A stretch of DNA of 64,000 nucleotides from an uncultured Williamsia sp. (GTDB lineage: Bacteria > Actinomycetota > Actinomycetes > Mycobacteriales > Mycobacteriaceae): contig NZ_CANLWM010000001.1 of NCBI RefSeq assembly GCF_947494875.1, forward strand, positions 248,001 through 312,000. Reading direction: 5' to 3'. Within the stretch, counting starts at the first letter, position 1; every line of letters begins with the position of its first letter. Below the pieces are notes generated by a model. The model saw only the letters and a program-made list of their open reading frames with translations. It did no database searches and was not told the DNA's origin. The position numbers and the translations under genes are program-made. This document shows, piece after piece, positions 1-64,000 of the stretch.

Positions 1-1079
1 CTGTGCCAGTCCATCGTCCCGACCGACACCATGACCATCACGGCGACGAGAGCCGCCATCGGTATCAGCGCGACGATGTCGCCGAGACCCACGACGAGGA
101 TCAGCAGGAACACACCGGCAAGGAATGTCGAGATCCGCGTGCGCGCACCGGAGACCTTCACGTTGATCATCGTCTGGCCGATCATCGCGCAGCCGCCCAT
201 GCCGCCGAAGAACCCGGTGACGACGTTGGCGACACCCTGCCCGACGCCCTCGCGGGTCTTGTCCGAGTGGGTGTCGGTGATGTCGTCGACGAAGGTCGCC
301 GTCATCATCGACTCGAGCAATCCGACCACCGCCATGGTCGCGGCGTACGGGGCGATGATGCCGAGCGTGTGCAGCGTGTACGGCACGTCGGGGATCAGGA
401 ACGCCGGCAGGCTCGAGGGGAGTTCGCCCTCGTCGCCGACGTTCGGCACCTGACTCCACCCGAACGTCAGGGTCGCCGCCGTCAGCAGCACGATCGCGAC
501 GAGCGGCGCAGGAACCACCGTGGTGATGCGGGGAAGCAGGACGATCATCGCGATCCCGACCACCACGAGCGGGTAGACCAGCCACGGCACACCGATGAGG
601 TTCTTCAGCTGCGCGAGGAAGATCAGGATGGCCAGCGCGTTGACGAATCCCACCATGACGCTGCGTGGGACGAACCGCATGAGCTTCGCGACGCCGAGGG
701 CGGAGATCACGACCTGGATCACCCCGGCGAGGACCACCGTCGCGATGAGGTAGTTCAGGCCGTGGCTCTTCACCAGGGGAGCCACCACGAGCGCGACGGC
801 GCCGGTCGCCGCGGAGATCATCGCCGGACGGCCGCCGACGATCGCGATGGTGACCGCCATCGTGAACGACGCGAACAGCCCGACGCGCGGATCGACGCCC
901 GCGATGATCGAGAACGAGATCGCCTCGGGGATCAGGGCGAGAGCGACGACCAGTCCGGCGAGGACCTCGATACGCAGGCGCTTCGGGGAGCGGAGCGTAC
1001 CCAGGACCGACTGCAACACAGCGGGGCTCGTCTCGACCGCCGATCCGACGGTCGACGGTGTGGGGGTATCGGAGGTCAC
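1..1079 (-). CDS. SulP-family inorganic anion transporter (partial, runs off left edge)
   Basis: The 359 residues in the window begin at a GTG (1079) and form a chain of hydrophobic segments typical of SulP sulfate/bicarbonate permeases. The family N-terminal signature is visible as [18 protein letters not shown] followed by [23 protein letters not shown] stretch near the left edge matches the conserved helix 8-10 region. The C-terminal part and any STAS domain lie outside the window. The substrate cannot be read from sequence; sulfate or bicarbonate is usual for the family. The gene follows the PAP2 gene on the same strand, with a strong hairpin between them. The start codon has no clear ribosome binding site. 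Confidence 0.88.
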
Positions 1080-1084
1080 GGAGA

Positions 1085-1113
1085 CAGAACTCTACCCCTT
1101 GGGGAGAGTTCTG
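1085..1113. promoter_or_regulatory. Hairpin/dyad just upstream of the SulP start
   Basis: Arms CAGAACTCT (1085-1093) and AGAGTTCTG (1105-1113) are perfectly complementary. The spacer continues the stem as CCCC-TT-GGGG with one bulged A, giving about 13 base pairs. It lies between the PAP2 stop (1125) and the SulP start (1079) and has no T-run. It may be an attenuator, an operator or a PAP2 terminator. Confidence 0.55.
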
Positions 1114-1124
1114 CCGAATCGCTG

Positions 1125-1808
1125 TCAGGTACCCGAGACCCGACAACCGACCATCGACTGCAGCCGTAGCGGGAGATGCGGTCGGATCGCGGCGAGCACC
1201 GCGTCGACGATCACCGGTGCGGCGACGACCGCGGCGACGGCGACCGCAAGCGAGGCGAGCACGTCGGTGAGCCAGTGCGCACCGAGGTAGAGGCGCGACA
1301 TCGCGACCGACAGGCTCAGCACCGACGCGATGGTGATCGCGGCGGCTCGGGCGGAGCGCGTCGGCGACACGGTCAGCGCGGCGGCGAGCAGAAGCGCGCA
1401 GGTGCCCGTGACGTGTCCCGACGGGAAGGACATCGCCGCCTCCGGTGAGCCCATCTGATCGACCGCCGGTGGGCGCAGTCGGTCCACGGCCACCTTGAGC
1501 ACCTCGGCCAGCGCCCCGGCGATCACGACCGCGCCGAGGACACGGGCCCCGCGGTCCAGACGCCCGTCGCGCCGGACGAGTCCGATGGCCACCACGAGTG
1601 CGGCGATCGCGACCCACGTCGGTGCGAACACGGTGCTCAGCGCGGTCGCGAGATGTGTGGCCCACGGCGTCCGGTGATCGAGGAACCACCGCAGGGTCCC
1701 GCTGTCGGCGCCCGCCGCCGGATCGTGGTGGACGGCGATCGCGATCCCGAGACCGAGGACGACGGCCACCAGGAGCAGGGTGATCGCACCTCGTGCACGA
1801 AGAGACAT
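1125..1808 (-). CDS. PAP2-superfamily membrane phosphatase
   Basis: The 227-residue protein has several membrane segments and the three-part acid phosphatase signature in order: [10 protein letters not shown] (K-x6-RP), SFPSGHVTG (PSGH) and [13 protein letters not shown] (SR-x5-H-x3-D). The family dephosphorylates lipid phosphates such as phosphatidic acid, prenyl diphosphates or diacylglycerol pyrophosphate on the outer membrane face; the substrate here is unknown. A -10-like CACCGT ends six bases before the ATG, consistent with a leaderless transcript. It is divergent from the ArsP-like permease. Confidence 0.9.
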
Positions 1809-1909
1809 GCGATCACGGTGCCCGACGTCCGCTGTGAGGATGCTGAAGGCGCACGCCTGACAGGGTGGGCCCGGGCATGAAGCCGGGCAGTCGGTGGTTT
1901 GCTCCAGCC

Positions 1910-3049
1910 ATGAGCGCTCTTCTGCACGCCCTCGAGGTCGCCGGCTCGATGGCGTGGACCATCCTGTGGCCGCTGGTCTTCGGATTCGCCATCTCGGCCG
2001 TCATCCAGTCCGTCGTCCGCAAATCCGCCATCACCGGTGCACTCGGCGGCGACGGGCCGCGGGAGCTGCTGGTGGCGACGGGCTTCGGTATGGCGTCCTC
2101 GTCCTGCTCCTACGCCGCTGTGGCGCTCGCGCGATCACTGTTCCGGCGCGGGGCCTCGTTCATCTCCGCGATGGCGTTCGAGATCGCCTCGACCAACATG
2201 GTCATTGAACTCGGCGTCGTCCTGGCCCTGCTGATGGGGTGGCAGTTCACGCTCGCCGAGTTCGTCGGCGGCCCGATCATCATCGTCCTCGTCGCCGTGA
2301 TCTTTCGGATCATCCTGCGCGAGAGGGTGATCAGCGCCGCCCGCGAACAGGCCGACAAGGGCATCGCCGGATCGATGGAGGGTCACGCGGGCATGGACAT
2401 GTCGGTCGACTCCGAGGCCGGCTTCTGGCGGCGACTGTTCTCGCGCAAAGCGTTCACCTCGGTCTCGGAGATCTTCGCCATGGAGTGGGCGGCGATCTAC
2501 AAGGACATCATCGCCGGTGTGCTGATCGCAGGCGCCGTGGCGGCGTGGGTCCCCGACAGTTTCTGGCGGGCCCTGTTCTTCGAGGATCACCCACTCGCCT
2601 CCGCGATCTGGGGGCCGATCATCGGACCACTCGTCGCGGTGGTGAGCTTCGTGTGTTCGGTCGGCAACGTGCCGCTGGCAGTCGTCCTCTGGACCGGTGG
2701 CATCAGTTTCGGGGGCGTGATCGCGTTCATCTTCGCCGACCTGCTGATCGCCCCGATCCTCAACATCTACCGCAAGTACTACGGCACCGCGATGACGATC
2801 CGGATCGTCGGCACGTTCTACGTCGCGATCGTCCTCGCCAGCTGGATCGTCGACGCCCTCTTCTCCGGGCTCGGCCTGGTGCCCGATCCGTCGTCCGCAC
2901 ACGTCCCCGATCAGGGGATCTCGTGGAACTACACGACCTGGCTCAACATCGTCGCGCTGGCGCTGGCCGCAGTCCTCGTGACCCGCTTCGTGCGAACGGG
3001 CGGACTACCGATGCTGTCCCACATGGGTGGCGAACCCGCCGACCACTGA
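1910..3049 (+). CDS. ArsP-like (DUF318) membrane permease
   Basis: This 379-residue polytopic protein carries the paired DUF318/ArsP motifs: SSSCSYAAVALARSLFRRGA with downstream AFEIASTNMVIELG in the first half, and FVCSVGNVPLAVVLW in the second. The family includes organoarsenical efflux permeases and many uncharacterised members; no arsenic genes are nearby, so the substrate is open. A cytoplasmic loop around residues 165-185 is Met/His-containing (GHAGMDM). The start at 1910 begins directly at a hydrophobic N-terminus; an earlier in-frame ATG at 1865 would add an unlikely 15-residue extension. Its 3' end overlaps the convergent blh gene by 107 bases. Confidence 0.82.
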   Translation: MSALLHALEVAGSMAWTILWPLVFGFAISAVIQSVVRKSAITGALGGDGPRELLVATGFGMASSSCSYAAVALARSLFRRGASFISAMAFEIASTNMVIELGVVLALLMGWQFTLAEFVGGPIIIVLVAVIFRIILRERVISAAREQADKGIAGSMEGHAGMDMSVDSEAGFWRRLFSRKAFTSVSEIFAMEWAAIYKDIIAGVLIAGAVAAWVPDSFWRALFFEDHPLASAIWGPIIGPLVAVVSFVCSVGNVPLAVVLWTGGISFGGVIAFIFADLLIAPILNIYRKYYGTAMTIRIVGTFYVAIVLASWIVDALFSGLGLVPDPSSAHVPDQGISWNYTTWLNIVALALAAVLVTRFVRTGGLPMLSHMGGEPADH

Positions 3050-3971
3050 CCCGGCCGGCTCTCTTCTCCCTCGACGACACGATCGCGTGCGGGACCGTCA
3101 GACAGAGGACGACCACCAGCGCAGCGGCGACGACGCCCGAACCGGGCCGGACAATGGCAAGAGCTGCGGCGGCAGCGAGCGCCGCAATCGACGCCGCGCT
3201 CGACGCGATCGCCAACCGTGCCCATCGTGGTCGCTTCCCGGAGCGCCGACGGACCATCGTGTCGACCATGAGTCCCGTCTGTCGCCAGGCGTGCCAGAAC
3301 CCGAAGTACACCGCGAACGCGTACAGGGGTGACAGCACGACGAACAGCGTGGACAGGGCGAGAACGTCGATCACGACGTCACCGCGGGCGTCCGGCGTTA
3401 GCGCAACGGTCCACACCGCGGCCGCCGCGACGATGGGGAGCAGGGCTCGACAGACCAGGACCACGACCGCACCACGGCCGGCGGTCAGGTGATCAAGGAT
3501 GTCCGTCACGGCACCACCGTGCAGTCCGAGAGGGACGGTGACAGGGATTCCCCCCATCGCCACCACCCGCACCGTCCGCTCGACTCGACCGAGGTCGACG
3601 GCTCCGCCGAGACATGTGGTCACGTCGAGGTCCCCGACCCCGAAATGCACCGCCGAGACCACGAGCAGAGCGAGCACCGTCCAGAGCGGTGCCAGGAACC
3701 ACACGAGTCCGACTGTCAGCGCACAGAGGGCATACAGCGTTGCACCGGTGACGAATTGGCGTGGGGTACGACCCAACCGCGCGACATCGCTCGCGCCGTG
3801 GGGCGTTCCGACCACGAGCGCGACGAGGAGCAGTCCCGCCCCCACCACGCCCGCCGGCCTCACCCCGCCGACCGAGATCGACGGGGTGAGGCCCGAGGCG
3901 ATCGCCGCGACGACGACCGCGACGACGACGGCGAGGCGAGGCGGACCCACCAGCCATCGTCGCGCGGTCAT
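2943..3971 (-). CDS. blh: Brp/Blh-family beta-carotene 15,15'-dioxygenase
   Basis: The 342-residue multi-pass membrane protein shows the Brp/Blh pattern of histidines in membrane helices: TPHGASD, VHFGVGD, FGFWHAWRQ and TVPHAIV. Family members cleave beta-carotene into two retinal molecules. It lies 11 bases downstream of the rhodopsin gene on the same strand, so it most likely supplies the rhodopsin chromophore from the same transcript. The start at 3971 (MTARRWL) follows the rhodopsin stop; an in-frame ATG at 4058 would run back into the rhodopsin coding region. The last ~35 residues are polar and arginine-rich and overlap the convergent permease. Confidence 0.88.
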   Translation of the reverse strand: MTARRWLVGPPRLAVVVAVVVAAIASGLTPSISVGGVRPAGVVGAGLLLVALVVGTPHGASDVARLGRTPRQFVTGATLYALCALTVGLVWFLAPLWTVLALLVVSAVHFGVGDLDVTTCLGGAVDLGRVERTVRVVAMGGIPVTVPLGLHGGAVTDILDHLTAGRGAVVVLVCRALLPIVAAAAVWTVALTPDARGDVVIDVLALSTLFVVLSPLYAFAVYFGFWHAWRQTGLMVDTMVRRRSGKRPRWARLAIASSAASIAALAAAAALAIVRPGSGVVAAALVVVLCLTVPHAIVSSREKRAGRVSGRRVRHPCGTASVVRPFARSGSRGLRPAPARRC

Positions 3972-3982
3972 CGAGCGCAGGA

Positions 3983-4936
3983 TCAGCGCGCCGGCGTCGC
4001 GGTGTGGGCGCCGGTCGTCCCGAGCGTCGGCACGCTCACGAGCTGCCCGGAGATCCACACCTCACCCGGTACGTCGTCCGGCAGCGTCGACGCCGTGACG
4101 GGATCGACCGTCCCACCGGCCGCGAGCGCGTCGGCAGCGGTACGCAACTTGGCCGCCTTGTGGATCAGCAGACCGAAGCCGACCTTGGCCGCGATGTCGG
4201 CAGCGGTGAACGCCAACTGCTCCGCGGTCGCCCATCCACTGTCGTTCGCCCCCGTCCACAGCGGCACCATGTACGCGATCGGATAGACCCCGAAGACGCT
4301 GAACAGCAGGATCAACGCGTTGCGGTAGGTGACGAGGGTCTCGCCCTTGCCCACGACGGCTGCGGTGGCCCGGTACGCCCGTAGTCCGACGACGTAGAGC
4401 ACGATGAAGAAGACCGTGCTCACGATTCCCCACACCCAGAACGCCCAGGTGATGCCACGAGAAGCGTTCTCGCCGTAGACGACACCGAGATATCCGGTCA
4501 CGATCATCAGCGCTGCCGAGATCATCGCGACGGTGCGCCAGCGCAGCGCGGCGGTCCGGTTGAGCGCCGCGACCGCGATGATCTCCACGGTGAGCAGCGG
4601 GACGGTCACCGACCAGTCCATGTACCGCAGTTCGGTGACGACGGTGCCTGCGGACGGGGCAAAGCTCTGCCCGTCGGGGGAGGCCCGGAACTTCAGCACC
4701 CATTCGAGGATCAGCGCCAGATAGGCGACCGTCGCGACACTGCACACGAGGGTGCTGGCGATGGCGGCCGGGCGGTATGCCTTGGACACCTCCCCGGTGG
4801 TCTTCAGGCCGTAGATCGCCGCGGCGAAGAGCGCGAAGGCCGCGACGACGAATGCGTAGAGAACGAGCAGATACTGCCCCGAGGTGTAGGTCGCGGTCGC
4901 CGAGAACTCGGCGGCCAGCACGGAATGTGTGGACAT
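3983..4936 (-). CDS. Microbial (type I) rhodopsin, DTE-type outward proton pump
   Basis: The 317-residue protein has seven membrane helices. Helix C reads RYMDWSVTVPLLTVE, giving the pump triad D107 (proton acceptor), T111 and E118 (donor), as in proteorhodopsins. Helix G carries the counter-ion D247 and Schiff-base lysine K251 (DIAAK). L115 sits at the proteorhodopsin spectral tuning site (Leu means green-absorbing). Helix F reads FGVYPIAY, so the retinal-pocket Trp of bacteriorhodopsin (W182) is Phe215. No histidine is seen in helix B where proteorhodopsin has His75. About 50 residues trail helix G. The start at 4936 has a GGGAG ribosome site five bases upstream; an in-frame ATG at 5020 lies upstream of the predicted transcription start. 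First gene of an operon with blh. Confidence 0.95.
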   Translation of the reverse strand: MSTHSVLAAEFSATATYTSGQYLLVLYAFVVAAFALFAAAIYGLKTTGEVSKAYRPAAIASTLVCSVATVAYLALILEWVLKFRASPDGQSFAPSAGTVVTELRYMDWSVTVPLLTVEIIAVAALNRTAALRWRTVAMISAALMIVTGYLGVVYGENASRGITWAFWVWGIVSTVFFIVLYVVGLRAYRATAAVVGKGETLVTYRNALILLFSVFGVYPIAYMVPLWTGANDSGWATAEQLAFTAADIAAKVGFGLLIHKAAKLRTAADALAAGGTVDPVTASTLPDDVPGEVWISGQLVSVPTLGTTGAHTATPAR

Positions 4937-4967
4937 GGCACTCCCATCGCCCTTTTGATTGCACGCC

Positions 4968-4994
4968 GGAACTGTTGCAGCCTGCAATAGTTCC
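4968..4994. promoter_or_regulatory. 27-bp operator dyad at the rhodopsin transcription start
   Basis: Arms GGAACTGTTGCAG (4968-4980) and CTGCAATAGTTCC (4982-4994) pair with a single mismatch in 13 positions around one central base. The dyad begins at about +1 of the predicted rhodopsin promoter, where a bound repressor would block transcription. Its size and symmetry suit a MarR or TetR dimer; the divergent MarR-SpoIIE protein is the natural candidate (inference). Confidence 0.7.
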
Positions 4995-4997
4995 GCT

Positions 4998-5027
4998 AGC
5001 GTAAGACCGTCCTGGTGCAACCGTCAA
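4998..5027 (-). promoter_or_regulatory. Predicted sigma-A type promoter of the rhodopsin-blh operon
   Basis: On the minus strand TTGACG (5027-5022) is followed after 18 bases by TACGCT (5003-4998), a good match to vegetative -35 and -10 boxes. The start would fall near 4991, giving a leader of about 55 bases that contains most of the 27-bp dyad and the GGGAG ribosome site. Confidence 0.55.
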
Positions 5028-5159
5028 GGGCCACCCCCGCTCCTCCCGATCAGGCTCATCGTCGGGTCTCGGCCTGTGGCACCCTGAGCGGATGCCCAGC
5101 GTGACCGGCACGCACATGGCGCCTGGCCGGACGCCCCGTCGACATGACGCGGTGTCGCC

Positions 5160-6812
5160 ATGAACGAGTCGACGCGCGCTGCGCTGGCCGCGATGTCGTC
5201 GACGCTCATCGATCGCCACGTCGTGGCGGCGGCCGAGGTCGCCCAACATCTGACGTTCGCCCAGCTCGGAGTCGTCGCTCAGATCCGTGGTGAGGATCGA
5301 ACGACGGTCTCGGCCATCGCCGAGCACGCGAACGTCGCCGTCTCGACCGCGAGCAGATGGGTCGACAGGTTGGAGGCGCTCGGTCTCGCGGCCCGCGAAC
5401 CCGTCGAGGGAAGTCGTCGCGAGATCGCGGTGACCCTCTCCCCGCTCGGTGAAGCGGTCGCCTCACGGTGGGATTCGGCGCGTGTGGCGATATGGACAGA
5501 TCTGCTCGGTGGACTCGACGATGCAACCGTGGCGGCGGTGGTCGAATCCATGCACGCGGCGATCGGCCTCGATCGAGTCGACACGACCGAGCCGGACCCG
5601 ACGAAGGCCGGCTCCGGTCAGATCCTCGGCGACCCAGCGTCGTTCACCGCTCGTCTGAGCCAGGCCCTGTCGACAGCCTCACCCGACACCCACGCCCGCA
5701 CCGTGGTGCAGACGCTCTCCGAGACTCTCGACGCCACCGTCTTGGTACGGATCGCGACCCACGACGGACGTCACCTCAACACCCTCGCGCTCGCGCGACC
5801 GCCCGGTGTCGTCGAGATCAGGGGTCAGGACGACATCGTGGAGAGCGACGAGACCGTCGACCGGAGTCCGCCGGGTGACGCGTTCCGAGCCGGGGAGCCG
5901 GTCGTCGACCTCGGACACCGGTGGTCTCTGCATCTCCCGATGACGACGACCACGCACCGCGTCGGCGTGCTGACGGCCGCATTCGACGTCCGACCCGGGG
6001 ACGAGACGGCCGTCCGCGACCACGTCCAGGCCGCAGCCGACGCGGCGGCACCGTATCTCGCGACAGCGAAGTCGCCGAGTCGAGACGCCGAACTCGCGTC
6101 ACGATCCCGATCCTGGACGGTGGGTGCCGAGATCCAGAGCCGTCAGCTCGGGCCACCACGCACGGTCGCCCACGGGATCACCATCGCGGCACGGATCGAG
6201 CCTGCGTACAACACGTGCACCGACTCCTACGACATCGAGGTGACGACGGTGGAGGGGCGGCCGGTGATCGATGTCGCGGTTCTCGACTCCGGGGTCGACC
6301 GCTATTCGGCGCCCCTGGTCACCGGTCTCGCGCTGGGCGCCGTACGACATGCGCGCGCGCAGGGATGGAGCCCCGCCCAGCAGGCCCGGTTGCTCGACGA
6401 GGCCGTGTTCGGCCACTTCCGCGGGCAAGCTGTCGTGAACTTCCTGCTTCTGCGCATCGACTGCGACTCACGCGACTGCGACGTGGTCGCCACCTCGGGG
6501 GGTATCGACCTGATCCATCACACCTCGACGCCGCACCGGGTCGAGCTCGAACGCAGCGACGCGGCTGGGCTGACGGGCGAGAGCGACCGCTTCACGACAC
6601 GGCTCGAGTTCGCCGCCGGTGACCGGGTGGCGGTGTTGGGCGACGGATTCGCGGCCCGCTCCGCGGTGGGTCGTCGCGCGGAACTGATCATGGGCCGCTC
6701 GCGGTCGGTGTCGGTGGACGAGGTGGTCCGTCAGGTCGGCGTGGACCTGCTCGACCGGACCGGCGCCGACGGCCCACCGGACGACGCGACGATCGTCTGC
6801 ATCGACCTCTGA
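5160..6812 (+). CDS. MarR DNA-binding domain fused to SpoIIE/PP2C-type phosphatase
   Basis: The 550-residue protein starts with a MarR winged helix (about residues 25-115: TVSAIAEHANVAVSTASRWVDRLEALGL, then a basic wing). A middle region (about 150-315) looks GAF-like. The C-terminal third (about 320-550) is a SpoIIE/RsbU-type PP2C domain. The usual GGDxxD motif is degenerate (CTDSYD), but the metal-binding aspartates appear present: D358, D376 (LDSG), D495 (GDGF) and D541-D542 (PDDAT). It should therefore bind DNA and dephosphorylate a protein partner such as an anti-sigma antagonist; no such partner is in the window. Divergent from the rhodopsin operon and the likely ligand of the dyad at 4968-4994. 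The 3' end overlaps the convergent histidine kinase by 82 bases. Confidence 0.8.
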   Translation: MNESTRAALAAMSSTLIDRHVVAAAEVAQHLTFAQLGVVAQIRGEDRTTVSAIAEHANVAVSTASRWVDRLEALGLAAREPVEGSRREIAVTLSPLGEAVASRWDSARVAIWTDLLGGLDDATVAAVVESMHAAIGLDRVDTTEPDPTKAGSGQILGDPASFTARLSQALSTASPDTHARTVVQTLSETLDATVLVRIATHDGRHLNTLALARPPGVVEIRGQDDIVESDETVDRSPPGDAFRAGEPVVDLGHRWSLHLPMTTTTHRVGVLTAAFDVRPGDETAVRDHVQAAADAAAPYLATAKSPSRDAELASRSRSWTVGAEIQSRQLGPPRTVAHGITIAARIEPAYNTCTDSYDIEVTTVEGRPVIDVAVLDSGVDRYSAPLVTGLALGAVRHARAQGWSPAQQARLLDEAVFGHFRGQAVVNFLLLRIDCDSRDCDVVATSGGIDLIHHTSTPHRVELERSDAAGLTGESDRFTTRLEFAAGDRVAVLGDGFAARSAVGRRAELIMGRSRSVSVDEVVRQVGVDLLDRTGADGPPDDATIVCIDL

Positions 6813-7933
6813 GGAGAGTCCGGGCCACACCCCGCGCGCGGCAGGCGCAGTGTGAACCGCGCCCCACGGCCGCGACCGTCGCTCGTCGCCGTGAGCGACC
6901 CGCCGTGCGCGTGCGCGAGCGATCGGGCGATGGTGAGACCGATACCGCTGCCACCCGTGGCGGTGCTGCGGGCGGAGTCGGCCCGGTAGAACCGGTCGAA
7001 GATGTGCTCGATGTCGGAGGCCGCGATGCCCTCGCCGGTGTCGGAGACGACGATCGCGACACCATCGGCCGAGCCCGAGGCTCCGATGTGCACCGATCCT
7101 CCGGACGCCGTGTGGCGCAGGGCGTTGTCGAGCAGCACGCCGAGGATCTGCCCGACGCGGTCGACGTCCACCTCGAGCTCCACGTCCTCGACCTCGTCGA
7201 CACGGAGCGTGACGCCGCTGAGTCTGCTCCGCGGGAGTGCGAGCGTGACGGCGTCGTCGACGACCTGTCGGACGGACACCGGTTCGACCGACAGGGCGTG
7301 TCCCTCGTCCGCCGAGGACACCGCACCGAGGTCTGCGGCCAGGCGGTGCAGACGGCCCGCCGCGGCGCGGATCGCCTGCAGCGTCTGCGCATCGGGCTCA
7401 CGCACACCGTCCTCGATGGCCTCGACCTGCGCGGCGATGGTCGCCACCGGCGTCCGCATCTCGTGTGCCAGGTCCGACAGCAACCTCCGTCGTACGCCGT
7501 CGGTGGCGGCCAACCGCTCGCCGAGGATGTTGATCGACTCGCCGAGACGATCGAAGTCGGCGCCCAGCCCGGACGGTCCGACGCGGGTGTCGAGGCGACC
7601 TTCGGCCATGTCGGCGGTGGTCGACGCGACCAACGCGATCGATCGCTGGATGCGGTGCGTGAAATACCAGGCGACGCCGATGCTCAACAGGACGGCGACG
7701 AGCAACGCGACGCCGAGCGACACCGCGAGCGCCGAGGTGAACGCGCGATCGGCGTGTTCGACACCCATCGGGATGTTCGCGACCCCCGCCTCGAGCAGGT
7801 GCTCGTGGAACAGGCCCGGGGCGATCGCGGCCGCGATGCCCGCCGCCGTCGCCGCACCCGCCACCACCACCGCACTCTGCGCGATGAGCAGACGCCTCGC
7901 GAAACCCGCTCCGGGCGAACGGCTTCTCGTCAT
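6731..7933 (-). CDS. Two-component sensor histidine kinase
   Basis: The 400-residue kinase has two N-terminal membrane helices (about 13-35 and 65-90) flanking a short, roughly 35-residue external loop, then a HAMP linker. The phospho-acceptor box is DLAHEMRTP, and the ATPase boxes are DNALRH (N), DTGEGI (G1), FDRFYR (F) and GSGIGL (G2). It overlaps the upstream response regulator by ATGA (7930-7933), so the pair is translationally coupled. The short sensor loop suggests a membrane or metal signal rather than a large periplasmic ligand. About 45 low-complexity residues trail the kinase fold and overlap the convergent phosphatase gene. Confidence 0.92.
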   Translation of the reverse strand: MTRSRSPGAGFARRLLIAQSAVVVAGAATAAGIAAAIAPGLFHEHLLEAGVANIPMGVEHADRAFTSALAVSLGVALLVAVLLSIGVAWYFTHRIQRSIALVASTTADMAEGRLDTRVGPSGLGADFDRLGESINILGERLAATDGVRRRLLSDLAHEMRTPVATIAAQVEAIEDGVREPDAQTLQAIRAAAGRLHRLAADLGAVSSADEGHALSVEPVSVRQVVDDAVTLALPRSRLSGVTLRVDEVEDVELEVDVDRVGQILGVLLDNALRHTASGGSVHIGASGSADGVAIVVSDTGEGIAASDIEHIFDRFYRADSARSTATGGSGIGLTIARSLAHAHGGSLTATSDGRGRGARFTLRLPRAGCGPDSPQRSMQTIVASSGGPSAPVRSSRSTPT

Positions 7934-8643
7934 CGTCCCTCTCCGATCCGATAGCCCACACCTCGTGCGGTGCGGATGTACTTCCCCACAGCGGCGTCGT
8001 CACCAAGCTTTCTGCGGAGATGACCGATGTGTGTGTCGATGAGATGGGGATCTCCCACCCACCCTGCGCCCCAGACCATCTCGATCAGTTGGTGGCGACT
8101 CAGCACGGCACCCGGGTGACGTGCGAGCGCGGCGATGACGTCGAACTCGGTCCGGGTGAGGGCGACGAGATCACCGGCGATGCGGACCTCACGCGCGTCC
8201 GGATCGATCTGCAGATCGCCGATGACGGTGACGTTCTCGGGGCGATGGTCCTGCCCGACGCGAGGTCGACGCATCATCGCCTGCACCCGCGCGGTGAGTT
8301 CGCGGGGCGAGAAGGGCTTGGTGACGTAGTCGTCGGCCCCGACGCCGAGCCCGACCAGGGTGTCGACCTCGTCCGACCGCGCCGTGAGCATGACGACGTA
8401 GGCATCGGAGAACGTGCGCAACCGGCGGCAGACCTCGATGCCGTCCAGGCCGGGGAGACCGAGGTCGAGCACCACCACGTGCGGATCGGTCGCGCGGGCT
8501 TGCTCCACCGCGGTGAGACCGTCGACGACGTGCTCCACCTCGAACCCTGCCCTGTCGAGATAGGAGACGACGACCTGTGCGAGATCGACCTCGTCCTCGA
8601 CCACAAGGGCCCGGAATGCCGCACCGCCGTCGTCGACACCCAT
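7930..8643 (-). CDS. OmpR-family response regulator
   Basis: The 237-residue protein has a receiver domain (VVEDE acidic pocket, phospho-acceptor in VVLDLGLPG, TAR, KPF) and a C-terminal winged helix ending in HIGHLRRKLG and TARGVGYRIG. It forms a pair with the kinase downstream. I place the start at 8643 because a GACGAT hexamer ends exactly six bases before that ATG, a geometry seen before many genes here. An in-frame ATG at 8718 would add 25 untypical residues. The divergent neighbour is the DUF305 lipoprotein, a plausible target. Confidence 0.9.
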   Translation of the reverse strand: MGVDDGGAAFRALVVEDEVDLAQVVVSYLDRAGFEVEHVVDGLTAVEQARATDPHVVVLDLGLPGLDGIEVCRRLRTFSDAYVVMLTARSDEVDTLVGLGVGADDYVTKPFSPRELTARVQAMMRRPRVGQDHRPENVTVIGDLQIDPDAREVRIAGDLVALTRTEFDVIAALARHPGAVLSRHQLIEMVWGAGWVGDPHLIDTHIGHLRRKLGDDAAVGKYIRTARGVGYRIGEGR

Positions 8644-8763
8644 GCCCACATCGTCGCGGCGAGGGGTCGGTCTGTCGACCACATCCGCCCTGGCCACGAA
8701 ACTCCATCGAATCTCCATGATTCGACGACCGGCTCTCGACACGGCGTGCCGACCATCGGATAG

Positions 8764-9393
8764 ATGACCGAGAACATCATTCGTCCTCGCCGTGCCCGAC
8801 GCGCCGCGGTCGCCGCGGTGGCACTCGCCGCCGGCGCGGCGATCGCGCTCACCGCGTGCGGGAGTTCGTCGAACGGCGCGTCGGGCTCCGCGGCCGCGTC
8901 GTCCGTCACGGCCTCGACGGGGTCCCACAACGCCGCCGACGGGATGTTCGTGCAGATGATGATCCCGCACCACGAGCAGGCCGTGGAGATGTCGGACATG
9001 CTCCTGGCGAAGCGGGGCATCGACGCGCGCGTCGTCTCGCTCGCACAGGAGATCACGGCCTCGCAGGGACCCGAGATCACGACCATGACGCGGTGGGCGT
9101 CGTCCTGGGGCGTCTCGACCGGGGGAGGCATGGACCACGGCGGCATGGACCACGGCTCGATGTCCGGGATGATGTCCGCCGGTGACATGAACCGCCTGAA
9201 GGCCGCGCAGGGCAGGGACGCCGCGAGGCTGTTCCTGGAGCAGATGATCGAGCACCACACCGGGGCGATCACGATGGCGCAGAACGAGATCCGTGACGGA
9301 CAGGACTCGTCGGCGAAACGACTGGCCGAGTCGATCGCGACCACGCAACAGCGGGAGATCGCGACCATGAAGCAGCTGCTCACGCAGGTGTAG
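8764..9393 (+). CDS. DUF305 lipoprotein, His/Met-rich
   Basis: The 209-residue protein has an N-terminal signal ending in a lipobox (TACG), a Ser/Ala-rich linker and a DUF305 four-helix-like domain with the hallmark MIPHHEQAVEMS and a repeat of it as MIEHHTGAITMA. A Gly/Met/His segment (GGMDHGGMDHGSM) lies between. DUF305 proteins often sit near copper or metal-response two-component systems; a metal-binding role at the outer membrane face is inferred. It is divergent from the response regulator at 7930-8643 and lies just upstream of a second kinase. GACCAT ends seven bases before the ATG. Confidence 0.88.
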   Translation: MTENIIRPRRARRAAVAAVALAAGAAIALTACGSSSNGASGSAAASSVTASTGSHNAADGMFVQMMIPHHEQAVEMSDMLLAKRGIDARVVSLAQEITASQGPEITTMTRWASSWGVSTGGGMDHGGMDHGSMSGMMSAGDMNRLKAAQGRDAARLFLEQMIEHHTGAITMAQNEIRDGQDSSAKRLAESIATTQQREIATMKQLLTQV

Positions 9394-9396
9394 TCC

Positions 9397-9402
9397 TACC
9401 CT
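9397..9402 (+). promoter_or_regulatory. -10 hexamer of a leaderless transcript (kinase 9409)
   Basis: TACCCT is followed by exactly six bases and the GTG start at 9409, so transcription would begin on the start codon. It supports the GTG start. Confidence 0.5.
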
Positions 9403-9408
9403 GCAGGG

Positions 9409-10836
9409 GTGCCACCGCCCCTCCGTCGCGCAGTCGCGGCCGCGCGCACCCGGATCGCCCGCGTCCGCGTCCGCCTGACCGTGGTCGCGACCGCGCTGCT
9501 TGCGGTGGGACTCGCCCTCGCGGCCGGGGTCATGCTACTGGTGCTGCACCAGTCGTTGCTCAGCACGGCCGACGGTGTCACCCGCGCCCGGGCGACCGAG
9601 ATCGCCGACGCGATCCGTACGACACCGATCGCAGCGCTGGATGCCGGGGTCCTGGCGCCGACGACGAGCGTGGACCTCGTGCAGATCGTCGATGCCGGCG
9701 GACGGGTCCTGGCCACGTCACCGGGCGGCAGCCGGACGCCGATGACCTCGCCGGTGGCGGTGGGATCCACACGCACCCTCGACGACGCCGAGGTGCCCGG
9801 GGAGGACGTGAAGTTCCGGGCGACGGTGAGAGGGGTGAGCACACCGACCGGTGTCGTCACGGTGATCGTCGGCGCGGCCGAGGGCCCAATCGACCGTGTG
9901 CTGCTGATCGTCGCCGCGATCGTGGCGTCGATCTTCCCGATCATCCTGGTGATGATCGCCGCAGCGACGTACGTGCTGAGCGGTCGGACGCTCGCACCCG
10001 TCGAACGGATCCGGTCGCGCGTCGCCGCGATCACCGGGTCCGGCCTCGACCAACGGGTGCCCGTGCCCGACACCGGGGACGAGATCGCCGACCTCGCCGA
10101 GACCATGAACGCGATGCTCGATCGCCTCGACGCGGCGCACCGACGACAGGTGCAGTTCGTCGGCGACGCCTCCCACGAACTGCGCAGCCCACTGGTCACG
10201 CTCCTCGGACTTCTGGACCTCGCTGCCTCCCGGGGTGACGGTGTCGACGGGACGACGGTCGCGCAGGTGCTGCTGCCGGAGGCCCGGCGTCTGCACGACC
10301 TCATCGACGACCTGCTGCTCCTGGCCCGCTCGGACGAGAGCGCGAGCCTGCCGGTGACCGACGTCGACCTCGACGACGTGGTGGACGCCGACGTCCGTCG
10401 TCTTCGCGAGACGTCGACGATCGCCGTCAGCGCGGTCGTCCGCGCGATCCGCGTCCGCGGCGACCGCGAGACCCTCGCCCGCGCGCTCCGCAACCTCACC
10501 GACAACGCTGTCCGACACGCACGGTCGACGGTGCGCGTCAGCATGGCCCCCGGGGACACCGAGGGCACGGCACGGATCGATGTCGAGGACGACGGCCCCG
10601 GGATCCCCGCCGCCGATCGGGCGCGGGTGATCGAACGCTTCACCCGCCTCGACGCGGCGCGGTCCCGCGGTGACGCCGGTGGATCCGGGCTGGGCCTGGC
10701 CATCGTCAGCGAGATCGCCCGCGCCCATGGCGGATCGCTGGTGATCGACGGCTCCCCACTGGGCGGGACACGAGCGCGGGTGACGATCCCCGTCGCAGGG
10801 GGTGAGGTCGATCAGTCCACGGCGACGAGCCGGTAA
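9409..10836 (+). CDS. Two-component sensor histidine kinase
   Basis: The 475-residue kinase has an N-terminal membrane helix (about 22-45), an external sensor domain of roughly 110 residues, a second helix (about 165-190), a HAMP domain, the H-box DASHELRSP and ATPase motifs NLTDNAVRH, DDGPGIP and GSGLGLAI. Its likely partner is the response regulator at 10812-11486, which is unusually encoded tail-to-tail on the other strand with a 25-base overlap. The GTG start is supported by a -10 hexamer six bases upstream. It follows the DUF305 gene by only 15 bases but may have its own promoter. Confidence 0.92.
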   Translation: MPPPLRRAVAAARTRIARVRVRLTVVATALLAVGLALAAGVMLLVLHQSLLSTADGVTRARATEIADAIRTTPIAALDAGVLAPTTSVDLVQIVDAGGRVLATSPGGSRTPMTSPVAVGSTRTLDDAEVPGEDVKFRATVRGVSTPTGVVTVIVGAAEGPIDRVLLIVAAIVASIFPIILVMIAAATYVLSGRTLAPVERIRSRVAAITGSGLDQRVPVPDTGDEIADLAETMNAMLDRLDAAHRRQVQFVGDASHELRSPLVTLLGLLDLAASRGDGVDGTTVAQVLLPEARRLHDLIDDLLLLARSDESASLPVTDVDLDDVVDADVRRLRETSTIAVSAVVRAIRVRGDRETLARALRNLTDNAVRHARSTVRVSMAPGDTEGTARIDVEDDGPGIPAADRARVIERFTRLDAARSRGDAGGSGLGLAIVSEIARAHGGSLVIDGSPLGGTRARVTIPVAGGEVDQSTATSR

Positions 10837-11486
10837 CCGACCCCACGCACCGTCTCGATGGACGCGCAGCCGAACGGCTTGTCGATGCGACGTCGGAGGT
10901 ACCCGACGTAGACCTCGACCACGTTCTCGTCGCCCTCGAAGTGGGCGTCCCAGACGGCGTGCAGGATGTCGGCCTTGCTCACCGCGACACCGACATTGCG
11001 CATCAGGAACTCGAGCACCGCGAACTCCCGCGGAGTGGGGGCGAGTTCGGTGTCCCGTCGGCGGACCGTGTGGGCGGCGGGGTCCAGCATCAAGGAGCCG
11101 GCGGTGAGCACTGACGGGCGTTCCGGCGCGCCTCGACGGATCAGAGCCCGCAACCGCGCCACCATCACGTGCGTCGGGAACGGTTTGACCAGGTAGTCGT
11201 CGGCGCCGAGGTCGAAGGCGTCGATCTGGTCGTATTCGCCGTCCTTCGCGGTCAGCATCATGATCGGCGTCCACACCTCGCGGTCGCGGAGTCCGCGGAG
11301 CACCTCGTAGCCGCTGCGCCCCGGCAGCATGATGTCGAGGACGACGGCGTGGTAGTCGCCGTGCGTGGCCCGTGCGAGTCCGGAGTCCCCGTCGTGGACG
11401 ACGTCGACCGCCCAGCCCTGGGAGACCAACGTCCGCCGCAGCGTCTCGGCGGCGTTGCGGTCGTCCTCGACCACAAGGATGCGCAC
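10812..11486 (-). CDS. OmpR-family response regulator, convergent with its probable kinase
   Basis: The 224-residue protein has the full receiver set (VVEDD, phosphorylated Asp in VVLDIMLPG, LTAKD, KPF) and a winged-helix output domain ending in VRGVGYRLVAVD. The GTG start has a GGGGA ribosome site. The last 25 bases overlap the 3' end of the convergent kinase at 9409-10836. Tail-to-tail cognate pairs are uncommon and would make the two mRNAs complementary at their ends. Upstream and divergent is the DUF2231 membrane protein gene. Confidence 0.92.
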   Translation of the reverse strand: MRILVVEDDRNAAETLRRTLVSQGWAVDVVHDGDSGLARATHGDYHAVVLDIMLPGRSGYEVLRGLRDREVWTPIMMLTAKDGEYDQIDAFDLGADDYLVKPFPTHVMVARLRALIRRGAPERPSVLTAGSLMLDPAAHTVRRRDTELAPTPREFAVLEFLMRNVGVAVSKADILHAVWDAHFEGDENVVEVYVGYLRRRIDKPFGCASIETVRGVGYRLVAVD

Positions 11487-11561
11487 TCCCCGGCTCCCCT
11501 CACGCAGGTGTGCCTCACCTGTCTCAGTGATCTCTCAACAACGCTCTGCTTGCATGCGCGT

Positions 11562-12032
11562 ATGGATTCCATCAACGGGATACCCGCCCACCCGCTGTTC
11601 GTCCACCTCGCCGTCGTGGCCATCCCACTGCTCGCGGTGCTCGGCATCCTCACCGTGGTGTTGCCCGCCGCGCGACGCAAGCTCGGGATCATCGTCCCGT
11701 TGGTCGGTCTGGTGGCGGTGGTGATCACCCCGCTGACGACGTCGGCCGGCGAGTCGCTGGAGAAGGTCACCCGCCCGGACCCGGTGCTCGAGCACCACAC
11801 CGAGCTCGGCGACCAGATGATCTATTTCGTGGCGCCGCTGTTCGTCGCGGTGGTCCTCTACTGGGCGCTGAACAGTCCTGTCGTGATGAACCGTCTGCCG
11901 TCCGCTCCGGCAGGGGCGGTCCGCGTCGGGTCGATCGCGTTGGCCGTCGTCACCGTGGTCTTCGCGATCGGCGCGATCATCTGGGTCTACCGCATCGGTG
12001 ACACCGGCGCGGAGTCCGTCTGGCTGCACTGA
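11562..12032 (+). CDS. DUF2231 membrane protein
   Basis: The 156-residue protein starts with the family signature GIPAHPLFVHLAVVAIPL and has four predicted membrane helices. DUF2231 proteins are found with electron-transfer, cytochrome or metal-related genes but have no established function. It is divergent from the response regulator at 10812-11486. The start at 11562 is the first codon that precedes the family signature. Its last codons form one arm of a perfect 17-bp hairpin. Confidence 0.85.
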   Translation: MDSINGIPAHPLFVHLAVVAIPLLAVLGILTVVLPAARRKLGIIVPLVGLVAVVITPLTTSAGESLEKVTRPDPVLEHHTELGDQMIYFVAPLFVAVVLYWALNSPVVMNRLPSAPAGAVRVGSIALAVVTVVFAIGAIIWVYRIGDTGAESVWLH

Positions 12033-12047
12033 CGGACTCCGCGCCGG
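12004..12047. terminator. Perfect 17-bp hairpin overlapping the DUF2231 stop
   Basis: The arm at 12004-12020 and the arm at 12031-12047 are exact reverse complements (17 of 17, CCGGCGCGG... with ...CCGCGCCGG) around a 10-base loop. The left arm is coding and the stop codon lies at the loop edge. There is no T-run, as is common in actinobacteria. It separates DUF2231 from the convergent SnoaL-like gene. Confidence 0.7.
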
Positions 12048-12074
12048 CGGCGTGGTCTTCTCGGACCCCGGGGT

Positions 12075-12485
12075 TCAGCCCTGGTCGGATCCGCCGAACG
12101 GGTGGTCGATGAGGAAGCGCCAGGCGCCGTCGTCCCCGCGGACCGCGATCTCGCACGTGATGCCGTGCAGGTCGATGGGCGTGCCGTCGGGCGCATGGGC
12201 CCCGGTCATCTGGTGCGCTCCACTGCCGAGCGCGAGATCGCCGGCGACGAGCCAGAACCGGTCGGTGCCGTGGATGGTGCCGCCGAGGGCGACGAAGTCG
12301 ACGAGCGCCTGACGGATCGCGTCGGTGCCGCGGACCTCGGGTGCGCCGGGTCCGGGGACGATGACCGCGTCGTCGGTGTACATCGCCATCATCGCGTCGA
12401 TGTCGCCGGCGTTGAACGCCGCCTCCCAGCGATGGTGGAGCTCGTGGACGTCGAGGACGGCTGCGGTGTGATCGGTGACGGTCAT
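12075..12485 (-). CDS. SnoaL-like / DUF4440 family protein
   Basis: The 136-residue protein has the NTF2-like pattern WEAAFNAGDIDAMMAMYTDDAVIVPGPG followed by GTDAIRQALVDF, and ends in a GAWRFLIDHPFG strand. Such cone-shaped folds include ketosteroid isomerase-like enzymes and many proteins of unknown role; no catalytic residue can be assigned. An AAGGAG site eight bases before ATG 12485 fixes the start. It lies 53 bases downstream of the hemerythrin-like gene on the same strand, so the two probably form an operon. Confidence 0.82.
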   Translation of the reverse strand: MTVTDHTAAVLDVHELHHRWEAAFNAGDIDAMMAMYTDDAVIVPGPGAPEVRGTDAIRQALVDFVALGGTIHGTDRFWLVAGDLALGSGAHQMTGAHAPDGTPIDLHGITCEIAVRGDDGAWRFLIDHPFGGSDQG

Positions 12486-12538
12486 GATTTTCTCCTTGTG
12501 GTGGACGTGTGTCGTGGTGTGGGCGTGCAGGTGTCGGA

Positions 12539-13213
12539 TCAGGGTGTGCGGGTGCCGTGGACGGCCAGGGCACGTCGGGCGTAGATCCGGGGGCCGATGC
12601 GGGGCACCAGGATGCGGACGGGAGCGGGCGCTGCGCGCAGCATGTCCCGGAGAACTGCGGGATCGGCCTCGTAGGCGAACATCCCGATGACGAGCGGCAT
12701 CGACGGTTTCGGCACCGACGCCGCGCCGGCCTCGCCGACGGCGTGCCATTCCGCGGCGTCGAGGTGGGCCGCCGCGAGCGGCAGCACTGATCGTTCCTCC
12801 ACCTCGAGGTGGTCCCGCAGTGCGCCGAAGAGGTCCTCGAGTGCCGACGCCAGGCGTCGGCTGGTCGTCGCGTCGATCGACCCTCGCCACGCAGAGCGGG
12901 CGTCGTTCACCCGGGACAGCGCGGCGTCGATGCCGGCGTGCTGGGCCTCGACGACGTCCAGCATCGCCGCGTCGTCGCCGTCCAGACGCTCGCGCAGGAG
13001 CGGCCAGAGGAGCTCGTCCTCACCCTCGTGGTGGTGATGCATCAGCGAGCAGAGCAGGTCCAGGTGGGTGTCGACGCGGTCGCGCTGTCGAGGGTCGTCG
13101 TCGCCGACTCGACGGACGGCGGCCGGGGCGAGCCGGAACTCGCGGAGGAGCGCGGTGTGCACGACGAGCATGTCGCGGACGTCGACGGTCGGCGCGGTCT
13201 GAGCGGCGGTCAT
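12539..13213 (-). CDS. Hemerythrin HHE domain protein
   Basis: The 224-residue protein carries the HHE cation-binding helices: an N-terminal His (VVHTALL), HHHHEGEDELLWPLL, EAQHAGID and HLEVEERSVLPL. These histidines and glutamates would hold a diiron centre. The family senses or stores oxygen, nitric oxide or iron. The C-terminal 60 residues are a distinct extension with two hydrophobic helices. The start at 13213 (MTAAQT) lies after an Arg/Asp-rich stretch that is unlikely to be coding. It precedes the SnoaL-like gene in a probable operon. Confidence 0.88.
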   Translation of the reverse strand: MTAAQTAPTVDVRDMLVVHTALLREFRLAPAAVRRVGDDDPRQRDRVDTHLDLLCSLMHHHHEGEDELLWPLLRERLDGDDAAMLDVVEAQHAGIDAALSRVNDARSAWRGSIDATTSRRLASALEDLFGALRDHLEVEERSVLPLAAAHLDAAEWHAVGEAGAASVPKPSMPLVIGMFAYEADPAVLRDMLRAAPAPVRILVPRIGPRIYARRALAVHGTRTP

Positions 13214-13464
13214 CGGATCGTCCCGCCCGTCTCGGTGCCGGTGACCGCGCCGCAGCGCCACCGTGCGTCACGGTGATCCCACCAGCATCGGCGGTCGTGG
13301 CGGTGACGGTGTGTCAGGTCGGGGATGGTCCGGGGTGTCGGGGTCGTGCTCGGTGATGTCATGCGGATGACGCTAGGAATCGCGCGTCGCACACGGCATC
13401 CCAGAAATCTGGGTAATCCGTCGTGGGGGTCGCGACGTCCGCACGTGCGTGCGACAGTGCAGGT

Positions 13465-14520
13465 ATGGCACGGCCCGCACCCTCTCTCGCGCTGAGTGAC
13501 CGGCTGACGCGTGATCTCGCGTCGGCGTCGTCGATGGACGACCTGGCGGACCGGGTCTACTCGGCGATCCGCCGGCACGTCGCTTTCGACTTCGCCTGCT
13601 TCGCGACCACCGACCCGACGACCGGTCTCATCACCTGGGCGTCGAAGACGCGAGACCTCGGCGTGGGCGACGTCGACTTCGCCGCAGCCGAATACGGGGC
13701 ACCCGACATCAACAGGTTCGACGAGATCGCCCGTCGCGATCCCCCGGTCGCGATCCTCTCGATCGACACCGACGGCGACCTGTTCCGCTGCCGGCGCCAT
13801 CGGGAGTTCATGGCGCCGGTGTTCGGGTTCGGCGACGAGCTGCGTGCCTGCTTCCTCGGCCGCGCCGCGACATGGGCGGCTCTCGCGCTCTATCGACGTG
13901 CCGACGAGAAGCCGTTCAGCCCCGCCGACGCAGCGGTGATCGCCGACGCGTGCTCCGTCGTCGCCGAGTCCGTGCAGCGCGCCATGTTCCGGCTGCCATC
14001 GGCGGGCAACTCCCCCACCGACGCCGACCCCGGCGGACCGGCCGTCCTCATCGTCGACGCACGAGACCGGGTGACCCACATGACCGCCGGCGCGCACGCC
14101 GCCGTCGAGAACCTGGGCGGCCTCGACCACGGGCAGCTGCCCCCCGGCATCCTCGCTGTGGTCGCATCGACGCGGACGTCGGGGACCCCGCTCACCACGC
14201 AGACCCTCACCGCAGACGGCTCGTGGCTGAGCGTCCGTACCGCGCCGCTCGACGGCGCCGATGCCGGACCCGACGTCGTCGTCACCGTCGAACCCACCTC
14301 GCGGGTCGCGGTGAGTCGGATGGCGCTGGCCGCACACGGACTGACGGCTCGCGAGGAGGACGTGGCACTGCAGGTGCTTCAGGGCGCGAACACCCGTGAC
14401 ATCGCCGCGACGCTCCACCTCTCGCCGTACACCGTTCAGGACCACCTCAAGGCGATCTTCGCCAAGCTCGGCGTCTCGAGCCGTCGGGAGATGACAGCGC
14501 GCCTCGTCCTCGAGAACTGA
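13465..14520 (+). CDS. LuxR-family regulator with GAF-like sensor
   Basis: The 351-residue protein has a GAF-like N-terminal domain (about 10-190), a PAS-like middle region and a C-terminal LuxR helix-turn-helix (LTAREEDVALQVLQGANTRDIAATLHLSPYTVQDHLKAIFAKLGV). A GACAGT hexamer ends six bases before the ATG at 13465; a GTG at 13423 is less likely. It stands alone, divergent from the hemerythrin-like gene, which is a plausible target. The ligand is unknown. Confidence 0.88.
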   Translation: MARPAPSLALSDRLTRDLASASSMDDLADRVYSAIRRHVAFDFACFATTDPTTGLITWASKTRDLGVGDVDFAAAEYGAPDINRFDEIARRDPPVAILSIDTDGDLFRCRRHREFMAPVFGFGDELRACFLGRAATWAALALYRRADEKPFSPADAAVIADACSVVAESVQRAMFRLPSAGNSPTDADPGGPAVLIVDARDRVTHMTAGAHAAVENLGGLDHGQLPPGILAVVASTRTSGTPLTTQTLTADGSWLSVRTAPLDGADAGPDVVVTVEPTSRVAVSRMALAAHGLTAREEDVALQVLQGANTRDIAATLHLSPYTVQDHLKAIFAKLGVSSRREMTARLVLEN

Positions 14521-14628
14521 CCTGGACGTCATCTACTCAGATGACACCTTTGCGATCTCACATTGGCATATGGTGATCGGCAACTCAGTGGCGCATCGGC
14601 GCGTCACCGCGGATCGAAAGCGCTCACC

Positions 14629-14856
14629 ATGACGATGCACCTCACGCGGCGACCCGCGACCGGCTCCGACGACGACCGCGTCCTGGCCGATCGGCTGGTC
14701 GCCGACGTCGTCGCCGCCGGCGGCCTCCGGGAGTCCCTCACCGCGGAGGTGCTGGTGCTCATGCTCTGGTCGGCCGGCCATCGCGTCGACGTGGAGGCCC
14801 GGGCACGCCGGATCGCCGACATCATCACGCGAGGCGACACCGCGATCGCACGCTGA
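14629..14856 (+). CDS. Small hypothetical protein
   Basis: This short reading frame would encode 75 residues ending in RRIADIITRGDTAIAR, rich in Asp, Arg and Ala with a helical pattern. I recognise no domain. The start at 14629 (MTMHLTRRP) has no clear ribosome site; an in-frame start at 14563 is possible. It sits between the LuxR regulator and ligD, 51 bases ahead of ligD on the same strand. Codon use resembles real genes, but existence as a protein is uncertain. Confidence 0.4.
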   Translation: MTMHLTRRPATGSDDDRVLADRLVADVVAAGGLRESLTAEVLVLMLWSAGHRVDVEARARRIADIITRGDTAIAR

Positions 14857-14907
14857 CCCCGGTCGGCGGCCGAACCCACCCGGGTCCCGACCTGGGACAC
14901 TGGGGTC

Positions 14908-17259
14908 ATGGCGGACACGCTCGACGTCGACGGCCGCACCGTGTCGGTGACGCATCTCGACAAGGTGCTGTACCCGGCGACCGGTACCCGAAAAGTCGAG
15001 GTCATCGAGTACTACGACCACGTCGCGCCCCTGATCCTGCCCCACCTCTGGTGGCGACCCGTGACCCGCAAACGCTGGCCCGACGGCACCGGGGCTGCCC
15101 CGTTCTTCGAGAAGAACCTGCCCGCGGGCGCTCCGGACTGGCTGACCCGTCGGGTGATCGAGCACAGCGATCGCAGCGCCACCTACCCGCTCGCGACCTC
15201 TCGCGCCGACCTGATCTGGTTCGCGCAGCAGGCAGCGCTGGAACTGCACGTCCCGCAGTGGACCTTCCCCGTCGAGGAGGGGCAGCTGGCGAAGGCCGAC
15301 CGCCGCGCGAACCGCCTCGTGCTCGACCTCGACCCGGGCCCCGACGTCACGCTCGCACAGACCGCCGAGATCGCGCTGCTCGTCCGCGACATCCTCGACG
15401 GCGCAGGGTTGGTCGGCTACCCCGTCACCAGCGGCAGCAAGGGGATTCACGTCTACGCGCCGTTGCCCGCCGCGGTGACGTCGGACAACGCCCGCACCGT
15501 CGCCAAGCAGATCGCCACCGCCCTCGCGGCCGAGCGGCCGAACGACGTCACCGCGGTCATGGCGAAAGCCGTCCGTGCGGGCAAGGTGTTCATCGACTGG
15601 AGCCAGAACTCGAGCGCGAAGACGACGTTGTCGCCGTATTCGTTGCGCGGTCGGGACGCGCCCACGGTCGCCGCCCCGCGGACGTGGGACGAGCTCTCCG
15701 ATCCCGACATCGCCCACGTCACCATGGCCGAGATGCGTTCTCGCATCGATGATCTCGGAGACCTTCTCGCTGACCTCGACGCCGCCGTCCCCGATCCGAC
15801 CACAGCCGACGACGCCGCGGACCCGGTGGCGCCTGGCGTCGTGGACCTGTCGGAGTACCGGCGCAAGCGCGACGAGACCCGCACCCCGGAGCCGTTCGGG
15901 GACAGTCGCGACGTCGACGAGCCCGAGCCGGAGGTCGCGTCCGGTCCGATCTTCGTCATCCAGGAGCACCACGCGCGACGACTCCACTACGACTTCCGCC
16001 TCGAACGGGACGGGGTACTCGTCTCGTGGGCGGTGCCGAAGAACCTTCCCGTCGATCCCGACCAGAACCGGCTCGCGGTGCACACCGAGGACCACCCGAT
16101 GGACTACGCCGACTTCGCCGGCGACATCCCGGCAGGTGAGTACGGCGGCGGCCACGTCGAGATCTGGGACCGCGGGACGTACGAGACCGAGAAGTGGCGC
16201 GACAACGAGGTCATCGTCCGTCTCCACGGTGAACGGATACAGGGCCGGTACGCGCTCATACGGACGGGTGAGAAGAACTGGCTGGCCCACCTCATGTCCG
16301 ACGAGCCGCGGCCGATCGTGCCCGACAGTCTCAAGGACCCGCGGCCGATGCTCGCGACGCTGGAACCGGTCGAGGCCCTCGACGCGGCGGACTGGGCGTT
16401 CGAGGGCAAGTGGGACGGCTACCGCATCCTCGCGCAGTACACCGACGGGACCCTGCGCCTGCGGACCCGGTCCGGGATCGACATGACCGCCGACTTCCCG
16501 CAACTGGGCTCTCTCGCCGACGATCTCGGTCTGCTGGACGTGATCCTCGACGGTGAGGCAGTGGCGATCGACGCGAGCGGCCGCAGCAACTTCACGTTGC
16601 TCACCGGCCGCGCCGGCGCCGACGAGGCGGTCGATGTCCGGTATCTGATCTTCGACGTGCTGTTCCTGAACGGCACGTCGCTGCTGCGCAAGCCGTGGCG
16701 GGATCGTCGGGCCGTCCTCGAGGAGATCGCGCCGCTGTTCGCTCGGGACCCGGTCGTCGAGGTCCCCCCGGTGTTGGACGGGTCGGGCGAGGAGGCGATG
16801 GCCCACAGCCGCGACCGCGGGTGGGAGGGGGTCGTCGCCAAGCGCCGCGATTCCGTCTACCAACAGGGACGACGGTCGAGCACGTGGCGCAAGCAGAAGA
16901 ACTGGCAGGACATCGAAGTGGTGGTCGGCGGGTGGCGGCCCGGGAAGGGCAACCGATCGTCGACCATCGGCTCGCTGCTGGTCGGGCTGCCCGAGGACAC
17001 CGGGCTCCGCTACATCGGCCGCGTCGGGACCGGCCTCACCGAACGACAACTCGCCGAGCTGACCGCCGAACTCGAACCGCTCCGACGCAAGACGTCCCCG
17101 TTCCTCGAGCGGCTCGACCGGCCGATCGAGCGCGACGCGGTGTGGGTGTTGCCGAAGGTGGTGGCCGAGGTCCGGTTCATGGACTGGACGACGGCGGGGC
17201 ATCTGAGGCATCCCAGCTGGCGCGGCATCCGGCGGGACAAGTTGCCCGGCGATCTGTGA
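14908..17259 (+). CDS. ligD: ATP-dependent DNA ligase LigD (Pol-PE-Lig)
   Basis: The 783-residue protein has the mycobacterial domain order. Residues about 1-285 form the primase-polymerase (RLVLDLDPGPDV with the metal Asp pair, SGSKGIHVYAPL). About 345-475 form the phosphoesterase (QEHHARRLHYDFRLE, HTEDHPMDY). About 485-783 form the ligase with the adenylated lysine in FEGKWDGYRI, LDGEAVAID, GWEGVVAKR and the C-terminal OB fold. It repairs double-strand breaks by non-homologous end joining with Ku; ku is not in the window. A GACACT hexamer ends six bases before the ATG. The phosphoesterase gene follows after two bases. Confidence 0.96.
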   Translation: MADTLDVDGRTVSVTHLDKVLYPATGTRKVEVIEYYDHVAPLILPHLWWRPVTRKRWPDGTGAAPFFEKNLPAGAPDWLTRRVIEHSDRSATYPLATSRADLIWFAQQAALELHVPQWTFPVEEGQLAKADRRANRLVLDLDPGPDVTLAQTAEIALLVRDILDGAGLVGYPVTSGSKGIHVYAPLPAAVTSDNARTVAKQIATALAAERPNDVTAVMAKAVRAGKVFIDWSQNSSAKTTLSPYSLRGRDAPTVAAPRTWDELSDPDIAHVTMAEMRSRIDDLGDLLADLDAAVPDPTTADDAADPVAPGVVDLSEYRRKRDETRTPEPFGDSRDVDEPEPEVASGPIFVIQEHHARRLHYDFRLERDGVLVSWAVPKNLPVDPDQNRLAVHTEDHPMDYADFAGDIPAGEYGGGHVEIWDRGTYETEKWRDNEVIVRLHGERIQGRYALIRTGEKNWLAHLMSDEPRPIVPDSLKDPRPMLATLEPVEALDAADWAFEGKWDGYRILAQYTDGTLRLRTRSGIDMTADFPQLGSLADDLGLLDVILDGEAVAIDASGRSNFTLLTGRAGADEAVDVRYLIFDVLFLNGTSLLRKPWRDRRAVLEEIAPLFARDPVVEVPPVLDGSGEEAMAHSRDRGWEGVVAKRRDSVYQQGRRSSTWRKQKNWQDIEVVVGGWRPGKGNRSSTIGSLLVGLPEDTGLRYIGRVGTGLTERQLAELTAELEPLRRKTSPFLERLDRPIERDAVWVLPKVVAEVRFMDWTTAGHLRHPSWRGIRRDKLPGDL

Positions 17260-17261
17260 TC

Positions 17262-18011
17262 ATGTCGGGCGTGACCGTGATCGCCCACATCAGCGACCTC
17301 CACGTGACGGGCGACCCGGCACGGCGGGCTCGCATCCGTGCGGTGATCGATCACGTGAACGACCGCGCCGCCGGGATCGACGTCATGGTGGTGACCGGCG
17401 ACATCACCGACGACGGCACGCCGGCACAGTGCGCCGAGGCCGCCGAGATCATCGGTGCCGCGCGCGTCCCGACGCTCGTCATCCCCGGCAATCACGACCG
17501 CCGACCGGAGTTCTCCCGGGCGCTGCTGGACGGTGCTGCGACCGACCTCCCGTTGAATCGGTCCGCCGTGGTCGGCGGTGTCCTGTACCTGATGTGCGAC
17601 AGCACCATTCCCGGCCGCGACGACGGGTGGCTGTCGGACGGGAGCCTCGAATGGATGGAGTCGCAGATCGCCACGGTCGGTGCTGACACACCCGTCGTCG
17701 TGTGCTTCCACCACCCGCCGGCGACGCTCCAGATGCCGTTCATGGACGGTATCCGTCAGATCGGTGAGGACCGCCTCGCGGAGGTGATCGGCCGCCATCC
17801 GAACGTCGTGGGATCGCTGTGCGGCCATGCCCACTCCGGCGCGGTCACCGCGTTCGCCGGGCTGCCGCTGGTGGTCGCCCCGGGAGTCTCCGCGACGCTC
17901 AAGCTCCCCTTCGAGGGTGAGGGGATCGTCGACACGACACAGCCCGCCGGCATCGCCTTCCACCACCTCGACGGCTTCCGGTTGATCACCCACTTCCGCG
18001 TGGTGGTCTGA
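17262..18011 (+). CDS. Metallophosphoesterase (class III cyclic nucleotide phosphodiesterase-like)
   Basis: The 249-residue enzyme shows the dimetal phosphoesterase motifs in order: ISDLHVTG (D-x-H), VVTGDITDDG (GD), IPGNHDRR (GNHD), FHHPP and GHAHSGA (GHxH). It resembles CpdA/Rv0805-type phosphodiesterases, which hydrolyse cyclic nucleotides in vitro and may have other substrates. Starting two bases after ligD, it is almost certainly co-transcribed, though a role in end joining is not established. Confidence 0.9.
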   Translation: MSGVTVIAHISDLHVTGDPARRARIRAVIDHVNDRAAGIDVMVVTGDITDDGTPAQCAEAAEIIGAARVPTLVIPGNHDRRPEFSRALLDGAATDLPLNRSAVVGGVLYLMCDSTIPGRDDGWLSDGSLEWMESQIATVGADTPVVVCFHHPPATLQMPFMDGIRQIGEDRLAEVIGRHPNVVGSLCGHAHSGAVTAFAGLPLVVAPGVSATLKLPFEGEGIVDTTQPAGIAFHHLDGFRLITHFRVVV

Positions 18012-18021
18012 GCGCAACGGT

Positions 18022-19293
18022 TCACGCCGCCTCCCCGCCGACCCGGTCAGGCGCCCGGGAGCGGTGTTCGTGTCCGGTGGGTGTGCGGATCAGAGCTTCG
18101 TGGGTGCCGTCGTCGTCGATCGCGGTCGTGACAGACCAGCCGGGGTTCTCTTTCTGCCGGTTGTGGGTCCGACACTCGCCCAGCCCGTTCAGGACGTCCG
18201 TCGGTCCGCCGTCGTGATGGGGGTGGGCGTGGTCGATCTCGGCGATCGGTGCGTCGCAGTACGGGAAGCGACACGAGATGTCGCGGCGGATGATGAACCG
18301 GCGCAGACCGGACGGGAAGATCCGGGCCTTCGACTCCATCGCGACGAGCGCACCCGAGTCGGGCGCCGCGAACAGACGTCGCAGCGTCACGAGGGCATCG
18401 GCGTCGAGGGCATCGGTGATCAGGTCCCGTGCCGTGTCGGCCGGGATCAGGCCGTAGCCGGGGACCTCCGCCGCGGCGGAGGAGTCTCCGACGAGAACAT
18501 CCGCGCTGACAACGACGTCCACGGAAACGGCCACATCCTCCGCTCGGGCCTGGCCAGTCAACCGTTCGACAACGGTGTCGGCCATGATCTGCGCGTGGCT
18601 GCGGTCACCGTCCCCGACGAGCCCGTCTGCGTGTTGCTTGAGTGCGGCGTACGCGGCGATCCCGGCCTTCATGGGCAGCAGCGCCGACAGCTGCACCATC
18701 GCGTCGGGTTTGGGCCGCATGCTCACGCGACGGTCCTTCGGCGCGGATGCGTTGCGGTCCACGACGGCCTGCGGGTCGCGTTGGTAGGCGATCTGTTTGG
18801 CCAATGCCTCGAGAGCGCGGTCACCGACACCGTCGAGAGTCGTGGCGTCGGAGCACAGTGCGTGGTCGATGATCCGGCGATCCTCGACCTGCAGGTAGGC
18901 GGTCTCGCGGACCAGGATCGTCGCCCGCCATTCCGAGAGGGATCCTTCGCGGAGGCGGGCGAAGGTGTTGGGCATCTCGGCCATCGCCCGGGCGAACCCC
19001 AGATACCGGCCACCGGCGTTGCCCGACACCCGCCGCGCCAGAGCGACCTCCGCCGACAACCCCCGGCACCGTCGCTCGATCGGAACGCCACGCTCGGCCT
19101 CCGCCGCCGACCGCAGTTCCTGCAGCCGCAAGGTCTGCTCGGCCTGCACAGCGGCACATGAAGACTTCACCGACTCCGCGAGAGAGATCAGGTCGATCGC
19201 CTCGGCCTCGTCATCCGCAGCAGGAAGCGCGGCGAGCACGGCCATCACGTCACGCAGCGCGTCTCGCGCGTCGGCGATGTCCGTGCCCTTCAT
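18022..19293 (-). CDS. DUF222 / HNH endonuclease domain protein (13E12-like)
   Basis: The 423-residue protein has an N-terminal helical DUF222 domain and a C-terminal HNH nuclease-like motif: CRFPYCDAPIAEIDHAHPHHDGG, then LGECRTHNRQK. The two Cys pairs would bind zinc and DH-HPH plus HN form the catalytic core. This is the 13E12 repeat family that is present in many copies in mycobacterial relatives and can resemble mobile DNA. The start at 19293 follows a GTACA-TG-TGTAC dyad. It runs in the same direction as the MFS gene, separated by 147 bases with inverted and direct repeats. Confidence 0.85.
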   Translation of the reverse strand: MKGTDIADARDALRDVMAVLAALPAADDEAEAIDLISLAESVKSSCAAVQAEQTLRLQELRSAAEAERGVPIERRCRGLSAEVALARRVSGNAGGRYLGFARAMAEMPNTFARLREGSLSEWRATILVRETAYLQVEDRRIIDHALCSDATTLDGVGDRALEALAKQIAYQRDPQAVVDRNASAPKDRRVSMRPKPDAMVQLSALLPMKAGIAAYAALKQHADGLVGDGDRSHAQIMADTVVERLTGQARAEDVAVSVDVVVSADVLVGDSSAAAEVPGYGLIPADTARDLITDALDADALVTLRRLFAAPDSGALVAMESKARIFPSGLRRFIIRRDISCRFPYCDAPIAEIDHAHPHHDGGPTDVLNGLGECRTHNRQKENPGWSVTTAIDDDGTHEALIRTPTGHEHRSRAPDRVGGEAA

Positions 19294-19331
19294 GAGTACA
19301 TGTGTACACGAGGGGTCTGACAAGACCAGAA

Positions 19332-19421
19332 GCCCAAAACCACCTGTGCACAATCCGTTTGGATGTCCCGGGTGCCCAACAGATGGTTCCTGCCGCCCAA
19401 CAGATGGCGGTGGTTCTGGGC
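19332..19421. repeat. Inverted repeat enclosing two direct repeats
   Basis: GCCCAAAACCACC (19332-19344) and GGTGGTTCTGGGC (19409-19421) are complementary with one mismatch. Between them GCCCAACAGATGG occurs twice (19374-19386 and 19395-19407), 21 bases apart. This fills the gap upstream of the DUF222/HNH gene. It may be a terminator of the MFS gene, a promoter operator or the remnant of an insertion boundary. Confidence 0.5.
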
Positions 19422-19440
19422 ACAGACGACTCGCTCGGGA

Positions 19441-20871
19441 TCAGGCGGTCGTGAGCGCCACCTCCGGCGTCGCCGCGGTCTTCCGTGCCGGCGTCATGAA
19501 GACGGCGGCGAGCGCTGCCGCGACCGCGACACCGGCGGTTGCCCACCAGGCGTGCTGAAAAGCGTTGTGCGCGGCTGCGTATCCGACCGGTGCGCCGACG
19601 GTGGCGACGACGAGACTGACGCCGAGCACCATGCCGACCTGTCGGAACATCGACACGGTGGCGCTACCGGCCGCGGCCTGCGATGCCGGGAGGTCGACGG
19701 TGGCCGACGAGAGGATCGACGGCAGGGCCAGGCCCACCCCGATCCCGCCGATCACCCAACCGGGCAGCACCGCGCCGAGATAGTCGGAGTCAGGGCCGAC
19801 CGACATCGACACCAGGACCGCGCCGGCCCCGAACAACAGACACCCTGCGGCGACGACCATCCCGACGGGAATCCGCGCGGCCATGCGATGTGCGACCGCG
19901 GCGAAGATCGGGACCATCATGGGGCCCGGCGCGACCGCGAAGCCGGTGGTGATCGCCGACCACCCCCAGACCTGTTGCAGCCACAAGATGTTGACCAGCA
20001 GGCCGGCGGCGAACGGCACGCCGAACAGCAGAGCCGCGACATTGGACCAGGCGAACGCCCGGACGCGGAACAGCGCCGTGGACAGCAACGGTGACCGGTG
20101 TCGGGCGTTGCTCACCGCGAACACCGCGAGCGCGAGCACCGCGATCAGCCAGACCACGAGGGACCGCGAGGACGTCCAGCCCCAGTCGGGCCCTTCGACG
20201 AGCGCCAGCGTCAGACCACCGATGCCGACGACGGCGGCGATCGCACCGAGCATGTCCGGGAAAGGTGTCGGAGTGAGCTCCCGGGACGAGGGGACCACGA
20301 GCCACGCCCCGACCATCGCGACGATCCCGACAGGCACGTTCACGAGGAACACCCAGCGCCAGTCGATCGAGACCAGCAGGCCGCCGACCACCGGACCGAA
20401 CGCCGCGGCCAGTGCGCCGGTCGCGGCCCAGATCCGCACCGACCGCTCGCGGTGTTCCGGGCGGGCCGCGGCGACAACGAGTCCGAGGCTCGCCGGCGTG
20501 AGGATGGCCGCCCCCAGCGCCTGGACCACGCGGAAGGCGACCAGCCACCACACGCCCGGGGCCACCGCACACGCGACCGACGCGAGGGTGAAGACACCCA
20601 CGCCGAGAAGGAAGCCGCCTTTTCGGCCGTAGCGGTCGACGAGACGTCCCGCGGGGATCAGGAAGGCGGCGAACACGATCGCGTAGGCGTTCAGCACCCA
20701 GGACAGCGTCGTGAGGTCGGCGCCACCGAAGTCCTTCCCGATCGCATCGAACGCGACGTTGACGATGAACACGTCCAGGCTCGCCAGGAAAGCCGCGAGG
20801 CACAGCACGGCCAGGGCGAGCGGTTCGCGCCGATCCCGCACGGTCGATCCCGGCAGGCTTGTGTTTGTCAT
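19441..20871 (-). CDS. MFS drug-efflux transporter, DHA2 (14-helix) type
   Basis: The 476-residue protein has 14 hydrophobic segments, the family motif A region GRLVDRYGRKGGF, motif C-like ALGAAILTP and GPVVGGLLVSIDWRWVFLVNVPVG typical of EmrB/QacA-type proton antiporters. Substrates are probably toxic organic compounds. A TTGACA-18-GACCAT promoter ends six bases before the ATG at 20871, which supports this start over an ATG at 20907. The HxlR regulator is divergent, 50 bases away, and is the likely repressor. Confidence 0.9.
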   Translation of the reverse strand: MTNTSLPGSTVRDRREPLALAVLCLAAFLASLDVFIVNVAFDAIGKDFGGADLTTLSWVLNAYAIVFAAFLIPAGRLVDRYGRKGGFLLGVGVFTLASVACAVAPGVWWLVAFRVVQALGAAILTPASLGLVVAAARPEHRERSVRIWAATGALAAAFGPVVGGLLVSIDWRWVFLVNVPVGIVAMVGAWLVVPSSRELTPTPFPDMLGAIAAVVGIGGLTLALVEGPDWGWTSSRSLVVWLIAVLALAVFAVSNARHRSPLLSTALFRVRAFAWSNVAALLFGVPFAAGLLVNILWLQQVWGWSAITTGFAVAPGPMMVPIFAAVAHRMAARIPVGMVVAAGCLLFGAGAVLVSMSVGPDSDYLGAVLPGWVIGGIGVGLALPSILSSATVDLPASQAAAGSATVSMFRQVGMVLGVSLVVATVGAPVGYAAAHNAFQHAWWATAGVAVAAALAAVFMTPARKTAATPEVALTTA

Positions 20872-20877
20872 AGCCAG

Positions 20878-20907
20878 ATGGTCTGCCGCTGGCAATGGTT
20901 TTGTCAA
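20878..20907 (-). promoter_or_regulatory. Promoter of the MFS transporter gene
   Basis: TTGACA (20907-20902) and GACCAT (20883-20878) are 18 bases apart, and the ATG follows after six bases. A GCCAG...CTGGC inverted repeat (20873-20893) overlaps the -10 box and is a possible HxlR operator. Confidence 0.55.
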
Positions 20908-20909
20908 GC

Positions 20910-20915
20910 TAGACT
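20910..20915 (+). promoter_or_regulatory. -10 hexamer of a leaderless transcript (HxlR regulator)
   Basis: TAGACT is followed by six bases and the ATG at 20922. It overlaps the upstream edge of the divergent MFS promoter, so a bound regulator could control both genes. Confidence 0.5.
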
Positions 20916-20921
20916 GAGGTC

Positions 20922-21470
20922 ATGAGTTCGACAGAAGACGGGGCGGTGCTCGCCCCGACGGGGCCACTCGCGCACCGGTCCGCCTGGCGCGCCGACGGAT
21001 GTCCGGCTGCGGCGACGCTCTCCGTCGTCGGTACCCGCTCGGCGCTGCTGATCATGCGGGAGGCGCTCTACGGCACCCGCCGCTTCGACGATTTCGTCGA
21101 CCGGGTGGGCGTCACCGAGGCGGTCGCCGCCGCCCGCCTCAAGGAGCTGACCGCAGCCGGACTGCTGCACAAGGTGCCCTACCGGGAGCCCGGCAGCCGC
21201 ACCCGCCACGAGTACCGACTCACCCCGGCGGGAACCGATTTCGCCCCGGTCGTCATGGCCCTCTACCAGTGGGGCGCGGAGCATCTCCTCGACGACGGCG
21301 GCCCGCTCGAGTTCCGGCACGTCGGGTGTGAGGCCCCTGTCCACGTCGACATCGTCTGCGACGAGGGACACCGCGTCTCCGTCGACGAGGTCCACGTGAC
21401 CCCGTCCCGCAGCGTCGGCACCGCAGGTCAGATCTCGCCGACCGCCACCGCGTCGAGGAAGGTCCGGTAG
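20922..21470 (+). CDS. HxlR-family transcriptional regulator
   Basis: The 182-residue protein has the HxlR winged helix: DGCPAAATLSVVGTRSALLIM, then LYGTRRFDDFVDRVGVTEAVAAARLKEL, and a wing ending EYRLTPAG. The single N-terminal Cys is in the position of redox or aldehyde-sensing cysteines of some relatives. About 60 extra C-terminal residues include a Cys/His region (HVGCEAPVHVDIVCDEGH) that could bind a metal or effector. It is divergent from the MFS pump and probably represses it. The 3' end overlaps the convergent DUF2252 gene by 43 bases. Confidence 0.9.
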   Translation: MSSTEDGAVLAPTGPLAHRSAWRADGCPAAATLSVVGTRSALLIMREALYGTRRFDDFVDRVGVTEAVAAARLKELTAAGLLHKVPYREPGSRTRHEYRLTPAGTDFAPVVMALYQWGAEHLLDDGGPLEFRHVGCEAPVHVDIVCDEGHRVSVDEVHVTPSRSVGTAGQISPTATASRKVR

Positions 21471-22813
21471 TCCTCGTCGACCTGGTCGGCGTAGTCGACC
21501 GACCACCGCGCGACCGCGACCTGGGCGGCGTCGTTCTTGCCGAGGTATCCGGCTATCTGGCCGAACGCCGGGCTCTGACTGTGTGCTCGTGCGAGCAGAC
21601 GGGCACAGAGTTGGCCGTACCGTCGCAACTCCTTCGCACTGAGGTCGCTCGCGTCGATCGACCCCTTCATGTCCCGGAACTGGCGCCAGTAGAACGCACC
21701 CTCCGGTGATGCGGTCCAGCCGAGGAACGGATCGGAGTTCGCCTGCAGCACATGGGCTGCGGCGACCACCCTGACCGCGTCGCGGGCGACCTCGAGGGTG
21801 TCCTCGGTCTCCGGGATGACGTCTGTCAGCCCACCGTTCGTCTCGAGCACGGATTGCGCCGCCTGCTTGAGCTGCAACACCATCGGCTCCCGGGACGGAC
21901 CCTCGAGCAGGACGATCAGCGCGATGTTGCCGACGGAACCCACCCCGACGACACGACGCGCGACGTCGACGATCTCGAACTGCGACAGCAGCAGCGCGAC
22001 GTCCGTGCGCAGAGATCCGAGGTAGTGCTCGAAGATCTCGTCCACCCGCTGACCGGCCAGCTGCACCGTCGCCGGGTCCTGCGCGGAGAGCGGCACGACG
22101 ATCGGCGGGTCGGGGATGATCCGTCGGCGCCCGTCGGGTCCGACCTCCGTCAGCTTGTCCACGATGGACGCCGCGGTCCTCCGCCGCGCCTTCGCGAGGG
22201 CCTCCTCGATCACCTCGGCGACCGCGCCGGGTCCGGAATCCGCGAGTTCCTCCGCGTCGACGGCGGTGTAGTACCGGTCGAGCACGGACTCGCCCGCCGC
22301 CCGACGGATCGCTCGTCGGTACGCTTCGCCGACCTGCTCGCCGAGCTCGCGTTGATCGTCGCGGTCGGCCCCGTCCTCGCGCGCACAGAGGACCGCGCTC
22401 GTGACGAGCCGCTTGAGATCCCACTCCCACGGGCCGACGCCGGACTCGTCGAAGTCGTTCAGGTCGAACAGGATGCGGCGCTCCGGACTCGCGTAGAGCC
22501 CGAAGTTGCCGACGTGCGCGTCGCCGCTGATCACGACGTCGACTCCGGTCACCGGGGTGCCGGCGAGGTCGGTCGCCATGATGTCGGCGGTGGCCCGGAA
22601 GAACGCGTACGGGGACTCGCTCATGCGGGCGACCCGCAGCGGGATCAGCTCGGGGATCCGGCCCTCGTGCTGTCGTCGGACGAGATCGACCACCTCGCGC
22701 TGCACGGTGCTGCGCTCTGCCAGCGCCGACCGTGGCACGTCGTCGCGGCGGGCCTTGCCCATGGCGACGGCCTCGTCGTGGACGTGGCGCTCGAGGAACC
22801 GGTGGAACGGCAC
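21428..22813 (-). CDS. DUF2252 family protein
   Basis: The 461-residue protein matches DUF2252, with GDAHVGNFGLYAS and LFDLNDFDESGVGPWEWDLKRL as the strongest blocks. These resemble the catalytic HxDxxxxN and DFD elements of aminoglycoside phosphotransferase-type kinases, so a small-molecule kinase is possible. No function is established. TAGGAT ends six bases before the GTG start (22813), supporting a leaderless transcript. It is divergent from the VOC gene and convergent with the HxlR regulator. Confidence 0.88.
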   Translation of the reverse strand: MPFHRFLERHVHDEAVAMGKARRDDVPRSALAERSTVQREVVDLVRRQHEGRIPELIPLRVARMSESPYAFFRATADIMATDLAGTPVTGVDVVISGDAHVGNFGLYASPERRILFDLNDFDESGVGPWEWDLKRLVTSAVLCAREDGADRDDQRELGEQVGEAYRRAIRRAAGESVLDRYYTAVDAEELADSGPGAVAEVIEEALAKARRRTAASIVDKLTEVGPDGRRRIIPDPPIVVPLSAQDPATVQLAGQRVDEIFEHYLGSLRTDVALLLSQFEIVDVARRVVGVGSVGNIALIVLLEGPSREPMVLQLKQAAQSVLETNGGLTDVIPETEDTLEVARDAVRVVAAAHVLQANSDPFLGWTASPEGAFYWRQFRDMKGSIDASDLSAKELRRYGQLCARLLARAHSQSPAFGQIAGYLGKNDAAQVAVARWSVDYADQVDEDYRTFLDAVAVGEI

Positions 22814-22819
22814 GCGGCG

Positions 22820-22825
22820 ATCCTA
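22820..22825 (-). promoter_or_regulatory. -10 hexamer of a leaderless transcript (DUF2252)
   Basis: TAGGAT on the minus strand is followed by six bases and the GTG at 22813. It fixes this start. Confidence 0.5.
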
Positions 22826-22880
22826 GTCGGGCTCGATGTCACCGGCCTCGGTCCACGCGTCGGCGCGAATCGGACTCGGT

Positions 22881-22886
22881 TACCGT
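22881..22886 (+). promoter_or_regulatory. -10 hexamer of a leaderless transcript (VOC gene)
   Basis: TACCGT is followed by six bases and the ATG at 22893, which argues against an upstream start at 22836. Confidence 0.5.
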
Positions 22887-22892
22887 CAGCCC

Positions 22893-23267
22893 ATGCCGAG
22901 CCGGATCGCGGTCATCGCCGTCGACTGTCACGACGCCCGCGTGCTGTCCGAGTTCTGGTGCGCCGCACTGGGCTGGGAGGTGCGCGACGTCGACGGTTCC
23001 GACATCGGCATCGGCCCCGCCGACCCCGACGCTCCCGGGATGGACCTGCTGACCGTCCCCGAGGCCAAGACGGTGAAGAACCGCCTCCACCTCGACCTGC
23101 GGGCCGACGAGTCGACCACGCCCGCCGACGAGGTGCGCCGACTGATCGGGCTCGGTGCCCGTCACGTCGACATCGGCCAGCCCGACGACGCACGGTGGGT
23201 CACCCTCGCCGACCCCGAGGACAACGAGTTCTGTGTGCTCGGCGTGAACCGGGGTGAGGTCGCATGA
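22893..23267 (+). CDS. VOC-superfamily (glyoxalase-like) protein
   Basis: The 124-residue protein follows the glyoxalase-like pattern: VDCHDARVLSEFWCAALGWEV at the N-terminus, KNRLHLDLRA in the second strand set and LADPEDNEFCVLG near the end. The metal-site-type residues His (RLHLDL) and Glu (DNEFCV) are present. Members act in resistance, isomerisation or dioxygenation, and the substrate here is unknown. It overlaps the ClC gene by four bases (ATGA), so the two are coupled. Confidence 0.87.
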   Translation: MPSRIAVIAVDCHDARVLSEFWCAALGWEVRDVDGSDIGIGPADPDAPGMDLLTVPEAKTVKNRLHLDLRADESTTPADEVRRLIGLGARHVDIGQPDDARWVTLADPEDNEFCVLGVNRGEVA

Positions 23268-24985
23268 CCACCACCGGAGTCGCGGACTGGCTGCGCACGG
23301 GTCGATCGGCGATCGTCCCGCTGGCCGTCGTCATCGGGGTGGGGACCGGGCTCGGGGCCGTGGGCTTCCGCTACCTCATCGAGGCGGTGACCTGGCTGTT
23401 CACCGGGACCGGCGACTACTCGGACGTGGGGCGCATCGCGAGTCCGCACTTCCCGGGCCTCGGGTTCTGGTTCCTGCTGATCACACCGGTCATCGCGGGC
23501 GCCGTCTACGGGCCGCTCGTCTACCGGTTCGCCCCGGAGGCGAAGGGCCACGGCGTCCCCGAGGTGATGTTCGCCGTCGCGGAGCGCGGTGGACGGATCG
23601 CGCCACAGGTCGCGGTGGTGAAGGCGTTGGCCTCCGCGCTGTGCATCGGTGGCGGCGGATCCGTCGGCCGCGAGGGACCCATCGTGCAGATCGGGTCGGC
23701 GCTCGGGTCGACCCTGGGGCAGTGGACACGCCTCGACGCCGATCGACTCAAGGTGATGGTCGCGTGCGGCGCGGCCGCCGGGATCTCGGCCACCTTCAAC
23801 GCACCCCTGGCGGGTCCGTTCTTCGCGCTGGAGCTGATCCTGCGCACGTTCGCCGCGGAGTCGTTCGGTGCGGTCGTGCTCGCGAGTGCGACCGCGAACA
23901 TCGTCTCGCGGGCGATCCTCGGCGACGAGACCTTCCTGCAGCTCCCCCGTTTCACCGTCGACCACCCCGCGGAGTACCTGCTCTACATCGCGCTCGGTCT
24001 CGTCGTGGGCGTGCTGGGTGTCGCGTTCTCCCGGGTGCTCTACCTCATCGAGGATTTCTGCGACTGGGCCTGGCGATGGCCCGAGTGGGCGCGGCCGATC
24101 GTCGGCGGCGTCCTGCTCGGGGGACTGCTGCTCGGCGTCCCGCAGATGTACGGCGTCGGCTACCCGATCCTCGAGAAGGCGGTCGAGGGGCACTACGTCG
24201 TCGCGGTGCTGATCGGGTTGTTGTTCGCCAAGATGGTCGCGACGAGCCTCACCATCGGGATAGGCGGCTCCGGCGGCGTCTTCGCCCCGACGCTGTTCGT
24301 CGGGGCGATGGCGGGCAGTGCGTTCGGCCTCATCGGGCACGACGTCGCGCCCGGGATCGTGGGCAACGCCGGCGCCTACGGACTCGTCGCGATGGCCGCG
24401 GCACTGGCCGGTGCGACGCGCGCGCCGGTGACCTCGGTCGTCATCATCTTCGAGCTCACCGGCGAGTACGGCATCATCCTGCCGCTCATGCTCGCCGTGG
24501 CCATGGCGGCGGGCGTCTCCCGTCTCATCTCCGAGGACACGATCTACACGCGCAAGCTGCTCCGACGCGGGATCGACATCGACCGCGCGCCCGAGCGTGA
24601 CCCGTTCACGGAAGTCTCGGTGGCAGCTGCGATCTCGCCCGCCCCGGCGCCTCTGGGTGCTGACCTCCCTCTCGACGACGCGGCGGATGCGCTCACCGCC
24701 GCCGACCATGCGATGCTCCCCGTCGTCGACGGCGACGGCCGCTACATCGGATGTGTCACGTCCCGCGCGGTCACCGAGGCCCTGCGGATCCCGCACGCCC
24801 GTGCCGTCACCGTCGAGCAGATCACCTCACTCCCCGATCCGATCACCGCGTCCGACGATGTCGACGCGGTGCTCGACGCACTCGCCGACCACGGGTCCAC
24901 CGGGCTGCCCGTCCTCGACGCGGATCACGACCGGGTGGTCGGCTGGATCACCCACGCCGATGTCCTCTCCGCGCTGCGTCACTGA
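23264..24985 (+). CDS. ClC-family chloride channel/antiporter with CBS pair
   Basis: The 573-residue protein has a ClC core (about 10-430) with the selectivity motifs GGGGSVGREGPIVQIGS (gating Glu in GREGP) and GIGGSGGVFAPTLFVG (GxFAP), followed by two CBS domains (about 450-573: VTSRAVTEALR, TGLPVLDADHDRVVGWITHADVL). The CBS pair may sense adenine nucleotides. Whether it is a channel or a chloride/proton antiporter cannot be settled by eye. It is coupled to the upstream VOC gene and followed by a hairpin terminator. Confidence 0.95.
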   Translation: MTTTGVADWLRTGRSAIVPLAVVIGVGTGLGAVGFRYLIEAVTWLFTGTGDYSDVGRIASPHFPGLGFWFLLITPVIAGAVYGPLVYRFAPEAKGHGVPEVMFAVAERGGRIAPQVAVVKALASALCIGGGGSVGREGPIVQIGSALGSTLGQWTRLDADRLKVMVACGAAAGISATFNAPLAGPFFALELILRTFAAESFGAVVLASATANIVSRAILGDETFLQLPRFTVDHPAEYLLYIALGLVVGVLGVAFSRVLYLIEDFCDWAWRWPEWARPIVGGVLLGGLLLGVPQMYGVGYPILEKAVEGHYVVAVLIGLLFAKMVATSLTIGIGGSGGVFAPTLFVGAMAGSAFGLIGHDVAPGIVGNAGAYGLVAMAAALAGATRAPVTSVVIIFELTGEYGIILPLMLAVAMAAGVSRLISEDTIYTRKLLRRGIDIDRAPERDPFTEVSVAAAISPAPAPLGADLPLDDAADALTAADHAMLPVVDGDGRYIGCVTSRAVTEALRIPHARAVTVEQITSLPDPITASDDVDAVLDALADHGSTGLPVLDADHDRVVGWITHADVLSALRH

Positions 24986-24997
24986 GGTCTTTCCTCT

Positions 24998-25028
24998 CTG
25001 AAGCCCGCGGACCCGGCCGGGCTCTCAG
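24998..25028 (+). terminator. Hairpin downstream of the ClC gene
   Basis: CTGA-AGCCCG (24998-25007) pairs with CGGGCT-CTCAG (25018-25028) with one bulged base. It lies 13 bases after the ClC stop and ends just before the Rieske gene promoter. Confidence 0.5.
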
Positions 25029-25038
25029 GTTCCGCTTT

Positions 25039-25044
25039 TACCCT
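25039..25044 (+). promoter_or_regulatory. -10 hexamer of a leaderless transcript (Rieske gene)
   Basis: TACCCT is followed by six bases and the ATG at 25051, identical in sequence and spacing to the box before the kinase at 9409. Confidence 0.5.
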
Positions 25045-25050
25045 GAGGGC

Positions 25051-25476
25051 ATGCACCTCGAGACATCCGTGGGTCGTCGCTCTGTCCTGGCCGGTGGGGC
25101 AGCCGGAGCCTGCGTCTGCGCGCTCGCCGCCTGCGGCGCGGGCGGATCGTCGGAGTCGACACCCGCTCCGTCCACGAGCGCCGACGGCTCGCTGACGGAG
25201 CTGTCCGCGGTCCCTGTCGGCTCGTCGGTGGCTGTCGGCCTGCCAGGAGGGGCGATGGGGATCGTCACCCGCACCGGCGACGCCGCCGTCCGCGCGTTCT
25301 CGGCGATCTGTCCGCACCAGGGCTGCGCGGTCGCGCCGAAGGGCGACAAGCTCGTCTGTCCGTGTCACGGGTCGGAGTTCGCGCCGGACACCGGCGCCGT
25401 CCTGGAAGGCCCGGCGCGAACCGGCCTGGCCACCGTGGCCGTCTCCGTCCGCGACGGCAAGGTCTATCCGGCCTGA
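25051..25476 (+). CDS. Exported Rieske [2Fe-2S] protein
   Basis: The 141-residue protein begins with a twin-arginine-like signal (VGRRSVLAGGAAG) ending in a lipobox-like LAACG, so it is probably a Tat-exported lipoprotein. After a Ser/Thr linker comes a Rieske fold with both cluster-binding motifs, CPHQGC and CPCHGSEF. It would carry electrons on the outer membrane face. Its partner is not evident from the neighbours. Confidence 0.92.
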   Translation: MHLETSVGRRSVLAGGAAGACVCALAACGAGGSSESTPAPSTSADGSLTELSAVPVGSSVAVGLPGGAMGIVTRTGDAAVRAFSAICPHQGCAVAPKGDKLVCPCHGSEFAPDTGAVLEGPARTGLATVAVSVRDGKVYPA

Positions 25477-25512
25477 TCTGTCGTGATCGTCCGATCGGGT
25501 CGACGCGGTCTG

Positions 25513-25524
25513 GTACAGCTGTAC
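25513..25524. promoter_or_regulatory. 12-bp perfect palindrome GTACAGCTGTAC
   Basis: It lies 29 bases before the start of the CARDB-like secreted protein. It could be an operator, but no regulator can be assigned. Confidence 0.35.
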
Positions 25525-25553
25525 GAGCACCCGCCCCGGACCCGAGGAGAAGC

Positions 25554-25970
25554 ATGCGCCGCTGGACCCGCCCCCTGACCGCCCTTGCCGCGACGGCCTG
25601 TGCCGCAGCCGGACTGATGGCGGGAGTCTCGTCGGCGTCGGCGCTGCCAGCCCGTCCGGACCTCGTTGTGTCGCTGCCCGAGCTCGGGCCCCGGAACTAC
25701 CCACCGCAGGTACCGTTCGTCGTCCGGATCATGAACCGGGGCAGTGTGACGGCGACGAACATCGCGGTGGCGGTGTCGGGGATCCCGCCCACCGCGAGCG
25801 ACGGTTTCACGATCGAGTCCATCCGCCCCGGGCAGACGTTCACCGTCCACACCCGCAGCCTGCTGGGCCGCTTCTACATCGGTCAGTCGACGGTCACGGC
25901 GCGTGAGGCAGAGCGGGATGCCAACCCCGCGAACAACTCGATCACCGGCTTCCGGTTCCTGGTCGGCTGA
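25554..25970 (+). CDS. Secreted protein with CARDB-like domain
   Basis: The 138-residue protein has a Sec signal peptide with a likely cleavage after SSASA (about residue 29). The mature part begins RPDLVVSLP and has the CARDB-like pattern of a beta sandwich (VPFVVRIMNRGSVTATNIAV ending NPANNSITGF). Such domains mediate adhesion or protein contacts; no enzyme motif is visible. GAGGAG six bases before the ATG is a good ribosome site. A strong hairpin follows. Confidence 0.8.
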   Translation: MRRWTRPLTALAATACAAAGLMAGVSSASALPARPDLVVSLPELGPRNYPPQVPFVVRIMNRGSVTATNIAVAVSGIPPTASDGFTIESIRPGQTFTVHTRSLLGRFYIGQSTVTAREAERDANPANNSITGFRFLVG

Positions 25971-25982
25971 GACGAGAACGCC

Positions 25983-26023
25983 ACGAGGCGATCCTTACCG
26001 GTGAGCGGGAAGGATCGCCTCGT
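25983..26023. terminator. Bidirectional terminator hairpin, perfect 14-bp stem
   Basis: ACGAGGCGATCCTT (25983-25996) and AAGGATCGCCTCGT (26010-26023) are exact complements around a 13-base loop. It separates the CARDB-like gene from the convergent pntB. Confidence 0.8.
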
Positions 26024-26038
26024 CTGACGTGACTCGGG

Positions 26039-27565
26039 TCAGAGCGCCTTGAGTTCCTCGATGACCTCGCCCACCGACTTCTTCGCGTCGCCGAAGAGCA
26101 TCGACGTGCCGGAGGCGCCGAACAGCGGGTTGTCGATGCCGGCATAGCCCGACGACATCGACCGCTTGAGCACGATCACCGACCGCGCCTCGTCGACGTT
26201 GAGGATCGGCATCCCGTGGATCGGCGAACTCGGGTCGTTGCGGGCCGCCGGGTTGGTGACGTCGTTGGCGCCGATGACGATGGCGACGTCGGTACGGCTG
26301 AACTCGCCGTTGATGTCGTCCATCTCCTTCATCGCGTCGTACTCGACGTCGGCCTCGGCCAGCAGCACGTTCATGTGCCCGGGCATGCGCCCGGCCACCG
26401 GGTGGATCGCGTACTTCACCTCGACGCCCTTGCCCTCGAGCAGGGTCGCCATCTCCTTCACCGCGTGCTGCGCCTGCGCGACGGCGAGGCCGTAGCCGGG
26501 CACCACGATGACCTGGTTCGCGTAGGCCATCTGGATCGCGGCGTCGGCGGCGGAGGTGGCCTTGACGGTCCCACCGTCGCCCGCTGGACCCGCAGCAGCG
26601 CCACCGGCGCCACCACCGAAGGAGCCGAACACGATCGCGGGGATGGACCGGTTCATGGCCTTGGCCATCAGGTTGGTGAGGATGGAGCCCGAGGCGCCGA
26701 CGATCATGCCCGCGACGATGAGCGCGGTGTTGTCGAGCGCGATACCCGCTGCGGCAGCGGACAGTCCGGTCATGGCGTTGAGCAGCGAGATGACGACGGG
26801 CATGTCGGCACCGCCGATCGGCAGCACGACGAACAGGCCCATCACACCGGCCGCGATCAGCAGGCCGACGATCCACCAGACGCTCGCGCCGCCACCGCTG
26901 GTGGCCTGCACGCCGAGGAAGATCGCGATCCCGATCGACAGCGCGAGGAGCACCATGTTCGCCAGTTGGAACAGCTTGGCGTTGCCGACGAAGACCTTCT
27001 CGATGCCCTTGGGCAGGATCTCCTGCAGCTTGGAGAACGCGATCAGCGAGCCCCAGAACGAGATCGAGCCGATGATGGCCGCGATCAGCGACCCGATCAC
27101 CAGAGGCGAGGCCGGCTGCTTGTCGCCGAACTCGGAGAAGCCCGAGGTCTCGATGAACTCCGACCACGCGATGAGCGCGACCGTTCCGCCACCGACGCCG
27201 TTGAACAGCGCGACCAGCTGCGGCATCGCCGTCATCTTGGTCTTCAACGCCGGTGGGATGCCCAGTGCGACACCGAGGACGAGGCCGACGGCGATGAGGA
27301 TCCAGTTGATCGTCGGGACCTCGACACGTCCGGCACCGTCGTCCGCGCGAGCGCCCTCGTTCCAGACGTAGAGCAGGGTGGCGGCGACCGCGATGCCCAT
27401 GCCGACGGCGGCGATCCAGTTGCCGCGCACGGCGGTCTTCGGACCGGTCAGTCCGGACAGACCGTAGATGAAGAGCGCGAAGGCGACGATGTAGAGCGCG
27501 GTGACCGCGTACGACACACCCTGGTTCGGCACATGGCCGGCGACGAACGCGAGATCGACGGTCAC
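26039..27565 (-). CDS. pntB: Proton-translocating NAD(P) transhydrogenase subunit beta
   Basis: The 508-residue protein has about nine membrane helices followed by the NADP-binding dIII domain (VVPGYGLAVAQAQHAVKEMA, YAIHPVAGRMPGHMNVLLAEA, DVAIVIGANDVTNPAA, MSSGYAGIDNPLF). It forms the proton channel and NADP(H) site of transhydrogenase, using the proton-motive force to reduce NADP+ with NADH. It overlaps pntAB by four bases (ATGA). In the same window the rhodopsin would supply proton-motive force that this enzyme can use. Confidence 0.97.
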   Translation of the reverse strand: MTVDLAFVAGHVPNQGVSYAVTALYIVAFALFIYGLSGLTGPKTAVRGNWIAAVGMGIAVAATLLYVWNEGARADDGAGRVEVPTINWILIAVGLVLGVALGIPPALKTKMTAMPQLVALFNGVGGGTVALIAWSEFIETSGFSEFGDKQPASPLVIGSLIAAIIGSISFWGSLIAFSKLQEILPKGIEKVFVGNAKLFQLANMVLLALSIGIAIFLGVQATSGGGASVWWIVGLLIAAGVMGLFVVLPIGGADMPVVISLLNAMTGLSAAAAGIALDNTALIVAGMIVGASGSILTNLMAKAMNRSIPAIVFGSFGGGAGGAAAGPAGDGGTVKATSAADAAIQMAYANQVIVVPGYGLAVAQAQHAVKEMATLLEGKGVEVKYAIHPVAGRMPGHMNVLLAEADVEYDAMKEMDDINGEFSRTDVAIVIGANDVTNPAARNDPSSPIHGMPILNVDEARSVIVLKRSMSSGYAGIDNPLFGASGTSMLFGDAKKSVGEVIEELKAL

Positions 27566-27867
27566 TTCTCGACCTCCTTCTTGCCCTTGAACATCCCGAG
27601 CATGCGGTCGGTGACGGCGAAGCCGCCGATGACGTTCAGCGTGCCGAACACCAGCGCGACGAACGCGATGATGCGCACGCCCCAGTTGGCGTCGGCGGGC
27701 AGCGCCCCGAGCACGACGAGCGCGCCGAGCACGACGATGCCGTGGATGGCGTTGGTGCCCGACATCAGCGGCGTGTGCAGGGTGTTGGGCACCTTGGAGA
27801 TGACGGCGAAGCCCACGAACCCGGCCAGGACCAGGATCGCGATGTTCGCCAGGAGACCGGTGTACAT
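27562..27867 (-). CDS. pntAB: Transhydrogenase membrane subunit alpha-2
   Basis: This 101-residue protein has three membrane helices (MYTGLLANIAILVLAGFVG; SGTNAIHGIVVLGALVVLG; IIAFVALVFGTLNVIGGFAV) and equals the C-terminal membrane part of E. coli PntA. The conserved NTLHTPLMSGTNAIHGI block is present. The start at 27867 shares one base with the pntAA stop (TGATG); an in-frame ATG at 27894 would intrude further into pntAA. Confidence 0.95.
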   Translation of the reverse strand: MYTGLLANIAILVLAGFVGFAVISKVPNTLHTPLMSGTNAIHGIVVLGALVVLGALPADANWGVRIIAFVALVFGTLNVIGGFAVTDRMLGMFKGKKEVEK

Positions 27868-28946
27868 CAGGCGTCCGCCTCTCGGGTCACGCACGACTTC
27901 GCCAGCACCTCGTCGGAGAAATCCGGGGCGATGGCGCCGTTCTCGTCGAGCATCAGCTCGATGAGGGCGAGGAGATTCTTGGAGTAGAGCTCACTGGCGT
28001 GCTCGGGCATGCCGGCGGGGAGGTTGAGCGGCGAGCAGATCGTGACGTCGTGCTTGACGACGTCCTGCCCGGGCTCGGTCAGTTCGCAGTTGCCGCCCGT
28101 CTCGCCGGCGAGGTCGACGATGACGCTGCCCGGCTTCATGCCCTCGACCGCGGCGGCGGTGACCAGTCGTGGGGCGGGACGGCCCGGGACGAGAGCGGTC
28201 GTGATGACCACGTCGAAGCCCTTGATCGCGTCCTCGAGCGCCTTCTGCTGCTGCGCGCGCTCCTCCTCGGTGAGTTCGCGGGCGTAGCCGCCCTCACCGG
28301 CGGCGTCGATGCCGAGGTCGAGCCACTGCGCACCGACGGACTTGACCTGCTCGGCCACCTCGGGGCGGACGTCGTAACCGGTGGTGCGGGCACCGAGCCG
28401 CTTGGCGGTCGCGAGTGCCTGCAGTCCCGCGACCCCGACGCCGAGGATCAGCGCGGTGGCCGGCTTCACCGTGCCGGCGGCGGTGGTCAACATCGGGAAG
28501 TACCGGGTCGACTTCTCGGCGGCGAGGATCACGGCCTTGTAGCCCGACACGTTGCCCTGCGAGCTGAGCGCGTCCATCGCCTGCGCGCGGCTGATGCGCG
28601 GGATGGCCTCGACGGCGAACGCCTGCACGCCCGCCGACTTCAGCGCACCGATCTGGTTCTCCTGGTTGCGCGGGGCGAGGAAGCCGATCAACGTCTGACC
28701 GGAGTGGAGCTTCGCGACTTCGCCGTCGGTGGGGGCCACGACCTTGACCACCACATCCGCCGACCAGGCGTCGCCGATGGTGGCGCCCGCATCCGTGTAG
28801 AGGGCGTCCGGGATCAGGGCCTGCTCCCCCGCACCGGACTCGACGACGACGTCGACCCCCTTGTTGACCAACGTCGCGACGACCTTGGGCACGAGCGCCA
28901 CTCTGCGCTCCCCCTCGGCCACCTCCCGCACGACACCGACACTCAT
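27867..28946 (-). CDS. pntAA: Transhydrogenase NAD(H)-binding subunit alpha-1
   Basis: The 359-residue soluble subunit has the dI fold shared with alanine dehydrogenase: GERRVALVP near the N-terminus, the mobile RQD-loop region and an NAD-binding GVGVAGLQALATAKRLGA with the acidic Asp in TTGYDVRPE. It is the first gene of pntAA-pntAB-pntB. An A-rich CGGGTGGG region precedes the ATG; the leader runs into the intergenic region shared with the divergent OhrR-like gene. Confidence 0.96.
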   Translation of the reverse strand: MSVGVVREVAEGERRVALVPKVVATLVNKGVDVVVESGAGEQALIPDALYTDAGATIGDAWSADVVVKVVAPTDGEVAKLHSGQTLIGFLAPRNQENQIGALKSAGVQAFAVEAIPRISRAQAMDALSSQGNVSGYKAVILAAEKSTRYFPMLTTAAGTVKPATALILGVGVAGLQALATAKRLGARTTGYDVRPEVAEQVKSVGAQWLDLGIDAAGEGGYARELTEEERAQQQKALEDAIKGFDVVITTALVPGRPAPRLVTAAAVEGMKPGSVIVDLAGETGGNCELTEPGQDVVKHDVTICSPLNLPAGMPEHASELYSKNLLALIELMLDENGAIAPDFSDEVLAKSCVTREADA

Positions 28947-29135
28947 GAACCCACCCGTTTCTCACATACGGCGCGATGGACACATCTCCCACACCACGCC
29001 GGGGGTCGCCCAGGGTGTCGGGATGAGGGCAGGGCTGCGATCGGCAGCCCGTGAATGCACGAAACATAGCATGAGGCCATGACGGGTACTCAGCTGTCCA
29101 GACACCTGTCCATCACACTATCGTGCCCTAACTGT

Positions 29136-29158
29136 TCGTGTACGATCGAATCGTGTAC
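29136..29158. promoter_or_regulatory. Direct repeats before the OhrR-like gene
   Basis: TCGTGTAC occurs at 29136-29143 and again at 29151-29158, immediately before the ATG, separated by GATCGAA. The block could be the autoregulatory site of the MarR/OhrR-type protein. CTGTCCA is also repeated upstream (29094-29100, 29106-29112). Confidence 0.4.
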
Positions 29159-29623
29159 ATGACACCTGAGACCGGCGACGACCTGCTGGCGCTGGATCGT
29201 CAGCTCTGCTTCGCGCTCGCGGTGACCAACCGGACGGTTCTCACCGTCTACCGACCCCTGCTGGAGCCACTCGGCCTCACCCATCCGCAGTACCTGGTGA
29301 TGCTCGCGCTCTGGGAGGAGTCGCCGCGGTCGGTCCGCTCGATCGGCGACGCGCTCGTCCTCGACTCGGCCACCCTGTCCCCGCTGCTGAAGCGCCTCGA
29401 GGCGATGGGCCTGCTCACGCGCCGACGCTCCGACGTCGACGAACGACGCCTCGACGTCGCACTCACCGACGCCGGCGTCGCCCTGCGCGAGCGCGCCCAG
29501 GCCATCCCGCCTGCGGTGGTCGACCGCCTCGGCGTCTCCCTCGCCGAACTGGAACGGCTGCGCGACGTCCTCTGGGACCTCAACCGCGCGGCGTCGACCG
29601 CCTCGACAGGAGAACCCGCATGA
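29159..29623 (+). CDS. MarR/OhrR-family regulator with N-terminal redox-type Cys
   Basis: The 154-residue protein begins LALDRQLCFALAVTNRT, matching the OhrR pattern in which the Cys in LCFAL reacts with organic hydroperoxides. The winged helix follows (LGLTHPQYLVMLALWE; SIGDALVLDSATLSPLLKRLEAMGLLTRRR; DERRLDVALTDAG). OhrR normally represses ohr, but no ohr gene is in the window. The start at 29159 is chosen over a GTG at 29138 because the region between holds repeats. It overlaps the DUF5313 gene by four bases (ATGA). Confidence 0.85.
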   Translation: MTPETGDDLLALDRQLCFALAVTNRTVLTVYRPLLEPLGLTHPQYLVMLALWEESPRSVRSIGDALVLDSATLSPLLKRLEAMGLLTRRRSDVDERRLDVALTDAGVALRERAQAIPPAVVDRLGVSLAELERLRDVLWDLNRAASTASTGEPA

Positions 29624-30003
29624 GCGCCCGGAGACGGCCGTCACCGCTGCAGTGGATCGGCTACTCGTTCGGGAGGCGACTCCCCGACGAGCTGCGCGAC
29701 TGGGTGCGCGAGGACCTCACCGGCCGCCACGCCTACCTCCGCCACCTCGTCCGCGGCATGGTGCCGTTCATCCCGATCTTCGTGATCTTCATGCTCTTCC
29801 CCGGCCCGTGGTGGTTGCGAGCACAGATGGTGGCCCTCGGTCTCGTCCTGGGTCTCATCTACTCGGCGGCGTACATGAGGCAGAACCGCGCCCATCGCCT
29901 GGAGAAGCACGGACTCGACCCCGACCTCAAGCCCGCCCGGCAGCAGGCCGAGGACGACCGCGCCCGCGCCGAGTACGAAAGGCTGTACCGGTCGGGGTCC
30001 TGA
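29620..30003 (+). CDS. DUF5313 membrane protein
   Basis: The 127-residue protein has two central membrane helices (FIPIFVIFMLFP and MVALGLVLGLIYSAAYM) and the mycobacterial DUF5313 blocks RRLPDELRDWVREDL and HGLDPDLKPAR. The termini are charged and cytoplasmic. No function is known. Its start overlaps the OhrR-like stop, so it is probably made with that regulator. Confidence 0.85.
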   Translation: MSARRRPSPLQWIGYSFGRRLPDELRDWVREDLTGRHAYLRHLVRGMVPFIPIFVIFMLFPGPWWLRAQMVALGLVLGLIYSAAYMRQNRAHRLEKHGLDPDLKPARQQAEDDRARAEYERLYRSGS

Positions 30004-30015
30004 GACCGCTGCCGG

Positions 30016-30813
30016 TCAGAAGGTGACCGCGGCGACGACGGCGCCCGTCGGCTGCGCCGACCCGCCGTCGGGCTCGACGGTCATGCCGATGGTCCGCGAG
30101 CCCGTCAGGCCCGTGACGACGATGGGGGACTGCCCCGCCACCGACGAGACCAGGCCGGCCGACTTCGGCGCATGTGAGTTGCCGATCAGCCAGAGCTGAT
30201 AGATGCGCTCGCTCGGCGGCTGCTGCGCACCCTCGAGCACCACGACCGCCTTGTCGGCGCTGCGTGAGGACGCGACCACGACCGTGCCCGGCATGCCCGT
30301 CATCTCGGTGCGGTGCACCTCGACGTCGCTGCGGCTCATGACGTTCTGCATCGCTGCCATCTGGTCCGACTGCGCGATCTGCGGCTGATCGGCGGGCGAC
30401 GAGACCGTCGACCGACCGATGACGACACCGCCGACGACGAGCAGCAGAGCCGCGGCCGCGGACGAGATCGCGACGGCCATGCGTCGGCGACGTGCCCGAC
30501 GGGCGGCGAGCTCGTCGGTGACGACGGCCCGGTCGACGGGGGCGTGCGCGGACTCCCGGCGGGCGACCGAAGTCAGGACGCGCTCCCGGACCTGCGGGCC
30601 CGGGTTCTCGGCGTACTCGCCGGCCCAGCGGGAGACGGCGTCGCGTGTGCTGCGGATCTCGGCCACCGCGCGGCGCCGTGACGACTCGTCGAGCGCACCG
30701 AGGGCGCGCTCGAAGGCCTGTGCCTCGTCATCGGGCAGGGCGTGGATGGCGTACAGCTCGAGCAGGTCCTCGACCATCCGGCCGGCGTCCGTGGTGGGAT
30801 CGTCAGGCCTCAT
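30016..30813 (-). CDS. rskA: Anti-sigma-K factor RskA
   Basis: The 265-residue membrane protein has an N-terminal cytoplasmic anti-sigma domain (LLELYAIHALPDDEAQAFERAL), one membrane helix (about 112-132, MAVAISSAAAALLLVVGGVV) and an external RskA domain ending in a beta-rich region with the signature YQLWLIGN. It should hold SigK inactive until cleaved by regulated proteolysis. It overlaps the sigK 3' end by 11 bases. Convergent with DUF5313. Confidence 0.93.
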   Translation of the reverse strand: MRPDDPTTDAGRMVEDLLELYAIHALPDDEAQAFERALGALDESSRRRAVAEIRSTRDAVSRWAGEYAENPGPQVRERVLTSVARRESAHAPVDRAVVTDELAARRARRRRMAVAISSAAAALLLVVGGVVIGRSTVSSPADQPQIAQSDQMAAMQNVMSRSDVEVHRTEMTGMPGTVVVASSRSADKAVVVLEGAQQPPSERIYQLWLIGNSHAPKSAGLVSSVAGQSPIVVTGLTGSRTIGMTVEPDGGSAQPTGAVVAAVTF

Positions 30814-31429
30814 CGGAGGTCTCCAGGCAGGACTTCAGTCGACGCAGCCCGTCCCGGATGCGTGATTTCACGGTCGGTAGTGCGGCGTTCAAACGCTCGG
30901 CGACCTGCGGATAGCTCAACCCGCCGTAGAACGACAGCTCCACGCTCTCGCGCTGGGTTGCCGTCAGCGTCCCGAGACAGGCGATCACCGCCCGCCGTTC
31001 CTCGCGCGTCACCACGGAGTCCACGACCTGATCGGTCTCGATCGTCGCGGTCGACACCGAGTACTCCACGCCACGACGTGTCGACGCCTGCTCGGATCGG
31101 ACGCGGTCCACCGCTCGACGGTGACCGATGGTCAGGATCCACGAGATGACCGAGCCCATGTCGGACCGGTAGTTGGGGGCGTTCTGCCACACCTGCAGGT
31201 AGACCTCCTGCAGCGTCTCCTCGGCGTACCCCGAATCGCGCAGAACGCGCTTGACCAGGCCGAAGACCCGGGAACTCGTCGCGTCGTAGAGGTCGGCGAA
31301 GGCCTCGCGATCCTGCGCGGCCACGCGCTGGACCAGCGCGACGAGCCGTGTCGGTTCGTCGGGGGAGTCGTCGCCACCGCGTGTCCGCGTGGCCGGGGAC
31401 GCCGGTCGCGCAGCAGAGCGGTCGGTCAC
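30803..31429 (-). CDS. sigK: ECF sigma factor SigK
   Basis: The 208-residue sigma factor has region 2 (AFADLYDATSSRVFGLVKRVLRD; ETLQEVYLQVWQ) with the polymerase-binding and -10 contacts, and region 4 (CLGTLTATQRESVELSFYGGLSYPQVAERL, then LPTVKSRIRDGLRRL) that reads the -35. Assignment to SigK rests on the adjacent RskA, the upstream molybdopterin oxidoreductase and the nearby MPT70/83-like gene. GTG start. The gene follows the oxidoreductase by 32 bases, so all three are probably one operon. Confidence 0.92.
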   Translation of the reverse strand: MTDRSAARPASPATRTRGGDDSPDEPTRLVALVQRVAAQDREAFADLYDATSSRVFGLVKRVLRDSGYAEETLQEVYLQVWQNAPNYRSDMGSVISWILTIGHRRAVDRVRSEQASTRRGVEYSVSTATIETDQVVDSVVTREERRAVIACLGTLTATQRESVELSFYGGLSYPQVAERLNAALPTVKSRIRDGLRRLKSCLETSDEA

Positions 31430-31461
31430 ACAGGTGACAGTAGCGTGTCATGGTCGAGGTC

Positions 31462-33003
31462 CTAGGTGATCGTGAAGACACGGTTGTTCCACCCCGTGGC
31501 GCCGCCGGGGATGGGTGGTGTGCGCTCTTCGGTCTGCAGCTGACCGTCCATGTCCGTGGCACGACAGGTGACCGTGTGCTGACCGGGGGTGGCCTGATAG
31601 CGGTAGGACCACTGTCGCCACGTGTCGATCGAGTACTCCTCCGCCAGTTGCGCAGGCACCCAGGGGCCGTTGTCGATCTGCACCTCGACCTTGGAGATCC
31701 CGCGGTGCTGCGCCCACGCCGTCCCGCCGATCATGACGTCCCCGGCCGGTGAGGTGGAGAAGGAGGCGGGGGTGTCGATCCGGGACGCCGTCTTGATGGG
31801 GCCCTCCTGGCCCCATCCGCGCTCCGTCCAGTAGGCCTTCTTGCGATCGAAGCGGGTGAGCTCCCAGTCGACGACCCACTTGCACGCGGAGACGAATCCG
31901 TAAAGCCCGGGCACGACCTGGCGCACGGGGTAACCGTGCTCGAGCGGGAGCGGCTGCCCGTTCATCCCGACGGCGAGGATCGCGTCCCGGCCGTCGGTCA
32001 GCGCAGCGACCGGCGTCCCCGACGTCCAGCCGTCGACGCTGGTGGAGAAGAGCATGTCCGCATCGGGCTGGACGCCGGCCTTCTCGAGGATGTTCTTGAT
32101 CGGGAAGCCGATCCAGGTCGCGTTGCCGGCCAGGTCACCGCCGACCTGGTTCGAGACGCAGGTGAGGGTGATGACCTTCTCCACGGACTGCATGCCCATG
32201 AGGTCGTCCCACGTCAGTGTCATCTCGTTGTCCACCATGCCGTGAATCCGCAGCTGCCACTCGGAGGTCTTCAGCTCAGGGACCTGGAGTGCGGTGTCGA
32301 TGCGATAGAACGTGTCGTTGTTCGTGACGAACGGGGTCACGCCAGGGATGTCGAGGTTCGCACCTGCGGGGATCGCCTTGGCGCGCACACGCGGGACAGG
32401 CAGCTTCAGCGAGGCGCGCTCAGAGATGGCGTTGCCCGCGTTCGCGATCGCCCGGCCGACGAGGGCGACGGCACCCGCGGCGACCGCAGCGGTCGCGGCG
32501 GCGCCGACGAACGCCCTGCGCGACAGCCCGTCCTGCTCGGGAGCCGCGGCATTGCGCCGCGCGCCCAGGTATCCGGTGAGCACACGCAGCACCAGCACCC
32601 CGACGACGATGGCGGCGAGAGACGGGAGGACATAGGTGGCCTGGGCGGTCGGACGTTGGAACGCCGCGATGATCCCGACGACGCCGAACAGCACGACGAG
32701 CACGGATCCGAACGGCTTGGTCCGACGCTCGATCAGCCCGGCCACGATCGCGAGGACCGCGATGCCGATGGCCATGCCGGTGAGGAGGACCTGCTTGTCC
32801 GACGTGCCGAACGTGTCGATCGCGAACTCCCGTACCGGCGCCGGGGCGTTGTCGACGAGCAGGGCGCCGACCGCGAAGTAGGGAGAGGAGAACGACGACA
32901 CCGCGACCGACACGATCTCTCCGGCGGCAAGGGCGGCGCCGACGGCGATCAGGCCGGCGAGCGCCCGGCGGAGCACGAACTCGATGCGGGACACGGGTGT
33001 CAC
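31462..33003 (-). CDS. Membrane-anchored sulfite oxidase-like molybdopterin oxidoreductase
   Basis: The 513-residue protein has four membrane helices in the first 150 residues, a linker with a twin-arginine-like SRRAFVGAAATA, and a SUOX-type molybdopterin domain (about 215-400; the Mo-ligand Cys in TLTCVSNQVGG; VPGLYGFVSACKWV) with a C-terminal dimerisation domain. The fused membrane part suggests it is an anchored, outward-facing enzyme that passes electrons to the membrane. The substrate is unknown. The gene heads the sigK operon under a SigK-like promoter. Confidence 0.92.
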   Translation of the reverse strand: MTPVSRIEFVLRRALAGLIAVGAALAAGEIVSVAVSSFSSPYFAVGALLVDNAPAPVREFAIDTFGTSDKQVLLTGMAIGIAVLAIVAGLIERRTKPFGSVLVVLFGVVGIIAAFQRPTAQATYVLPSLAAIVVGVLVLRVLTGYLGARRNAAAPEQDGLSRRAFVGAAATAAVAAGAVALVGRAIANAGNAISERASLKLPVPRVRAKAIPAGANLDIPGVTPFVTNNDTFYRIDTALQVPELKTSEWQLRIHGMVDNEMTLTWDDLMGMQSVEKVITLTCVSNQVGGDLAGNATWIGFPIKNILEKAGVQPDADMLFSTSVDGWTSGTPVAALTDGRDAILAVGMNGQPLPLEHGYPVRQVVPGLYGFVSACKWVVDWELTRFDRKKAYWTERGWGQEGPIKTASRIDTPASFSTSPAGDVMIGGTAWAQHRGISKVEVQIDNGPWVPAQLAEEYSIDTWRQWSYRYQATPGQHTVTCRATDMDGQLQTEERTPPIPGGATGWNNRVFTIT

Positions 33004-33085
33004 CCCTCTCGGATGAAGTGTGGAACGGGCCTGACCGACGTCCGTCGCCCGCGGGTGAGGTGGGTGGGATGAGCGTCGACATGGA

Positions 33086-33112
33086 GTTCGGTGCCGAGGC
33101 GTCAGCGGATGG
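33086..33112 (-). promoter_or_regulatory. SigK-type promoter of the oxidoreductase-sigK-rskA operon
   Basis: On the minus strand CCATCC (33112-33107) is followed after 15 bases by CCGAAC (33091-33086). From memory the mycobacterial SigK consensus is CCATCC with CCGAAT. A divergent copy with the same spacing precedes the fasciclin gene. It implies autoregulation of sigK. Confidence 0.6.
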
Positions 33113-33217
33113 ACCGATGACGTGGATCACGGAGATCTCACGCACGCCTGCGTTACGTGTTCGTGACGCACGGCGGGGATAGACGCGAATTCGAGACCGG
33201 AAATTTCGGGCACCACC

Positions 33218-33244
33218 CATCCGCCCGCACGTACGTTGCGAATG
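33218..33244 (+). promoter_or_regulatory. SigK-type promoter of the fasciclin lipoprotein gene
   Basis: CCATCC (33218-33223) and GCGAAT (33239-33244) are 15 bases apart, the same spacing as the divergent copy at 33086-33112. The gene is the MPT70/83-like target expected for SigK. Confidence 0.65.
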
Positions 33245-33280
33245 GATAGCGACCGATCCCCCAACGAAGGAATCAAGAAC

Positions 33281-33964
33281 ATGGCTCTGAAGCGCACCCA
33301 ACGATTTGCTGTCGCCATCGCCGGCGTCGGCCTGGCCATGGGCCTCGTCGCCGGTTGTTCCAGCGACGACAGCTCTGACTCGTCCTCCGCGTCGAGTGCT
33401 GCCCCCACTTCTTCTGCCGCCGCCGAGTCCTCGGCTGCGGGCGGTGCCGCCAGCGCCGATCCGGCCGCCGATCTCGTCGGCTCGGGTTGCGCGAGCTACG
33501 CCGAGCAGAACTCGTCGGGCCCCGGTTCGGTCAGCGGCATGGCGCTGGACCCGGTCGCCACCGCGGCCAGCAACAACCCGCTGCTGAAGACCCTGACGCA
33601 GGCCGTCTCGGGTCAGCTGAACCCGCAGGTCAACCTGGTCGACACCCTGAACGGCAGCCAGTTCACCGTGTTCGCGCCCGTCGATGAGGCCTTCGCCAAG
33701 ATCCCGGCCGCCACCATCGACACCCTGAAGACCGACAGCGCCCTGCTGACCAAGATCCTGACCTACCACGTGATCCCGGGTCAGCTGTCGCCGTCGCAGA
33801 TCGCCGGCACCCACAAGACCGTCGAGGGCCAGGACGTCACCGTCACCGGCTCCGGCAACGACCTCAAGGTCGGCGCCGGCAACGCGTCGGTCATCTGCGG
33901 TGGCGTCAAGACCGCCAACGCGACCGTGTACCTGATCGACTCGGTGCTCATGCCCCCGAGCTGA
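33281..33964 (+). CDS. Fasciclin-domain (FAS1) lipoprotein, MPT70/MPT83-like
   Basis: The 227-residue protein has a signal peptide ending in a lipobox (LVAGC), a Ser/Ala-rich linker (about 25-75) and one FAS1 domain (about 85-227) with [26 protein letters not shown] and [12 protein letters not shown]. Mycobacterial MPT83 and MPT70 are the classic SigK-controlled relatives and are abundant surface antigens or adhesins. An AAGGA site before ATG 33281 fixes the start; the in-frame ATG at 33236 lies within the promoter. A strong hairpin follows. Confidence 0.93.
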
Positions 33965-34013
33965 TCACCACCCGTGATCCGATGAGCCGGAGGTCATCTC
34001 CGCGCTGATCGAC

Positions 34014-34068
34014 CCACACACGACGACCCGGAGTCATCTCGGATGGCTCCGGGTCTCGTCGTCTGTGG
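34014..34068. terminator. Bidirectional terminator hairpin
   Basis: The arm at 34014-34033 (CCACACACGACGA...) pairs with the arm at 34047-34068 (...TCGTCGTCTGTGG) over about 20 positions with one mismatch and a two-base bulge. It separates the fasciclin gene and the convergent FAD dehydrogenase gene. Confidence 0.75.
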
Positions 34069-34105
34069 GAGTCGGGTACCGAGAAGTGGTGCGGGCGAGA
34101 CGGTG

Positions 34106-35560
34106 TCAGCGCGACTCGGCGGCGTGCCGACCGGCGCGACGGCCGAAATACGAACCCTCGCCCAACTGCGTGCCGCTCGCGTAGCCCTTCGCGTCCTGGG
34201 CGATGTTGGCCGCACCGGCGCCCGCGGCGTAGAGACCGGGGATGCGATCACCGTTGCCGGTGAGGACCTGCCCGTCCACCGAGGTGGCGAGGCCGCCCAT
34301 GGTGAAGCCCGCGTACAGCGCCTCACCGAGGCTCATGTTGAACGCGGCCCACGGTCCGGTGTCCTGCGGCGCGAGCCATTCCGCCGCCTTGTGGAAGTCG
34401 GGATCCTCCTTGCGCGCGGCGAACTCGTTGTAGCGCTGCACCGTCGCCACCAGCGCACCCGTCGGCATGCCGAGGTCAGCCTCCATCTCCTCGACGGTCT
34501 CCCAGCCGTCCACGAACTTGATGAGTGGCATCTTCGGACGTTCCATGTGCGCTTCGTCGACGATCAGCCACGCGTGCGAGTCGGGCTGGTCGAGGATGAA
34601 CCCCGCGGTGCGCGAGTGGTAGGAGTCCTCGGCGACGAAGCGCTCGCCGTTCTTGTTCACGATGAGCCCGGTGATGAGGATCGACGGCGGATAGGCAGGC
34701 GCGGTGACGAACGGCTCGCCCATGTGCTTCAGCCCGGCACCCACCGACGCGCCGAGCCGGATGCCCAGGCCGTCGTCGAAGGTGTTGCCCAGCGAGTACG
34801 GCTTCTCGGCCAGCGCGGGGACGAACTCGTCGACCATCTCCGGGTTCATCACGAAACCCCCGGCCGCGATGATCACACTGCGGGCGCGGATGAAACCCCT
34901 GTCCGACAGGCTCTTCCAAGCGACACCCACGACGGCACCCGAGTCGTCGACGACGAGGTTGCGGGCCCCGGTCTCGTAGCGGATCTCGACACCGAGGTCG
35001 GCGAGGCGCTTCACGATCAGCTCGATCACCATGCCGGCACCGCCGGTGTCCCCGGGGACCGGCACCTTGTGACCCCGAGGTGCGGGCTTCGCCATCTCGC
35101 AGAAGGGCCACACCTTCTCGTTGCCGGTGAACATCAGGCCCTGCGTCTCGGGCTGGATGACCGCCTTGCCGGAGAAGAACGTCCGCTCGAACTCGAAGCC
35201 GAGCGACTCGAGCCAGTCGAAGTGCTCGACGCTGTCCTGACAGTAGGCGTGGATCTTGTCGGGCTCGGGGTCGCGGCTGACCGCGGTGATGTACTTCTCC
35301 ATCTCCTCGGCCGAGTCCTCCTGGCCGGTCGCCTTCTGCACGGCGGTGCCACCGCCGAGGTAGAAGTGCCCACCGGCAAGCGACGTCGTGCCGCCGGCGA
35401 CCGCGGCGCGCTCGAGCACCAGGACCGACGCACCATGCGTGGACGCCTCGACGGCCGCGCAGCCGCCGGCGATCCCACATCCGATCACCAGGACGTCGAC
35501 CTCGTCGGTCCATGACTCGACCGACGACGCGGTCACCACCTCGGGCAGCTCGGCGCGCAT
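34106..35560 (-). CDS. FAD-dependent dehydrogenase, KstD/fumarate-reductase type
   Basis: The 484-residue protein has an N-terminal FAD fold (VDVLVIGCGIAGGCAAVEA; ERAAVAGGTTSLAGG) and a C-terminal FAD block ending GLYAAGAGAANIAQDAKGYASGTQLGEG. It belongs to the FAD_binding_2 family with 3-ketosteroid dehydrogenases and fumarate reductase flavoproteins. The perfect KstR box 69 bases upstream points to steroid catabolism, so a ketosteroid or related dehydrogenase is likely. The exact substrate is not readable. GGAGG lies 7-8 bases before the ATG. Confidence 0.87.
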   Translation of the reverse strand: MRAELPEVVTASSVESWTDEVDVLVIGCGIAGGCAAVEASTHGASVLVLERAAVAGGTTSLAGGHFYLGGGTAVQKATGQEDSAEEMEKYITAVSRDPEPDKIHAYCQDSVEHFDWLESLGFEFERTFFSGKAVIQPETQGLMFTGNEKVWPFCEMAKPAPRGHKVPVPGDTGGAGMVIELIVKRLADLGVEIRYETGARNLVVDDSGAVVGVAWKSLSDRGFIRARSVIIAAGGFVMNPEMVDEFVPALAEKPYSLGNTFDDGLGIRLGASVGAGLKHMGEPFVTAPAYPPSILITGLIVNKNGERFVAEDSYHSRTAGFILDQPDSHAWLIVDEAHMERPKMPLIKFVDGWETVEEMEADLGMPTGALVATVQRYNEFAARKEDPDFHKAAEWLAPQDTGPWAAFNMSLGEALYAGFTMGGLATSVDGQVLTGNGDRIPGLYAAGAGAANIAQDAKGYASGTQLGEGSYFGRRAGRHAAESR

Positions 35561-35628
35561 CCTCAGACCTCCGGCACTCGACGCGACGACGTCTGGCGAC
35601 GCCGCCTCGAGACAGCCTAGCGACTGAC

Positions 35629-35642
35629 TAGAACAGGTTCTA
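35629..35642. promoter_or_regulatory. KstR operator (TAGAACAGGTTCTA)
   Basis: The site matches the KstR consensus TnnAACnnGTTnnA in all fixed positions, and the flanking C and G extend the palindrome to 16 bases. A TAGGCT hexamer (35619-35614, minus strand) lies next to it as a possible -10 of the FAD dehydrogenase promoter. Confidence 0.75.
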
Positions 35643-35671
35643 GTTCCGATCGCGATCGCGCAGGTGGAGAC

Positions 35672-36112
35672 TCATTCCAGATCAGCCCAGTGAACGTCGA
35701 TCGCCGACGACACCCGGGCGGCGTGATCGGCGCCGATGACATCTTCCAGGAGCGCCTCGATCGCCGCCCGCGCCTGCTGGGCCACCACCTGGAGATCGTC
35801 GGCGTATTGCGCGACGAGACCCAAGGTGATCCCGACGGCCTCGCCGTCGACGATGCGCACGGCCACCTCGACGACGCGACGTCCGATCGCCGACCGGACG
35901 GCCAGCAGGACGAGTCGCCGGACGACGCGGTCGGTGACCACGACGAGCCCGTCGTCGGTCGCCAGTTCGTCTCGTGACTGCGACAGCCGGCGGGCGGTGT
36001 CCACGACGGTCTTCGTCAGACGGGCGATGTCCGATGTCGTCGGCCCCAGGCGTCGACCCGCCTCGAGGATCCAGTCCTCGGACCGCGGCTCGGCGGTATG
36101 CATGTCGACCAT
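35672..36112 (-). CDS. Asp23/Gls24-like protein
   Basis: The 146-residue protein has an Asp23-type core (about 60-146: TDRVVRRLVLLAVRSAIG; GITLGLVAQYADDLQVVAQQ; IDVHWADLE) preceded by a helical N-terminus. Asp23 proteins attach to the membrane through AmaP-type anchors and act in envelope stress. The ATG at 36112 shares one base with the ECF sigma stop (TGATG), so it is coupled to the sigma factor and may act as its regulator or effector (inference). Confidence 0.72.
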   Translation of the reverse strand: MVDMHTAEPRSEDWILEAGRRLGPTTSDIARLTKTVVDTARRLSQSRDELATDDGLVVVTDRVVRRLVLLAVRSAIGRRVVEVAVRIVDGEAVGITLGLVAQYADDLQVVAQQARAAIEALLEDVIGADHAARVSSAIDVHWADLE

Positions 36113-36765
36113 CACACACCAGCTTCCTGTGATGCGCCCGCTGCGGCCACCGCGCGATCCGGCCCGGACGGCCGGGGTCGCCAGGGTTCGAGTCGTTCGG
36201 CCAGACGCGCGCGAGTGCGCTGCAGGTGTCCCCGAACGGAATTGGGCGATATGGACAGGATCTCCCCGATCTCGGGATGGGACAAGCCCTCCATCTCACG
36301 AAGCCACCACACCGCCCGCGCGGTCGGGGTGAGCGCACCGAGTTCCGCCTCGAGCGCCTCGTGCAGCGACTGGCCCACGGCGGCGTCGGCGGGTCCGGGA
36401 CGGCGGTCCGGGAGCGCGATCATGACCTCGTCGTCGAACGGTGCCTCGACCCGACGCCGACGCAGGTCGATGATCTTGCGGTGGGCGATCGAGAACACCC
36501 AGGTGCGAAAGCTGCTCTGGAACCCGAACTTGGGCAGGCTCTTCCACGCCGCGACCAATGTCTCCTGGACGACATCCTCGGCGTTCTGGGCATCCGGGGT
36601 GAGCCGACGCGCGTAGCGCAGCAGCAGCGGGAGGGTCCGACGGACCAGCTCTTCGAACGCGGCACGGTCGCCGACTGCCGCACTCGCGGCGAGTGATTCG
36701 TCGGTCTCCTCCGCGAGACGTCCACGAAGGCGTCGGCTCTCGCCGGCGTCGTTCTCACTGGGCAC
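36112..36765 (-). CDS. ECF-type RNA polymerase sigma factor of the Asp23 cluster
   Basis: The 217-residue sigma factor has region 2 (AFEELVRRTLPLLLRYARRLT; EDVVQETLVAAWKSL; FRTWVFSIAHRKIIDLRRRR) and region 4 (LTPTARAVWWLREMEGLSHPEIGEILSISPNSVRGHLQRTRARL). I choose GTG 36765, which has GGAGAC 5-6 bases upstream; an in-frame GTG at 36852 would add about 29 residues. It is divergent from the Asp23 operon and overlaps an Asp23-like gene downstream. No classical anti-sigma factor is next to it. Confidence 0.88.
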   Translation of the reverse strand: MPSENDAGESRRLRGRLAEETDESLAASAAVGDRAAFEELVRRTLPLLLRYARRLTPDAQNAEDVVQETLVAAWKSLPKFGFQSSFRTWVFSIAHRKIIDLRRRRVEAPFDDEVMIALPDRRPGPADAAVGQSLHEALEAELGALTPTARAVWWLREMEGLSHPEIGEILSISPNSVRGHLQRTRARLAERLEPWRPRPSGPDRAVAAAGASQEAGV

Positions 36766-36927
36766 GTCGTCTCCGTTCGGCGGGGCCGTCGTCGGCCCGT
36801 CTCGTGCAGTGACAACGAGCCGCACCCCCCACCGTATCCTGGTGTGACTCACATCACAGCACGCACGAGTGCATTCGGCGGGGGTGCCACGACTACATCT
36901 GTGCGCCGGTTGGGAACCCCGGCCACG

Positions 36928-36955
36928 GGGAACCCGGTCGTCGCGACCGCGTCCA
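36928..36955 (+). promoter_or_regulatory. Candidate ECF-type promoter of the Asp23 operon
   Basis: GGGAAC (36928-36933) is followed after 16 bases by CGTCC (36950-36954), like the GGAAC/CGT pattern of many ECF promoters. A second GGGAAC lies at 36912-36917. If real, the divergent sigma factor would drive the operon. Confidence 0.3.
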
Positions 36956-37015
36956 CCGAATCGTGCGAGTCGACCCGATCGGTCGGCTCACCATGTGTTG
37001 ACATAAGGAGTGGCT

Positions 37016-37492
37016 ATGAGCACACCGACCACCACCACCAGCAGCGCTGCGGCCAAGGTCAGCCCCAGCAAGGAGATCTCCCCCGAGCACCGCGACCTCG
37101 TGGGCGAGCACGGTAAGACCACCATCGCCGACCAGGTCGTGGCGAAGATCGCCGGCATCGCTGCCCGCGAGATCGACGGCGTCTACGCGCTGGGCGGCCA
37201 GGCCGCCCGCATCGTCGGCCGTGTCCGTGAGGCCATCCCGGGTGGTCAGCAGAGCATCACCCAGGGCATCTCGGTCGAGGTGGGCGAGAAGCAGGCGGCC
37301 GTCGACCTCGGGCTCGTCGCCGAGTACGGCGTCGCGATCCACGATCTCGCTGCCGCCGTCCGCTCGAACGTCATCAACTCGATCCAGCAGATGACCGGAC
37401 TCGAGGTGACCGAGGTCAACGTCGCCATCCACGACGTCCACTTCGAGGACGACGACGACGACACGACCACCGCCGAGCCGCGGGTCCAGTGA
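37016..37492 (+). CDS. Asp23/Gls24 family envelope stress protein
   Basis: The 158-residue protein has the full Asp23 pattern: TTIADQVVAKIAGIAAREIDGV, then AVDLGLVAEYGVAIHDLAAAV and MTGLEVTEVNVAIHDVHFE, with an acidic tail. AAGGAG five bases upstream fixes ATG 37016. It is the first gene of a seven-gene operon (37016-40039) in which each gene overlaps or nearly touches the next. Members form membrane-associated assemblies in the envelope stress response. Confidence 0.92.
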   Translation: MSTPTTTTSSAAAKVSPSKEISPEHRDLVGEHGKTTIADQVVAKIAGIAAREIDGVYALGGQAARIVGRVREAIPGGQQSITQGISVEVGEKQAAVDLGLVAEYGVAIHDLAAAVRSNVINSIQQMTGLEVTEVNVAIHDVHFEDDDDDTTTAEPRVQ

Positions 37493-37812
37493 CCTCCGAC
37501 GCCGACCTGGCCGATGCGGTGGCGACAGCCGCCGCATCGGTCCCCGGTGTCACGGGGCTGAACGCGGGCCGGTTCGGAGAGGTCGCCACCTTGGCGGCCG
37601 GCCGACGGATCGTGGGTGTGCGACTGCACGACCACAGTGGCGAGGTGCACATCGAGGTCACCCTGGACCGCTCCGTCATGGACACCGCCGAGGACGTCCG
37701 TCGCACCGTCGAGAAGGTCGCCGGACGGTCGATGACGGTCGTCGTCGAGGACGTGTCCATGGGAGAGGACGCCGGACCCGAACCGTCCGACGCCCCCGCG
37801 TCTGGGACCTGA
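37489..37812 (+). CDS. Small Asp23-like protein
   Basis: The 107-residue protein retains the Asp23 core in shortened form (DAVATAAASVPGVTGLNAG, then VHIEVTLDRSVMDTAEDVRRTVEKVAG and VVVEDVSM). It overlaps the preceding gene by GTGA. It is probably a diverged paralogue that assembles with the others. Confidence 0.75.
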   Translation: MTSDADLADAVATAAASVPGVTGLNAGRFGEVATLAAGRRIVGVRLHDHSGEVHIEVTLDRSVMDTAEDVRRTVEKVAGRSMTVVVEDVSMGEDAGPEPSDAPASGT

Positions 37813-37819
37813 CCGCCTC

Positions 37820-38110
37820 GTGCCGGTCCCGTCCGAGTACGCCGCGCGGCGTCGAGCACTGATCCGACGACACCATCCCGACGTGGGTGGTGACGCCGAG
37901 GTGCTCGCCGCCGAGCTCGACGCCCTCGACCGGGAGTTCGCGCAGCGGCGGGCCGTCGTCCCGCCCCGCGTCGTCGCGAACCCACCACTGCGCGTCCGAC
38001 CCACCGGGCGGGTCCGCCGCCTTCGTCGGTCGGCCACACGCGCCATTACACGCCTGCGCGGTCGACTGCCCCGGTCCGTCCCCGGCAGTCGTCGATACTT
38101 CGAGATCTGA
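37820..38110 (+). CDS. Small protein with J-domain-like HPD motif
   Basis: The 96-residue protein begins YAARRRALIRRHHPDVGGDAEVLAAELDALDREF, which resembles helices II-III of a DnaJ J-domain around the HPD loop, but helix I is missing. The rest is Arg-rich and basic. A J-like HPD tripeptide normally stimulates DnaK; here it may instead be a structural remnant. GTG start, eight bases after the preceding Asp23-like gene. Confidence 0.65.
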   Translation: MPVPSEYAARRRALIRRHHPDVGGDAEVLAAELDALDREFAQRRAVVPPRVVANPPLRVRPTGRVRRLRRSATRAITRLRGRLPRSVPGSRRYFEI

Positions 38111-38144
38111 CCGCCACCCATCCATCGCATCGGAGAGAGACCTC

Positions 38145-38327
38145 ATGAACAACAACGCCACCATCGGACTCCTCGTCGGACTGCTGCTCGCCATCGCGGC
38201 GACCACCGGCGGTTTCGGCGGGTTCATCCTCGCGATCGTGCTCGGCGCGATCGGACTGGCCATCGGCCTGCAGCGTGACGGGACGATCGATCTGTCCGGT
38301 CTGCTGCGGAGCCGGAACCGTGGCTGA
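38145..38327 (+). CDS. Small DUF2273-like membrane protein
   Basis: The 60-residue protein has two Gly/Ala/Leu-rich membrane helices (ATIGLLVGLLLAIAATTGG; ILAIVLGAIGLAIGL) and a basic tail. Such small proteins accompany Asp23/AmaP clusters in many Gram-positive bacteria. A GGAGAGAG ribosome site precedes the ATG. Its stop overlaps the next gene's GTG by eight bases. Confidence 0.8.
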   Translation: MNNNATIGLLVGLLLAIAATTGGFGGFILAIVLGAIGLAIGLQRDGTIDLSGLLRSRNRG

Positions 38328-38727
38328 CCGTCACCTCCCCGTCGCCTGGCCGGATCTGACGCCGACTCCGCCGACCGAACCGGACGGCGGCCCCGGCACC
38401 ACGACGATCCACGACCGCGTCGGGGAGAGCATCGGCAAGAAGGCCGCGCTGTCCATCGAGGGCGTTCTGCGCCGGAAGGGATCGCTCGGCCTCATCACCG
38501 GTGGCGAGTACCCGAAGGTGTCGGTCGACATGTCGCGGCCGCACCCGGACGTGAAGGTCGACGTGGCCATCCACTGGCCGACCCAGGCGACCGCCCTCTG
38601 CCAGGAGGTGCGCGCCCTGGTGCACACGGAGCTGTCGCGTCTGACGGGCGTCACGCCCCATCGGGTGGACGTCACCATCGCCGACGTCGTCGTCGGCGAC
38701 GAGGGCTCGCAGAGGAGAGTGCGATGA
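38320..38727 (+). CDS. Asp23/Gls24 family protein
   Basis: The 135-residue protein has Asp23-type sequence from about residue 35 (GKKAALSIEGVL; VDVAIHWPTQATALCQEVRALVHTEL; HRVDVTIADVVVG). GTG start at 38320 overlaps the preceding gene, and its stop overlaps the next by four bases. It is the fourth Asp23-like protein in the cluster. Confidence 0.85.
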   Translation: MADRHLPVAWPDLTPTPPTEPDGGPGTTTIHDRVGESIGKKAALSIEGVLRRKGSLGLITGGEYPKVSVDMSRPHPDVKVDVAIHWPTQATALCQEVRALVHTELSRLTGVTPHRVDVTIADVVVGDEGSQRRVR

Positions 38728-39470
38728 CCACATCGACCACGCCTGAACCCGGGCCGGCCCCCCGGCTGAAGAAGATCGTCCCACCGACCGCCACACCCGG
38801 CGCCGTCTGGATCACCTCACTGTTCGCGCTCATCCTCATCGCGGTGGGTGCCATCGCGATCCGCGACATCTGCGTGGACCAGAAGTGGATCAGTGGATCG
38901 CAGTGGATCGCCGCCGCGTCCCGCTGGATCTCGAGGTTGTCGTGGCAGGGCTGGTTCTGGGCGGTGGCCATCGCGCTCGTGGTGGTGGGACTCCTGCTGG
39001 TGTGGACGGCCATCCGCCCGCGCAGCAAGACCCACATCGCGCTCGACGGCGCCGGCACCGTCGACGGTTACGCGCCAAGCACGTGGACTCGCAAGGTCGA
39101 CGTCGCCCGTCGCGCGAGCGCCGTGGCCCGACAGGCCAAGGGCGTCACCAAGGCGGACACCACCGTCAAGCGCCGCAAGGTCGTCACCCGCATCACCTCG
39201 ACCGACGAGGCCCCGGCATCCGCCGACGCAGTGCGCGATGCGATCACCGCCGCCATCACCCCCGTGCTGCCGAAGCACAGCGTGAAGGTGAAGACGACAA
39301 CAGTGAAGATTCCACACTCCCAGACGCCGCCCCCGCCGAGCGGCCGTCCGACCCTGCCCGAGCCGATCGTCGGCGGCGAGACCGACGACGACTCCGAGGA
39401 CGCCACGTCGACGACCCCGACACCAGCCGCGGCGACGGGTGCGACGACCACGAAGGAGGTGCGCTCGTGA
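38724..39470 (+). CDS. DUF6286 membrane protein (AmaP-like)
   Basis: The 248-residue protein has two membrane helices (about 28-46 and 75-95) and a cytoplasmic region (about 130-200) with the Asp23-interacting-like pattern RRASAVARQAKGVTKADTTVKRRKVVTRI. A Pro/Thr-rich acidic tail follows. It probably anchors the Asp23-like proteins to the membrane. It overlaps both neighbours. Confidence 0.82.
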   Translation: MTTSTTPEPGPAPRLKKIVPPTATPGAVWITSLFALILIAVGAIAIRDICVDQKWISGSQWIAAASRWISRLSWQGWFWAVAIALVVVGLLLVWTAIRPRSKTHIALDGAGTVDGYAPSTWTRKVDVARRASAVARQAKGVTKADTTVKRRKVVTRITSTDEAPASADAVRDAITAAITPVLPKHSVKVKTTTVKIPHSQTPPPPSGRPTLPEPIVGGETDDDSEDATSTTPTPAAATGATTTKEVRS

Positions 39471-40039
39471 ACGCACTGCCCGCCGGCGTCAACCGGCTCA
39501 TCACCCTGCTCCTCGGAGCGGTTTTCATCGTCGTCGGTGCAGCCGCCATCACCTGGGAACTGAAGGTGCAGTTCGTCCGTGACCAGCTCGACAAGATCGA
39601 TCTGTCGTGGTTCGACCGCACGCCGGACCAGAGCTGGTGGCTGTACGTCCTCATCGGCATCGCGGTCGTCGGGATCCTGCTCGGCCTGCTCCTGCTCGGC
39701 ATGAACAGCCGGCCCCGCAAGACCGGCTCCGTCGTCCTGCCGGGCAGCGACGAGACGGGGACGTTGTCGGTGAATCCGTCGAAGATCGCCAACGCCGTCG
39801 CCGACGATCTCGAGCGTCACCGGCTGATCACGTCGACCCGCTCCCGCGCCGTCGACGACCGCAAGCGGAAGATGCTGGAGATCACGGTCGAGGCAGAATC
39901 CGACCGCGACTTCGCCGACATCGTCGAGATCGTCGGCAAAGCCGAACAGCAGATCGCCGCGGCGCTGCCGGGCAGCGAGATCCGCCCGCGGTTCCAGATC
40001 CACCTGTCGACACCGAAGAAGAGCGTTCGCGTCGACTGA
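39467..40039 (+). CDS. Alkaline shock response membrane anchor AmaP-like protein
   Basis: The 190-residue protein has two membrane helices (about 10-28 and 57-78), then a cytoplasmic domain ending in EITVEAESDRDFADIVEIVGKAEQQIAAALPG. This layout matches AmaP, which tethers Asp23 to the membrane. GTG 39467 follows AAGGAGGT at optimal spacing and overlaps the DUF6286 stop. It is the last gene of the operon; a perfect hairpin follows. Confidence 0.85.
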   Translation: MNALPAGVNRLITLLLGAVFIVVGAAAITWELKVQFVRDQLDKIDLSWFDRTPDQSWWLYVLIGIAVVGILLGLLLLGMNSRPRKTGSVVLPGSDETGTLSVNPSKIANAVADDLERHRLITSTRSRAVDDRKRKMLEITVEAESDRDFADIVEIVGKAEQQIAAALPGSEIRPRFQIHLSTPKKSVRVD

Positions 40040-40059
40040 CGCGTCACAGGGAGCGAAGC

Positions 40060-40088
40060 GGGCCCCGAGGCATCCCGCCTCGGGGCCC
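40060..40088. terminator. Bidirectional terminator hairpin
   Basis: GGGCCCCGAGG (40060-40070) and CCTCGGGGCCC (40078-40088) pair perfectly around a seven-base loop, between the Asp23 operon and the convergent copA. Confidence 0.8.
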
Positions 40089-40106
40089 GTCTCTCGTGTG
40101 CAGGCT

Positions 40107-42379
<2,273 letters not shown>

Positions 42380-42383
<4 letters not shown>

Positions 42384-42586
42384 GACGCCAGCTCGTAACC
42401 CGCCTCGTCGACCGCAGCCGCGACCGCGGCCCGATCCGGCTCGGCGTCGGCGTGGACGGTGAGACCGCCCGAGGCGAGATCGACCTCGACATCGGTCACG
42501 CCCGGGATCTGCGACACCTCCTCGGTGACCGCGCGGACGCAGTGCTCGCAGGTCATGCCGGTGACGGTGTAGGTGCTGGTGGTCAT
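42380..42586 (-). CDS. copZ: Copper chaperone CopZ
   Basis: The 68-residue protein is a single ferredoxin-like heavy-metal domain with [11 protein letters not shown]. It would hand Cu(I) to CopA. It lies 31 bases after csoR and overlaps copA (ATGA). Confidence 0.95.
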
Positions 42587-42617
42587 GGTGATTCCTTCCT
42601 GGAAACGGTGCGCTCGG

Positions 42618-42914
42618 TCAGGACCGGACGAGACGGGTGATGGCGTCCATCGCCTCGGTCACCTTCACCTGGCCGAGCTCGGGATCCTCGCGGGCGGCGT
42701 CGACGACGCAGTGGCTCATGTGCTCCTCGAGCAGCCCGAGGCTCACGGCGTGCAGGGCCTTCGTCATCGCGGTGACCTGCGTGAGGATGTCGATGCAGTA
42801 CGCCTCGTCGTCGACCATGCGCTGCAGGCCGCGCGCCTGACCCTCGATCCGCCGCAGTCGCTTCAGGTAGTCGTCCTTGCGATGGATGTAGCCGTGCTGG
42901 TGCGTCTCGTCCAC
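42618..42914 (-). CDS. csoR: Copper-sensing repressor CsoR
   Basis: The 98-residue protein has the CsoR fold (YLKRLRRIEGQARGLQRMV). The copper ligands are conserved with correct spacing: Cys in YCIDIL, then His 25 residues on (EEHMS) and Cys 29 residues on (SHC), matching C36-H61-C65 of M. tuberculosis CsoR. It represses its own operon until Cu(I) binds. Two operator-like dyads lie upstream. Confidence 0.96.
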   Translation of the reverse strand: MDETHQHGYIHRKDDYLKRLRRIEGQARGLQRMVDDEAYCIDILTQVTAMTKALHAVSLGLLEEHMSHCVVDAAREDPELGQVKVTEAMDAITRLVRS

Positions 42915-42933
42915 GACGACCTCCTCTGATCGG

Positions 42934-42950
42934 ATACCCCCACCAGGTAT
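42934..42950. promoter_or_regulatory. CsoR operator, proximal
   Basis: ATACC (42934-42938) and GGTAT (42946-42950) flank a C-rich centre, as in GTATACC-type CsoR boxes. It lies 20 bases before the csoR start. Confidence 0.6.
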
Positions 42951-42973
42951 ACCCGCAATCGCCCGGTCCGCGC

Positions 42974-42988
42974 TACCCCCTGGGGGTA
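42974..42988. promoter_or_regulatory. CsoR operator, distal (TACCCCCTGGGGGTA)
   Basis: A near-perfect 15-base palindrome with the TACCCC/GGGGTA arms of CsoR sites. It lies between csoR and the divergent PhyH gene, so it could also affect the latter. Confidence 0.65.
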
Positions 42989-43029
42989 TGCGCCCGGACG
43001 TTCGACGCGCGAGATCGCGCGGCCGGTCA

Positions 43030-43035
43030 TAACCT
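43030..43035 (+). promoter_or_regulatory. -10 hexamer of a leaderless transcript (PhyH gene)
   Basis: TAACCT is followed by six bases and the ATG at 43042. Confidence 0.45.
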
Positions 43036-43041
43036 CGGCGG

Positions 43042-43887
43042 ATGGGTGCGGCGAACGATCACGGTGTCTTCGGCCTCGACGAGACGGCTGACCTCCTGTG
43101 GTTCTACGACATGCACGGATACGCGATCCTGCGGGGGCTCGTCGGCGAGGAGCGGTTGGCACGAATCGAGTCCGAGTGTGTCGACGCGCAGGCGCGCGTG
43201 CTCAGCGGTGCGCTCGCCGGACGGCACGGGTCGACGGTGTTCCTCGACGATGACGCGTCGGCGCCGGGGGTTGTGAACTACGTCGAGTACGTGTCCGAGG
43301 TGTCGCCGGCGGTGGCCGACGCCGTCACCGATCCGGCGCTCGTCTCGGTGATGAGCGCCATCCTCGGTCCGGACTGCTGGCTGCGGGCACACGAACAGTT
43401 CGGGGTCGTCTACCAGGACGCACGGCCGGGTCGCGACTCCGGATACGCCCGGATCGGGTGGCACTCGGACTGGCAGGCCGGCCCGAGCCTCGACGTGTGG
43501 CCGAGCACGGCGTTCACGATCCACGTCGACGGCACCAGCCCTGCCAACGGTTTCCTGAGAGTCGTTCCCGGAAGCCACCTCTGGGCCACTCCGGCGCCGT
43601 TCCGCAACGCGAACGGGGTGACCGTCCCCGAGGGCGCTCGGGCGTCGGGAGGCCGGACCGACCGGACACCGCCGTTCGACATGCCGCTGCGGTTCGAGAA
43701 GGTCCGCGGCGAGGTCGCCGTGTACGCCGAGGCCGGGGACGTCATCCTGCACGACGCCTACCTGTGGCACTCCGCCGCACGCGCCACCGACGACGACGAG
43801 CGTCGGCGACACGTGCGCGGTGGGTACTTCGGTGGGACACGTCCGCCTGCGGGTGTCGAGGAGTTCGTGAAGAACGCGGCTCGCTGA
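43042..43887 (+). CDS. Phytanoyl-CoA dioxygenase (PhyH) family oxygenase
   Basis: The 281-residue protein has the Fe(II)/2-oxoglutarate pattern: GWHSDWQAG provides the His and Asp ligands, LHDAYLWHSA the second His, and RRRHVRGGYF the Arg that binds 2-oxoglutarate. PhyH-family enzymes hydroxylate CoA esters or small molecules. The substrate is not known. It is followed after 46 bases by a TetR regulator, a plausible local regulator. Confidence 0.88.
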   Translation: MGAANDHGVFGLDETADLLWFYDMHGYAILRGLVGEERLARIESECVDAQARVLSGALAGRHGSTVFLDDDASAPGVVNYVEYVSEVSPAVADAVTDPALVSVMSAILGPDCWLRAHEQFGVVYQDARPGRDSGYARIGWHSDWQAGPSLDVWPSTAFTIHVDGTSPANGFLRVVPGSHLWATPAPFRNANGVTVPEGARASGGRTDRTPPFDMPLRFEKVRGEVAVYAEAGDVILHDAYLWHSAARATDDDERRRHVRGGYFGGTRPPAGVEEFVKNAAR

Positions 43888-43933
43888 CCCGTCGCGGGCG
43901 GGCCGGCCGGCCGGGGCGTGGGACCATCGGCGT

Positions 43934-44488
43934 ATGCGCGCGCGGCAGCGGATCCTCGAGGCCACGCTCGAGATCGTGCGGGCCGACGGTTTCGACGCGG
44001 TGTCCATCTCGTCGGTCGCGCAGGCCGCCGGCGCGTCGCGCCAGACCATCTACCGGAACTTCGACGGTGCCGACGACCTGGTCCTCCAGGCGGTGGGCTC
44101 GCTCGTGTCCCATCTGCGCGACGAACTGGAGGCGCGTACCCAGGCCGTCGAGACCCCGCTCGACTACGTCGTCGAACTCATCGTCTCCGGCCGCGCGCTG
44201 GCGCGAGCAGATCCGTTGGTGACGCGGCTCATCACGCCGTCCGAGGCGAACCCGTTCTTCGACCCGTCGTTCATCCACGGCGCGAAAGCAATCCTGCGTG
44301 AGGCGTATTCGACCCTCGTCAGCCGGTCGCCGGAGCTGCAGGCGGGTGTCGACGACGTCGTCGAGGTGTCGGTGCGCCTGGCGCTGTCGGTCATCCTGTT
44401 CGACGATCCCGCACTCGAGGACGACGACCGCCTCCGTGCGTTCCTGCGTCGATGGATCGGACCTGGGCTGCCCGCGGCGTGGCGCTGA
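43934..44488 (+). CDS. TetR-family transcriptional regulator
   Basis: The 184-residue protein has an N-terminal helix-turn-helix (ILEATLEIVRADGFDAVSISSVAQAAGASRQTIYRNFDGADDLV) and a helical ligand domain. GACCAT ends six bases before the ATG. The effector and targets are unknown; the PhyH gene upstream and the cholesterol oxidase downstream are candidates. Confidence 0.9.
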   Translation: MRARQRILEATLEIVRADGFDAVSISSVAQAAGASRQTIYRNFDGADDLVLQAVGSLVSHLRDELEARTQAVETPLDYVVELIVSGRALARADPLVTRLITPSEANPFFDPSFIHGAKAILREAYSTLVSRSPELQAGVDDVVEVSVRLALSVILFDDPALEDDDRLRAFLRRWIGPGLPAAWR

Positions 44489-44659
44489 GCCCACCGTCCA
44501 CCATCGAAGAACGAGACAGTTTTGCGCATTTCTGTCACATTTCGCGGGTGATTCTGTTGTTCACAGTCTCAAACTTCACCGGTTGGGCGGGGCCGACACG
44601 ACCCTCGCGCCCCTAGTCTCCGGTCGACCATTCGCCCCGATCCCCTCGTCTGGAGACGC

Positions 44660-46282
44660 ATGTCGATCACCCGTCGTAGTTTTCTCGCCGGCAGTGCAGC
44701 CGTCGCCGCCGCAGGCACCGTCGCCGGGCCGGCCGTCGCACGACCGACGCAACCGGGATCACCGAGGCCGGCGCGCATCCCCACGGTGCGCGAGGACCAC
44801 CGCGCGGTCATCGTCGGATCCGGTTTCGGGGGCGGCGTCAGCGCTCTCCGTCTCACGCAAGCCGGTGTGCAGGTCACGCTGCTCGAGCGCGGGATCCGAT
44901 GGCCCACGGGCCCGAACGCCCACACCTTCCCCGAACCCGGCTCGAACCTCGCCGACAAGCGGTTGCTCTGGTTCGGCACCGCCCCCGAGGCGCTACGCAC
45001 ACTGCTCCCGACGGGCTTCCCACGGATCGGGCCCGTGCCGCCGTACCCGGGCCTGATCGACGCGGTCGTCGGCGACACCATCACGGCGCTGTGCGGTGCC
45101 TCCTACGGCGGCGGCTCCATCACCTACCTCGGCATGTCGTTGCAACCCTCACGTGCCGTCTTCGAGGAGCACTTCCCCTCCGGCATCGACTACACGCGGA
45201 TGGACCGGGTCCTCTACCCACGGGTGTCGCGGATGCTGCAGCTCCAGACGCCGCCCGACGAACTCATCGCGAGCCCGACCTACGAGTCGGCCCGCGTCTT
45301 CGCCCGCAACGCCCGTCGGGCCGGCTATCAGGTCGACAAGGTGCCCGTGCCCGTCGACTGGAGCTACGCACTGGCCGAGCTCCGCGGAGAGCTGCGGCCC
45401 TCGTACACGAACAACGGGTCCATCGGGATCAACAACGGGGGCAAGCACAGCGTCGACGTCACCTACCTCGCGGCAGCGGAGGCGACCGGACGACTCGACG
45501 TCCGCACACTGCACGAGGTCACCGAGGTCTTCGAGACCCGTGACGGCCGATGGGAGGTGCACGCCGATCACCTCGACCTCGCCGGCCGGGTCATCGAGAA
45601 GAAGATCCTCACCACCCGCGCGCTCGTCATGGCCGCCGGCAGCGGCAACACCCCGAAGATCCTCGTGCGGTCCGCCGCACTGGGACACATCCGCGACATG
45701 CCCGACGCGCTCGGGACGGGCTGGGGAACGAACGGTGATCTGATCTACGTCTGGAACGACCCCGCCGAGCGGTTCGGCGCCGTCCAGGGTGGCCCCGTCG
45801 TGTACGCGTCGGAGGACTGGTCGAATCCGACCACGGCGAACACGGTGATCCAGGCGGGCCTCCCGCCCCTCCCGGCCGACCTGCGCACAGCGATGATGGT
45901 CGGCTTCGGTGTGAGTCCCGACCGCGGCCGGTTCGACTACGTCGGCGCCTCCGATTCGGTGATCCTGCGATGGCCGCGGGACGGTGACCACGCCATTCGC
46001 GAGCTCATGAGCCGTCGCGCTCACCGGATCGCCGGGCCGGGGAGCACCCTGGTCGACACCAACGCGATCGCCAACACGACCTGGCACGGCCTGGGTGGCG
46101 CCTGCATGGGGTCGGTGTGCGACATCGACGGTCGGGTGCTCGGCAAGCGAGGTCTCTACGTGGTCGACGGGGCGCTCATCCCGGGGACGACGGGCGCCTG
46201 CAACCCGTCGATCACGATCGCCGCCATCGCCGAGCGCGCCATGGAAGCCATCGTCACCCGCGACGTCGGCACCGTCATCTGA
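44660..46282 (+). CDS. Secreted class I cholesterol oxidase (GMC family)
   Basis: The 540-residue protein has a twin-arginine signal (TRRSFLAGSAAVAAAGTVAG). The mature part has the FAD-binding loop VIVGSGFGGGVSALRL, the GASYGGGSITYLG block and C-terminal TWHGLGGACMG and GACNPSITIAAIAERAME, which hold the active-site His and Asn of Streptomyces/Brevibacterium-type cholesterol oxidase. It oxidises cholesterol to cholest-4-en-3-one with release of peroxide, outside the cell. CTGGAGAC precedes the ATG. The 171-base upstream region contains a GACAG...CTGTC dyad. Confidence 0.92.
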   Translation: MSITRRSFLAGSAAVAAAGTVAGPAVARPTQPGSPRPARIPTVREDHRAVIVGSGFGGGVSALRLTQAGVQVTLLERGIRWPTGPNAHTFPEPGSNLADKRLLWFGTAPEALRTLLPTGFPRIGPVPPYPGLIDAVVGDTITALCGASYGGGSITYLGMSLQPSRAVFEEHFPSGIDYTRMDRVLYPRVSRMLQLQTPPDELIASPTYESARVFARNARRAGYQVDKVPVPVDWSYALAELRGELRPSYTNNGSIGINNGGKHSVDVTYLAAAEATGRLDVRTLHEVTEVFETRDGRWEVHADHLDLAGRVIEKKILTTRALVMAAGSGNTPKILVRSAALGHIRDMPDALGTGWGTNGDLIYVWNDPAERFGAVQGGPVVYASEDWSNPTTANTVIQAGLPPLPADLRTAMMVGFGVSPDRGRFDYVGASDSVILRWPRDGDHAIRELMSRRAHRIAGPGSTLVDTNAIANTTWHGLGGACMGSVCDIDGRVLGKRGLYVVDGALIPGTTGACNPSITIAAIAERAMEAIVTRDVGTVI

Positions 46283-46331
46283 CCCGGCGGTGCTCACGGA
46301 CAGACATCACCCTCCGAGAAGCGAGACAAAA

Positions 46332-46360
46332 TTGCTCCGATACGTCTCGATCGCTAGGGT
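46332..46360 (+). promoter_or_regulatory. Promoter of the secreted lipase gene
   Basis: TTGCTC (46332-46337) and TAGGGT (46355-46360) are 17 bases apart and the ATG follows after seven bases, suggesting a leaderless transcript. CGAGACA lies just before the -35 and recurs upstream of the cholesterol oxidase gene. Confidence 0.5.
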
Positions 46361-46367
46361 CCTCACC

Positions 46368-47708
46368 ATGCGTGTCACACGTCACATCGCGGTGGGTGTC
46401 CTGGCTGTCGCCGCTGTCGCCACCGCCCTCGCGGCGCCCACCGCCTCCGCCGCGGACCCCTTCTACGCTGCGTCGCCCTCGACAGTCGCAGCAGCGGCAC
46501 CCGGGGCGGTGCTCAAGACACGGACGATCCCGTACCACGTCCTCGGAGTCGCCACCCCGGTCACCGCGATCCAGATCCTGTACCGCTCCACCGATTCCGT
46601 CGGCGCACCCGTCGCGAACGTCACGTCGGTGCTGATCCCGCCGCGACCACTGCCGACCACGAAGGTCGTCTCGTACCAATCCGCCTACGACTCACTGAAT
46701 CCCGCGGACTCCCCGTCGCGGGCCATCGCCGCCGACGACCGGCTCGGCGGCCTCACGGCGGGCGGGAATCCGGCCATCGGCGGCGTCGCCGCCAACGGTG
46801 AGGGTGCCATCGTCGGGCCGATGCTCGCGGCGGGTTACACCGTCGTCATCCCCGACACCGAGGGCCCGAAGGCGAACTTCGCGGCGGGCCCCGAGTACGG
46901 GGTGCACACCCTCAACTCACTCCGTGCCGTGCGTGATGTGCCTGCGACCCGCATCACCGGCACGTCACCCGTCGGGCTCATCGGGTACTCCGGCGGCGCG
47001 ATCGCGACGAACTGGGCGGCGATCGAAGCACCCAGGTACGCACCGGATGTCGACCGGCAGCTGATCGGTGCGGCGCAAGGCGGCCTCCTGGTGAACCCCG
47101 CCACGAATCTCCGCTACATCAGCGGCACACCGGTCTGGTCGGGGGTCGCGGGGATGGCGGTGGTGGGCATCGGCCGCGCCTACGACATCGATTTCGGCCC
47201 GTACATCAACGACTTCGGGCGACGCATCCTCGGCCGCCTCGCCGATGCGTCGATCCTCAACGTCCTCGGTCAGTACGGACGACTCACCTGGCCGCAGGTG
47301 GTGCAGCCGAAGTACCGGAACCCCAACTCGGTGCGCGCGTTCGTCGACGCCACAAACAAGGTCAACATGGGAGCCGCAGGCACGCCTTCCATCCCGATGT
47401 TCGTCGCGCAGGGCGCCAACGGAGCACTCGAGGGAACCCCCACCGGGCCCGCCGGTGTCGGCACCGGCGACGGCGTGATGGTCGCCGGTGACGTGCGCAC
47501 CCTGATGCGTGACTACTGCGCAGCGGGATTGCGCATCCAGTACGACGAGTACCCGGCGCTGAGCCACACGCTCTCCGCCGTCCCCTGGCTCGCCGGCGCG
47601 CTGCAGTGGCTGACCGATCGTTTCGCCGACCGACCCGCGCCCAGCAACTGCGCAGCCATCCGTCCCGGTAACAGTCTCGCCCCGCAGGTCTACGAACCCG
47701 CGCCCTGA
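46368..47708 (+). CDS. Secretory lipase (LIP family)
   Basis: The 446-residue protein has a Sec signal peptide cleaved after PTASA (about residue 28). The alpha/beta hydrolase core has IPDTEGP, the nucleophile elbow GYSGG and a C-terminal His in ALSHTLSA. It fits the LIP/Candida antarctica lipase A-type family of secreted actinobacterial lipases. It should release fatty acids outside the cell, close to the secreted cholesterol oxidase, which suggests joint attack on sterol esters or lipids (inference). Confidence 0.88.
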   Translation: MRVTRHIAVGVLAVAAVATALAAPTASAADPFYAASPSTVAAAAPGAVLKTRTIPYHVLGVATPVTAIQILYRSTDSVGAPVANVTSVLIPPRPLPTTKVVSYQSAYDSLNPADSPSRAIAADDRLGGLTAGGNPAIGGVAANGEGAIVGPMLAAGYTVVIPDTEGPKANFAAGPEYGVHTLNSLRAVRDVPATRITGTSPVGLIGYSGGAIATNWAAIEAPRYAPDVDRQLIGAAQGGLLVNPATNLRYISGTPVWSGVAGMAVVGIGRAYDIDFGPYINDFGRRILGRLADASILNVLGQYGRLTWPQVVQPKYRNPNSVRAFVDATNKVNMGAAGTPSIPMFVAQGANGALEGTPTGPAGVGTGDGVMVAGDVRTLMRDYCAAGLRIQYDEYPALSHTLSAVPWLAGALQWLTDRFADRPAPSNCAAIRPGNSLAPQVYEPAP

Positions 47709-47800
47709 TCGGTGTCACCGTGGCGGCCCCCCGAAAACCGGGTGACGTCGGCACGGTCGTCGTGCGACCGTCGGAACCCCGACGGGCGAGAGGATCGACG

Positions 47801-48973
47801 ATGGCACACGTGCTCATGGCGAGCATTCCCGCACCAGGACACGTCAACCCCCACGGCGAGGTGATCCGACGGCTCGTCGAGCGAGGCCACCGGGTGTCGT
47901 ACGTGAACGACGCCTCGTGGCGTGCTCAGGTCGAGTCGCTCGGCGCGACCCTGGTGTCGTACTCGTCCGTCCTCGTCGACCACGCCTTCGCCGGCGACAC
48001 CGACGCCGTGGACCATCTCGCGCTGTTCCAGGACGAGTACGAGGCCATGCTCCCCGCGGTGACGGCGATCGTCGACGACGATCCACCAGATCTGGTCCTG
48101 TACGACATCGCAGGCGTCCCCGCCCGTCTCGTCGCTGTGGCACAGGGCATCCCGGCGATCCAGTTGTCGCCCACGTACGTCGCGTGGCGCGGCTACGAGC
48201 GTGACATGGCCGAGTTCCTCGACGGTGTCCGAGCCGACCCCCGCGGCGTCGCCTACCTGTCCCGTCAGCAGGCGATGCTGCGCGCACACGGGATCTCCGC
48301 GGACCCGCTGGAATGGATCGGCCACCCCGAACGCAGCATCGTGGTCATCGCCGAACAATTGCAGCCACACCGCGACGAGGTCGACCGAGACGTCTACACC
48401 TTCGTGGGGCCGGCCGTGCGTCGCGCTGACCCGGCGGCGTGGAGTCCTCCCGACGACACACCGCTCATCGTCGTCTCACTCGGCAGCGCCTTCACTCACC
48501 AGCCCGCGTTCTACCGACGGTGTCTCACCGCGTTCGGCGACATCGATGACACCCGGCTCGTCCTGCAGATCGGGTCGGTCGATCCGGATGAGGTCACCCG
48601 CGGACGCCCTCTGCCCCGCGGGGTCGAGCTCCACTCCTGGATCCCCCAGCGCGAGATGCTCGACGCGGCAACGGTGTTCGTCACCCACGCCGGCATGGGC
48701 GGTTCGGGTGAGGGGCTGGTGACCGGGACGCCGATGATCGCCGTGCCCCAGGCCGTCGACCAGTTCGAGAACGCCGACGCGCTGGTGGCACTCGGTGTCG
48801 CTGTCCGTGTCGACACGTCCGACGCCACCGTCGACGCGCTGCGTGCGGCGTACACGACGGTCACCGGAGATACGGTGCGCGAGAGGAGCCGGCAGGTCGC
48901 CGCGTCTCTCGCCGAAGCGGGAGGGGCTGACCGCGCGACGGCGATCGTCACCGAACACCTGGCCGCCGTCTGA
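47801..48973 (+). CDS. UGT/MGT-type glycosyltransferase (GT1)
   Basis: The 390-residue protein has a GT-B fold: N-terminal MASIPAPGHVNPHGEVIRRL acceptor domain and a C-terminal donor signature FVTHAGMGGSGEGLVTGTPMIAVPQ...DQFENA. It resembles macrolide-inactivating MGT and other secondary-metabolite glycosyltransferases. The acceptor could be a sterol, macrolide or lipid. A GAGAGGA site lies nine bases before ATG 47801; earlier in-frame starts near 47720 add a low-complexity extension. Confidence 0.9.
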   Translation: MAHVLMASIPAPGHVNPHGEVIRRLVERGHRVSYVNDASWRAQVESLGATLVSYSSVLVDHAFAGDTDAVDHLALFQDEYEAMLPAVTAIVDDDPPDLVLYDIAGVPARLVAVAQGIPAIQLSPTYVAWRGYERDMAEFLDGVRADPRGVAYLSRQQAMLRAHGISADPLEWIGHPERSIVVIAEQLQPHRDEVDRDVYTFVGPAVRRADPAAWSPPDDTPLIVVSLGSAFTHQPAFYRRCLTAFGDIDDTRLVLQIGSVDPDEVTRGRPLPRGVELHSWIPQREMLDAATVFVTHAGMGGSGEGLVTGTPMIAVPQAVDQFENADALVALGVAVRVDTSDATVDALRAAYTTVTGDTVRERSRQVAASLAEAGGADRATAIVTEHLAAV

Positions 48974-48975
48974 GG

Positions 48976-49006
48976 CGGCGGGCAGTCAGTTCTCGCGTGC
49001 CCGCCG
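48976..49006. terminator. Terminator hairpin between convergent genes
   Basis: CGGCGGGCA (48976-48984) pairs perfectly with TGCCCGCCG (48998-49006). It starts three bases after the glycosyltransferase stop and covers the stop of the convergent gene. Confidence 0.55.
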
Positions 49007-49672
49007 GCCACGCGGCGCGCGGAGCAGGTCGGCGAGGCGGGACAGGGCGACGACGACCTCGTCGAGCGCGGCCACGACCTCGGGATCGGTCAGGGACGGA
49101 CTCGCCGTCCGGTGGTCGTCGAGGTCGCGTGAGGGTCCGCCGTGGCGGCCCAGCGGCTGGTCGGGCGTGCGCGGTTGGTCCACGGGTCGGCCCTGTCGTG
49201 GCAACTCGGCGCCCGGATCGTCGAGGCCCGGCGTGCGAACGGCGCGACTGCGCATCGACGGCACATCGGTCGCCAGGTCGAGGATCGCCCGCTGCGGGAT
49301 GTCGGTGCTCTGCGCGGGCGACGCCGGGGGCGCGGGGGGCGGCGAGGGCGGCGCGGGGCGTGGTGCGTGGCCGTTGCTCGGCGCGAACCAGTGGGCGCCG
49401 GGATGTCCCTCGAACAACATGCACGGCGTGACCGCCGGTGCGGAGCAGGGGTTCCGCTCGATCAACGACTGCGCGTGCGCGGCGGCGTCGTTCCACTGGA
49501 TCCAGAGGCGCCGGTCGAAGCGCGGGACCATCTCGGCGTCACTCGCGTGATCGCCCCGGTGGCCGATGGACAGACGACAGTTCACCACCCAGCCGCCGAC
49601 ACTGGTGTCCCCCAGAGCGGCACGTTCGGCCTCCGTGCAGATGACGGTCGACCAACATCCGTCGTGAACCAT
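48986..49672 (-). CDS. Hypothetical protein with two C-x4-GHxGxH motifs
   Basis: I recognise no family. The 228-residue protein has a Cys/His-rich first half with two similar motifs, CRLSIGHRGDH and CMLFEGHPGAHWF, each C-x4-G-H-x-G-x-H, suggesting a pair of metal sites. Other cysteines lie at GCW, VIC and NPC. A Pro/Ala-rich linker (about 100-125) and a charged, low-complexity C-terminal half ending in a helix (VAALDEVVVALSRLADLLRAPR) follow. There is no signal peptide or membrane helix. GAGGGG precedes the ATG. Confidence 0.7.
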   Translation of the reverse strand: MVHDGCWSTVICTEAERAALGDTSVGGWVVNCRLSIGHRGDHASDAEMVPRFDRRLWIQWNDAAAHAQSLIERNPCSAPAVTPCMLFEGHPGAHWFAPSNGHAPRPAPPSPPPAPPASPAQSTDIPQRAILDLATDVPSMRSRAVRTPGLDDPGAELPRQGRPVDQPRTPDQPLGRHGGPSRDLDDHRTASPSLTDPEVVAALDEVVVALSRLADLLRAPRGRRAREN

Positions 49673-49747
49673 GCCCCATCCCCTCGCCCCCGCGCGCGAT
49701 CAGACTAGCCGCAGGGATCCGACCATGTGCACGCGACGGCGGGGACC

Positions 49748-49921
49748 TCAGCTCTGTTCCGCGAGCATCCGGTCGTCGAGGGGCGGGGCCTCGTCGGTCG
49801 CGCGCTGCTCCGCCAGCGATATGGCCCTGCCCACGAGGACCGAGACGAGCACGGCAACCGTGGCCCACACGACAACGATCGTCGCGACGACGGCGATGAG
49901 GAGAACACTCACCTCTGCCAC
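49748..49921 (-). CDS. Small single-pass membrane protein
   Basis: From GTG 49921 the product has 57 residues: one long hydrophobic helix (VSVLLIAVVATIVVVWATVAVLVSVLVG) and a charged C-terminal tail. GGAAGG four bases before the GTG favours this start over ATG 49975. No family is recognised. Confidence 0.55.
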   Translation of the reverse strand: MAEVSVLLIAVVATIVVVWATVAVLVSVLVGRAISLAEQRATDEAPPLDDRMLAEQS

Positions 49922-50051
49922 CTGCCTTCCGGCCGGTAACCCCCCGTCCGGCTGTCGAGAACCCCGACCGAACATTCGTACCCCTGCATTCAGGATGCAC
50001 GATGTTCCTGAAAGGTCGATGAGCGGGCGGTGAGAACACGCCTCGGAGGGA

Positions 50052-51194
50052 TCAGAAGCCCAGGTCGCGACCCACGATGTCCTTCATGATCTCGGTGGTC
50101 CCGCCGTAGATCGTCTCGATCCGGACGTCGGTGTACATGCGCGAGATGGGGTACTCGGCCATGTAGCCGTAGCCGCCGTGCAGCTGCACGCAGGTGTCGA
50201 CGATGCGCTTGAGCAGCTCCGTGGTCCACCACTTCGCCTTCGACGCGTCGACGGCGGTCAGCTCGCCGTCGACCATGGCCTGGATGCTGCGGTCGACGTA
50301 GGCGCGGGCGACGTCGAGGTCGGTGGCGATCTCGGCGAGCTTGTGGCGGTTGACCTGGAACGACCCGATCGACTGGCCGAAGGCCTTGCGGTCGAGCGCG
50401 TAGTCCTTGGTCATCTGGAACGCCTGGTGCGCGGTGGCGACGGCGCCGACCGCGATGGCCAGCCGCTCCGACGGCAGGTTGTGCATGAGGTGGTAGAAGC
50501 CCCGACCCTCCTGCCCGATGACGTTGGTCTCGGGGACCCGCACGTTGTCGAAGTGCAGCTCTGCGGTGTCCTGGGCGTGCTGGCCCATCTTGTCGAGGTT
50601 GCGGCCGCGCTCGAAGCCCTCCATGCCCCGCTCGACGGCGAGCAGCGTGAAGCCCTTGTGGCCCGCCTCCGGGTCGGTGCGCGCCACCACGATGACGAGG
50701 TCGGAGTTGATCCCGCAGGAGATGAACGTCTTGGACCCGTTCAGGACCCAGTGGTCGCCGTCCTTGACCGCGGACGTCTTGATGCCGGCGAGGTCGCTGC
50801 CGGCACCGGGCTCGGTCATCGCGATCGCGCCGATGATGTCGCCGGCCGCGAACCCGGGCAGCCAGCGCTGCTTCTGCTCGTCGGTGCAGAGGTTGACGAG
50901 ATACGGACCGACGATGTCGTTCTGCAGGGTGAGTCCCGGCGCCCGCGAACCCGCCCGTGTCATCTCCTCGATGATCACGGCGTTGAAGCGGAAGTCGTCG
51001 ATGCCCGAGCCGCCGTACTCCTCGGGGATGTAGTGGCCCACCAGCCCGGCCTCACCAGCCCTCTTGAACACCTCGCGATCGATGATCCCGTCGGCCTCCC
51101 ACTGGTCGGCGTAGGGCAGGACCTCGCGGTCGACGAAGGCACTCGCCGACGAGCGGAGTTGATCGTGTTCGGACTCGAAGACCAGGCGCTTCAT
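50052..51194 (-). CDS. fadE: Acyl-CoA dehydrogenase
   Basis: The 380-residue flavoprotein has the acyl-CoA dehydrogenase blocks AMTEPGAGSDLAGIKT, GSKTFISCG, KMGQHAQDTAELHFDNVRVP and the C-terminal YGGTTEIMKDIVGRDL with the catalytic Glu in TTEIM. It introduces the alpha-beta double bond in beta-oxidation. Chain length or a steroid side chain cannot be told. GAGAGGG lies before the ATG, and an inverted repeat lies upstream in the region shared with the divergent hydrolase. Confidence 0.94.
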   Translation of the reverse strand: MKRLVFESEHDQLRSSASAFVDREVLPYADQWEADGIIDREVFKRAGEAGLVGHYIPEEYGGSGIDDFRFNAVIIEEMTRAGSRAPGLTLQNDIVGPYLVNLCTDEQKQRWLPGFAAGDIIGAIAMTEPGAGSDLAGIKTSAVKDGDHWVLNGSKTFISCGINSDLVIVVARTDPEAGHKGFTLLAVERGMEGFERGRNLDKMGQHAQDTAELHFDNVRVPETNVIGQEGRGFYHLMHNLPSERLAIAVGAVATAHQAFQMTKDYALDRKAFGQSIGSFQVNRHKLAEIATDLDVARAYVDRSIQAMVDGELTAVDASKAKWWTTELLKRIVDTCVQLHGGYGYMAEYPISRMYTDVRIETIYGGTTEIMKDIVGRDLGF

Positions 51195-51262
51195 CGCGAC
51201 CCTCTCGGTTGTCGGGCACAGCCCGGCCGGGGCGGCGACGGGCCGACGTAAGCGAGGTTACA

Positions 51263-51298
51263 CAGAACGGAAGATTTCTGAAAGGGGGTTCAGTTCTG
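51263..51298. promoter_or_regulatory. Inverted repeat upstream of fadE
   Basis: CAGAAC (51263-51268) and GTTCTG (51293-51298) flank a TTTC-T-GAAA core. It lies about 70 bases before the fadE start, between fadE and the divergent hydrolase, and is a possible TetR-type operator. Confidence 0.4.
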
Positions 51299-51328
51299 GG
51301 TCGGTCGGTGCAGATCGTGTGGCATGCG

Positions 51329-51334
51329 TAGCAT
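51329..51334 (+). promoter_or_regulatory. -10 hexamer of a leaderless transcript (hydrolase)
   Basis: TAGCAT is followed by six bases and the GTG at 51341, supporting that start. Confidence 0.5.
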
Positions 51335-51340
51335 TTCCTG

Positions 51341-52243
51341 GTGACCACGGGGGACATCTCAGCAGCGACGACGGACGAGCCCGCAGACGCATCCACGACC
51401 GTCCGGTTCACCGGGGCCGGCGGCATCGGGCTCGTCGGCAGCCGGTGGGATCCACCGACCGGCGCCACCGCGACCGCCCTGCTCCTGCACGGCGGCGGCC
51501 AGACCCGGCACTCGTGGAAGAGGACCGGCGATCATCTCGCCGCCGCCGGCCTGCGGGTGGTGACCCTGGACTGTCGCGGCCACGGCGACAGCGACTGGTC
51601 GTCGGACGGCTACTACGACATGGACGTCCTCGCCGAGGACGTCCATCACGTGATCACCGACCTGGGTGGTCCCGTCACGCTCATCGGGGCGAGCATGGGA
51701 GGCCTCACCGGCATCGCCGTCGCGGATCGCTGGGGCGTCGACGAGGTGTCCGCGCTGGTGCTGGTCGACGTGGTCCCCCGCTACGACCGTGGCGGCAGCC
51801 GCCGCATCCGCACGTTCATGCGCAGCGGCATCAGCGGTTTCGACTCTCTCGACGACGCCGCCGACGCGGTCGCGGCGTACCTGCCGCACCGGAAGCGGCC
51901 CCGCAGCATCGACGGCCTGCGTCGCAACCTCCGGCGGCGGGAGGACGGCCGGTGGTACTGGCACTGGGACCCGAACGTCATCGCGGCGGAGACCGTCGCC
52001 CGGATCCCCACCGACCAGCTCGACGACGCGGCGGCGCGCCTCGAGATCCCGATGATGCTGGTGCGCGGGATGTTGTCCGACGTCGTCCCCGACGACGTGC
52101 TGTCGGCGTTCCGGCGGCGCGTCCCCCACGCCGAGGTCACCGAACTCCGTGGGGCGGGCCACACCGCGGCCGGCGACGACAACGACGCCTTCAGCGACGC
52201 CGTCGTCGAGTTCGTCAGCAGGATCGCCCCGCCGACCCCCTGA
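51341..52243 (+). CDS. Alpha/beta hydrolase
   Basis: The 300-residue protein has the alpha/beta hydrolase fold: LLLHGGGQTRHSW oxyanion region, the nucleophile elbow GASMGGLTG, DVVPRYDRGG and a C-terminal His in GAGHTAAGDD. Relatives include epoxide hydrolase-like enzymes and peroxidases; here the nucleophile is Ser, so an esterase-like activity is likely. Divergent from fadE. Confidence 0.88.
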   Translation: MTTGDISAATTDEPADASTTVRFTGAGGIGLVGSRWDPPTGATATALLLHGGGQTRHSWKRTGDHLAAAGLRVVTLDCRGHGDSDWSSDGYYDMDVLAEDVHHVITDLGGPVTLIGASMGGLTGIAVADRWGVDEVSALVLVDVVPRYDRGGSRRIRTFMRSGISGFDSLDDAADAVAAYLPHRKRPRSIDGLRRNLRRREDGRWYWHWDPNVIAAETVARIPTDQLDDAAARLEIPMMLVRGMLSDVVPDDVLSAFRRRVPHAEVTELRGAGHTAAGDDNDAFSDAVVEFVSRIAPPTP

Positions 52244-52251
52244 TCACCCGC

Positions 52252-52371
52252 CGAGCGTGCAGTCGATCTCGCCGAGCGGGCACTCGATTCCTCCGACATC
52301 GACGCGAATGCACGATCGTGGGGATTTACTGCACGGTCGCGTGCATCTACTGCACGGTCGCGGGGTGGCTG
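52252..52371. repeat. Block of degenerate 21-bp tandem repeats
   Basis: Two 21-base units begin CGAGCG (52252-52272, 52273-52293), then a 15-base break, then three 21-base units begin TGCACG (52309-52329, 52330-52350, 52351-52371). Units of the second set share TGCACGrTCGyG. The block fills the gap between the convergent hydrolase and nadB genes. It has no clear gene. Confidence 0.75.
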
Positions 52372-52374
52372 GTC

Positions 52375-53931
52375 TCAGACCGCGGCGACGGGAGCGTGAT
52401 CGCGGGACATCGTCGACGCGGTGAGTTCCCCGCCGGCACCGTCGAGGCGAAGGGTGAAAGTCGCGTCCGCATCGCCGGAGGCGACGGCGTCCGAGCGGCG
52501 GTGGCACCCGCGGCTCTCGGTCCTCAGGAGAGCAGCGGTGACGACGGCCCGCGCGACCAGGGCCATGTCCGCGGTGTCGGCGGATCCTCCGGAATCGATT
52601 GCGGCGAGAGCGTTCTCGAGTGCTACGGCGTCGCGGTCGATGCCGGCGCCCGCGGTCATCGCGGCGCGGATCACCGCCGCCGGGGTACCGGGACCGCGGT
52701 CGTGGCGGACCTGCGGGACAGCCGCCGGCGGCGTCACCGACAGGTCCTCCGATGCCGTCTCGACGGCGCGGACACCCATGACGACGGCCTCGGTGAGACT
52801 GTTGGACGCGAGCCGGTTCGCGCCGTGCAGACCGGTCCGCGCGACCTCGCCCGCGGCCAGGAGTCCGGGGACGTCGGTCCGTGCGCGCAGGTCCGTGAGC
52901 ACGCCACCGCAGTGGTAATGCGCTCCGGGCACGACGGGGATCAGGTCGCGGACCGGGTCGATGCCGGTGGCGCGCACCCCGGTGGTCACGGTGGGGAAGC
53001 GACGGGCGAGGTCGGGGACGTCGCGGGCATCGAGGAACACACACGGCGCACCCGTGGAGACCATCGCGTGATGGGCCGCGGACGCGACGACGTCGCGGGG
53101 CGCCAGATCGCCCAGGGGGTGCACGCCCGCGGTGATCGACGCACCGTCCGCGTGGACCAGTCGCGCGCCCTCCCCCCGCAACGCCTCGGTGATGAGCAGG
53201 CACCGACCGCCCGCGCCGGGCGTGAAGAGCATCGTGGGGTGGAACTGGACGAACTCGAGGTCGGCCACGGTCGCGCCCGCCCGCAGTGCGAGCGCGACGC
53301 CTGACCCGACGGACGACGGCGGGTTCGTCGTCGACGTCCACAGCGCCCCGAGTCCGCCCGTCGCGAGAACCACCGATCGCGCCGGGAGGAACTGCCCGTC
53401 CGCGTCGACCACCCCGACGGCCCTGCCGTCCACCATCGCGACGTCACGCACCACCGCCCGGCGGACCCGGATCCGGGGATCGTGACGAACGGCCGACCAC
53501 AGCGCGGCATGCAGATGGGCGCCGGTCGCGTCGCCACCGGCATGCACGATGCGTCGGACAGCGTGGCCGCCCTCGCGGGTGCGGGCGAGGTCACCCGACG
53601 GGTCGCGGTCGAAGGCGAGGCCGTGCCCGGCCACGAAGTCGACGGCGGCCGGACCGTCGGCGAGGATCGACCGGACCGCGGCGAGGTCGGCGTGCCCGGC
53701 TGCGGCGGTGAGTGTGTCCGCGACATGCGCGTCGAGGGAGTCACCCCGGCCCGGGGCGAACGCCGCCATCCCGCCCTGGGCATAGGCGGTCGAGGTGGCC
53801 GCGGGAACCGAGCCGTCCCGCGCATCCGCGGCGGCGACCACGGAGACGGACAACCCACGCTCGACGGCGTGCAGTGCGGCGGTGAGACCGGCGACGCCGG
53901 CACCCACCACGACGAGATCGTCGACGTCCAT
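52375..53931 (-). CDS. nadB: L-aspartate oxidase
   Basis: The 518-residue flavoprotein has the FAD fold VVVGAGVAGLTAALHA, TAYAQGGMAA, the active-site EFVQFHPTML and the NadB-type DLAPRDVVASA, YHCGGV and GLHGANRLASNSLTEA. It oxidises aspartate to iminoaspartate for quinolinate and NAD synthesis. NadA and NadC, usually adjacent, are not beside it here. It follows the reductase of the AurF operon by 67 bases on the same strand and may have its own promoter. Confidence 0.93.
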   Translation of the reverse strand: MDVDDLVVVGAGVAGLTAALHAVERGLSVSVVAAADARDGSVPAATSTAYAQGGMAAFAPGRGDSLDAHVADTLTAAAGHADLAAVRSILADGPAAVDFVAGHGLAFDRDPSGDLARTREGGHAVRRIVHAGGDATGAHLHAALWSAVRHDPRIRVRRAVVRDVAMVDGRAVGVVDADGQFLPARSVVLATGGLGALWTSTTNPPSSVGSGVALALRAGATVADLEFVQFHPTMLFTPGAGGRCLLITEALRGEGARLVHADGASITAGVHPLGDLAPRDVVASAAHHAMVSTGAPCVFLDARDVPDLARRFPTVTTGVRATGIDPVRDLIPVVPGAHYHCGGVLTDLRARTDVPGLLAAGEVARTGLHGANRLASNSLTEAVVMGVRAVETASEDLSVTPPAAVPQVRHDRGPGTPAAVIRAAMTAGAGIDRDAVALENALAAIDSGGSADTADMALVARAVVTAALLRTESRGCHRRSDAVASGDADATFTLRLDGAGGELTASTMSRDHAPVAAV

Positions 53932-53998
53932 CAGGCGCTCCGTTGGTCGGGGGTTTTCGACCGTGAGTCGATAACCACCTTCACCGTACTCCGCCGGG

Positions 53999-55045
53999 TC
54001 AGGTGTCGAACGTGACGGTGATCTCCTCCGAGCGCGGGACCGCCTGACACGCCAGCGTCAGCCCCAGGGCGATGTCCGAGTCGACGAGGGTGTCGTTCTT
54101 GCGCATCGTGACGTCGCCGCTGACCACGCGGCAGGCGCACGAGCTGCACTCACCCTCGCGGCACGAGAACGGGGCGTCGTGTCCGGCGGCAAGCAACACG
54201 TCGAGCAGGGTCGCCGACCGCGGCCACGCCAGGTCCACGGTGTCGCCGCGCAGGGTCACCGACACCTGAGCGTCGTCGTCGTTGTTGACGACGGTGACGT
54301 CAACGTCGGCGAAGGGGTCACCGGACAGCGAGCGGTACCGCTCTGTGTGGACGCGGTCCGCGGGGACACCGACGGCCTCGGCGGCCTTCTCGACGACCGC
54401 CATGAAGGGCCCCGGACCGCACACCCAGATGCGATGCCGGGGATGTGCGGCGAGCTCATCGACCAGGGCGTCCGGGGACGGGAGGCCCCGCTCCGACTCG
54501 TGCCAGTGCTCGACCGTGAACCGGTCGCCGAATTCGGCACGCAGCTCGGCGATCTCGTCGACGAAGATCACCGAGTCCGGGTCGCGGTTCGCGTAGAACA
54601 ACCGAACGTCGCGGACCCCGCCCATCAATGCCGACGTGGCGATCGACATCAGTGGGGTGATCCCGCTGCCCGCCCCGACGAGCAGGAAGTCCTCGTCGAA
54701 CGTGCGGGGGAAGAACGACCCCGACGGTGTGAGCACGGTCAGTCGGTCGCCGACCCGCACCTCGTCGCACAACCACGACGAGGCCCGACCTCCGGGCACC
54801 CGCTTGACGGTGAGGATCAGATCGTCGTCGAGGTGGGGTGAGCTCGACATCGAATAGCACCGCGCCACAGTTGATCCCGCGTCACCCCCGGGGACGCGCA
54901 CGGTGAGGAACTGGCCGGGGTGATAGCGGAAGCGATGGGCCACGGACTCGGGGACGTCCAGCACGAGCGACACCGAGTCGGCGGTCTCGCGGACGATCTC
55001 GACGATCTCGAGGTCGTGGGCGCGTCCGCGCGGTCCGTCGCTCAC
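53999..55045 (-). CDS. FAD/NAD(P)-[2Fe-2S] reductase, KshB/Rv3230c type
   Basis: The 348-residue protein has an FAD domain (ARCYSMSSSP), an NAD(P) domain (LLVGAGSGITPLMSI; WVCGPGPFM) and a C-terminal plant-type ferredoxin with CREGECSSC and a distal Cys (LACQAVP). It passes electrons from NAD(P)H to a terminal oxygenase. The intact AurF-like diiron protein in the same operon is the obvious partner. It overlaps the SDR gene by four bases. Confidence 0.93.
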   Translation of the reverse strand: MSDGPRGRAHDLEIVEIVRETADSVSLVLDVPESVAHRFRYHPGQFLTVRVPGGDAGSTVARCYSMSSSPHLDDDLILTVKRVPGGRASSWLCDEVRVGDRLTVLTPSGSFFPRTFDEDFLLVGAGSGITPLMSIATSALMGGVRDVRLFYANRDPDSVIFVDEIAELRAEFGDRFTVEHWHESERGLPSPDALVDELAAHPRHRIWVCGPGPFMAVVEKAAEAVGVPADRVHTERYRSLSGDPFADVDVTVVNNDDDAQVSVTLRGDTVDLAWPRSATLLDVLLAAGHDAPFSCREGECSSCACRVVSGDVTMRKNDTLVDSDIALGLTLACQAVPRSEEITVTFDT

Positions 55046-55875
55046 GAACCGATGCGCTGGCCGGCGGCCAACGGGCGAGCCATGACGTCCTGGTATCGAC
55101 CGCCGAGCAGCCGCGGCAGGCTGTCGAACAGTCGGGCGTCGGGTCCGATCAGCACCCGCGGCTTGTTCTTCTCGATGCCGCGGATGATCCGTTTGGCCGC
55201 GGTCTCCGGGCGGGTGAACGCGATCCGCTGGAAGTTCTCGTCCTTCACCTGCAGGTCCTGGGCGTATTCACCGCTCTGCCGTCCGTTGCGGACGATGTTG
55301 GTCTTGATCCCCCCGGGGTGCACGCACGTCACGCCGACAGGGTGCCCGCCGCTGATCATCTCCTGTCGCAGCGAGCCGGTGAACCCGCGGACCGCGAACT
55401 TGGCCGCGTTGTAGGCACTCTGGCCCGGGATCGACATGAGACCGAACACCGACGACACGTTGACGACGTGTCCGTCGCCCGACGCGATCAGGTCCGGCAG
55501 GAACGCCTTCGTGCCGTTCACGACACCACCGAAGTCGATGCCGACGATCCAGTCGAAGTCGTCCCACTGCATGTCGGCCACCGTCGCCGACAACGAGACG
55601 CCGGCGTTGTTGACGACGACGTTCACACCGCCGAAGTGGCCTCGCACCTCGTCGGCGTAATCGAGGAACCCCGACCGGTCGGCGACGTCGAGCCGATGCG
55701 GCACCGCCTCGACGCCGAGCTTCTCGGCCATCCGGACGGTCTCGGTGACCGCGTCGATGTCGATGTCGCTCAGCGCGAGTCTCGCGCCCCGGTCGGCCAG
55801 CCGCAGCGCGAGAGCACGGCCGATCCCGGACCCCGCGCCGGTGACGACGACGACCTTGTCGCGAAAGTCCTTCAC
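55042..55875 (-). CDS. Short-chain dehydrogenase/reductase
   Basis: The 277-residue enzyme has the classical SDR motifs: GAGSGIGRAL cofactor loop, NNAGV, the catalytic Ser (NVSSVFG) and YNAAK. An Asp at the end of the second strand (LSDIDID) suggests NAD(H). It probably oxidises an alcohol made by the diiron oxygenase or reduces its product. Overlaps of four bases on both sides. Confidence 0.92.
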   Translation of the reverse strand: MKDFRDKVVVVTGAGSGIGRALALRLADRGARLALSDIDIDAVTETVRMAEKLGVEAVPHRLDVADRSGFLDYADEVRGHFGGVNVVVNNAGVSLSATVADMQWDDFDWIVGIDFGGVVNGTKAFLPDLIASGDGHVVNVSSVFGLMSIPGQSAYNAAKFAVRGFTGSLRQEMISGGHPVGVTCVHPGGIKTNIVRNGRQSGEYAQDLQVKDENFQRIAFTRPETAAKRIIRGIEKNKPRVLIGPDARLFDSLPRLLGGRYQDVMARPLAAGQRIGS

Positions 55876-56870
55876 TGGCCACGCTCCTCGTCACGGATCG
55901 CCTGCAGGACGTCGTCCGGCAGGGCCCGCGACGCGCGGTACAGCGCTGTGGTCACACGGCCTTTGATCAGGCCGGCCTCGTGGAAGTACCGCAGCATCGG
56001 ACCGCACATGAAGGACGCGTTCTCGCGGTAGCGCGGCGACCGCTGCGCGGCCCACCATCCGCGCAGCTGGCCGATGCCGACGGACTTGTACGCCTGTGAG
56101 TCGACGAGCGTGGGCATCACGAACAGCGTCAGCGCCGCGCACAGCAGGCGGTTGATCGCGAGTGAGACAGGCCCCGACCGGTCGATCGCGTCGGCGAGTT
56201 CGTTGCGCGCGAACGTGATGTGCCGGGCCTCCTCCAGCACGTGGATCTTCATGAGCTGGCGGACGTGGGGCTGGATGGTCTCGTCGGCCATCGACTCGCG
56301 CTGCACACGGTCGAGGACCTCCTCCACCAGCAGCGTGCCCGCGTAGACCACGGGGCCGTGCGGGATGAACCCGATGAGCCGCAACGGCATCGACAGCGCC
56401 TTGGGGCGGCGGTAGGGCTCCATCCCGGTCTTGTTGATCAGCCGACCGAACATCGTGGAGTGCCGGGTCTCCTCGGCGATCTCGCTGAGCGAGTACAGCG
56501 TGCTCGCGTCGGCGAAGTCCTTGCCGTGGAAGATGCCGCGCAGCAGGTTCGTGCACAGGCCGATCTCGGCGTTGATGCCGTAGGTGAGGATCGCGACGGC
56601 CTCCGCGCGACTCAGGCGCAGCTTCTGGTCGTCGGTCAGCGCCGCGTAAATCTCGGTGCCGAACAGTGTCCCGCGCATTTCCGTCGCCCACGGCTTGTCG
56701 GGTGCGATCGGTGCGTCCCAGTCGATGTCGAGGTCGCCGTCGTAGGCGCGGTCCGCGGTGGACCGCAGCAGACGCTCGGCGAGCGCCACCCGTTCGGCCT
56801 CCACGTCACGGGTCGTCTCGACGGTCGTGTCCCGGGTCAGGGTCTCGGGCGCGATGCTCTCGATGGTCAC
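55872..56870 (-). CDS. AurF-like diiron oxygenase, intact
   Basis: The 332-residue protein has the AurF-type (PF11583) ligand set: E102 (NAEIG), E134 and H137 (EETRH), E183/E184 (LVEEVLD), and H210, E214 and H217 (IHVLEEARH). Spacing matches AurF (E-x2-H and H-x3-E-x2-H). AurF itself is an N-oxygenase of p-aminobenzoate; relatives in mycolate bacteria are largely uncharacterised and may hydroxylate lipids. It shares ATGA overlaps with the pseudoenzyme gene upstream and the SDR downstream. Confidence 0.87.
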   Translation of the reverse strand: MTIESIAPETLTRDTTVETTRDVEAERVALAERLLRSTADRAYDGDLDIDWDAPIAPDKPWATEMRGTLFGTEIYAALTDDQKLRLSRAEAVAILTYGINAEIGLCTNLLRGIFHGKDFADASTLYSLSEIAEETRHSTMFGRLINKTGMEPYRRPKALSMPLRLIGFIPHGPVVYAGTLLVEEVLDRVQRESMADETIQPHVRQLMKIHVLEEARHITFARNELADAIDRSGPVSLAINRLLCAALTLFVMPTLVDSQAYKSVGIGQLRGWWAAQRSPRYRENASFMCGPMLRYFHEAGLIKGRVTTALYRASRALPDDVLQAIRDEERGQ

Positions 56871-57874
56871 TGTTCCCCCTCAGCTGGAGTGTCGAGTCGT
56901 GCCCCGGTGCGCCGGACCAGCATCCGGCTCACCGGGTCGGTGAACATCCCCGCGGCGCGTGCGGCCTCGAGGAACTCGCCGTACAGGATGTGGGCCCGTC
57001 GGGCGCGCATCGGTGCGCGTCGGCGGGCGAGTCGGGTGCGCCACCGGGGAACACCTACGACCTCGGCGGCGTCGGACCGGTCGAGCGCGCGGGTCACGGC
57101 GCGCATCACGACAGCGGAGGCGACGGAGTACCACGCCAGCAGGAAGCGACTGCGGCCGGGAACCGACGACGCGAAGTCGAGGTGCGCGAACTCGCGCAAC
57201 CGTCGCGTGGCCCGGAGGTGGACGTCGGCGACCTGACGGGCGTGGGGCTGGACCCCCGGGTCCTCGGCCAGCGCGGACGCCAGGCCGTGCACGAACGACT
57301 CGGCGAGGAGATAGAGCGCCGCCGTGGTGCCGCCGGCGGGCGTGAGCAACGTGTACCGCTCGAAGCGACGAGCCAGCGTGGCGTGGCCGTTCGGCGGGAG
57401 ACCGGTGACGGTGACGAGCCGACCCAGCATCGCGGTGCTGGTGGTCCGGATGTTGATGGTGGCGAACCCCCACCGGGCGGTGTCGTCGCACAGCGTCTGG
57501 TCCTCGCCGATGCGCCGGAACTCCAGCATCGACTGCGCCGTGGTCGCGAACGCGGCGAGGGTGAGGAGGTCGACGAGCTCGTGCTGTCCGAGGTCCAGGC
57601 GCGCCGCAGGCGACAGCCGTCGCCACGGGCGGGTGCCCGCTGTCCCGACGAGGCTGTCGGGCAGCCATGCCGCGTCCGGCCACGGCGGTGCCGACCAGTC
57701 GATGTCGATGTCCGGGTCGAACCGGTCCTCGACGGTGTCGATAAGGAACCGCTGCGCAGCAGCGTCCCGCTCGGCGACCGATCTGCGTCGGGTCGGACGA
57801 CGCGGCGCGCGCATCGACTCGGCCCCGACCATGGTGTTGGCCGTGGCGTCCCCCGGCTCTGCGAGCCCTGACAT
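56867..57874 (-). CDS. AurF-like paralogue lacking the diiron ligands (pseudoenzyme)
   Basis: The 335-residue protein aligns to the adjacent AurF-like enzyme with a constant offset of nine residues through the core (QPHARQ against QPHVRQ; MLGRL against MFGRL). The metal ligands are replaced: E102 by T111, E134 by R143, H137 by S146, E214 by T223 and H217 by L226; only H219 and E192 remain. It cannot hold a normal diiron site but should keep the fold, suggesting a regulatory or heterodimer subunit. First gene of the four-gene operon; GGGAGGG precedes the ATG. Confidence 0.8.
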   Translation of the reverse strand: MSGLAEPGDATANTMVGAESMRAPRRPTRRRSVAERDAAAQRFLIDTVEDRFDPDIDIDWSAPPWPDAAWLPDSLVGTAGTRPWRRLSPAARLDLGQHELVDLLTLAAFATTAQSMLEFRRIGEDQTLCDDTARWGFATINIRTTSTAMLGRLVTVTGLPPNGHATLARRFERYTLLTPAGGTTAALYLLAESFVHGLASALAEDPGVQPHARQVADVHLRATRRLREFAHLDFASSVPGRSRFLLAWYSVASAVVMRAVTRALDRSDAAEVVGVPRWRTRLARRRAPMRARRAHILYGEFLEAARAAGMFTDPVSRMLVRRTGARLDTPAEGEQ

Positions 57875-58037
57875 CTACCACCCTCCCGGCCGCATTTCTT
57901 GTGGCGAGGTCACGAAGTCAACCAAACGACCGATGCCGCCGTTCACCGTCTGATGGACTTTGGTGTCGCGTCACAACGATCCCGGGGCAGGGTGATCGGA
58001 CGACGGCGCCGGGGAGCCACATGGGGGAGGAACACGC

Positions 58038-58391
58038 ATGGACACGTTTCTGGACATCCGCGACACGGGCCGCGCGACGCCGCGGTCACCGCACGACGAC
58101 TCCGACTACATCGGCAACGCGTCGATCATCGTCAAGGGCATCGAGGTCCCGGTGAACCTGGAACTCAAGGGCTATCGCGAGCCGATCGACGGCGTGTACC
58201 GCTGGATCGGACGGGTCGCCGCCAACGACCGGCTGTCGGCGATCGTGGGAGAGGTCAAGAGGATTCGCGTCATCGTCTCCACGCCGCACAGCGCGCGCGA
58301 GGCCTACCTCGGCGATCCCGACTTCTGGGGACGGTTCCGGATCAACGGCAAGTCGACCCCGCCCTTCGCGGTCGAGACCGCCGTCGACTGA
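58038..58391 (+). CDS. DUF4873 protein
   Basis: The 117-residue protein matches DUF4873 with YIGNASIIVKGIEVPVNLEL and YRWIGRV, a small beta-rich module. The same module is found fused to flavin monooxygenases in mycolate bacteria. It is divergent from the AurF operon. GGGGAGGAA lies before the ATG. The function is unknown. Confidence 0.82.
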   Translation: MDTFLDIRDTGRATPRSPHDDSDYIGNASIIVKGIEVPVNLELKGYREPIDGVYRWIGRVAANDRLSAIVGEVKRIRVIVSTPHSAREAYLGDPDFWGRFRINGKSTPPFAVETAVD

Positions 58392-58463
58392 CCTCGCGCC
58401 GCCGTCGCCTGCCCTCAGGCGATGCGGGCGAAACGGGCGCACCCGGGCGGGAACCCGAACCGG

Positions 58464-58469
58464 TAGCGT
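58464..58469 (+). promoter_or_regulatory. -10 hexamer of a leaderless transcript (PhoD-like gene)
   Basis: TAGCGT is followed by six bases and the ATG at 58476. Confidence 0.5.
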
Positions 58470-58475
58470 CGGCCC

Positions 58476-60167
58476 ATGGCACCCACGCTGGTCCTCGGAC
58501 CCATCCTGCGTTTCGTCGACGACAGCCGGGCGACCGTGTGGGTGGAGACCGATCACCCGTGCACGGTCACCGTCGAGACCGCAGTCGGGGTGTCGGCGAC
58601 CGAGGAGACCTGGGGCGTGGGCGGCCACCAGTTCGCGCTGGTGATCCTGCGCGGCCTGCCGGCCGACACGTTGGTGGACTACACGGTGCGGCTCGGCGAG
58701 TCCGGCGAACCGGGCGAGCACGTGTGGCCGCCCGCCGGCGTCGCCTGTCACCTGCGCACCAGCGGGCCCGACCGCCACCCGTCCATCGCGTTCGGGTCGT
58801 GTCGTCGCGGGGAGAACCACGACGCGGAGTCGCTGGAACGCATCGGCGCCGACGCGCTCACCGGCCTCGCGGGGCGGGTGCGCACCGAGGCCGTCGACCG
58901 CCACCCGGATCTGCTCCTGTTCCTGGGCGACCAGGTCTACGCCGACGACCCGTCGCGCGAGGTCCTGACCCGGTTGCGGCGTCACCGCGCCGCCCACTCC
59001 CCCGATCCCGACCTCACCCCGGAGGTCCGCGAGGAGATCTGCGACCTCGAGGAGTACACGTGGCTCTACCACGAGTCGTGGGGGTCGCCGGCGGTGCGCG
59101 GACTGATGGCGTGCGTGCCGAGCTGCATGATCCTCGACGACCACGACCTCCGCGACGACTGGAACTCGTCGTGGTCGTGGCGGCAGGAGACGTCGGCGAA
59201 GCCGTGGTGGCGTCGCCGGGTGATCGGGGCCTTCACCTCGTACTGGATCTATCAGCACCTGGGCAACCTCGACCCGGACGCACTCGACCGGGATCAGCAG
59301 TACGCACGCGTGCGCTTCGCCCTCGACGACGCCGAACGGGAGCAGATCCTGGCCGACTTCTCGCTCCGGGCGGACGCCGAACCCGCCTCGGCCCGATGGA
59401 GTTACACGCGCGATCTCGGGCCCGTACGGCTGATCATGATCGACTCCCGGTGCTCTCGTGAACTGAGCCCGGAGCGGCGCGGCATCGTCGACGACGCCGA
59501 GTGGAAGTGGGTGGTGGAGGCGGCGACCGAGCGACCGGCCCGACACGTCGTGTTCGGGACGTCGCTGCCCTTCCTCATGCTGCCCGCGCTGCACCACCTC
59601 GAGCAGTGGGACGAGGCCGTGGCCCAGGGTGCGTGGGGACGCACGGGTGCGCGGCTCGGCGAGAAAGCACGTCTCGCACTCGATCTCGAGCACTGGGCCG
59701 CCTTCGACTCGTCCTTCCGCGATATGGCCCGGCTCGCGGAGGAGTTGTCGGACGGACCCGACGCGCCCGCGTCGGTGGTGTGGGTGTCCGGCGACGTCCA
59801 CTGCTCCTACATCGCCGATGCCCACCTCGTCGACCGTCGACCCGGGCGGGGGACGTCGCTCATCCAGCTCACCATGTCACCGTTCCGCAACCCGCTGGAA
59901 CGTCCGGTTCGGGTCGTGAACCGCCTCGCGCGCCGGAAACCGTTGGTGCGGTTGATGCGTCGTCTCGCCCGATCCGCGGGTGTCGCGGACCTGCCGCTCA
60001 CCTGGGACACCTCCGCCGGCCCGTGGTTCGACAACGGGGTGATGACCCTCTCGGCGGACGGCGACGACCTCTCGGTCCGCGTCGAGCACGCGTTCACCGC
60101 GCCGGACGGTTCGCAGCGACTCTCCTCGACGCACGACGCCCAACTCGCGGGGCGCCGCGGCCGGTGA
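58476..60167 (+). CDS. PhoD-like phosphatase/phosphodiesterase
   Basis: The 563-residue protein has an N-terminal beta domain (about 1-95) and a PhoD-type metallophosphatase with FGSCRRG, LFLGDQVYADD, MILDDHDLRDDW, IDSRCS and WVSGDVHCSY. No signal peptide is seen, unlike secreted PhoD enzymes, so it probably acts in the cytoplasm. The substrate is unknown. It ends two bases before the convergent AurF-like gene. Confidence 0.87.
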   Translation: MAPTLVLGPILRFVDDSRATVWVETDHPCTVTVETAVGVSATEETWGVGGHQFALVILRGLPADTLVDYTVRLGESGEPGEHVWPPAGVACHLRTSGPDRHPSIAFGSCRRGENHDAESLERIGADALTGLAGRVRTEAVDRHPDLLLFLGDQVYADDPSREVLTRLRRHRAAHSPDPDLTPEVREEICDLEEYTWLYHESWGSPAVRGLMACVPSCMILDDHDLRDDWNSSWSWRQETSAKPWWRRRVIGAFTSYWIYQHLGNLDPDALDRDQQYARVRFALDDAEREQILADFSLRADAEPASARWSYTRDLGPVRLIMIDSRCSRELSPERRGIVDDAEWKWVVEAATERPARHVVFGTSLPFLMLPALHHLEQWDEAVAQGAWGRTGARLGEKARLALDLEHWAAFDSSFRDMARLAEELSDGPDAPASVVWVSGDVHCSYIADAHLVDRRPGRGTSLIQLTMSPFRNPLERPVRVVNRLARRKPLVRLMRRLARSAGVADLPLTWDTSAGPWFDNGVMTLSADGDDLSVRVEHAFTAPDGSQRLSSTHDAQLAGRRGR

Positions 60168-60169
60168 GA

Positions 60170-61090
60170 TCAGATCTGCGCGCGGAGCTCGGGCGGCAGT
60201 GTGCGCGAGAGCTTGTACAGGCGCGTGGTGAGGCGTCCGCGGATCAGCCCGACGTCGTGGAAGTACGTCAACATCGGACCGCAGGCGAACGTCGCGTTCT
60301 CGCGGTAGCGGCGCGAGAACTGGGCCACGATCCATCCCCACGTCGGTGAGATGCCCACCGACTGGTACGCGCGGGGGTCGATGAGTGTCGGCATGACGGC
60401 GACCACGATCACCGCCACCAGGACACGGTTCACCGCGAGGGACAGTGATCCGCACCGTGCGACGGCGCGCGCCAACTCGGTACGGGCGTAGGTGATGTGC
60501 CGCGCCTCCTCCAGGATGTGGATGCGCATCATCTGGCGGACGTGGGGCTGCACGTTCTCGTCCGCGCACGCCTCCCGCTGCACCCGGTCGAGGATCTCCT
60601 CCACGATGAGGGTGATCGCGTAGATCAGGGGTCCGTGTGGCACGAAACCCATCAGCCGCAGCAGCATGTTGACGGGGCCGGCCGCGGACCAGGCGGGCAT
60701 CTCGGCCTTGTTGATCAGACGGCCGAACATCGTGGAGTGCCGCGCCTCCTCGCCGACCTCGCTCATCGAGTAGAGCATCTCCGGTGCCGTCCAGTCCGGC
60801 ACCGCGTACATCGTCCGGAGGAGGTTCATGCACAACTGCTGCTCGGCGACGATGCCGTAGCTCAGCACGGCCACCGCCTCGGCACGACCCAGCGTCAGCT
60901 GCTCCTCACGGGACAGCCGCTCCCACAGCCGGGTTCCGTAGAGCGTGCCGCGCCGCTCGGTCAGCCACGCCTTGTCCGGGTCGACCGGGGCGTCCCAGTC
61001 GATGTCGATGTCGCCGTCGAGCAGGGTGTCCGCGGTGGACCGCAGCAGCCGCTCCGCCGTGGCCGTGACGTCGATGGTCATCGTGTCCAT
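60170..61090 (-). CDS. AurF-like diiron oxygenase, second intact copy
   Basis: The 306-residue protein is close to the enzyme at 55872-56870 (shared STMFGRLINK, QPHVRQ and RYRENA) and keeps the ligands: E83 (VAEQQ), E115 and H118 (EEARH), LIVEEILD and IHILEEARH. It stands alone, opposite the PhoD-like gene, and would have to borrow a reductase, probably the one at 53999-55045. GAGAGGGG precedes the ATG. A dyad lies just upstream. Confidence 0.87.
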   Translation of the reverse strand: MDTMTIDVTATAERLLRSTADTLLDGDIDIDWDAPVDPDKAWLTERRGTLYGTRLWERLSREEQLTLGRAEAVAVLSYGIVAEQQLCMNLLRTMYAVPDWTAPEMLYSMSEVGEEARHSTMFGRLINKAEMPAWSAAGPVNMLLRLMGFVPHGPLIYAITLIVEEILDRVQREACADENVQPHVRQMMRIHILEEARHITYARTELARAVARCGSLSLAVNRVLVAVIVVAVMPTLIDPRAYQSVGISPTWGWIVAQFSRRYRENATFACGPMLTYFHDVGLIRGRLTTRLYKLSRTLPPELRAQI

Positions 61091-61094
61091 CCCC

Positions 61095-61112
61095 TCTCAA
61101 CAGTTGCTGAGA
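61095..61112. promoter_or_regulatory. 18-bp dyad upstream of the second AurF-like gene
   Basis: TCTCAACAGTTGCTGAGA pairs at seven of nine positions (TCTCA-nCA-nnTG-nTGAGA pattern). It starts five bases before the ATG and could be a repressor site. Confidence 0.45.
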
Positions 61113-61227
61113 CAGCTTTCGACACCCCCACCGCAATGTCAAGGACGACGCGTTACCCGGCCGTGATCCGGGGACACGAGTCAGACGCAATGACAGCGAG
61201 CTGGTGTGCACCGACCGCACCGGTCAA

Positions 61228-61233
61228 TACCGT
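61228..61233 (+). promoter_or_regulatory. -10 hexamer of a leaderless transcript (61241)
   Basis: TACCGT is followed by seven bases and the ATG at 61241. Confidence 0.4.
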
Positions 61234-61240
61234 CGAATCC

Positions 61241-61453
61241 ATGGCTGACTATCGCGTTCTCGATCCCACCGGCGACGTCGTCTCCGAGGAGGCGTTCGAC
61301 AACTCCACCGACGCATACGAGTGGTTCATCAACTCCAAGGCGGACAACACCGAGCTGGGGTGGCGCCTCGAGGTGAACCACGACGGCGACTGGGCGTTCG
61401 TCGACGACACCGAGGGCAACGCGGTGGGCGAAGACGGCGCTGCGAGCGTCTGA
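61241..61453 (+). CDS. Small acidic hypothetical protein
   Basis: The 70-residue protein is acidic, with aromatic residues (MADYRVLDPTGDVV; AYEWFINSK; WRLEVNHDGDWAFVDDTEG) that suggest a small beta fold. I recognise no family. It precedes the aldehyde dehydrogenase by four bases and is probably co-transcribed with it. Confidence 0.7.
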   Translation: MADYRVLDPTGDVVSEEAFDNSTDAYEWFINSKADNTELGWRLEVNHDGDWAFVDDTEGNAVGEDGAASV

Positions 61454-61457
61454 TCCC

Positions 61458-62831
61458 ATGGCGATAGCGACGACGAACCCGGCCACCGGCGAGGTCCTGA
61501 AGGAGTTCGACGCCCTCTCCGACGCGGAGATCGAGGAGAAGCTCGCCCGGGCCGTCGAGGCTTCCCGGGCCCACCGCCGGACGTCGTTCGACGAACGCGC
61601 CGCGGTGCTGCGCGCGGCGGCCGACATCCTCGACGACGAGGTCGACTCGCTCGCCGCGACGATGACCACCGAGATGGGCAAGACGCTGACGGCCGCGAAG
61701 GCCGAGGTGACCAAGTGCGCCACAGGTCTCCGCTACTACGCCGAGCACGCCCCGGGGATGCTGGCCGACGACATCGCCGACGCCGACGCCGTGGACGCGT
61801 CCCGGGCCTTCCACCGGTTCCAGCCCCTCGGGGTGATCCTCGCGGTCATGCCGTGGAACTTCCCGCTGTGGCAGGTGATCCGCTTCGCCGCCCCCGGCCT
61901 GATGGCCGGCAACGTCGGTCTGCTCAAGCACGCGTCGAACGTGCCGCAGACCGCGCTGTACCTCGAAGACCTGTTCCGTCGCGCGGGCCTCGTCGACGGC
62001 GGTTTCCAGACGCTGCTCATCGGGTCGAAGCAGGTCGAGGCGATCCTGACCGACAAGCGCGTGGCCGCGGCCACCCTCACCGGCAGCGAGGGGGCGGGTC
62101 GCTCCATCGGCGAGACGGCGGGCAAGCAGCTCAAGAAAGTCGTACTCGAACTCGGCGGTTCCGACCCGTTCGTCGTCCTCCCCTCGGCCGACCTCGAGAA
62201 GGCCGCGGAGGTCGCCACGACCGCCCGGTGTCAGAACAACGGGCAGTCGTGCATCGCGGCGAAGCGGTTCATCGTCCACACCGACGTCTACGACGAGTTC
62301 GCGCGACTGTTCGTGGAGAACATGGCCGCGCAGAAGGTCGGCGACCCCACCGACGACGACACCGACATCGGCCCGCTCGCCACCGAGCAGGGACGCCAGG
62401 ATGTCGTCGACCTCGTCACCGACGCCACCGGGAAGGGCGCTCGCATCCTCACCGGCGGCGAGGTCCCTGACGGCCCCGGGTGGTTCTACCCGCCCACCGT
62501 CATCGCCGACATCACCACGGAGATGGACATCTACGGCGAAGAGGTCTTCGGGCCCGTCGCGTCGCTCTACCGCGCCGCCGACGCCGACGACGCGTTGCGA
62601 ATCGCCAACGACACCGACTTCGGCCTGGGCTCCAACGTGTGGACAACGGACGCGTCGGAGATCGAGATGTTCGTCGACGGGTTCGAGGCCGGACAGGTGT
62701 TCGTCAACGGCATGACGACGTCGTATCCCGCGATCGCGTTCGGCGGGGTGAAGAACAGTGGGCACGGTCGGGAGCTCACGAAATTCGGTATCCGCGAGTT
62801 CTGTAACGTCAAGACCGTCTGGGTCGCATGA
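61458..62831 (+). CDS. gabD: Succinate-semialdehyde dehydrogenase-type aldehyde dehydrogenase
   Basis: The 457-residue enzyme has the aldehyde dehydrogenase motifs [21 protein letters not shown], the catalytic Glu in [10 protein letters not shown], the nucleophilic Cys in [12 protein letters not shown] and EEVFGPV. The length and ends ([22 protein letters not shown]) match NADP-type succinate-semialdehyde dehydrogenases (GabD1). It would feed succinate to the TCA cycle. Substrate assignment is by family resemblance. Confidence 0.9.
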
Positions 62832-62856
62832 TTCTTCGAGAACAGGAGATATGAGC

Positions 62857-63489
62857 ATGTCGCAGAACACGTCCCCGTCGCGGAGGGTGGGCCGACGATC
62901 GTCCGTCCTGGTCGCCCTGCTCAGTGCGGTCGCCGCGGCGATCGGTCTCGTCGTCGGGGCCGGTGGTGCGAGCGCCGCACCCCTGCAACCGATCCCGTCG
63001 CTCGACCTCGCCCGCTACCTCGGGGTCTGGAACCAGGTCGCCGCCATCCCGCAGCCGTTCAACATCGACTGCCTGCGCAACACCCAGGCGCGCTACACGA
63101 AGATCGACGACCGGGACGTCAAGGTCGAGAACAGCTGCACACGCTTCGACGGTGGGCGCCAGGGCATCGTCGGCAACGCCCGCGTCAACGACACCCGGAC
63201 CAACGCCCAACTGCACGTGAGCTTTCCGGGTGTGCCGTTCCAGGACTCGAAGTCGGGTCCGACGAACTACATCGTCACCTACATCGCCCCGGACTACTCG
63301 TGGGCGTTCGTCGGCAGTCCGGAACGACTGTCGGGCTTCATCCTCAAGCGCGACCCGAAGGTCACCAGCGCCCAGTGGAAGCAGATCCGCGACGTCGTGC
63401 GCTCGCGCGGCTACAACGACTGCTTCTTCCTCACGACGCCGATCGACGGGGCGTACCCGAACATCCAGCCGCTCTGCACCGTGCGCTGA
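62857..63489 (+). CDS. Secreted bacterial lipocalin
   Basis: The 210-residue protein has a long signal peptide cleaved after GGASA (about residue 39). The lipocalin domain has the GxW motif in YLGVWNQVAAIPQPF, YIVTYIAPDYSWAFVGSP and a Cys pair (DCLRN with PLCTV). Blc-type lipocalins bind lipids in the envelope. AGGAG eight bases before ATG 62857 favours it over ATG 62851. Confidence 0.9.
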   Translation: MSQNTSPSRRVGRRSSVLVALLSAVAAAIGLVVGAGGASAAPLQPIPSLDLARYLGVWNQVAAIPQPFNIDCLRNTQARYTKIDDRDVKVENSCTRFDGGRQGIVGNARVNDTRTNAQLHVSFPGVPFQDSKSGPTNYIVTYIAPDYSWAFVGSPERLSGFILKRDPKVTSAQWKQIRDVVRSRGYNDCFFLTTPIDGAYPNIQPLCTVR

Positions 63490-63511
63490 CGCGATCGGCG
63501 AGCACGCCTCG

Positions 63512-63544
63512 ACCGCCCGTCCGGACCTCGTCCGGGCGGGCGGT
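63512..63544. terminator. Bidirectional terminator hairpin
   Basis: ACCGCCCGTCCGGAC (63512-63526) pairs with GTCCGGGCGGGCGGT (63530-63544) with one mismatch, between the lipocalin gene and the convergent aldo/keto reductase. Confidence 0.75.
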
Positions 63545-63551
63545 TCGTCGT

Positions 63552-64000
63552 TCACGACGCGAGAGCGTCAAGACGCTGCCGCGCGGCGGAGCTCAGGACC
63601 ACCTGCGCGGCAGCCGTGTTCGACCGCAGGTGTGCCGCGTCCGCCGTGCCCGGGATGAGGCGGGTCACCGGCGAATGTCCTGACAACCAGGCGAGTCCGA
63701 CCTGCGCCGGTGTCGCACCGACCTCGTCGGCGACCTCCCGGACGACGGGGTGTTCCACGACCGACGCCATCCGGCCGGCCGCACCACCCAGCGGGAAATA
63801 CGGCACCCAGGCGAGCCCCGACGTCTCGCACAGCGCGACCTGCTCCTCGTCGGCGCGGGCGAGCAGGTTGTAGGCGTTCTGGACGCACACGATCCCGGCG
63901 GACAGGGCGCGTCGCACACCGTCGGTGGTCACACCGCTGATCCCGATCGACCCGATCGCCCCGCGCTCGCGCAGGTCGATCAGAGCCGCCAACTGGTCGT
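63552..64000 (-). CDS. Aldo/keto reductase (partial, N-terminus beyond right edge)
   Basis: The 149 residues seen are the C-terminal part of an aldo/keto reductase: IGSIGISGV, VQNAYNLL, YFPLGGAAG, ATPAQVGLAWL and VTRLIPGTADAAHLRSN, which forms the NADP-binding end. The catalytic Asp-Tyr-Lys-His part lies outside the window. The reading frame is open to the edge. Confidence 0.85.
   Translation of the reverse strand, partial: DQLAALIDLRERGAIGSIGISGVTTDGVRRALSAGIVCVQNAYNLLARADEEQVALCETSGLAWVPYFPLGGAAGRMASVVEHPVVREVADEVGATPAQVGLAWLSGHSPVTRLIPGTADAAHLRSNTAAAQVVLSSAARQRLDALAS

Follow-up and report, generated by a model that had tools for sequence, protein, structure and literature searches.

Why should an operon built around an AurF-type oxygenase carry a second copy of the same protein in which most of the presumed iron ligands are missing? 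This question was raised by a 64,000-nt stretch of DNA from an uncultured Williamsia sp. (the window), in which four minus-strand genes were confirmed where the initial annotation had placed them: a degenerate AurF of 335 aa (AurFa; 56867..57874; PF11583, E 3e-20), an intact AurF of 332 aa (AurFb; 55872..56870; PF11583, E 2.3e-67), a short-chain dehydrogenase/reductase (SDR) of 277 aa (55042..55875; PF00106, E 2.4e-48) and a PaaE-like ferredoxin reductase of 348 aa with FAD, NAD and 2Fe-2S domains (53999..55045; PF00970, PF00175, PF00111; TIGR02160). On the plus strand, a divergent gene for a 117-aa DUF4873 protein, a recurring neighbor of AurF genes, occupied 58038..58391 (PF16170, E 1.2e-29; 102.8 bits, cut-off 25), and the gene positions suggest that the intergenic stretch at 57875..58037, assigned to no strand, holds the promoters. 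A third AurF, intact and outside the operon (60170..61090, minus strand; PF11583, E 1.1e-64), arose, judging by its position in the tree, from a duplication of the intact partner along the Williamsia stem.

Four-base overlaps joined the genes at all three junctions as annotated, although their sequence was GTGA and not ATGA (minus strand: AurFa stop and AurFb start, 56867..56870; AurFb stop and SDR start, 55872..55875; SDR stop and reductase start, 55042..55045). Their reading as the sign of a fixed complex did not survive comparison. The overlaps were not conserved even within Williamsia, since W. deligens lacked the first and G004 kept one of the three, and they were therefore rejected as proof of a complex.

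Profile searches against PF11583 (cut-off 29.6 bits) returned 227.5 bits for AurFb and 73.0 bits for AurFa, the latter over residues 35-303, and the two proteins aligned with a shift in numbering that stayed at nine across all listed invariant columns, from A40/A31 to G309/G300, as the initial annotation had described. We took the diiron ligands of AurF to be E101, E136, H139, E196, H223, E227 and H230. The corresponding residues of AurFb, E102, E134, H137, E183, H210, E214 and H217 (EEHEHEH), did not vary among 12 intact family members, one of which was AurFb of the window. Judged by this numbering, the seven-ligand pattern was complete in AurFb and broken in AurFa, where five of the seven positions were indeed changed (T111, R143, S146, T223 and L226) and E192 and H219 were kept; E183 was preferred to the equally invariant neighbor E184 by spacing alone, and with E184 as the ligand six positions would be changed, AurFa having Ser there. 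Chance or misalignment was ruled out as the source of this pattern by the constant offset, by the division of the 122 ligand rows into 92 intact and 30 degenerate ones, and by the placement of the first degenerate clade (n = 19, below) on one side of a branch.

Structure models built with eight sequences reached moderate confidence for AurFa and AurFb (pLDDT 73.1 and 76.9). For both, the closest solved fold was AurF 2jcd (TM-scores against 2jcd_B, 0.44 and 0.55), but the rmsd was large (19.6 and 7.4) and no match reached E <= 0.001. By sequence, neither phmmer nor profiles of A2 and A4 found AurF in the PDB, so that the kinship to AurF is distant. At E <= 0.001 both copies matched AurF alone in Pfam and had no NCBIfam match; assignment to the PaaA/PaaC family failed on both searches, and assignment to ribonucleotide reductase R2 failed on the Pfam result. 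The literature searched yielded no description of active/inactive pairing in the AurF family.

The pair was not confined to one species. At least 19 pairs of the first clade were found in at least 17 of the 401 Mycobacteriaceae genomes searched, spanning at least six genera, and a second degenerate clade, with reversed gene order, was present in at least 11 genomes of one of these genera, each copy again paired with an intact one. These counts are lower bounds because second-clade copies did not themselves come up in the search and were found only as neighbors of intact ones; few candidates were scored per genome, and the search may have passed over divergent degenerate copies elsewhere. Every one of the 30 degenerate copies had an intact copy next to it or close by, and 28 were its same-strand neighbors. 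In one of the two other pairs (G327) a very divergent AurFa stood on the opposite strand, and in the other (G280) a P450 lay in the 2.9 kb that separated the genes. Ligands were complete in every other AurF copy for which they were read. Nothing that the initial annotation had named as counting against its reading was observed: AurFa matches the family profile, and the orthologues found lack ligands and stay linked to an intact copy. A further ligand table (45 rows from 43 loci) held 43 AurF rows, all intact, 12 of which repeated genes among the 122 rows and 31 of which were new; two rows with odd ligands (L118 and L126) were set aside, as by eye they appear to belong to another, six-ligand diiron family. 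A class-level search of 394 genomes was judged by score, with ligands read in this table for 18 of its loci, and no match was found in plasmid records.

Each degenerate copy had lost three to seven ligands. The description of the paralogue as metal-less suits Williamsia, where AurFa retains no ligands beyond E192 and H219 (with Tyr replacing the second of these in W. serinedens), but it is too strong for the clade as a whole, as 7 of the 19 first-clade copies had lost only three. Retention was uneven: in AurF numbering, E196 was kept in 11/19 first-clade and 11/11 second-clade copies, H223 in 15/19 and 9/11, and H230 in 13/19 first-clade copies. The Glu/His/His set that thus remains in several lineages could form a reduced metal site (a mononuclear one, for instance) with a catalysis of its own. 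We regard this as quite unlikely, because His139 and Glu227 were never kept in any of the 30 copies, Arg occupied a ligand position in 8/19 first-clade and 11/11 second-clade copies, and no residual ligand set was common to the first clade, in which the Williamsia copies are reduced as described and the G327 copy keeps no ligand at all.

In the tree, the 19 degenerate copies formed one clade (support 100/100), sister to the clade of their intact partners, and the clade remained single when the ligand columns were omitted (18 rows, without the G327 copy and its long branch). The AurFa and AurFb trees shared 15 of 16 splits, and their mirror correlation (r 0.867) was reached in 0 of 5000 permutations. 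Judged from these trees, AurFa is co-inherited with AurFb across six genera. Congruent trees of this kind are also expected from tight linkage alone. Tree length was 12.61 for AurFa and 6.45 for AurFb, so AurFa evolves about twice as fast, and across six Williamsia pairs its dN/dS was 0.15-0.53, in the range of purifying selection. A single origin of both degenerate clades was rejected only moderately, given an AU p of 0.0133, a test covering 25/30 copies (18/19 and 7/11) and the long stem of the second clade (1.07).

AurFa might simply be a decaying pseudogene carried along by linkage, a notion that draws on the varying degree of ligand loss across the clade. This has next to no chance of being correct in view of the dN/dS values, of open frames of at least 280 residues in the 30 copies, and of its maintenance across six genera with a congruent phylogeny. 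Inner stops occurred in 7 of the 122 extracted rows, six of them intact and one degenerate (L099, from G090), and were counted as gaps in the trees; in L099 the tblastn match overran the start of the gene, which is itself open (352-353 residues). On the sequence record, then, AurFa is a member of the AurF family in which most of the presumed metal ligands are gone and which is under purifying selection. That the sequence is still maintained despite the destroyed iron site suggests that the dead copy likely works together with the live one.

The description of the locus as a four-gene operon proved incomplete. The reductase accompanied all 19 first-clade pairs and the SDR stood in line in 14 of them; beyond the four genes a divergent DUF4873 gene recurred and many relatives (9/19 first-clade pairs) had an added gene for a Baeyer-Villiger monooxygenase (BVMO)-like enzyme, which is absent from the operon in the window. 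Among 33 BVMO-like matches above 300 bits, taken from stretches around AurF loci of relatives with two outside the operons, 30 carried FxGxxxHxxxW[P/D], which we take to be the type I Baeyer-Villiger fingerprint, and the remaining three kept FxGxxxHxxxW. The proposed electron route from reductase to AurFb is supported by a protein of another genome in which an intact AurF and a PaaE-like reductase are naturally fused. The stretches read around the 11 second-clade pairs showed no reductase. Other Mycobacteriaceae operons have a single, intact AurF (DUF4873 / AurF-BVMO-like-SDR-reductase). Their components and order are those of the paired operons, from which they differ in having just one, intact AurF, and they apparently represent the older form.

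These results led us to favor, at a probability of roughly 0.6, the reading that the product of the operon is a diiron monooxygenase of several components, with AurFb as the catalytic subunit and AurFa as a pseudoenzyme subunit replacing the second protomer of an AurF-type dimer; the two may form a fixed complex. Electrons from NAD(P)H would pass through the FAD and 2Fe-2S centers of the reductase to AurFb, which would activate O2 and oxygenate a substrate, while AurFa may stabilize AurFb or shape the substrate entrance, the asymmetry of the dimer, or the docking of the reductase and the DUF4873 protein. The SDR would oxidize the product, and in many relatives the BVMO-like enzyme might then insert oxygen. 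A sequence of alcohol, ketone and ester is typical of catabolism by C-H hydroxylation. N-oxygenation, the known activity of AurF, is the competing reading.

AurFa could alternatively serve the same pathway as a substrate carrier, ligand sensor or regulator that does not bind AurFb, in keeping with its faster evolution and with the two pairs on opposite strands or widely spaced. This is unlikely, since 28/30 pairs are same-strand neighbors and the second degenerate clade pairs in the same way, and since AurF is dimeric, which offers a paralogue a ready dimer partner. An assembly factor that loads or protects the AurFb diiron center while standing outside the working enzyme would resemble yeast Rnr4, which is needed to activate Rnr2 and stabilizes its diiron center (PMC2704937). 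We consider such a factor very unlikely, though it is hard to separate from a subunit, because no partner of this kind stands next to the intact AurF of single-copy operons.

If AurFa is such a pseudoenzyme subunit, AurF would join the diiron families in which active/inactive pairing is known. The data also link the uncharacterized DUF4873 family with AurF-type oxygenases across many genomes. The pair bears on the question of what leads many diiron oxygenases to work as an active and an inactive copy and not as a homodimer; with two series of pairs, whose degenerate copies lack three to seven ligands, found alongside single-copy operons of this type, the steps by which a pseudo-subunit evolves become testable in one family.

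In the known AurF and CmlI p-aminobenzoate-type N-oxygenases (2jcd, 5hyh), which share the family profile PF11583 and the seven-ligand pattern of AurFb, which are homodimers, every protomer is metallated, whereas in this operon one member of the linked pair is without ligands. The lipothrenin cluster of Streptomyces encodes the AurF-like diiron oxygenase LitN followed by the DUF4873 protein LitO; deletion of litN abolished and deletion of litO reduced the N-hydroxylated products (PMC10616846). It differs from the present locus in being a biosynthetic cluster with one diiron N-oxygenase in the part of its gene table covered (PMC10616846). Yeast Rnr2/Rnr4 is a duplicated diiron protein of which one copy lost its iron ligands and evolves faster, with the heterodimer predominant (PMC2704937), but family and chemistry differ from those of the AurF pair. 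In the phenylacetyl-CoA epoxidase PaaABCE, the catalytic diiron subunit PaaA works with the same-fold structural PaaC and is fed by the FAD/2Fe-2S reductase PaaE (PMC4498308). The Williamsia operon likewise has, as read from its genes, an active and a ligand-less copy of one family and a PaaE-like reductase; it differs in that the pair belongs by Pfam to AurF and not to PaaA/PaaC, that the reductase scored 236.6 bits against TIGR02160, far below the PaaE cut-off of 420.8, and that DUF4873 is the only extra small gene seen. Our best reading, by analogy, is that the pair would work in the manner of PaaA/PaaC or Rnr2/Rnr4, in another family. More tentatively, and with the odds somewhat against it, two obligate asymmetric AurF heterodimers may have arisen independently in one bacterial family, one protomer lacking the diiron center (in some with Arg in the empty site) and DUF4873 acting as a third, coupling component, which would make the operon a PaaABCE-like machine (AurFb as PaaA, AurFa as PaaC, DUF4873 as a PaaB-like and the reductase as a PaaE-like component) built independently from another diiron family.

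The four genes at 57874-53999, on the minus strand of the window, run in the order AurFa (the degenerate AurF, 56867-57874), AurFb (the intact AurF, 55872-56870), SDR (55042-55875) and PaaE-like ferredoxin reductase (53999-55045). The initial annotation had described a four-base ATGA overlap between each gene and the next; the overlaps were indeed found at all three junctions, with GTGA rather than ATGA as their sequence. AurFa matched the PF11583 profile at 73 bits (cut-off 29.6) over residues 35-303 and aligned to AurFb with an offset of 9 at each listed invariant column from residue 40 to 309, confirming both its membership in the AurF family and the constant offset reported initially. In AurF ligand numbering, which we take to be E101, E136, H139, E196, H223, E227 and H230, AurFa carries T R S E H T L at the seven presumed diiron positions, where AurFb has E E H E H E H, so that five are changed, as previously annotated; the AurFb residues are read as ligands based on their invariance in 12 intact members and their spacing. 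Predicted models, each generated from eight sequences, had pLDDT values of 73.1 (AurFa) and 76.9 (AurFb), and the best solved match of both was AurF 2jcd_B (E 2.2e-3 and TM 0.44 for AurFa; E 1.2e-3 and TM 0.55 for AurFb), which agrees with an AurF fold for both proteins, weakly when taken by itself.

The genome of the window carries six PF11583 genes, comprising AurFa, AurFb, a third copy at 60170-61090 and three elsewhere, and ligands were intact in five of the six, the exception being AurFa. The third copy is a duplicate of AurFb on the Williamsia stem and was found in three of the four Williamsia species having the pair; no match to it was detected between the PhoD and ALDH genes of W. serinedens (L037). 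Nei-Gojobori comparison of the four species gave dN/dS ratios of 0.15-0.53 for AurFa and 0.16-0.33 for AurFb (six pairs each); the third copy, compared in three pairs, gave 0.15-0.31, with wider-pair ratios being rough because synonymous sites are strongly diverged (pS about 0.5). The closest species pair gave 0.15 for AurFa and 0.16 for AurFb.

AurFa was present in 4/8 genomes of the genus (identity 100, 85, 74 and 56%), all four of which kept the AurFa-AurFb-SDR-reductase order and the flanking genes, with five or six ligands gone and the gene linked to the intact copy. We then searched 401 genomes of the family with AurFa and a profile of 11 degenerate copies, and stretches around degenerate-profile matches were fetched and read for AurF rows. 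The resulting 122 rows (110 distinct sequences, some from outside the family, and one gene present twice as L051 and L213) comprised 92 intact and 30 degenerate copies. At least one pair occurred in 27/401 genomes, 17 with a first kind and 11 with a second, genome G327 having both. An order sample (397 genomes, family members included) yielded three matching genomes at E <= 1e-28, all within the family, and in a class sample (394 genomes) the degenerate-clade profile fell below 1e-100 in G086 and the window's genome only, although divergent copies may be missed in both samples because few candidates were scored per genome's search. Ligands were intact in all 31 further AurF copies read, from class-sample loci and others. 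Neighbouring AurF genes that are both intact were observed in G067 (L159 6391-8537) and G974 (L168 7320-10165), possibly representing early stages or different pairs. Separately, in two genomes of family f33 (L118, L126) an AurF gene adjoins an oppositely oriented gene for a putative diiron protein of what looks like a different, six-ligand kind.

The first degenerate clade contained 19 copies from 17 genomes and six genera (g1, g6, g9, g16, g19 and g22). These copies were monophyletic with support of 100/100, which persisted when ligand columns were removed and the G327 copy was dropped, and their sister was the intact-partner clade (22 rows, including three third copies of Williamsia; support 99/97). 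Separate trees of the 19 AurFa and 19 AurFb sequences shared 15/16 splits, and their distance correlation of 0.867 was matched by 0/5000 permutations. One duplication followed by joint inheritance would explain this agreement, which speaks for long retention and not for contact, since linkage alone also makes trees alike. AurFa evolves about twice as fast as AurFb, going by the lengths of the two trees (12.61 vs 6.45). Copies had lost three (n=7), four (n=4), five (n=5), six (n=2) or seven (n=1) ligands. The g6 member, the long-branched G327 copy (L101 7279-9224), forms the sole opposite-strand pair; none of its seven ligands is left, and its end branch is the longest. A reductase lay near all 19 pairs, SDR was in line in 14/19 and nearby on the opposite strand in two more, and a BVMO-like gene was in line in 9/19. 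The reductase of G281 (L095 9608-10617) and the SDR of G399 (L098 4516-5341) were each matched in two pieces, perhaps reflecting a frameshift in gene or assembly.

The second clade comprised 11 pairs, all in genus g6, in which intact AurF, degenerate copy and SDR followed in that order (11/11), with a BVMO-like gene between degenerate copy and SDR in 9/11; no reductase was found near these pairs within the stretches read. Its ligand positions read S/T/I, G/S, T/S/A, E, H/Y/F, S/C and R. The tree placed this clade apart from the first, and forcing all degenerate copies together was rejected (p 0.0133; 25/30 copies in the test), making two independent origins likely, though short of certain given the long stem of the second clade. 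H139 and E227 were gone in 30/30 degenerate copies, E196 and H223 were frequently retained in both clades, and H230 was retained in 13/19 first-clade copies and in no second-clade copy. Arg occupied a ligand position in 8/19 and 11/11 copies, respectively, and could form a salt bridge with retained E196, replacing the metal charge. The degenerate paralogue described initially is real, and the finding goes back further and extends more widely than that description had it.

Many relatives carry a flavin monooxygenase gene between AurF and SDR; what we take to be the type I BVMO fingerprint occurred in 30/33 matches over 300 bits, two of the 33 falling outside operons. The BVMO-like gene is absent from the Williamsia AurFa operon, and six homologues at E <= 1e-20 lie elsewhere in the window's genome. 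In G032, intact AurF and PaaE-like reductase are fused in one frame of about 770 aa (L021 and L214 5269-6153, G032:C4), in support of an electron-donor role for the reductase. Alpha/beta hydrolases and a ChsH2-like gene lie close to some of the copies. At L092 10837-12909, a ChsH2-like OB-fold gene, followed by a gene without Pfam match, adjoins a pair and gives a hint of catabolism of the CoA-thioester or steroid-like kind. An oxygenase, a dehydrogenase and a BVMO in one operon suggest catabolism through hydroxylation, ketone formation and oxygen insertion, and a lipid, steroid or terpenoid substrate would fit the ChsH2-like gene and hydrolases, a reading we advance tentatively. N-oxygenation is a possible alternative. 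A small DUF4873 gene (58038-58391), divergent from AurFa, belongs to the wider module, and such genes occurred in 33/38, 15/19 and 28/30 stretches of three sets, usually near and divergent, one to several kilobases away in some; the window's genome has a second about 6 kb from another AurF. In lipothrenin biosynthesis, the AurF-like gene litN is followed by the DUF4873 gene litO, and N-hydroxylated products were abolished by litN deletion and reduced by litO deletion (PMC10616846).

Family membership, ligand loss, selection, pairing and gene content are shown at the level of sequence. The preferred reading of AurFa and AurFb is an oxygenase pair with one active and one inactive member, in which AurFb would carry the diiron centre, reduced by the reductase, and AurFa would act as a second, metal-free protomer. 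No description of such an AurF pair was found in the literature searched, whose coverage mostly excluded subscription papers; an AurF-family protein, DnfA, is the subject of PMC11160463. Active/inactive pairing, for which we found no earlier report in the AurF family, is itself a known principle, with a precedent in Rnr4, a ligand-losing duplicate turned partner (PMC2704937).
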